IMG/VR virus record: IMGVR_UViG_3300006738_000002 | Coordinates: 1 to 20,174 of that record | Direction: 5' to 3' (one strand) | Length of the DNA: 20,174 bases | Origin: a virus | Shown here: positions 1 to 20,174 of the stretch, one piece after another | Numbering within the stretch: position 1 is the stretch's first letter | Layout: each line of letters starts with the position of its first letter | Made by a program: the position numbers and the translations under genes | Notes under the pieces: generated by a model | The model's database searches: none | Seen by the model: the letters and a program-made list of their open reading frames with translations, nothing else | Told to the model about the DNA's origin: nothing

Positions 1-123
1 GACTTTCGTGAGAACTATTTGAAAAGCATAACCAAAGAGAAGTTTGAGAATCTAAATAAACAGGAGGAAAAAGAAAATGATAATTAAAGGTGATTGTATA
101 GAAGAATTAAAGAAACTTCCAGA
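1..123. repeat. Terminal direct repeat (left copy) marking a circular molecule
   Basis: Bases 1-123 are identical to 20052-20174. The repeat cuts through the end of a small gene and the start of the methyltransferase without regard to function, as expected when a circular contig is written with an assembler overlap. The unique circle is therefore about 20,051 bp. A genuine terminally redundant linear genome is possible but less likely, because reading frames run smoothly across the join. Confidence 0.9.
49..80 (+). repeat. 32-bp direct repeat, left flank of methyltransferase cassette
   Basis: Bases 49-80 match 1337-1368 exactly. Each copy holds the last codons of one gene (Asn-Leu-Asn-Lys-Gln-Glu-Glu-Lys-Glu-Asn), the AGGAGG ribosome-binding site and the ATG of the next gene. 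Together the copies bracket the methyltransferase. Confidence 0.9.
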
Positions 124-1372
124 AAATTCTGTTGATGCGATTGTAACTGACCCTCCTTATGGTTTAGAGTTTATGGGTAAGAATTGGGATTATGGAGTTC
201 CAGGAAAGAAATTCTTTATTGAAATGATTAGAGTTCTAAAACCAGGAGGTTTTCTCTTAGCATTTGGAGGAACACGAACTTATCATAGATTAGCCTGTGG
301 AATTGAAGATGCAGGTTTTGAAATAAGAGATTGTATTCAATGGCTTTATGGTTCAGGATTCCCAAAGAGTTTGAATATTGGAAAACAGATTGATAAGATT
401 GAAGGTAATGAGAGGGAGGTTGTTGGAACTAAAAGATGTGGAATTGCTGAAAGTCCATTTGGAAGTTGTGCTGAAGAATTGAAACATATTCCTGAAACAA
501 AAGGAAACTCAGATTGGGAAGGTTGGGGAACAGCACTTAAACCAGCAAACGAACCTATAGTTGTTGCACGAAAACCATTAAGTGAAAAGAATGTTGCTTT
601 GAATGTTTTGAAGTGGGGAACAGCAGGGATTAATATTGATGAGTGTAGAATAAATTATCAATCTGAAAAAGATATGGAAGGAGCAATATGGGGTAGTCAT
701 GGAACTTCAAATGCCGAACATAATTGGGGAATGAAAGATAAGGGAAAAAATCATTTAAGTTCTACAACTGGAAGATTCCCAGCAAACATAATCCTTGATG
801 AAGAAGCAGGAAAGATGTTGGATGAGCAGACAGGAAGTTTAGGAAATAGTTTTAGACCAAATAATATTGGAAAAGATTACAAAAGTGATGGAATGTTTGG
901 TGGTGGAAAATATAATCAAATTAGTTCTCATAATGATAAAGGAGGAGCATCTCGGTTCTTCTATTGTGCAAAGGCAAGTAAGAGTGAAAGGAATGAAGGG
1001 TTAGAAGATTTTGAGGAGAAAGAAGCAACTCAAAGAATGAATGCAAGTGAATTTAGATACGAAGAAGGGAGAGAGCCAACACCAAGAGCAAAACAATCTG
1101 TAAACAAAAACAACCACCCAACAGTTAAACCAATCAAGTTAATGGAATACTTAATTAAATTAGTTTCAAAAGAAGGTGCAACAGTTCTTGACCCATTTTT
1201 AGGTTCAGGCACAACTGCGATTGCTTGTTTAAAACAAAACAGAAAATACATAGGAATAGAAAAAGAAAAAGAATATATTAAGATAGCAGAGGCAAGATTA
1301 AAACCATTTATTGAACAAAGGAAATTATCCTTTGATAATCTAAATAAACAGGAGGAAAAAGAAAATGAATGA
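77..1372 (+). CDS. DNA methyltransferase, beta class (N6-adenine or N4-cytosine)
   Basis: This 431-residue SAM-dependent DNA methyltransferase transfers a methyl group to an exocyclic amino group of adenine or cytosine. The catalytic motif IV, DPPY, is at residues 25-28 and follows Val-Thr. The SAM-binding motif I, DPFLGSGTT, lies near residue 372, after a HPTVKP segment around residue 348. This order (IV before I) defines the beta class. DPPY favours N6-adenine, but N4-cytosine cannot be excluded. The central part (about 120-340) is probably the target-recognition region. AGGAGG lies 9 nt before the ATG. No restriction endonuclease is nearby, so it is probably an orphan enzyme that protects the element's DNA or marks it. 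The gene is bracketed by 32-bp direct repeats, suggesting it was gained as a cassette. Confidence 0.93.
   Translation: MIIKGDCIEELKKLPENSVDAIVTDPPYGLEFMGKNWDYGVPGKKFFIEMIRVLKPGGFLLAFGGTRTYHRLACGIEDAGFEIRDCIQWLYGSGFPKSLNIGKQIDKIEGNEREVVGTKRCGIAESPFGSCAEELKHIPETKGNSDWEGWGTALKPANEPIVVARKPLSEKNVALNVLKWGTAGINIDECRINYQSEKDMEGAIWGSHGTSNAEHNWGMKDKGKNHLSSTTGRFPANIILDEEAGKMLDEQTGSLGNSFRPNNIGKDYKSDGMFGGGKYNQISSHNDKGGASRFFYCAKASKSERNEGLEDFEEKEATQRMNASEFRYEEGREPTPRAKQSVNKNNHPTVKPIKLMEYLIKLVSKEGATVLDPFLGSGTTAIACLKQNRKYIGIEKEKEYIKIAEARLKPFIEQRKLSFDNLNKQEEKENE
1337..1368 (+). repeat. 32-bp direct repeat, right flank of methyltransferase cassette
   Basis: This is the perfect second copy of 49-80. It forms the C-terminal codons of the methyltransferase and the ribosome-binding site and start codon of the 113-residue gene. 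Recombination between the copies would remove the methyltransferase and leave both neighbours intact and in register. Confidence 0.9.
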
Positions 1373-1706
1373 AAATACTGAACTTGACTCATGGACTTCC
1401 TTTACTGGAAGTTTTTTGAAGGCCGAAGATGTTGAATCAGAAAACGATGCTTATATCCCAATTTCAATTTCATCCGTTGAACAAGACGGAAAGAAGAAAT
1501 TGAGACTGCATCTTGAAAGAAACGAGATGAAAAAAGACTTTGATTTGAATGTCACGAACTTAAAGAAAGTTATTGACTTAGGTTTTAACTCGCCAAAAAG
1601 TTTAATCGGTTCAAAAGTATATTTTAAGATTGTCCAGGCAAGAGACCCAAATAAGAATATTGAAGTCCCTGCATTGAGAATCTATAAAATTGAAAAGATT
1701 GAATAA
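1365..1706 (+). CDS. Small conserved-looking phage/plasmid-type protein, function unknown
   Basis: This soluble 113-residue protein has no signal or membrane segment. It has an alternating beta-strand pattern with 'LDLNVTNLKKVIDLG'-like spacing (residues about 62-80), followed by 'LIGSKVYFKI' and a C-terminal 'PALRIYKIEKI'. In form this resembles a widespread family of small phage proteins in which a strand is followed by 'Asn-x-x-Asn/Leu-x-x-x-Leu', an IGK motif and a final strand, but I could not test this. The start is fixed by AGGAGG in the 32-bp repeat. It overlaps the methyltransferase end by 8 nt and is probably co-translated with it. Confidence 0.75.
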   Translation: MNENTELDSWTSFTGSFLKAEDVESENDAYIPISISSVEQDGKKKLRLHLERNEMKKDFDLNVTNLKKVIDLGFNSPKSLIGSKVYFKIVQARDPNKNIEVPALRIYKIEKIE

Positions 1707-1729
1707 ATATAAAAACAACTATTACTTTA

Positions 1730-1736
1730 TTTTTTT
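1730..1736 (+). terminator. Oligo-T tract, possible archaeal terminator
   Basis: A run of seven T residues lies 24 nt after the stop of the 113-residue gene and is followed by further T/A-rich bases. Archaeal transcription usually ends at such oligo-T tracts. There is no strong hairpin before it. Confidence 0.4.
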
Positions 1737-1742
1737 ATTATA

Positions 1743-1819
1743 CTCCTTCAAACGAGGGGAGCAGAGGAAGGAGAAGGTCTGCACACCAAATATGTTTTGC
1801 CTTCATAACTCTCCCCCTC
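1743..1819 (+). promoter_or_regulatory. Structured purine/pyrimidine leader before the 82-residue gene
   Basis: A G-rich arm GAGGGGAG (1754-1761) can pair, with one extra C, with CTCCCCCTC (1811-1819). Inside it GAAGG (1773-1777) can pair with CCTTC (1800-1804). Alternative pairings are CTCCTTC/GAAGGAG (1743-1749/1767-1773) and GCAGA/TCTGC (1761-1765/1778-1782). The pyrimidine arm ends 13 nt before the next ATG, which has no obvious Shine-Dalgarno sequence. A role in translation control is inferred. Confidence 0.4.
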
Positions 1820-1832
1820 ACTTATAATCAAA

Positions 1833-2081
1833 ATGAAAACACAATCAAAAAAATCAGAAATACTTGAAGAACTTGAAAGAAACTATAAAGACATTAAAAT
1901 ATTAATAGGACAACAAATGTTCAAGGTTGTTGATGCTGAATATTATCTTGAAAGATATTACAATGTGATAAGGCATTGTGAATCTCTTGTAAAGTCCAGA
2001 GATAATTGGAGAATGAAATATGAAATGTTGCTTGAGAAGAAAATTCGTCCAATTAAAAAGGGGAGGAGTAGAGTATCTTAG
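1833..2081 (+). CDS. Small helical protein, unknown function
   Basis: This 82-residue, mostly helical, charged protein has a Lys/Arg-rich C-terminus ending in KKGRSRVS. The heptad-like stretch over residues 8-70 suggests a coiled coil or a small all-helical bundle. No catalytic or metal-binding motif is visible. The last codons contain GGGGAGGAG, which also forms the 5' arm of the inverted repeat before the downstream C5 methyltransferase, so the end of this gene doubles as RNA structure. No Shine-Dalgarno sequence precedes the ATG. Confidence 0.65.
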   Translation: MKTQSKKSEILEELERNYKDIKILIGQQMFKVVDAEYYLERYYNVIRHCESLVKSRDNWRMKYEMLLEKKIRPIKKGRSRVS

Positions 2082-2145
2082 TTGGACGAAGTCCAGGTTT
2101 TATCACCTCTTCCTGGACATCCTCTCTTTCAAATCTCCTCCCCTT
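2058..2145 (+). promoter_or_regulatory. Nested inverted repeat before the C5 methyltransferase
   Basis: AAGGGGAGGAG (2058-2068) and CTCCTCCCCTT (2135-2145) form a perfect 11-bp inverted repeat. Inside it GTCCAGG (2091-2097) pairs with CCTGGAC (2112-2118). The outer 3' arm ends 10 nt before the methyltransferase ATG at 2156. AGTATCTTA is directly repeated at 2072-2080 and 2146-2154. The RNA could form a two-stem leader that sequesters the SD-like GGAGG. Alternatively the repeats could be a protein-binding operator. Confidence 0.5.
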
Positions 2146-2155
2146 AGTATCTTAA

Positions 2156-3121
2156 ATGAAAAATGAAAAAAGAAAAGAAATTAAATACTTCTCAATGTTC
2201 TCAGGGGTCGGAGGATTTGAACTCGGACTCAGAACCGAAGATAATAAATTCATTTGTGTCGGACTTTCAGAAATTGACAAATTCTCATCAGAACTCCTCT
2301 CCAAAAAGTTTCCGTCAGTTAAAAATTGGGGAGACTGCACAAAAATCAATCCAAGTGAACTACCAGACTTTGATTTGTTGTGTGGAGGATTTCCTTGTCA
2401 AGCATTCTCAATTGCTGGAAAAAGGGAAGGTTTCAATGATACCAGAGGGACATTGTTTTTTGAGATTGCAAGAATACTTGAAGTTAAAAGACCTAAAATT
2501 ATACTCCTTGAAAACGTCAAAGGGTTACTCAATCACAACAAAGGGGAAACTTTTAGAAAAATCATTCAAACGCTTTCAGAATTGGGGTATGATGTTCAAT
2601 GGATGGTTCTTAACAGCAAGTTTTTTGGAGTTCCCCAGAACAGAGAGAGGGTATTCATTATTGGAAGTATTAGAGGACAACCCAAACCAGAAATATTACC
2701 TTTCAAAGAAAAGTGTCAAGACAATAATGAAAAGGGTGGAGGACAAATATCATCCACCCTCACTTCTACATATTGTAAGGGGTGGGGTGGAGGGAGAACA
2801 GCAATAATGAGGGGAAGACCAAAGATGCCTTATGAACAAGGGAAAAGAGAATTAAAATATACTATTTACCACAATACTTGTCCAACACTTTCACAAAATT
2901 GTGCAAGTGGAGACCAGAAGAATATAGTAATGCCTATGATAAGAAGATTAACTCCCTTAGAATGTGAACGACTTCAAGGATTTCCTGATGGTTGGACAGA
3001 AGGATTCTCAGACACCCAAAGATACAAGATGATGGGGAATGCAGTAACCGTCAATGTAATTAAATCAATTGTTGAAAGATTAAATAATTCACAAAATAGA
3101 CACTTTGTGAAAGATTTATAA
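2156..3121 (+). CDS. C5-cytosine DNA methyltransferase
   Basis: This is a complete 321-residue DNA (cytosine-5) methyltransferase. Motif I FSGVGGFELG is at residues 15-24, the catalytic Pro-Cys-Gln is at 80-82 (nucleophile Cys81), and the ENV motif is at 119-121. These are followed by FGVPQNRERVFIIG (motif VIII), LTPLECERLQGFP (motif IX) and MGNAVTVNV (motif X). Length and motif order match active bacterial and viral Dcm-type enzymes. The target-recognition segment lies between motifs VIII and IX (about residues 180-265). No cognate nuclease is present, which suggests a protective orphan enzyme. It has no clear SD and lies behind a structured leader. Confidence 0.96.
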   Translation: MKNEKRKEIKYFSMFSGVGGFELGLRTEDNKFICVGLSEIDKFSSELLSKKFPSVKNWGDCTKINPSELPDFDLLCGGFPCQAFSIAGKREGFNDTRGTLFFEIARILEVKRPKIILLENVKGLLNHNKGETFRKIIQTLSELGYDVQWMVLNSKFFGVPQNRERVFIIGSIRGQPKPEILPFKEKCQDNNEKGGGQISSTLTSTYCKGWGGGRTAIMRGRPKMPYEQGKRELKYTIYHNTCPTLSQNCASGDQKNIVMPMIRRLTPLECERLQGFPDGWTEGFSDTQRYKMMGNAVTVNVIKSIVERLNNSQNRHFVKDL

Positions 3122-3161
3122 AGTGTTATGTGTAATAAATAATAGATTAATTTCATAAAAG

Positions 3162-3356
3162 ATGGTAAAAATAGAAAAAAATCAATATAACCTTGTATTT
3201 TTAATTGTTTTATTCATTTCAATGTCTGTCTCAATCATTTCTCAAACTCTTGGGAAGTGGGCTTTGTTGTCTTATGTCTTAATAATGTATTTCGGAAGTT
3301 GGTGGTTAATTGACAAAGAAATATTTGAGAAATTATTTAAGGAATTAGATGGCTAA
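3162..3356 (+). CDS. Small two-helix membrane protein
   Basis: This 64-residue protein has two predicted transmembrane helices, at residues about 10-28 and 33-51, joined by a very short turn around SQTLGKW. The C-terminus is charged. It overlaps the integrase start by 8 nt, which suggests translational coupling. Its function is not recognisable. The start has only a weak AAAAG before it. Its size and topology resemble small viral membrane proteins, but nothing specific links it to a role. Confidence 0.6.
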   Translation: MVKIEKNQYNLVFLIVLFISMSVSIISQTLGKWALLSYVLIMYFGSWWLIDKEIFEKLFKELDG

Positions 3357-3885
3357 AAAATTAATAAAATTTATTTCACTTGAAGAATTTAAAAAAGTTC
3401 TGAAGGCAGAGAAAGACAATAAGTATAAACTTGCTTATGTTCTTGCGTTTGGTTCAGGTTTAAGGATTAGTGAAATCGTTGGACCTTCAGGAAATTCCAA
3501 TCAGGAAATTAAACCAATTACAAGAGAACAAATCAACTTGGAAACAAAACAAATAAAAGTCTTTGGAAAAGGTGCAAAAGAAAGAATCACAGTCATCAAT
3601 CCTTATTTCCCTTTAAAAGAAAATATGCTTAAACTTCTCCCTTTGAAGATTGAACGGAGAACATTACAATATCATTTTTCAAAACTAACTGAAAAGGTTT
3701 TAAAGAAAAGGATGAGTTTTCATACATTAAGACATGGCTTTGCAAATCACATGGCTAATGACAGAAAAATCTCCCTTCCAATGTTGCAGGGTTTTGGTGG
3801 GTGGAGCAGACTTGACACAGTGGGGCTTTATACCCACGCCAATCCAAAACAGGCCATCTCAGAGGTTTGGGAGGGTTTTGAGTGA
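3349..3885 (+). CDS. Tyrosine recombinase/integrase, catalytic domain only
   Basis: This 178-residue protein is a compact tyrosine recombinase. Catalytic residues are visible: Arg39 in SGLRISEIV, the beta-hairpin Lys74 in FGKGAKER, His125 and Arg128 in HTLRHGF, Trp152 at the third His/Trp position, and the nucleophile Tyr161 in LYTHANP. XerC/D-type enzymes are near 300 residues with an N-terminal core-binding domain. Here that domain is absent and the protein starts directly at the catalytic fold. It could integrate or excise the circle, or resolve multimers. No tRNA gene or attachment site was identified nearby. It overlaps both neighbours, including an ATGA junction at 3882. Confidence 0.92.
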   Translation: MAKKLIKFISLEEFKKVLKAEKDNKYKLAYVLAFGSGLRISEIVGPSGNSNQEIKPITREQINLETKQIKVFGKGAKERITVINPYFPLKENMLKLLPLKIERRTLQYHFSKLTEKVLKKRMSFHTLRHGFANHMANDRKISLPMLQGFGGWSRLDTVGLYTHANPKQAISEVWEGFE

Positions 3886-4541
3886 TGGAATTTCAAACAA
3901 TGATGATTGGGGTTGGAATTATATTTATTGTCTTATTGGGTGCAATCGGAGGTTTTATGATATATTACAATAAAATGTATAAATATCGGATAAGATTATT
4001 TTATCAGTTGAGTGGTGAAGAACAATATCACGAAGGCAAAACATACAAGGCAAGAAAAGTCTTTTTATCAAAAGGAGGAGTTCAAAGATTATGGGTCCCA
4101 AAGTTAAAAGAGTATGTTTCTTATTTTGGGAAGAAGATGGGAGAAAATAAATATTATTATGCTGAAGGTCCTGATGGTTATTTATATAATATAGTTCTTG
4201 GAGACTTGGACACTGCACGAGGTGTCCTGGACATTGAACCCATTGACAGAGACTTGAGGGATTTTTATATAACTAATCAAAGAAACATAAATGAACGCTA
4301 TCAAAAACCAAAGAACTGGCCGATGATTCTTCAAAGTGTGACAATTGTTTTTATAGTGATTTTAATGTTTGCAGGAGGTTATGTAATATTTGACCAGATG
4401 AAAGTTGCAGGTGAACAAGTAAGCAAAAACCTTGAATCAACAATCGCAGTCACAGAACTACAAAAAGAATTAATCTCAAAAATATATAAGTTGGTTGGGG
4501 AAGTAGATGGAGGAGGCCCAGGCATTATTGCCGTTCCATAA
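3882..4541 (+). CDS. Two-helix membrane protein with a central soluble domain
   Basis: This 219-residue protein has a membrane helix at about 8-28 and a second at about 148-170. They enclose a Tyr- and Lys-rich soluble domain of roughly 115 residues that contains YKARKVFLSKGG and an EGPDGYLYNI strand. A helical tail (about 172-205) may form a coiled coil, and a Gly/Pro-rich end follows. It has no catalytic motif. It is coupled to the integrase by an ATGA overlap and lies 2 nt before the next membrane gene, so it belongs to the same transcript. Virion envelope or host-membrane modification are both possible. Confidence 0.75.
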   Translation: MMEFQTMMIGVGIIFIVLLGAIGGFMIYYNKMYKYRIRLFYQLSGEEQYHEGKTYKARKVFLSKGGVQRLWVPKLKEYVSYFGKKMGENKYYYAEGPDGYLYNIVLGDLDTARGVLDIEPIDRDLRDFYITNQRNINERYQKPKNWPMILQSVTIVFIVILMFAGGYVIFDQMKVAGEQVSKNLESTIAVTELQKELISKIYKLVGEVDGGGPGIIAVP

Positions 4542-4543
4542 AA

Positions 4544-5023
4544 ATGAATCCCTGGATTTTATTGGGTGTTGCTTGGTTGGGAAGTTGGATATTCATAGCA
4601 ATACTTTTTTTTATATGGGTTAAGTTAAGCACAAGATTATTGAAAGGGAGGTATAAAGAAGAAAATGACCGAGGAAGACCAATTAAAGACCTTATTAAAT
4701 CAAGGGGAATTAACAAGGGAGGAATACGAGGCAAAGGTTTTGGAGTTGAGGAGAACACAACAACAACCAGTTCAATCCCCACCAGTTCAATCCCAACCAG
4801 TTCAATCCCCTCCAGTTCAACCAGTTCAGTCCCCAACAGTGAGCAGGGAGCAAGAGGAGATTCAGAGACTGAATCAACAAATTTATTTAATGGACAAGGC
4901 ATATATAAACCAACAAACTCTTTTATTCCAACAAGAGATGCTGAAGGTTTTAAAAGAGATTTCCACGAACCTACTCCCTCCAGGAAATTAAGTTTTTCTG
5001 AAAGGAGATGGAAAAAAGATTAA
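4544..5023 (+). CDS. Membrane-anchored protein whose frame encloses a second gene
   Basis: This reading frame codes 159 residues. The N-terminal 26 or so hydrophobic residues form a convincing membrane helix (MNPWILLGVAW and onward) followed by a basic stretch. From residue 41 the frame overlaps a SHOCT-like gene at 4665 in the +1 frame, and becomes Ser/Thr/Pro-rich with repeated SSIPT units. Its stop falls inside the next gene (5008), which would allow coupling. The helix strongly supports the first 40 codons. Whether translation continues in this frame to 5023 or shifts +1 into the SHOCT frame is unresolved. Confidence 0.55.
   Translation: MNPWILLGVAWLGSWIFIAILFFIWVKLSTRLLKGRYKEENDRGRPIKDLIKSRGINKGGIRGKGFGVEENTTTTSSIPTSSIPTSSIPSSSTSSVPNSEQGARGDSETESTNLFNGQGIYKPTNSFIPTRDAEGFKRDFHEPTPSRKLSFSERRWKKD
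4665..4991 (+). CDS. SHOCT-like oligomerisation motif protein with Pro-Val-Gln repeats
   Basis: This 108-residue protein lies wholly inside the frame starting at 4544. Residues 4-28 (DQLKTLLNQGELTREEYEAK) match the SHOCT pattern: a short helix, a Gly-x-Leu/Ile-Thr turn and an EEYEAK helix. A PVQSP-type repeat follows (residues about 34-58), then a coiled-coil-like helix rich in Gln, Glu and Leu. GGGAGG lies 13 nt before the ATG. SHOCT motifs often sit after a membrane helix, as would happen if this were fused by a +1 shift to the upstream frame. Confidence 0.72.
   Translation: MTEEDQLKTLLNQGELTREEYEAKVLELRRTQQQPVQSPPVQSQPVQSPPVQPVQSPTVSREQEEIQRLNQQIYLMDKAYINQQTLLFQQEMLKVLKEISTNLLPPGN
4767..4835 (+). 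repeat. 15-bp tandem repeat inside the overlapping genes
   Basis: The unit CCAGTTCAATCCCCA occurs at 4767-4781, 4782-4796 and 4797-4811. A partial unit follows at 4812-4820, and a variant at 4821-4835. It encodes Pro-Val-Gln-Ser-Pro/Gln repeats in the SHOCT frame and Thr-Ser-Ser-Ile-Pro repeats in the other frame. Replication slippage could change repeat number without disturbing either frame. Confidence 0.9.
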
Positions 5024-5331
5024 TTGAAAATATTATTTTTATTAGTTTAGTTTTAATTTTAGTTTTAGCAGTAGCATTTTTTATATTTTATTTTAAAAAT
5101 CAAGAGGACATTTGTCAAGTGAACCCTTTGGTTTATGGTGCAAAACAATACACCAAAATGGACCATATATCAACTGCACAGGGTAGGGTAATTCTGGGGA
5201 CATTCCCCCCTTCAGAAATATGGTTTAATGAAAACAATATGACTTTTTTAAGTCAGAAATATAAAACAGGGTCAGGAGATAATCTCCTAACCCCAAAAAC
5301 AAATTTTAGTTTTTTGGTTGTAGATGGTTAA
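5008..5331 (+). CDS. Small membrane-anchored exported protein
   Basis: This 107-residue protein has an N-terminal membrane anchor (about 9-30, ISLVLILVLAVAFFIFYF). A predicted extracellular domain follows, with one Cys and strands ending in FSFLVVDG. The AAAGGAG sequence directly abuts the ATG, too close for a normal Shine-Dalgarno, so initiation may depend on coupling to the frame that ends at 5023. The stop TAA at 5329-5331 is directly followed by the stop of the convergent capsid-candidate gene. Function unknown. Confidence 0.7.
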   Translation: MEKRLIENIIFISLVLILVLAVAFFIFYFKNQEDICQVNPLVYGAKQYTKMDHISTAQGRVILGTFPPSEIWFNENNMTFLSQKYKTGSGDNLLTPKTNFSFLVVDG

Positions 5332-5658
5332 TTAAAACCCACCTCCTTGACCGAACATCCCCATTTTTCTTGCTTGGAAGATTAATAATGCTAATGCTCC
5401 GAAAAGAAGAACAACTGCCGAGATAAGCAATATGGTTGGGATTTTATTCCCTACATTTGCGATACCTGATGTCAGATTTGTAGCCAAATTATTTGCAGAA
5501 TTGTCATAAGTTCCACCAGAAGTCAATAAATTTGCTCCTAAAATAGTGTCAATTAAAACATAACCAATCACTACTGTGAAAATTAAACCAATCATACCAA
5601 CAACAAGACCAGAGACAACTTGTCCCTTTTTATTAGTTCCTAATTTTCTTAATTTCAT
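5332..5658 (-). CDS. Small two-helix membrane protein, major capsid protein candidate
   Basis: This 108-residue protein has a basic N-terminus with NKKGQ (residues 9-13), two long hydrophobic helices (about 14-42 and 73-96), a polar Gly/Ser/Asn/Thr linker and a Gly-rich tail. NKKGQ followed by a hydrophobic helix looks like a class III (archaeal pilin-like) leader that may be cleaved. Spindle-shaped archaeal viruses (SSV VP1/VP3, His1, PAV1/TPV1) build their shells from small proteins with two such helices, so this is the best capsid candidate. It is the only gene of the minus arc with a clear private TATA promoter, as expected for an abundant protein. An archaeal pilin-like or holin-like protein is the main alternative. 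Confidence 0.7.
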   Translation of the reverse strand: MKLRKLGTNKKGQVVSGLVVGMIGLIFTVVIGYVLIDTILGANLLTSGGTYDNSANNLATNLTSGIANVGNKIPTILLISAVVLLFGALALLIFQARKMGMFGQGGGF

Positions 5659-5723
5659 AATTAAAATAAACCCCCTTTCATAACTTTCTTATTGAATAGC
5701 ATTAAAAATTATATACTAATTAC

Positions 5724-5731
5724 TATTTAAA
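5724..5731 (-). promoter_or_regulatory. TATA box of the capsid-candidate gene
   Basis: On the minus strand AAACA is followed by TTTAAATAGTAATTA. This 15-mer is identical to that of the zinc-ribbon promoter at 19721. A start about 29 nt downstream (near 5702) would give a leader of roughly 44 nt containing AAAGGGGG as ribosome-binding site. Confidence 0.65.
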
Positions 5732-5745
5732 TGTTTATTAATCGT

Positions 5746-5761
5746 GTTACAAGGTTACAAG
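5746..5761 (-). promoter_or_regulatory. Tandem GTTACAAG element upstream of the capsid-candidate TATA box
   Basis: Two adjacent copies of GTTACAAG (5746-5753 and 5754-5761) lie about 15 bp upstream of the minus-strand TATA box, an activator-type position. The GTTACA core also forms the palindrome at 17147-17161 at the late-operon start. A shared regulator is inferred. Confidence 0.4.
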
Positions 5762-5765
5762 ATGT

Positions 5766-6095
5766 TCATTTTTCATTCCTCCCTCTATCAAGGAAAAGCC
5801 ATAAAGCCGAGAACATTGTAAAGGCGATTGTGATTCCAAGAACAACTGGGTCAATTATTCCAGTCCCTAAAGAGAATATTAAATTTAAGAACGATGCAGA
5901 AATAAATCCAAGAGTTGACCAAAGTGGTGCATCTGCTAAACCTGTCCTTTTTGTTTGTAATCCCATCCCCACAATAAAAACAAACATATAAATGAACAAT
6001 GTTGTCATAACCATAAACGAGGGGATTTCAGTGACTACTTGAACGAGTATATCATCCAGTCCTCCAGTGGCGTTTGGTAAATTATACAAACTCAT
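5766..6095 (-). CDS. Three-helix small membrane protein
   Basis: This 109-residue protein has three hydrophobic helices (roughly 28-47, 57-78 and 82-101) with KR and RGR loops consistent with alternating topology. I chose the ATG at 6095, starting MSLYNLPN. It follows the upstream stop in a TAAAATG junction and has GGGAGG upstream. An ATG at 6134 would overlap the previous gene by 38 nt without a ribosome-binding site. A minor envelope protein is plausible from its place between the LamG adhesin and the capsid candidate. No motif assigns a function. Confidence 0.72.
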   Translation of the reverse strand: MSLYNLPNATGGLDDILVQVVTEIPSFMVMTTLFIYMFVFIVGMGLQTKRTGLADAPLWSTLGFISASFLNLIFSLGTGIIDPVVLGITIAFTMFSALWLFLDRGRNEK

Positions 6096-6096
6096 T

Positions 6097-6522
6097 TTAA
6101 TCAGGGTTCCTCCCAACCCAAGACTTGTAAACATACCTTATCAATACAAAAGATAAGAACGCAAATAAAGTATTTAAGAATATTGCGAAGTTGTTATTTG
6201 TTCCAAATAATTTCCTATAACCCTCTTTTAATATATTCTTTGTTGAGGCAATTGCAGAGACTCCACCTTTCTTAAATACCCCTCCAGTTTTAAACGCATC
6301 AATTAAACCAAGTTCTGAAGTCGCAAAGGCATCCGAAGATGCTGAAATATTTCCATGATACACTGTAAGACTCCCCTTTGAGTTTTGCAGTGTAGAATTA
6401 AAGTCATCATCTAAACTATAACTCACATTATTTTCTCCTGCAAAGTTAATCGCAAAGGTCATTATTGCAATTCCAAATAAAGCCGTCATCAATAAAGAAC
6501 CTATAAATTTAATTTCTCCCAT
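6097..6522 (-). CDS. Two-helix membrane protein next to the adhesin
   Basis: This 141-residue protein has one helix near the N-terminus (about 6-27) and another near the C-terminus (about 112-132). They flank an 80-residue polar region with several Asn-x-Ser/Thr sequons, so the middle is probably extracellular and may be glycosylated. A Gly/Lys-rich stretch (TGGVFKKGGVSA) precedes a basic helix. The start shares one base with the adhesin stop (TAATG), implying coupled synthesis. Function unknown; a structural partner of the adhesin is inferred. Confidence 0.72.
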   Translation of the reverse strand: MGEIKFIGSLLMTALFGIAIMTFAINFAGENNVSYSLDDDFNSTLQNSKGSLTVYHGNISASSDAFATSELGLIDAFKTGGVFKKGGVSAIASTKNILKEGYRKLFGTNNNFAIFLNTLFAFLSFVLIRYVYKSWVGRNPD

Positions 6523-9500
6523 TATGCTCGTTTACTCCCTTTAATTATAATTAATATAACTGCAATTATAAACCATAAGATTGTTGCTCCACCACCAATC
6601 CACCCAGTTGAATAAATCACATTCATAAATACCAGAACGATTGAAGAAATTATTAAAAATAATCCTGTCACAATTGGATTCCCACTCATCCCAATCCCTA
6701 AGAAACTAATAAATATAACCATCCCTACCCAAACAAGATTGCTCCCATAAATATCCGATGGGTCTCTGGCCAAGTTCAAAACTGCCTCTGCTGTTTTAAC
6801 TCCATCGGCATATAATGTTGCAATGACTGTTGTGTTTCCAAACGACACAGGGACGACGCAAGAAATAGTTCCTGCCGATGCTGTGTCACTTGTTGAACAA
6901 ACTTCCGTTGTTCCAAGTGCATCAAATAAAGTCACATTTAAGGAGATTGTTTTTGTAGTTCCATCCCTCACATTGTAAGAAGTTGAGACTGTTCTCGTGT
7001 TTTTATCATAGGAAGGTCCTGTGAAAATTAACTCTCCCACAGTTGAGAAGTCAAACACATCCACAAAACTGTCCACTGCAAGAAGTTCAATCTCACAATC
7101 TTCAAAGGTTGGGTTTTGACAAATTGCAACTACATTATTAAACACTGCGTCCACCGAGTTGTCCACTAAAATTGTAAAGGTATAAATTACATCGTTGACC
7201 TCTAAATGTGCGAGTGTCTCCCCAGATGAATCAGTCAAAGGTTGTTCAACTGTCCTACTGATTCCCTCACCCACATAAAGTCTTTGAACTTGAACAACTG
7301 CGTTTGGGACTGGAGTGAAACTTGAATCTAAATATTTAATTGTAAATATCTGACTGGAAGTATTAATTAAACTATACAATGGGATTGTGGTGTTCATATC
7401 TGTGTCCGTTAAAATATCCCCTCTAATATGATAAAATTCTTCGGCATAACCAGTCGCTTTATATTGAACTTGAACATTGACCTTATTATCAGAACTTGAA
7501 GTCAAAGGGTTTTCCATACAAATTTTAAAGGGATTTGTAGTTGTGTAAATCTTTGAAAAGTTCGCAATTTCTTCTCCTGTGGATACTGAATACATTTGAA
7601 GATTAAGTGAGGCATTTGTTGAATCTCCTGAACTGTTTAATATTGACAAGTCATGCTCATCATACATTGTAAAATTATATAAAACATTTGTATAGGATGA
7701 ACAATCATCAAAGGCAAGAGAACTCACAGTCACAGTGTTTGAGGTTGTATTTATTGAGTCGCCTGTTGAAAGTGAAAGATTAAAATAATACAGAATTGTT
7801 CCAGCAGGTTCAGGAATATTTAATGTCCTTGAAAGATTATATTGATTACTTCCAAGAGAATCAATTGAGACAGAATAAGCAGTTGAATTATATATTAAAT
7901 TTGCAGAATTTATTGTTGTTCCACTTGACAAAGTAAAAAGGATTGAAAAGTCTCCTGGGTCTCCAACTAATATTGTTGAGGGTGCTGTGGTTGATTCCTC
8001 AAAAGCAGTATAACTCCAATTTATAAATTGAGAGTTATTATTTCCAACGGTGTCATTTGTATAAATTGTCATGTTATAAACCCCACTCTGAAGAACAAAA
8101 TTAGTTGAGTTCTTAACTCCTGAAAGGCATCCGTCAATAGTTGTATTTGTCCCATTGTAATCATACCAACAAGAATCAAGATTTGTGTCTGTGAATGTTA
8201 TATTTAAAGTTTCATTTCCTCCTGCCTTATTATAAACTATTGTTCCATCTGGACTTTCAACACTTATTGTTGGGGAAGATTGGTCAATTGTCAGGGTTCT
8301 GTTTGATGGTGCAAAAATGCAGGTTCCATCGTTCTCACACATTTCAACATTCCATAAAGTTGTATCTGTTAGTGTTCTCGTCCATGTTTGTGGTGATTGG
8401 AGTGACGAACTTGGTCTTTGTGCATTTCCAGAATTATATAATGATAGAATTTCCTCATTTGATAAGACCTTATCAAAAGATGTAAATTCATCAATAGTCC
8501 CCCCATAATATAGTCCCCCACTACTTGTCCCAATATATAAATTAGTTGAAGAAGTGCTTATTGTTCCTGAAGAAAAATTTGCAATAGATACACCATCCAG
8601 ATAAAGTTTGTCTCCTCCCCCATGGGTTGCTGTCAACATATGGAAGTTTCCATCATCTAATGAAGGGATTGTGATTCCTCCGTGAAGTGGAGAACCTCCT
8701 CCAGCACAATTTGAAGTCCCACATCCAAAAACAAAACTTAAACTTGTTGCACTCTCAACCTCTAAATGAACATTTCCCCAACTTCCACTTTCTGGAAATC
8801 TATAAATCATTCCTGCACTCGTATATTTAACCCAAACATTAAAAGATAGACTTCCATAACTATTTGGATTAAAACTTGTTCCTGAAATCCAATCATTCGG
8901 AATGAAAGTATATGCATAATCTATTGCACCAGGTTGTTGTCTCAAAGGGTCTCCATTTATAGAAGTTAAATTATAATTCCCTACACTATCCAACAAATTC
9001 CCTGCAGATTCTTCAAACCTATATTCCGAGAGTAAATTCCCAGATAAATTATTTATAAAAGTAGTGTTCCTTATTCCCCAAGTTCCCGTTTCATTTGTGT
9101 ATAAACTCATGTTTGCAATTGTATTTCCACTTGATGCTGTTCCAGTCGCATTAAAAAGGACATTAAATGTTGGAGAAATATAATTGTCTGTCGGAGAATT
9201 TAAGACAACCTTTGCAAAAGGATAAGATTCCCCAGTTCCTGAATTGTATAAATCTGAAATTTCTGCTTGGGTTAATATTTTAGACCACATCCCCATTTCG
9301 TCAAAAGATGCGACCATCCCTGCACCCCCCACACCTGCCCTGTCTCCAATTCTTGCGTCCCCTTCACTATCAGAATCTGCATTTCCTGTAAATGCGTTGG
9401 TGTCCTTTAATATTCCGTTTCTATATATTTTCATCCCCCCACTTGAAACATCTCTCGTCACAACATAATACTCCCAAGAACCTGTTGAAATTTCGGAAAT

Positions 9501-9896
9501 TGATTGGTGTGGAGTTCCATCATCTATTTGAAAAGCCACATGAGTTGAATTATAATAATGAATCCCAACCTGACTATTACCTGCATAAAAGATATAATCA
9601 TCACTTAACCAAGTAGACGCATTAATCCAGAACCCTATGGAAAAATTGCTATTGTAAAATGATTCACTTAAAGCAAAACTTACTTTATTATTATTAAAGG
9701 CAAATGAATTGTTAATCTTCCCAGTTACTCCACGAGTTGCACCGTCATTAGTCCCATTATTTGTCCCCAACTCATCAACAACCACCCCCGTTGTCCCATC
9801 TAATTTATAATAAGAAACTATTCCATCAGTCAAAGAACCACTACTTAACGGAATTAAAACCATCAAGAACATCATTGCAAAGATTAATTTCTTCAT
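6522..9896 (-). CDS. Large membrane-anchored surface protein with two LamG domains
   Basis: This 1124-residue surface protein begins with a signal peptide (residues 1-20). Two LamG/concanavalin-A-like lectin domains follow, at about 23-222 and 288-492. Each opens with a 'YYKLDG' or 'EYRFEES' strand and closes with 'SDLYNSG' or 'LSLYNSG'. An Ig-like domain (about 540-635) contains SCWYDYNGT, and further beta-rich N/T/S regions with many glycosylation sequons extend to about 1040. Three C-terminal membrane helices (about 1053-1071, 1075-1094, 1102-1119) and a basic KGSKRA tail anchor it. LamG proteins occur in the lemon-shaped viruses PAV1/TPV1. A receptor-binding spike is the likely role. ATGA and TAATG overlaps tie it to both neighbours. 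Confidence 0.9.
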   Translation of the reverse strand: MKKLIFAMMFLMVLIPLSSGSLTDGIVSYYKLDGTTGVVVDELGTNNGTNDGATRGVTGKINNSFAFNNNKVSFALSESFYNSNFSIGFWINASTWLSDDYIFYAGNSQVGIHYYNSTHVAFQIDDGTPHQSISEISTGSWEYYVVTRDVSSGGMKIYRNGILKDTNAFTGNADSDSEGDARIGDRAGVGGAGMVASFDEMGMWSKILTQAEISDLYNSGTGESYPFAKVVLNSPTDNYISPTFNVLFNATGTASSGNTIANMSLYTNETGTWGIRNTTFINNLSGNLLSEYRFEESAGNLLDSVGNYNLTSINGDPLRQQPGAIDYAYTFIPNDWISGTSFNPNSYGSLSFNVWVKYTSAGMIYRFPESGSWGNVHLEVESATSLSFVFGCGTSNCAGGGSPLHGGITIPSLDDGNFHMLTATHGGGDKLYLDGVSIANFSSGTISTSSTNLYIGTSSGGLYYGGTIDEFTSFDKVLSNEEILSLYNSGNAQRPSSSLQSPQTWTRTLTDTTLWNVEMCENDGTCIFAPSNRTLTIDQSSPTISVESPDGTIVYNKAGGNETLNITFTDTNLDSCWYDYNGTNTTIDGCLSGVKNSTNFVLQSGVYNMTIYTNDTVGNNNSQFINWSYTAFEESTTAPSTILVGDPGDFSILFTLSSGTTINSANLIYNSTAYSVSIDSLGSNQYNLSRTLNIPEPAGTILYYFNLSLSTGDSINTTSNTVTVSSLAFDDCSSYTNVLYNFTMYDEHDLSILNSSGDSTNASLNLQMYSVSTGEEIANFSKIYTTTNPFKICMENPLTSSSDNKVNVQVQYKATGYAEEFYHIRGDILTDTDMNTTIPLYSLINTSSQIFTIKYLDSSFTPVPNAVVQVQRLYVGEGISRTVEQPLTDSSGETLAHLEVNDVIYTFTILVDNSVDAVFNNVVAICQNPTFEDCEIELLAVDSFVDVFDFSTVGELIFTGPSYDKNTRTVSTSYNVRDGTTKTISLNVTLFDALGTTEVCSTSDTASAGTISCVVPVSFGNTTVIATLYADGVKTAEAVLNLARDPSDIYGSNLVWVGMVIFISFLGIGMSGNPIVTGLFLIISSIVLVFMNVIYSTGWIGGGATILWFIIAVILIIIKGSKRA

Positions 9897-10432
9897 ACTC
9901 CACCCCCTACTTCTTCATATCCTGTAAACATAATCATCGCCCCAGCCATTGCAATGACTGTCATAATTGCAGGACTATATAATATAAGGAAACTCATCAA
10001 ACTTTGTTCTTTTAATTTGTCTCCAAATTCTCCATCATCATCATAAAAGTCCTCATAAACCATTGAAATTCCTATTGATGCAATTACTAATAACAAACTT
10101 AATCCAAAGAATAAGAATAAAAGCCATCTCTCTCCCCCTGCTCTAAACATATACGCCATGCCTAAACTCGCCATCAACATCATGACATACATTACTCCAA
10201 CAATTCCCGGCATCGCCTGAACTAAAGTGTTTAATGGTGTTATTGTTAAGTCTGAAATCTCTGTCAAATTGACATCTCCTGCCTGTCCCAAGTTCTGAAG
10301 TTCAGGAAGTGTTTGGTCTGCAGTCCAATCTATAAAGGCAACCCCCACCGACATCATGAACCCAACAAATAAGGCAATAAATAAAGCACCTATAAAATAA
10401 AGCATTCCAGTCATCTGTCCTCGTTTATTCAT
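9893..10432 (-). CDS. Four-helix membrane protein with NKRGQ leader
   Basis: This 179-residue protein starts MNKRGQ, a signature common on archaeal, especially DPANN, exported and pilin-like proteins, followed by a long helix (about 10-33). Three further helices lie around 73-92, 98-122 and 146-171, with an acidic loop (EDFYDDDGEFGD) before the last. No enzyme motif is visible. It overlaps both the basic 70-residue gene and the adhesin by ATGA junctions. A virion-membrane or assembly-scaffold role is inferred from the neighbourhood. Confidence 0.8.
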   Translation of the reverse strand: MNKRGQMTGMLYFIGALFIALFVGFMMSVGVAFIDWTADQTLPELQNLGQAGDVNLTEISDLTITPLNTLVQAMPGIVGVMYVMMLMASLGMAYMFRAGGERWLLFLFFGLSLLLVIASIGISMVYEDFYDDDGEFGDKLKEQSLMSFLILYSPAIMTVIAMAGAMIMFTGYEEVGGGV

Positions 10433-10641
10433 CGTTTCCTCCGTGTTGGTTTTATTGAAATTTCAGTTAAGCCCATATTTATTCCGTTTGTTTTCATTAA
10501 TAATTCTGTTGCCTCTCTCATATTAACATCCTTGAACTTGCAGAGTTTGTTTTTATATCTTAATTCCATTGCCTTCATTAAATTCCTTTGCAGTTCTTTG
10601 TCTATCCTGCACAGTTTAGTTTTCTTTTCTTGTTTACTCAT
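10429..10641 (-). CDS. Small basic soluble protein inside the membrane-protein operon
   Basis: This 70-residue protein is rich in Lys and Arg, with a CRIDKELQRNLMKAMEL helix and a second helix NMREATELLMK, and ends in PTRRKR. It has no membrane segment, unlike its neighbours. The strand-helix-helix order could fit a ribbon-helix-helix-like fold or a nucleic-acid-binding peptide, but the match is weak. Both ends are ATGA overlaps, so it is made in step with the flanking membrane proteins. Confidence 0.7.
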   Translation of the reverse strand: MSKQEKKTKLCRIDKELQRNLMKAMELRYKNKLCKFKDVNMREATELLMKTNGINMGLTEISIKPTRRKR

Positions 10642-11357
10642 ATTGCACCGTGCCCTCCATAATCTGCTCCCCTCTCCATGAATCTTATAATTTCCTTGTC
10701 AGTGACTGCCTCGTGAAACATCCACAAGAACCACACAACAATTAAAGGCAAGGACATCCACCCCATAATCTGAAACATCTTGAATAGGAAAGCCCCAAAC
10801 ATTTGTCCAGGAAGGTAAGCCAACGCAATATTGGACGATAAGAACAAAATTGAGACACTTAGTCCCCAAAGAAAGCCCCACAGAGCGTCTCTAAGATACT
10901 TTAACTTACTTATCTGTATTAAACCACCCTCATCTCTGATGTTTTTTGAGGGTAATTTAGTTATATAAAAGAGAACCAAGAACCAAAAACCAACTAAAAC
11001 AAATAATAAAATGCTGAAAAGTGTGGCCTTTCCTTCTGTCAAATCATCTCCGTTGTAAGTTATTTTAAAATCATTGACATAAACATTGCCTGAATCATCA
11101 AAATAATCATAAACATAAGTCCCAAGTGGAGTTGTTTCGCAAAAAGTATAATTAAAAGTTTGTCCGTTCTTTGTCATTGCCTCGTTCAAATAAGTAATTG
11201 TATTATTTGGGAGACCTATTGAAGAAATATTGACAGAAGATTGATTTAATATTGTTCTAATTTCTACACAAGTGTCTTGTTGGAATGTTCCAAGACCTGC
11301 ACTCGCAAAACTAATTAATAAAATTGCAGTGAATAAATATAATAAGTTCTTATTCAT
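10638..11357 (-). CDS. Exported Ig-like domain protein with three membrane helices
   Basis: This 239-residue protein begins MNKNLLYLF with a signal peptide cut near ASAG (residue 20). An extracellular beta domain follows, with two Cys, several Asn-x-Thr sequons and TYNYTFCET-like strands (about 22-105). Three helices lie around 113-135, 160-182 and 195-218. I chose ATG 11357 because GGGAGG lies just before it; a longer in-frame start at 11435 would run through the 30-residue gene and bury the signal peptide. Its topology fits a virion membrane protein displaying a small Ig-like head. ATGA overlap with the next gene. Confidence 0.8.
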   Translation of the reverse strand: MNKNLLYLFTAILLISFASAGLGTFQQDTCVEIRTILNQSSVNISSIGLPNNTITYLNEAMTKNGQTFNYTFCETTPLGTYVYDYFDDSGNVYVNDFKITYNGDDLTEGKATLFSILLFVLVGFWFLVLFYITKLPSKNIRDEGGLIQISKLKYLRDALWGFLWGLSVSILFLSSNIALAYLPGQMFGAFLFKMFQIMGWMSLPLIVVWFLWMFHEAVTDKEIIRFMERGADYGGHGAI

Positions 11358-11359
11358 TT

Positions 11360-11452
11360 TTATATTCCTCCCATTACTTTGAAAGCAAAGAAAATCCCTG
11401 AACCAAAGATTGAACCAAAGATGATTGCCCACCACATTAATTTAAATATCAT
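11360..11452 (-). CDS. 30-residue single-helix membrane microprotein
   Basis: This short frame begins MIFKLMWWAI, contains a Gly/Ser-spaced hydrophobic helix (IIFGSIFGSGIFFAF) and ends in VMGGI. It starts in an ATGA overlap with the preceding 148-residue gene and ends two bases before the next ATG, whose GGGAGG ribosome-binding site lies in its last codons. It fills the only gap between two tightly packed genes exactly, which is the main evidence. The GxxxG-like spacing suggests helix packing in a membrane. Confidence 0.6.
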   Translation of the reverse strand: MIFKLMWWAIIFGSIFGSGIFFAFKVMGGI

Positions 11453-11895
11453 GCAAAGCACCTTGAGTCATTTATGACTCTGACTTCTGAACCGTCATTT
11501 TTATAATAGATTCCTATGTGTCCGTTATGTTGTGGAGGTGCAGATTCATCCCAAGTTGGATGACAACTCGGAAGGGGATAATTTTCAATAACTTCAAGGT
11601 TTTCTCTGTTCCGTTCATAAGTGTTATAAATTGCTGTCAAATAATCTTTCCCATTAAAATAATCATTCTCATCCCATATCACTTGAGTGCTATTATCCGA
11701 AGTCATTAAAATAATGTCCAGGATAAAACTTTCCTGAATTAATGAGTCTGTTAATAATTGGGGAAGTAATAAAGGAAATACAACAAAAGGGTGTTCATCC
11801 CATCCAAATCTTTCCCTCACATCTGCATGGGAAAATGGAATTGTAATTAATAAAATCCCTATTAATAACAAAATTTTATTGTTAGCAATCATCAT
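11449..11895 (-). CDS. Small secreted protein, unknown function
   Basis: This 148-residue protein has an N-terminal signal peptide (hydrophobic core ILLLIGILLITIPF, cut after SHA near residue 24). The mature domain is rich in Asp, Glu, Tyr and Trp. It contains two late Cys (in PLPSCHPTW and the final SRCFA) that could form a disulfide. There is no membrane anchor after the signal. The start overlaps the end of the fibre-like gene by 14 nt. Sitting among virion surface genes, it may be a secreted or spike-associated protein; I do not recognise a family. Confidence 0.75.
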   Translation of the reverse strand: MMIANNKILLLIGILLITIPFSHADVRERFGWDEHPFVVFPLLLPQLLTDSLIQESFILDIILMTSDNSTQVIWDENDYFNGKDYLTAIYNTYERNRENLEVIENYPLPSCHPTWDESAPPQHNGHIGIYYKNDGSEVRVINDSRCFA

Positions 11896-12829
11896 AATCC
11901 ACCTGATAACTCATTTTTATTTTACTTAATACTGCTGAACCACTGACTAATTCTGTGTAGGTTGATAAAATATCACCTTTTTCAAAGGTTAAAGTTCCTG
12001 GCTCAAAGTTTTCATAATAATAAAATGGGGATGTAAAATTAACAAATCCTATGTCATAGATTTCCACTCCACTTTTTCGGATGCTAAAATTCCATTGATA
12101 CTCCGAAAAAGGTATTAAAACCAAAGAGGTAATGCTCACACCAGTGATGCTCCCATCATGAAGAGCAATCTCTCCCAAGTCGCTTGACATTGTCACAGCA
12201 GAACTTAAATAACCAGTTATACTTTGCCGATTTTTAGAACTCCATCTCCACTCTCTTCCACCACAACCCCATTTTGAATTGCCTGTTGAATTAAAAACTG
12301 CATTGTCAAAAGTTATATTAGTTATTTGATGACCTTCTCCTGAAAACTCATTCGCAGAAACTAATCCCACCGAATTAATATCATTCCCCCCCATGTTTAA
12401 ATCACCTGACATTGTGCATCCTGTAAGTTTACAATATACCCCATCCCAAAACGAAACAATTAAACTTAATATTCCTCCATTGTTTTCCATCTGCGTTGTG
12501 TTAAATGAATTTAATCCGTCCCAATAATCTGAAGAATTAACTGCAAGGTTTTCTCCTGCATAAGTGTCATTGAAATAAATGGTTGTTGAGTCATTATAAA
12601 GATAAACTCCTGATGCCTCAAGTCCTCCACCTGCACCACCACAACTCCCAAACTCAAGACCTGACTCTCCTGAATCTACTTTCACACATTGTCCTCCTGC
12701 TCCTGTGTAAGTTGAGGGTGTGTCTTTTAATTGTGTGAAATAGTCTTTTATATTTGCGACTGGTTCACAAGTTCCATAAATAGAACAGTCCTCATAAATT
12801 GCAGAAGTCATTGGAATAAAGAACATCAT
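11882..12829 (-). CDS. Fibre-like secreted protein with phage tail-fibre style motifs
   Basis: This 315-residue protein (from ATG 12829) carries YTGAGGQCVKVDSGESGLEFG-like and MSGDLNMGGNDINSV motifs (the second near residue 140), both typical of phage tail-fibre and host-recognition proteins. A C-terminal beta-rich domain (about 200-315) reads like a jelly-roll head with HDGSITGVSI and TLTFEKGDIL. Many Asn-x-Ser/Thr sequons are present. From ATG 12829 the signal peptide is unusually short and lacks positive charge. An in-frame ATT at 12856, 9 nt after AGGAGG, would add AFKIILLL and make a normal signal peptide. A receptor-binding fibre is inferred. Confidence 0.82.
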   Translation of the reverse strand: MMFFIPMTSAIYEDCSIYGTCEPVANIKDYFTQLKDTPSTYTGAGGQCVKVDSGESGLEFGSCGGAGGGLEASGVYLYNDSTTIYFNDTYAGENLAVNSSDYWDGLNSFNTTQMENNGGILSLIVSFWDGVYCKLTGCTMSGDLNMGGNDINSVGLVSANEFSGEGHQITNITFDNAVFNSTGNSKWGCGGREWRWSSKNRQSITGYLSSAVTMSSDLGEIALHDGSITGVSITSLVLIPFSEYQWNFSIRKSGVEIYDIGFVNFTSPFYYYENFEPGTLTFEKGDILSTYTELVSGSAVLSKIKMSYQVDYDDC

Positions 12830-12840
12830 TAAAAGAAGAA

Positions 12841-13638
12841 TTATCTTGAAAGCAATTTTCTTATTCCTCCTGTTTCCTTATCAGGAGGTGGTTGTGAGAA
12901 ACTCCCTTTTGTTTCTGTGATTTGCATGTGTTGTCTTAAACTTCTTCTCTCTTGTCCGTTCCATGCACGATTATAAGTTGAGTGGATTGTGTCTTGAACA
13001 ACCCTTAAAATAAAACTGAACCTTTTCATTTTATAGTTCATCAATTCCTTTTTTATCTTTGCAAGTTCAACCTCAATGTTGTCCTCAACAGTCATCAATA
13101 ATTCTTTTGTTAAGTCCTCAAGGTTTGCAGGTTGTCCAATCATTTCCTTCACGAACTTCTTGACCTCTGCTTTTTTGTTTAATCGTTTCATCAATTCTTC
13201 TCTGCAATCTTCAAAGGTTGGTTCAAGGAATATTTTCTCATAGTTCCGAAAGATTAACTCGTTCAATGTATGCGAGGCATCTCTCATCTTGTCAAGAATC
13301 ATCTCCTCCTCATAGTTACTTAATAAAGTGTTTTTGTTGACATACCAGGAAAGAAACTCTCGTATAATTTGAACCCCATAGCTTGAAAGGATCACCAAAT
13401 TTTTATCAGCAGGTTGTCTCCATTGACCATCAACCAACTCATAACTTCTTAATAAATAATCAATTCTTTTTAATTCAGGACCCAAGTCAAGTTGTTCACG
13501 AATTAAATTTGTGTCAGGTTCAGGCATTTGCATTTGGGATTGTGCATTTGACAAATTGGAAACATTTGTTTGTGCCTCTGCCTCTTGCAGTTTTGAATTA
13601 TAGAAGTTCATTAATTCTTCTTCCCTTGATTCTTTCAT
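12841..13638 (-). CDS. Helical, charged structural or scaffold-like protein
   Basis: This 265-residue soluble protein is rich in Glu, Lys, Gln and Leu, without a signal peptide or membrane helix. It has an N-terminal helix (about 2-35), a Gln/Pro stretch, then long amphipathic helices through about 225, and a Gln/Pro/Asp-rich linker before GGIRKLLSR. The AGGAGG in its last codons serves the downstream fibre-like gene. It overlaps the 776-residue gene by an ATGA junction. No family is recognised. The position suggests an internal virion or assembly protein. Confidence 0.75.
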   Translation of the reverse strand: MKESREEELMNFYNSKLQEAEAQTNVSNLSNAQSQMQMPEPDTNLIREQLDLGPELKRIDYLLRSYELVDGQWRQPADKNLVILSSYGVQIIREFLSWYVNKNTLLSNYEEEMILDKMRDASHTLNELIFRNYEKIFLEPTFEDCREELMKRLNKKAEVKKFVKEMIGQPANLEDLTKELLMTVEDNIEVELAKIKKELMNYKMKRFSFILRVVQDTIHSTYNRAWNGQERRSLRQHMQITETKGSFSQPPPDKETGGIRKLLSR

Positions 13639-15965
13639 CTTTTCTTTTTCCTCTTGGTTGTTTTAATTCTTTTTGCTCGTTGAATTTCTCCAATCTCTCC
13701 TGCCTTGCTTAATCTGAACTTGCTTTTTTCAATGAATGTCAATGGTCCTGCAATCTTTGAACTTGCCTTTGGTAATCTAAACCCTGCAGGTATACCAACC
13801 GAACCTTTTTTTGCTCCCTTGATTCTAAATGTTGCACCAAGAGTTGATGCAGTGATTCCTTTTCCGATTGAGACTGCTTTTGAAATGTCTCCAGTTATTC
13901 CAACGGTTTTAAATTCTCCTTTTCTTCTGACTTCAACTGTAAACAATCCCCCTTTCTTTTTCTTTTTCTTTCTCTTGCCTAATTTAAAACCAAATCCTGC
14001 AGAAATTGGTGTTCTTGGTTTTTTTGGACTAACTCCAATAAAGATTGAAGGTTGAGGTTTTTGAATTTGGATTGTTTTTAATTGTAATTTCAACGCCTGT
14101 GCAGATTTTTGTGCAGTCTTTAAAGATGGAGTTTGTTTTGTAATTTGTAAAGGTTTTTGTTTTTGTTTTTGTTTTGTTTTTGTTTGGAATCTCTGCCCAG
14201 TCTTTACTTTAATTAAACTCTTTTGTTGTGTTCTTGTCATCTCCAGGGTTGTAGGTGTAGTTAATCTTTTTTTTGTTACAGAAAGTTTTTGAGATGTTTG
14301 AGTAACAATTTGAAGGGGTTGAGTAACAATTTGAATGGAAGGTGTAGAAATTACTTGAGAAGGGGTTTGAATCATTAAAGGTTTTGGGGTTTTTATTATA
14401 GTTGTTGTTGGTTTTAATTGTTCTATTGAACCACTTATCAAATCAGATGTTTTTGTAATTGTTTTTTGAGATTTTTGTTTTAAATTTATCTTTTTAGTCA
14501 ATCCTTTTTGAGTAAACGCATCCAAATCTATCTCAACCCCTTTAATATTAAACCTTTCAACTTTAATATTCCTTTTAATTCCCGAACTATCTACTTTTAT
14601 TTGGGTTCTTCCCCTCCCTGAACCAAAACCTGTAAACCCTGGTTTGATTTGTCTTGAAACTCCTCCCACAATAGATTTTTCAAGATTTAAACCACCAAAA
14701 AATTCTGCATCCAGTCCCTTAGGGGATATTTCAATTACTGATTTTGTCCTTGAGATTATATCTCCTTTTGTTCCTCCTGTTTTGCTTAAAACTTCCGATA
14801 ATTTTAACGAATCAAAACCTTTGGTCCTTGTTACTTTTCCAGGTTGACCTTTTATTATAGACTCCACCCTGACAGTTTCAAGGGTTTCTGTAAATTTTCC
14901 TGCCCTATAAGTTGTTTTTGGTGCAGTGATGTCTGTGATTGCCCCTCCAAATACATCATCCCCTGAACCTTTTAAAATTTGTTTAGAGGATATAAAAACA
15001 TCATCAAAAACTTTTTCTTTCCCTGCTATTGTTTTAAATGTAGTCCCTCCTTTTTGCGTCTTTAAAGATAAAACTTCAAATTGAAGGTCTTGAATATTTC
15101 TTTGAGATTGTAATGCTCCGAAAGTTCCTGACCTCACTTTCAAGGGAGTAAATGCAGACGCACTTTCAACGAAGGCAGTTTTAACCCCTACATTAGAGGC
15201 AGATGAAAAAAACCCCACTGTTCCCCCTGCAAGAAGTGGAGCAAAAACCATGGATTGTCCAAGAATTGAGCCAGTAGTTGAGGGTAAATCTCTTATTTCC
15301 CCCAATTTCCCTCCAAACTCAAATGTCTTTCTATCTTTCAGTGTTCCATCCTCTTTAATTTCTAATTTTTGAGTTCCAAGTTGGGATGCGAGATTAATTG
15401 CCCCCTCTACTGTTGAAATTCCTGTCTTTGCAATTCCTTCCCCTACCTCTTTAAACCTTCCTTTAATGACTTCCTTTTTTGACATCTCTTTTTCCTTATC
15501 AGATAAACCTATTCTAAATCTTTCAGAAAAAGATGAGTCTCTTTCCTCAATTAAATTTCTTGTTGTCGTGCTTGGGGAAATTGTGACAATTTTTTGTTCA
15601 GGAATTGACATCTGCAATCGTTCCTCTTGTGCAGTTGGTTTTTTCCTAAATCTGACAGTAGTCTCAAATTGTTTCTGTTCAGTGATTGCTTTTTGCCGTC
15701 TCTGTTCTTCTGCTCTTGCCTGTTCTTCTGCTTGAAGTCTCGCTTGTTCTTCTGCTCTTCGTTGTGCCTCTGCTTGTGCTTGTGCCTGTGCAATTGAAGT
15801 CCCTGAACCTCCACCCCCTCGCCTTATAAATCTTGTCCGTCCAGGGTCTGAAGGTTGGTCTGGTCTGCTTTGAAAAACTTCGGTAGTTCCACCCTGTCCA
15901 TCAGAAATAAGAACTCCACCTCTTGCACCAGTTCCAACTGCTTGGCCTTGATTAGAATGAGACAT
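13635..15965 (-). CDS. Large multi-part structural protein with coiled coil and basic C-terminus
   Basis: This 776-residue protein has a Gly/Gln-rich N-terminus (1-56) and an Ala/Gln/Glu/Arg coiled coil (57-97). A hydrophobic segment at 231-256 may insert into a membrane. A long T/Q/K/P-rich region follows (about 485-640) with 7-residue QIVTQPL-like repeats. Next are a Lys run (KRKKKKKKGG, about 663) and a small strand-rich domain (672-720, FTVEVRRKG to GATFRI), and it ends in KRKKKR. No enzymatic motif is seen. It is probably a virion core or membrane-genome linker. No SD precedes ATG 15965; translation probably depends on the 26-codon upstream frame that ends 14 nt inside it. Confidence 0.78.
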   Translation of the reverse strand: MSHSNQGQAVGTGARGGVLISDGQGGTTEVFQSRPDQPSDPGRTRFIRRGGGGSGTSIAQAQAQAEAQRRAEEQARLQAEEQARAEEQRRQKAITEQKQFETTVRFRKKPTAQEERLQMSIPEQKIVTISPSTTTRNLIEERDSSFSERFRIGLSDKEKEMSKKEVIKGRFKEVGEGIAKTGISTVEGAINLASQLGTQKLEIKEDGTLKDRKTFEFGGKLGEIRDLPSTTGSILGQSMVFAPLLAGGTVGFFSSASNVGVKTAFVESASAFTPLKVRSGTFGALQSQRNIQDLQFEVLSLKTQKGGTTFKTIAGKEKVFDDVFISSKQILKGSGDDVFGGAITDITAPKTTYRAGKFTETLETVRVESIIKGQPGKVTRTKGFDSLKLSEVLSKTGGTKGDIISRTKSVIEISPKGLDAEFFGGLNLEKSIVGGVSRQIKPGFTGFGSGRGRTQIKVDSSGIKRNIKVERFNIKGVEIDLDAFTQKGLTKKINLKQKSQKTITKTSDLISGSIEQLKPTTTIIKTPKPLMIQTPSQVISTPSIQIVTQPLQIVTQTSQKLSVTKKRLTTPTTLEMTRTQQKSLIKVKTGQRFQTKTKQKQKQKPLQITKQTPSLKTAQKSAQALKLQLKTIQIQKPQPSIFIGVSPKKPRTPISAGFGFKLGKRKKKKKKGGLFTVEVRRKGEFKTVGITGDISKAVSIGKGITASTLGATFRIKGAKKGSVGIPAGFRLPKASSKIAGPLTFIEKSKFRLSKAGEIGEIQRAKRIKTTKRKKKR
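14298..14335. repeat. Short in-gene direct repeat, 21-bp period
   Basis: TTGAGTAACAATTTGAA occurs at 14298-14314 and 14319-14335. In the minus-strand gene it encodes a seven-residue repeat, QIVTQ plus two variable residues, within the T/Q-rich region. Confidence 0.8.
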
Positions 15966-16032
15966 TTTTTAAAATAGCAAGAAAATATAAGTGAGGGTTT
16001 AATATTTCTTCAAGTTTAATTTCTACTTCCAT
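15952..16032 (-). CDS. 26-codon leader frame coupled to the 776-residue gene
   Basis: ATG at 16032 is preceded by AGGAGG with a 10-nt spacer, the same signal as the five tiny genes upstream. It encodes 26 residues beginning MEVEIKLEEI, acidic rather than basic, and stops 14 nt inside the next gene. The following ATG at 15965 lacks a ribosome-binding site, so translation of this frame would deliver ribosomes to it. The peptide itself may have no function. Confidence 0.55.
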   Translation of the reverse strand: MEVEIKLEEILNPHLYFLAILKNVSF

Positions 16033-16033
16033 A

Positions 16034-16183
16034 TTATTTTTTCCTCCTTTTCACCATTAACCTTGCCCTTTTTTTATAAAGACCTATTAATTTCCTTTCT
16101 GCAACATTTGAACTAAGTTTTTTATTATTTGCAACAGAAGTTATTTTCTTTTGTAAACTTGTTAAAGTAATTTTTCTTACCAT
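16034..16183 (-). CDS. Tiny very basic protein, 49 residues
   Basis: The 49 residues begin MVRKITLTSL and end LMVKRRKK, with net strong positive charge and a likely helix over 25-45. AGGAGG lies 10 nt before the ATG, and the preceding stop is in TAAAATG context. Its own last codons AGG AGG AAA AAA TAA form the ribosome-binding site of the next frame. By analogy with the small basic DNA-binding virion protein VP2 of SSV1 it could coat DNA, but no homology is visible. Confidence 0.72.
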   Translation of the reverse strand: MVRKITLTSLQKKITSVANNKKLSSNVAERKLIGLYKKRARLMVKRRKK

Positions 16184-16184
16184 T

Positions 16185-16448
16185 TTATTTTTTCCTCCTT
16201 TTCATTTCGTTTAAAATATTTCTCCCCCAATAATATCCTGTTCCCTTTTTCATTCTTGATATTTTTTTTGTCCTCGTATTTTTTATAGTAATATTTGTAT
16301 TTGCATTTCCCACAGGATTTCTCTTAATATAAGCCCTCACTCTTTCTTTATTGGGTAATGGAATTGATTGCGTCCTTGTAAAATTCCCATAAGGATTTCT
16401 TTTTGTAGGTTTTTTTGAACCTGTTTGAATATTAACAATATATGCCAT
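16185..16448 (-). CDS. Small basic protein, 87 residues
   Basis: This 87-residue protein begins MAYIVNIQTG, is rich in Lys, Arg, Asn and Thr, and contains VRAYIKRNPVG and TNITIKNTRTKK. It ends LNEMKRRKK. It has no membrane segment or Cys motif. Alternating beta-prone residues in the middle and a C-terminal helix suggest a small nucleic-acid-binding protein. Ribosome-binding signal and tail codons follow the array pattern. Confidence 0.75.
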   Translation of the reverse strand: MAYIVNIQTGSKKPTKRNPYGNFTRTQSIPLPNKERVRAYIKRNPVGNANTNITIKNTRTKKISRMKKGTGYYWGRNILNEMKRRKK

Positions 16449-16449
16449 C

Positions 16450-16662
16450 TTATTTTTTCCTCCTCTTCTTCAATCTCCTCATTCGTTCAGCAATAGTTAA
16501 TTCCTTATCTCCATATTCATCACGAATAAATTTACTGGCTCTTTTCTTTTTTACATTAATTATTCTTATGTGTGCTTTCACAGGGGCATGAGTTCTATCA
16601 AAATGTTTGGTTGGTCTTGCCCTTCTAATATGTGCTTTTACTTTTATTATTTTTTTTACCAT
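16450..16662 (-). CDS. Small basic protein with duplicated VKAHIR motif, 70 residues
   Basis: The chosen start is ATG 16662 (MVKKIIKVK), which has AGGAGG at the array's fixed 10-nt spacing. A longer start at 16695 would overlap the preceding gene and lacks this signal. VKAHIR occurs twice, at residues 8-13 and 28-33. The second half is a Lys/Arg-rich helix with TIAERMRRLKKRRKK. The duplicated basic His motif suggests two small nucleic-acid or metal contacts. Unknown function; virion DNA packaging is inferred. Confidence 0.75.
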   Translation of the reverse strand: MVKKIIKVKAHIRRARPTKHFDRTHAPVKAHIRIINVKKKRASKFIRDEYGDKELTIAERMRRLKKRRKK

Positions 16663-16663
16663 T

Positions 16664-16861
16664 TTATTTTTTCCTCCTTTTAATGAAATCTTCATATTGT
16701 TTTCTTGTTAATCTTAACTTTTTTCTTCTCAAAACTCTTTTTAATGTTCCACTTGAATAATCCTCTATTCCAACTAATCCCTTTTTATCCCATATTTCTA
16801 CAATTCCACCAGGTCTATTTGATGCCCTTCTTGTTTTACTTCTTATAATTGGTTTTACCAT
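16664..16861 (-). CDS. Small very basic protein, 65 residues
   Basis: This 65-residue protein begins MVKPIIRSKTRRASNRPGG. A short strand segment follows (IVEIWDKKGLVGIEDY), then a basic helical half (TLKRVLRRKKLRL to FIKRRKK). The Arg/Ser-rich N-terminus is protamine-like. AGGAGG with a 10-nt spacer precedes ATG 16861. No family is recognised; nucleic-acid binding is inferred from charge. Confidence 0.75.
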   Translation of the reverse strand: MVKPIIRSKTRRASNRPGGIVEIWDKKGLVGIEDYSSGTLKRVLRRKKLRLTRKQYEDFIKRRKK

Positions 16862-16876
16862 TTTATTTTTTCCTCC

Positions 16877-17041
16877 TTAATATTTTTTATAGAAACCTGA
16901 TTTTTTTAAGTTCCTTAAACTTGCTTGTGCTTTTGCCTTAGTTCCAAATACTAAACTATCTAATTTCTTTCCAGATTTGGAATAAACAACAGCATAATAG
17001 CCCTTTAACCCTTGATATTTTTTAATAACATATTTTGCCAT
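16877..17041 (-). CDS. Small basic protein, 54 residues
   Basis: The 54 residues begin MAKYVIKKYQGLKGYYAVVY and continue with SGKKLDSLVFGTKAKAQASL, ending GFYKKY. The layout is strand, strand, strand, helix. It is the only member of the array that does not end in RRKK; its stop instead overlaps the first bases of the AGGAGG for the next gene. The beta-rich pattern with a basic helix resembles small DNA-binding folds such as integrase arm-binding or AP2-type domains, but this is only pattern-level similarity. Confidence 0.72.
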   Translation of the reverse strand: MAKYVIKKYQGLKGYYAVVYSKSGKKLDSLVFGTKAKAQASLRNLKKSGFYKKY

Positions 17042-17042
17042 C

Positions 17043-17147
17043 TTATTTTTTCCTCCTTTTAGATTTAATATTTTTTGTTTTCCATCTATAAAAATAATCT
17101 TTTATAATCTCCTTGTTAAGAATCATATTATTTTTTACTTTTTCCAT
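17043..17147 (-). CDS. 34-residue basic peptide, first gene of the late operon
   Basis: This short frame begins MEKVKNNMIL and ends KSKRRKK. Its stop is one base before the next ATG (TAAGATG), and its RRKK codons are the ribosome-binding site of that gene. The ATG at 17147 directly adjoins the 15-bp palindrome, and the predicted transcript start lies about 11 nt upstream. The fit to the array pattern supports it. It may act mainly to load ribosomes onto the operon. Confidence 0.58.
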   Translation of the reverse strand: MEKVKNNMILNKEIIKDYFYRWKTKNIKSKRRKK

Positions 17148-17161
17148 GTTACAATGTAACA
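17147..17161. promoter_or_regulatory. Perfect 15-bp palindrome, likely operator of the late operon
   Basis: TGTTACAATGTAACA is a perfect inverted repeat around one central base. It overlaps the predicted minus-strand transcription start (about 17158) and abuts the first start codon. A dimeric repressor bound here would block transcription. Its half site matches GTTACA upstream of the capsid-candidate promoter. Confidence 0.55.
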
Positions 17162-17178
17162 AAATAAGGTTTTTGAAG

Positions 17179-17187
17179 TTTATATAA
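17179..17187 (-). promoter_or_regulatory. TATA box of the late operon (minus strand)
   Basis: The minus strand reads TTATATAAA here, about 29 nt before the palindrome and 40 nt before the first minus ATG. It is the only strong TATA-like element on this strand in the divergent intergenic region. Confidence 0.5.
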
Positions 17188-17240
17188 TTAACCTTTTTTT
17201 ATTATTAAAACTATTTTCACAATAAAAGCAAAAAGAAACA

Positions 17241-17249
17241 TATATAATG
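17241..17249 (+). promoter_or_regulatory. Leaderless promoter of the ATPase operon
   Basis: GAAACA (17235-17240, BRE-like) is followed immediately by TATATAATG. The TATA element starts exactly 29 nt before ATG 17270, so the transcript should begin at or next to the start codon, consistent with the lack of a ribosome-binding site. Confidence 0.65.
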
Positions 17250-17269
17250 CTTGATTTATTATTATTATT

Positions 17270-17716
17270 ATGTCAACCTGGAATAATGCAAACACTGGGA
17301 GAGTAAGTGAATGGAATGAGGGAGTTTTTAAGTCAATAAGATTGCATGAAGTTCAGGAGGCCATTAATCTTTTGAGAATGAATCCGTTGGGGACTACGGA
17401 CGGAAAATTTAATTATTCTTTAATGTTTTTGAACATAACAAATTTATATTTGGAAGGTTATTCTAAATTTTCCCCATCAGAAAGAAAAGAGGTTGATTCT
17501 TATAAGGCAGTTATTCAGGAGATTATAAATGACAACCCACCGACGACAAAAGTTCTTAAAGAAGAAATTGGAGGGACTTCTTCAACTCTTTTGGTTGACC
17601 ATCATAAAATGAAATTACTTTTGCACCTGCTTGAAGAGTATGAAAGGAAAATTAAGGACTTAAATGATAAACATGGTTTAACGACGACAAATAAACAATC
17701 AGGAGGTTTATTTTAA
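17270..17716 (+). CDS. ATPase-partner protein, unknown function
   Basis: This 148-residue soluble protein is mostly helical, with conserved-looking aromatic N-terminal residues (STWNNANTGRVSEW) and a C-terminal charged helix (residues about 112-137). No membrane segment or catalytic motif is seen. Its stop shares a base with the ATPase start (TAATG), and the two genes form an isolated two-gene operon behind a leaderless promoter. A regulator, adaptor or substrate-loading factor for the ATPase is inferred. Confidence 0.75.
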   Translation: MSTWNNANTGRVSEWNEGVFKSIRLHEVQEAINLLRMNPLGTTDGKFNYSLMFLNITNLYLEGYSKFSPSERKEVDSYKAVIQEIINDNPPTTKVLKEEIGGTSSTLLVDHHKMKLLLHLLEEYERKIKDLNDKHGLTTTNKQSGGLF

Positions 17717-18642
17717 TGACAGATGTGTTCTTAAACTTGGTTGATGGTGATTGGGTTGAGACTACAAAGGAAAATTCCTATAAAGACTCCGATGAAAACC
17801 CCTTTTCATTAAACGAATTGTTAAGACAACGACTTGACAGGGTTTCCAACCTTGTGAAAGACAAATGGGATGCGATGTTCATAATTGATGGACGAGAACG
17901 GAGTGGAAAGTCAAGTCTTGCCTGTGCTTGTGCTTGGTATTTAACCAAAGGCAAGATGACTGTGGATAATTTCGCCAGTGGACTGCAAGACTGTGCAAAA
18001 AAGATTGCAAAGATACCTCCAGGTTCTGTTTTGATACTTGACGAGGGTTCAACCATGTTTGGAAGTAAGGACAGCACCTCAAAGGCACAAAAACAACTCG
18101 TGAAGATTCTTGATGTTGTTGGACAGAAGAATTTGATATTTATTGTATGTTTGCCTTGCTTTTTTGATTTAAATAAGACGATTGCTATACGACGAAGTCT
18201 TTTTTTGATACATATTGCTCCTAAAGTGCTTAAAGACCGATGGAAACGAGAACCCTTTTATTATTTTGATGAAAAGGGCAAGTCAATATTATATAGGGAG
18301 GGTAAGAAACACAATGACTCTTATAAGTTTCCATACCCTTCTTTTGATGGGAAATACTATGTTTTTAAGCCACCCTTCTGGGATGAGTATGAAAGGACTG
18401 TGAAAAGGGTCTCACTTCAGCAGGTGCTTGATGACGCGACTGCAAATAAGGGAAAGGACGGAGAAAGTAAGCGAATCACTAAATATAAGCATGAAAACGC
18501 AGAAATGATGATAAAAATGAAGGAAATGCTTGATTATACTAACAGAGACATCGCAAGACTACTTAAAACCAATGAAACCACCGTCGGAAGAACGATTTTG
18601 GACTATAAAGAATATATAAAGTCCCCTGAAGTTATTGCTTAG
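17716..18642 (+). CDS. P-loop ATPase with C-terminal helix-turn-helix, possible packaging ATPase
   Basis: This 308-residue protein has Walker A GRERSGKS at residues 59-66 and Walker B VLILDE at 105-110. A following segment, GQKNLIFIVCLPCFFDLNK, resembles the sensor strand and RRS region of Zot/FtsK-like assembly and packaging ATPases. A C-terminal segment (about 274-297, TNRDIARLLKTNETTVGRTI) is a typical helix-turn-helix. A motor that also binds DNA specifically would suit genome packaging, partition or replication. Lack of a membrane helix argues against a classic Zot. The exact family is uncertain; an ATP-dependent role is firm. Confidence 0.85.
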   Translation: MTDVFLNLVDGDWVETTKENSYKDSDENPFSLNELLRQRLDRVSNLVKDKWDAMFIIDGRERSGKSSLACACAWYLTKGKMTVDNFASGLQDCAKKIAKIPPGSVLILDEGSTMFGSKDSTSKAQKQLVKILDVVGQKNLIFIVCLPCFFDLNKTIAIRRSLFLIHIAPKVLKDRWKREPFYYFDEKGKSILYREGKKHNDSYKFPYPSFDGKYYVFKPPFWDEYERTVKRVSLQQVLDDATANKGKDGESKRITKYKHENAEMMIKMKEMLDYTNRDIARLLKTNETTVGRTILDYKEYIKSPEVIA

Positions 18643-18721
18643 AGTGGTCCTGCAGTTAAATACAGATTTAAATTAACCCATCTTAAAATTTCAAATGTTG
18701 TTCATCTCCAGTAAACACTAA

Positions 18722-18864
18722 CTATTTTTTTTTATTTTTTTTTATTTTCAGGGAGAGATATTATATATTGTTAATTGTAATACTTATATATATATATTGT
18801 TGTAAATACAAAATACAATATAATTTTAAAACTAAAGTGAATAAAAAAAAATAAAAAAAAATAG
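18722..18864. other. AT-rich region with 25-bp inverted repeat and repeated octamers, candidate replication origin
   Basis: CTA-T9-A-T9-A-TT (18722-18746) is perfectly inverted at 18840-18864. The 93-bp spacer is nearly all A/T and holds TATATTGT at 18764-18771 and 18793-18800, with its inverse ACAATATA at 18815-18822, and a TA run. The whole 256-bp gap 18643-18898 has no coding frame I can support. Long AT inverted repeats with octamer iterons suit an origin. The left arm also serves as a likely terminator and the right arm abuts a promoter. Confidence 0.45.
18725..18748 (+). terminator. Oligo-T terminator of the ATPase operon
   Basis: Two runs of nine T residues separated by a single A, then four more T residues, lie about 80 nt after the ATPase stop. 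Archaeal RNA polymerase terminates at such tracts on the coding strand. Confidence 0.5.
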
Positions 18865-18869
18865 AAACA

Positions 18870-18878
18870 TTTAAATAC
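18870..18878 (+). promoter_or_regulatory. Leaderless promoter of the regulator operon
   Basis: GAAACA (18864-18869) is followed immediately by TTTAAATAC, whose first base is exactly 29 nt before ATG 18899. The BRE-like hexamer is the same as at 17235. Confidence 0.68.
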
Positions 18879-18898
18879 TATAATAATATAAATATGTT

Positions 18899-19174
18899 AT
18901 GTATAAATCAAACAGACAAAAACTACTTGATGAACTCGGGCCTTATATGGTATCCATTCAACAAGGTCATGAACTATCTTTTAAAAGATTGATTGCAGAA
19001 TTAGAACTAAAAGGATTCAAGAAAGAATTAATTAAGTCAATGATTATTAACCACGAGATTCTTGGGAATATAATTATTGAGAACGGAAACATAAAAGGAA
19101 ACTTAATTAAAGAAAAAGAAATTAAAGAGGATGAGGCAGACAAATTTTTCAGTTCTATAAACGACCATGAGTGA
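18899..19174 (+). CDS. Small winged-helix-like protein, possible regulator
   Basis: This 91-residue soluble protein has helices over about 4-45 and then a NIIIENGNIKGNLI strand-turn-strand that looks like the wing of a winged helix-turn-helix (FKRLIAELELKGFKKELIKS would hold the recognition helices). An acidic tail follows. It is first in a leaderless transcript directly beside the inverted-repeat region, suiting a DNA-binding regulator or initiator. The fold is inferred from pattern only. It overlaps the next gene by 8 nt. Confidence 0.7.
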   Translation: MYKSNRQKLLDELGPYMVSIQQGHELSFKRLIAELELKGFKKELIKSMIINHEILGNIIIENGNIKGNLIKEKEIKEDEADKFFSSINDHE

Positions 19175-19562
19175 AGAACAACAAACAAAAAAGAGGGCAG
19201 GAGAAACTGAAATAAAATCTGTTTCTGTTTCAAAACATTTTAATAAATTAATAGACCAATATAACATAAGCCCCACAGATGCTTTTAGGAAAGGGATTGC
19301 AGTGACTTTATTTGACTTGGGAATTATAGAATATCAAAGTGATAAAAATAAAGACAGATTTAATTTTGTAAATAAATACATGAATTATTTAGACTCACAA
19401 CAAAAAGAAAAAGAACTATTTGAAAAGATAGACGATTTTAATTTAATTAAAAAAAGCATTCCTTTAATGGCCGAAATTGTAAAACTATTTAATTCCCCAA
19501 CTATTGTGAAAAAAGAAGATGAAAAACTACACACAGAACAAGCCCAACCTTTCACAAAGTAA
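19167..19562 (+). CDS. Ribbon-helix-helix-like regulator candidate
   Basis: The protein has 131 residues. Residues 15-54 contain IKSVSVSKHFNKLIDQYNIS followed by PTDAFRKGIAVTLFDLG. That is a short strand with two helices, as in ribbon-helix-helix DNA-binding proteins, where the strand inserts into the major groove. The rest is charged and helical. The start lies in the previous gene's end without an SD, so coupling is likely. A transcription regulator of the viral promoters is the preferred role. Confidence 0.68.
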   Translation: MSEEQQTKKRAGETEIKSVSVSKHFNKLIDQYNISPTDAFRKGIAVTLFDLGIIEYQSDKNKDRFNFVNKYMNYLDSQQKEKELFEKIDDFNLIKKSIPLMAEIVKLFNSPTIVKKEDEKLHTEQAQPFTK

Positions 19563-19725
19563 GTCTTTTGTGAAACCTCCACGACTTAAAAAATATACTT
19601 TTAAGAGACTCTGCAAAATTTGTGGGGATCTCTTTAGTCCTCCAGGAAAGTTCCATCGTTATTGTCCTGAATGTTTATATGAGAATAGAAGGAATCGTTG
19701 GAAAAATAGAAAGGGAAAGGTTTAA
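19519..19725 (+). CDS. Small Cys4 zinc-binding protein
   Basis: This 68-residue, highly basic protein has one zinc site: CKIC (Cys32, Cys35) and CPEC (Cys49, Cys52), with SPPGKFHRY between. It is probably a zinc ribbon or treble-clef fold. The C-terminal NRRNRWKNRKGKV is suited to nucleic-acid binding. The first ATG at 19519 overlaps the previous gene by 44 nt; a later non-ATG start is possible because the N-terminal 25 residues look unstructured. Confidence 0.72.
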   Translation: MKNYTQNKPNLSQSKSFVKPPRLKKYTFKRLCKICGDLFSPPGKFHRYCPECLYENRRNRWKNRKGKV

Positions 19726-19728
19726 ATA
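19721..19728 (+). promoter_or_regulatory. Leaderless promoter of the zinc-ribbon/methyltransferase operon
   Basis: TTTAAATAGTAATTA starts 29 nt before ATG 19750. The 15-mer is identical to the capsid-candidate promoter on the opposite strand at 5717-5731. It overlaps the last codons of the preceding zinc protein. Confidence 0.68.
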
Positions 19729-19749
19729 GTAATTAATATAATAATATAT

Positions 19750-19962
19750 ATGGAAACACAAAACAAAACAATGAATGAGATAGAACGAGGAACAGAACTT
19801 AATTGTTTAAGGTGCGAAAACATTTGGTTCTCAAGGGATGCAAGACTTCCAAAAGCGTGTCCTAATTGTAAGAGTTATTTATGGGATACAAAAAGAATAA
19901 ATAAAGAGGTAAAAAAAGATGATGAAAGAAACAGGGTTCGGCGTGAAGATAGAAGTGATTAA
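19750..19962 (+). CDS. Small zinc-ribbon protein
   Basis: This 70-residue protein has Cys19/Cys22 in NCLRC and Cys37/Cys40 in CPNC. Between them lie a Trp and SR-x-x-x-x-P, the layout of small archaeal zinc ribbons (CxxC, W, SR, P, CPxC). It ends in a charged tail with RVRREDRSD. It is leaderless, with its TATA box 29 nt upstream. It is the first gene of the transcript that runs across the circle junction into the methyltransferase. A regulator or nucleic-acid-binding role is likely. Confidence 0.78.
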   Translation: METQNKTMNEIERGTELNCLRCENIWFSRDARLPKACPNCKSYLWDTKRINKEVKKDDERNRVRREDRSD

Positions 19963-20035
19963 ATGTCCTGAAGGGACTGCATTAGTAATCAGAAACGATT
20001 TGGCTGAACTTGAAAGGATTGAACATGGACATTAG
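19919..20035 (+). CDS. 38-residue micro-ORF in the methyltransferase operon
   Basis: ATG 19919 (a second ATG follows at 19922) is 9 nt after GAGGT. It encodes 38 residues, MMKETGFGVKIEVIKCPEGT then ALVIRNDLAELERIEHGH, a small strand-strand-helix protein. It overlaps the zinc-ribbon end by 44 nt and the next small frame by 11 nt. The dense overlap and ribosome-binding site support it. Confidence 0.6.
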   Translation: MMKETGFGVKIEVIKCPEGTALVIRNDLAELERIEHGH

Positions 20036-20138
20036 AGTGTTTACTGATGAGGACTTTCGTGAGAACTATTTGAAAAGCATAACCAAAGAGAAGTTTGAGA
20101 ATCTAAATAAACAGGAGGAAAAAGAAAATGATAATTAA
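20025..20138 (+). CDS. 37-residue micro-ORF crossing the circle junction
   Basis: ATG 20025, preceded by AAAGGA, encodes 37 acidic residues starting MDIRVFTDED. They end with the NLNKQEEKEN stretch, which is also the methyltransferase's own tail. The frame continues past the join and ends at position 87 of the left copy, overlapping the methyltransferase start. The shared tail comes from the 32-bp repeat. Confidence 0.58.
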   Translation: MDIRVFTDEDFRENYLKSITKEKFENLNKQEEKENDN

Positions 20139-20174
20139 AGGTGATTGTATAGAAGAATTAAAGAAACTTCCAGA
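20052..20174. repeat. Terminal direct repeat (right copy)
   Basis: This is the exact second copy of bases 1-123. It contains the end of the 37-codon gene that starts at 20025, the AGGAGG ribosome-binding site and the first codons of the methyltransferase annotated at 77-1372. Confidence 0.9.

Follow-up and report, generated by a model that had tools for sequence, protein, structure and literature searches.

A probable pair of nested, separately initiated genes in a virus family found with DPANN-archaeal genomes

When the same stretch of viral DNA is open in two frames of one strand, does it encode two proteins, a single protein made by a change of frame, or one protein together with a tail of little consequence? 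This question is raised by a whole virus record of 20,174 bases, which is referred to here as the window. Given the exact 123-base direct terminal repeat at positions 1-123 and 20052-20174, the genome in this record is probably complete, being either circular or terminally redundant. The phylum of the genomes carrying relatives suggests DPANN archaea as hosts, bearing in mind that bins can hold stray virus contigs. An initial annotation of the window had described a reading frame from 4544 that begins with a membrane helix and a SHOCT-like frame from 4665, displaced by +1 and lying wholly inside the first. It had offered two alternatives, namely, two proteins made from the same DNA or a +1 frameshift that yields a helix-SHOCT fusion. 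We refer to the two open reading frames (ORFs) as outer and inner and list them with their neighbors in Table 1.

Table 1. Coordinates of the nested pair, its component features, and the adjacent genes in the window
Feature	Position	Strand	Basis or role
Upstream neighbor of 219 aa with a pair of hydrophobic segments and a conserved DGxWxNxxxGDxD-like region	3882..4541	+	Syntenic anchor for finding relatives
Outer ORF, membrane protein, 159 aa, ATG start	4544..5023	+	Profile match and predicted helix
Outer protein N-terminal hydrophobic helix, residues 3-36	4550..4651	+	AlphaFold2
GGGAGG, Shine-Dalgarno-like, 13 nt ahead of inner ATG	4646..4651	+	Sequence
Inner ORF, SHOCT, P/V/Q-rich linker and long helix, 108 aa, ATG start	4665..4991	+	
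SHOCT PF09851 match in inner protein	4671-4736	+	E 1.1e-7, 27.1 bits, six-frame search
Tandem repeat of a 15-bp unit, 3.7 copies, keeping the phase of both frames	4766..4820	+	
Inner protein long C-terminal helix, residues 61-103	4845..4973	+	AlphaFold2
Next gene, small membrane protein, 107 aa	5008..5331	+	

The outer ORF begins 2 nt past the stop of the upstream gene, with no Shine-Dalgarno (SD) sequence immediately ahead of it. The next gene starts within the last 16 nt of the outer ORF, and a 16-nt gap that contains AAAGGAG separates it from the inner ORF. Neighbors of the pair include small membrane proteins and a LamG-bearing protein, and a two-helix protein at 5332-5658 may be of the kind to be expected for a virion coat.

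The individual features that the initial annotation had read from the window stand. The inner ORF lies wholly within the outer ORF at an offset of 121 nt, which corresponds to +1. The membrane helix at the start of the outer protein is predicted by AlphaFold2 with a mean pLDDT of 92-98 over residues 1-30; past residue 40 the value is about 50, and the protein beyond its N-terminal helix is predicted to be disordered. The SHOCT-like motif corresponds to a six-frame match that passes the Pfam gathering cut-off of 27 bits for PF09851 by so little that it is borderline, and a search with the whole inner protein falls just below that cut-off (26.2 bits, E 6.3e-6). Two helices are predicted in the SHOCT region (residues 3-12 and 18-33, with a mean pLDDT of >90 over residues 1-30), and a long C-terminal helix is predicted as well (mean pLDDT of 92-98 over residues 61-100). 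Over the shared DNA, AlphaFold2 thus gives ordered helices for the inner protein and a disordered tail for the outer one. The GGGAGG proposed as a ribosome-binding site is present and is read in the outer frame as the G-R of a GRYKEEND stretch, and the 15-bp repeat encodes a PVQSP linker in the inner protein and SSIPT in the outer protein.

How surprising is it that both frames are open in this one genome? When the inner protein was kept and its codons were shuffled within the gene, the 4544 frame was open in 1.6% of 20,000 shuffles, and when codons were drawn by the codon usage of the virus, it was open in 0.015% of 20,000. Conversely, with the 4544 protein kept, the SHOCT frame was open in 10% (within gene) or 5% (virus codon usage) of shuffles. 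Codon usage in the overlap scores +17.7 bits for the 4544 frame, -3.6 for the SHOCT frame, and -42.1 for the third frame. Because codon usage disfavors the SHOCT frame, the case for its coding depends on the Pfam match, the ribosome-binding site, and the relatives. The 15-bp repeat is open in both gene frames, as the initial annotation had pointed out, but it carries little weight as proof because the repeat region (4761-4845) is open in two of the three plus frames and two of the three minus frames. A minus-strand ORF of 125 aa (4525..4902) also crosses the pair, which indicates that the region is generally stop-poor; the ORF itself is probably a by-product of this composition.

Relatives were sought through the upstream gene, without any open-frame criterion. 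The route led from a pilin motif to DPANN genomes, from there to virus ATPase homologs (of 371 genomes sampled within a single phylum, 65 had them), then to contigs with an upstream-gene homolog, and from these to a profile of the upstream gene. A pattern for the upstream gene, not derived from the pair, picked out 21 viral_contigs stretches, 13 of which, L199 among them, proved to be upstream-gene homologs and match the family profile at E<=4e-48. Thirteen relatives were found, giving 14 viruses with the window (the window, L211, L152, L204, L202, L196, L209, L198, L205, L208, L194, L213, L210, and L203). L157 is identical in sequence to L211, and the two were counted once; L199 was left out as it has no DNA downstream of the upstream-gene homolog, as were L162, L147, and L143, in which distant upstream-gene homologs are followed by other genes. 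In L211, L204, L208, and L210, a manually chosen ATG further downstream replaced the first candidate inner start, and SD-like sites in the relatives were identified by eye. Single-query searches of viral_contigs with the 4544, 4665, 3882, 17716, and 12841 proteins gave no useful relatives, and matches in L001 and L002 were rejected as artifacts of repeated peptides. Nothing useful was obtained from the two-row alignment A5 against viral_contigs, the virus ATPase in phages and genome_contigs, the 4544 protein in phages, or an upstream-gene homolog in phages and plasmids.

The upstream gene (3882-4541) and the 13 viral_contigs loci constitute an orphan family whose proteins have a DGYWYNIVLGDLD-like core as well as two hydrophobic segments and for which no convincing match was found in Pfam (window member) or PHROG (13 members). 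This family is a useful marker of the virus group. In L146, the virus ATPase homolog at 3750-5663 (+) has its P-loop region interrupted by a long insert that resembles an intein.

In all 14 viruses, a membrane ORF homologous to that of the window is accompanied by an inner ORF, which is without exception in the +1 relation and starts with ATG. An SD-like site lies 4-16 nt before the inner ATG in every virus except L204. The inner ORF starts 104-156 nt after the end of the upstream gene (275 nt in L211), and the two ORFs overlap by 327, 233, 230, 212, 218, 206, 269, 203, 209, 194, 65, 170, 191, and 224 nt; the short overlap is that of L194, in which the outer frame ends 65 nt into the inner gene. 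Pairwise identity among the 14 inner proteins averages 25% and reaches at most 53%, and in most relatives the inner protein is short, acidic, and coiled-coil-like, with a YxRQ-type motif. Among the 18 loci with a clear upstream-gene homolog and downstream DNA (window included), 13 have an outer ORF that overlaps a +1 inner ORF by 170-327 nt and three have shorter overlaps (11 nt in L189, 65 nt in L194, and 74 nt in L191), and no inner ORF was found downstream of the upstream-gene homolog in L190 and L192. The two genes of L189 are arranged in tandem in the +1 relation, the second with its own GGAGG, and the second-gene protein has marginal homology to the inner family (E 0.0099). The overlapping ORF of L191 is only a candidate counterpart of the inner gene. 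In the upstream-gene tree, L152 groups with L189-L192, and the deep branches are unresolved. About 1 kb downstream of its upstream-gene homolog, L192 has an ORF that runs from about 9330 downwards (-) and resembles a reverse transcriptase; different small ORFs occupy this place in L191, a close relative, and the two contigs diverge there.

The outer ATG lies within a few bases of the stop of the upstream neighbor in most loci, and the outer stop overlaps the start of the next gene in 6 of the 11 loci with a listed next gene, by 4 nt in five and by 1 nt in one. Stop/start overlaps of 1 or 4 nt are the usual signature of coupled neighbors. The overlaps observed here are what one would see if the outer frame were translated all the way to its stop, and they are supportive rather than decisive, as the choice of next-gene start was mechanical.

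These arrangements bear on the second alternative of the initial annotation. A programmed +1 frameshift just before 4665 would produce a fusion of the membrane helix with the SHOCT and coiled-coil regions, with the SD-like site stimulating the shift, as an SD-like sequence does in bacterial RF2. In 14/14 viruses, 3-20 codons ahead of the inner ATG are open in the inner frame, so such a fusion is possible, yet a frameshift needs neither the ATG, conserved in all 14, nor the SD-like site found in 13. In favor of a frameshift, the outer frame reads AGG-AGG at the SD-like site in several relatives, and these arginine codons could be slow; against it, the two genes of L189 stand in tandem with an 11-nt overlap and a GGAGG ahead of the second. 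A pure frameshift also does not need the outer frame to be open to its far end, yet it stays open. We consider a frameshift unlikely; of the two alternatives, two proteins gain support from the 14 viruses that keep the +1 pair, and the fusion is unneeded, with nothing specific in its favor.

Stops in the 4544 frame of relatives past the inner start had been named as evidence to look for against the nested pair. Across the 14 viruses, none occurs before the end of the outer ORF, compared to 32.2 expected over an equal length from synonymous shuffling with the inner protein kept, whereas stops in the third frame are not depleted (113 observed and 98.4 expected). In a run-length test with the inner protein kept, the outer frame is expected to be open in 0.87 of 14 viruses by permutation (subtracting the window leaves about 0.85) and in 0.01 of 14 by locus codon usage, with Fisher combinations of 1e-9 and 3e-35, respectively. 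The converse is weaker: with the outer protein kept, the inner frame is expected to be open in 6.2 of 14 viruses (permutation) or 1.6 of 14 (usage). Openness beyond chance is therefore strong for the outer frame and weaker for the inner frame. Within-gene permutation of single viruses gives P values of just 0.001-0.38.

The modest values for single viruses, obtained with each gene's own codons, would be compatible with the possibility that nothing beyond the N-terminal part of the outer protein is needed in addition to the inner gene. The tail of the outer protein would then be junk that is tolerated, a consequence of an inner gene rich in K/E/Q. The absence of outer-frame stops, together with a third frame that is not depleted, argues against this possibility, as does codon usage in the window, which favors the outer frame. 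In favor of a junk tail, the tail is weakly constrained in sequence and predicted to be disordered; against it, the outer stop is coupled to the start of the next gene in 6/11 loci. Although L194 manages with 20 tail residues in the overlap, the overlap is at least 170 nt in 13 of the 14 viruses, and we regard a junk tail as unlikely. An error of sequencing or assembly, in which an indel would have broken up a single helix-SHOCT gene, is conceivable in principle for frames one base apart over a short stretch but is excluded in practice by the same +1 relation in 14 separate, divergent records and by the tandem form in L189.

Both protein families are recognizable by homology, with exceptions for the inner one. 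A profile built from the 13 relatives only ranks the window's outer protein first among 300 ORFs (E 1.3e-7), with a match that spans outer residues 13-73, about 33 of which fall in the overlap. Leave-one-out profiles place the outer protein at rank 1 in 14/14 viruses, with E values from 2e-22 to 0.022. For the inner protein, the corresponding count is 11/14, each at rank 1 and E<=4e-10; the inner-family profile misses the inner proteins of the window (E 3.4), L152 (E 1.8), and L202 (not found). A scan of 12 other inner proteins gave no match to SHOCT. Apart from SHOCT, neither Pfam nor PHROG yielded a convincing match for the inner, outer, or upstream family; one outer-family member matches phrog_3793 at 8.2e-7. 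Searches of the three families against PDB sequences gave no match below E 0.17, and Foldseek against PDB gave none at E<=0.001.

Amino-acid similarity in the outer frame exceeds that of shuffles (z 4.8), but the third frame behaves alike (z 4.5), so the excess is no proof of selection on the tail, and the idea that outer-frame residues are conserved beyond the inner-frame constraint was dropped. At conserved inner residues, synonymous codon identity shows no increase over the overlap (0.41-0.52, compared to 0.48-0.52 in the upstream gene), and synonymous sites look saturated. The charge of the outer tail lies below the shuffle mean (combined z -3.2); the idea that the tail was selected to be basic so as to bind an acidic inner protein was rejected because the tail is less basic than the code alone gives. 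The outer frame is apparently held open by selection and its beginning held recognizable, and little constraint on the tail is apparent beyond openness.

We conclude, with a probability of about 0.8, that the pair consists of genuinely overlapping, separately initiated genes in a virus family found with DPANN-archaeal genomes. The geometry recurs among the relatives, as do the retained open outer frame and the start site. That both proteins are translated is what we infer from these sequences. The outer gene would make a small membrane protein with an N-terminal helix and a long disordered tail, and its near-adjacent ATG suggests that it could be translated by coupled re-initiation after the upstream neighbor. 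Ribosomes would also start at the internal SD and ATG within the outer codons and read the +1 frame. In many viruses, the outer codons for a RYKxEND-like stretch contain both the SD and the ATG of the inner gene, so that ribosomes can start there independently. The inner product would be a soluble helical protein, which in the window would consist of SHOCT, linker, and helix. The role of the pair may be membrane-associated, and the inner protein, made from the same mRNA, might conceivably act as a partner of the outer protein in the membrane of the host or the virion.

A likely origin of the nested pair is the loss of the outer stop codon, after which the 3' end would have grown over the downstream neighbor; we infer this direction, and tandem and partly overlapping arrangements are also present among the relatives. 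The SHOCT-linker-helix protein of the window has no detectable homology to the inner proteins of most relatives, yet the outer frame stays open and the beginning of the outer tail is still recognizable. It is possible, if doubtful, that the outer membrane gene provides a fixed slot (SD, ATG, and +1 frame) in which the protein is replaceable. Should this be true, one coding layer of a dual-coding gene would have been exchanged without loss of the other.

The window also contains a second nested frame, a 214-aa ORF at 2163-2807 (+) in the +1 frame of a C5 methyltransferase (2156-3121). This ORF is open in 0/5,000 synonymous shuffles, with 8-10 stops expected, and its translation matches phrog_16143 (E 8.5e-24). 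A tblastn search matched the translation to 106 phage records, mostly under annotated methyltransferase genes among the 30 matches listed. In the window and in seven of eight phage loci fetched, the +1 frame stays open for at most 135-215 codons in a row, with P 0-0.016 for each locus; the seven tested were L217-L219 and L221-L224, and L220 was just read through. The +2 frame is unremarkable in 7/8 of the loci (the window plus the seven phage loci), +2-frame similarity is also raised, and no conserved start or SD was seen for the ORF and its phage counterparts. The nested +1 ORF may be an unrecognized overlapping gene of phage methyltransferases, and none was described among the papers listed by a literature search for such a gene.

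No report of the outer and inner pair was found in the literature on overlapping genes, archaeal viruses, and alternative frames, of which our search covered a part. Gene callers tend to discard one member of a long overlap between genes on the same strand, and few such overlaps are therefore on record for prokaryotic viruses. In the accessible part of a survey of viral overlaps, +1 is the commonest same-strand shift once overlaps of 1 and 4 nt are set aside, and +1 overlaps have a median length of 14 nt (interquartile range, 8-26) (PMC8903798). Compared to the overlaps described there, the pair has a common phase but an uncommon length, at 65-327 nt in 14 viruses of one family.

We know of no established function for SHOCT. 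The window's inner protein resembles SHOCT proteins in its match to PF09851 at the Pfam cut-off and in its two predicted short helices. In the available portion of the SHOCT description, the domain is mostly C-terminal and the authors' test did not support oligomerization (PMC3581485). In contrast, the SHOCT of the window is N-terminal (residues 3-24 of 108) and is encoded inside another gene.

The pair also resembles Rz/Rz1 of phage lambda, the two-component spanins, in which a membrane-anchored outer gene has a second gene embedded in its +1 frame. Embedded, overlapped, and separated arrangements of spanins are described in the accessible part of PMC6139136, and a spanin-like gradient is present in this family, with overlaps from 327 down to 11 nt. 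However, the inner protein has no cysteine, and hence no lipobox, in 14/14 viruses, so the pair is not classed as a spanin; no spanin name appears among the PHROG matches listed. The pair also differs from Rz/Rz1 in its apparent archaeal setting, among putative virion membrane genes. As far as the accessible part of the spanin study extends, no spanin family is reported to mix embedded members with overlapped or separated ones (PMC6139136), whereas members of the single outer family described here range from near-separate through overlapped to embedded. The presence of near-tandem, partly overlapping, and fully embedded states in one family makes the route to an embedded gene testable, and a real gene of such a pair may be lost when these archaeal-virus genomes are annotated.

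Follow-up and report, generated by a model that had tools for sequence, protein, structure and literature searches.

The DNA analysed here (the window) is a viral record of 20,174 nucleotides. Its ends carry an exact 123-bp terminal repeat (1-123 is identical with 20052-20174), and the record is thus a complete circular genome of 20,051 bp. The minus strand carries one long late-type operon with an array of tiny genes at its start, and the plus strand encodes methyltransferases, an ATPase, small regulatory-type proteins and a tyrosine recombinase of the Xer type (gene at 3349). In the window and its relatives, near-leaderless first genes are preceded at ~25-40 nt by TATA-like elements, a layout from which the host is probably archaeal. 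A small membrane protein, possibly the major capsid protein, is encoded at 5332-5658, and its match in the relative G010 is tandemly duplicated (L085, 17583-18255). The array and its surroundings contain the following features.

17179-17187, minus strand: TATA-like promoter element TTATATAAA (read from the sequence and by inference from archaeal promoter layout)
17148-17160, minus strand: 13-bp near-palindrome GTTACATTGTAAC abutting the first ATG, a probable operator with a counterpart in G010
17043-17147, minus strand: 34-aa basic gene without an SD, probably near-leaderless, ending in RRKK-stop (sequence, codon signal)
16877-17041, minus strand: 54-aa basic gene whose stop precedes the signal (sequence, codon signal, single-sequence model)
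16664-16861, minus strand: 65-aa basic gene ending in RRKK-stop (sequence, codon signal)
16450-16662, minus strand: 70-aa basic gene ending in RRKK-stop (sequence, codon signal)
16185-16448, minus strand: 87-aa basic gene ending in RRKK-stop (sequence, codon signal)
16034-16183, minus strand: 49-aa basic gene ending in RRKK-stop (sequence, codon signal)
15952-16032, minus strand: 26-codon ORF, not basic, opened by the sixth start (sequence)
13635-15965, minus strand: gene for a 776-aa highly basic (net +77) virion-type protein, with no SD of its own, the positional counterpart of a 903-aa gene in G010

The small array frames look coding: for each of the seven, codon log-odds were above zero in the gene's own frame and below zero in the two alternatives. 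The tiny array proteins had no credible match in Pfam or PHROGs, nor did the five of them compared with NCBIfam. Two were run by tblastn against phages with no hits, scans with single window proteins were likewise empty, and no homologs of the window's tiny proteins were detected. A single-sequence prediction for the 54-aa protein gave a beta-beta-beta-alpha-alpha model (pLDDT 82) for which Foldseek returned no significant match, and the model of the 70-aa protein was poor (pTM 0.36). Likeness among the tiny proteins is confined to the first ~10 codons. Since no homologs were found, any duplication among them is untraceable at the protein level. Judging by charge and position, our guess is that they are small nucleic-acid-binding proteins of the virion or regulatory proteins.

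The sequence AGGAGGAAAAAATAANATGG occurs six times on the minus strand, and five of the six copies are read as RRKK-stop of the preceding gene. The copies, all located by exact string match, are as follows.

17039-17057, minus strand: junction copy 1, AGGAGGAAAAAATAAGATG
16859-16877, minus strand: junction copy 2, outside the upstream coding frame, its TAA a relic
16660-16678, minus strand: junction copy 3
16446-16464, minus strand: junction copy 4
16181-16199, minus strand: junction copy 5
16030-16048, minus strand: junction copy 6

AGGAGG-N10-ATG is present at all six starts (17041, 16861, 16662, 16448, 16183 and 16032), and a string search of the whole window found AGGAGGAAAAAATAANATG exactly at these starts and at no other site. 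Each copy is the same 19-20 nt, and the G after the ATG is also identical. Shuffled sequence, searched with V at the variable position and at most three mismatches, gave a mean of 0.1 junctions per window and a maximum of 1. Exact counts and translations thus agree with the original prediction, which had described six starts with AGGAGG 10 nt before the ATG and an RRKK-stop ending on five upstream proteins (34, 65, 70, 87 and 49 residues). The 54-residue protein ends at a TAT-TAA stop just 5' of the signal and so lacks the tail, yet its gene keeps AAAAAATAA, although here the signal lies beyond the coding sequence and in another frame. The stop-to-start gap is 1 nt at five array junctions and 15 nt at the remaining one, and the SD lies inside the 3' end of the upstream gene at five of the six. 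Structure is weak in the array start regions, and the same holds for several other starts of this genome. Among 84,980 scanned prokaryote genomes, AAAGGAGGAAAAAATAANATGG turned up 8 times and never in archaea; it is therefore not a general archaeal start signal. That the small frames are untranslated and the repeat is an RNA or DNA element would accord with the missing homologs, but this is scarcely credible given the in-frame codon signal in every small frame and the SD before six of them; Rfam gave no match, and an Rfam RNA element was rejected.

In archaea, termination-reinitiation is an established process where the upstream 3' end holds the SD and the gap is very short; experiments in Haloferax volcanii and E. 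coli have demonstrated it (PMC6728339, PMC10666635). The 1-nt gaps and the position of the SD in the array fit this process. Ribosomes would then pass along the mRNA from one gene to the next, so that the tiny genes would be co-expressed with the large protein. The 26-codon ORF and the 776-aa gene overlap by 14 nt at the latter's start, and the ORF is probably a coupling leader, from which the 776-aa gene, having no SD, would take its ribosomes. The array shares with known translational coupling an SD in the 3' end of the upstream gene and a stop and start within a few nucleotides. However, known pairs have varied sequences, whereas the window uses one junction six times. Overlap of an SD with an upstream coding end is itself ordinary; what is unusual is the copying of one junction.

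The original prediction knew of no described system built in this way, which is too strong, as the start-associated sequences (SAS) of cluster K mycobacteriophages are the nearest described precedent (Pope et al. 2011, PMC3203893). SAS are SD-containing start repeats within which the upstream stop codon can lie; like the array junction, they are short repeats placed before many unrelated genes of one virus group and rare elsewhere, and that account gives their function as unproven (PMC3203893). The defining arrangement, an SD-containing repeat directly before several unrelated genes, is found in the window array. The differences lie in layout: SAS are described there as GGGATAGGAGCCC, placed 3-7 bp before the start, distributed over half the genome and in part accompanied by inverted repeats, whereas the window junction has an A-rich spacer, lies 10 nt from the start, is limited to one gene row and is read as a shared protein tail, a feature that does not figure in that description of SAS. 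The SAS consensus had no match in the window with up to three mismatches. Mobile regulatory cassettes of T4-type phages, consisting of promoters and stem-loops between genes, are reportedly described by Arbiol and co-workers (2010). They too are said to be short intergenic regulatory sequences thought to favour gene shuffling, but the window junction is only a translation signal overlapping a coding end.

In six genomes, 116 of the 120 close junctions that have an SD place it within the coding end of the upstream gene, with a 1-nt gap the second commonest distance, and the frame of the SD sets the tail: AGG-AGG gives RR, other frames give GG or EE/KE, and a plus-strand junction of the window gives QEEKEN. 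Among homologous tiny proteins of G001, G008 and G009 the cores are kept (for example GKHKR, or a ribbon-helix-helix-like domain) and the tails differ, reading RRKK, KKRLK and LKKRK in one case and KYE, KRSKK and KRSTL in the other. Since the SD frame decides the tail and homologous cores carry different ones, the basic tail is probably a by-product; RRKK would be tolerated where the SD is in frame as AGG-AGG rather than being a selected feature. Selection at the protein level, for instance for a nucleic-acid-binding or interaction tail of co-packaged proteins, might account for a tail common to five strongly basic proteins and for the KRKKKR C-terminus of the 776-aa protein. We regard it as improbable, because the 54-aa member retains the nucleotide signal without the tail, the homologs' tails differ and another junction of the same genome yields an acidic tail; a protein-level tail motif was rejected. 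The proposal that the shared tail stems from a translation signal is therefore upheld, both by the untranslated signal at the 54-aa gene and by the acidic, differently framed tail at the other SD junction. That the exact signal is a conserved system was not supported: the homologs in G001, G008 and G009 keep the core and lose signal and tail. This is the outcome that the original prediction had itself named as refuting, although it applies to the relatives' tiny proteins, the window's own having no detectable homologs.

Six complete relatives (G001, G002, G003, G008, G009 and G010, with end repeats of 70-127 bp) were available, pulled out first by the junction pattern and then by protein scans. 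An ATPase, a large surface protein and a ~265-aa structural-type protein are common to the group formed with the window, not every pair sharing all three at E 0.01. The closest relative is G010, with 14 matched genes at ~30-50% amino acid identity and a largely similar arrangement. There, GTAACATTGTTAC (L085, 11591-11603) occupies the matching place before the 903-aa gene. The window order is TATA element and GTTACATTGTAAC followed by the array, whereas that of G010 is TATA element, GTAACATTGTTAC and an SD of its own followed by the 903-aa gene; this large structural-type gene stands directly behind the operator, 73 bp from the divergent gene, with no array. The position of the near-palindromic operator is conserved between the two, and the letters of its arms are changed. 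No array junction was found in G010 with up to three mismatches allowed. In G001, G008 and G009 the large gene likewise adjoins the divergent promoter, and the block of tiny genes is found at another site, headed by a second copy of the same promoter unit. As the large gene adjoins the promoter in all four relatives, the array in the window is most simply explained as having been inserted, or relocated, between the operator and the large gene. The expectation that gene number would vary between relatives was thus supported, with G010 lacking the whole array and its signal.

The promoter unit, TTTATATA...GTTATACATGG, is duplicated in G001 (L054, 6712-6745 and 15657-15690; 34/34 bp identical) and also in G008 and G009, with one copy before the giant basic gene and the other before the tiny-gene block. 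In G003 (L017, 12229-12291) a 20-residue protamine-like ORF, MARKKARKKKRVGRPRKKRR, with an AT-hook-like core stands behind the same junction as in the array, and in G002 (L057, 21849-22661) tandem imperfect repeats run across two related genes.

Six copies of one junction in the window and none in the closest relative suggest that the row was recently built by copying. Our main reading, to which we give a probability of about 0.6, is that the array is lineage-specific, was built by copying or recombining short gene junctions and is translated by termination-reinitiation. About seven tiny, mostly very basic genes would form a lineage-specific block between the late promoter/operator and the large virion-type gene, and the junctions would be identical because they are copies of one another. 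Growth of the array would have come from duplication or from short junctions recombining, and every gene would bring the start signal of its successor.

Pure convergence is a less likely explanation, but one that deserves real weight. In a compact AT-rich virus with lysine-rich tiny proteins, an SD forced into the RR frame would make RRKK-stop with a 1-nt gap the commonest strong junction without any copying. The SD placement and gap distances given above are in keeping with this, and AAA makes up 79% of the lysine codons in the tiny genes, so that ten AAA in ten are unremarkable (p 0.10). In addition, the array spacer occurs in 1-2 copies in non-homologous tiny genes of each of three other group viruses, and single RRKK-stop junctions exist in unrelated phages; some of the identity may thus be convergence on an A-rich start region. 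However, the junction stays identical where it is out of frame, at the 54-aa gene. Moreover, among 33 AGGAGG starts in the six relatives the array spacer follows in four, all in tiny-gene blocks, and other spacers follow in 29; against this 12% background, six of nine in the window has a probability of ~2e-4. In total the AAAAAATAAN spacer follows AGGAGG ten times in the seven genomes, only in tiny-gene blocks and six times in the window, and just one of 19 unrelated contigs with at least four AGGAGG starts has even two identical ones.

A second type of junction, on the plus strand, also bears on this choice.

43-80, plus strand: second junction copy A, ..AATCTAAATAAACAGGAGGAAAAAGAAAATGA, read NLNKQEEKEN by the upstream gene (37/38 bp identical with copy B)
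77-1372, plus strand: N4/N6 DNA methyltransferase gene, between the two copies (sequence)
1331-1368, plus strand: second junction copy B, containing the SD of the 113-aa gene at 1365 (37/38 bp identical with copy A)

The copies match over 38 bp at 97% (blastn E 7e-12), and copy A recurs at 20094-20131 via the terminal repeat. Being flanked by the duplicated junction, the methyltransferase shares its C-terminus, NLNKQEEKEN, with the unrelated gene before it; the tail is acidic and the SD is in a different frame from that of the array. The core of this junction occurs once each in two unrelated contigs, which is not informative. Taken together, the intact out-of-frame spacer at the 54-aa gene, the varied spacers of the relatives and this second junction favour copying over pure convergence, and the same copying process may have left the duplicated junction around the methyltransferase gene. 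The notion of modular insertion in the original prediction therefore stands in part, for the gene flanked by this second junction.

A stronger version treats the junction as a connector that moves and is reused in this lineage, identical junctions recombining so that genes come and go; as each holds the next gene's ribosome-binding site within the final codons of its predecessor, unrelated proteins would be left with a common tail as a scar of assembly. This version seems to us rather doubtful. Very unlikely is a dedicated recombination site at which a recombinase loads gene cassettes as in integrons. Identical junctions between genes, the Xer-type recombinase gene and a methyltransferase gene between duplicated junction copies could be cited for it, but the array has no inverted repeats (0 pairs in 15900-17300, on which basis integron-like attC sites were rejected) and its junction consists of no more than an SD and an A-rich spacer.

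Recombination between the copies of the second junction would cleanly delete the methyltransferase gene. Viruses commonly carry arrays of tiny orphan genes, mostly of obscure origin; the junctions described here may record how one was assembled. The case separates a functional-looking protein feature, the shared basic tail, from the translation signal behind it, a caution for annotators that common short tails need not mean common function, and it offers a testable model of gene gain in archaeal viruses.
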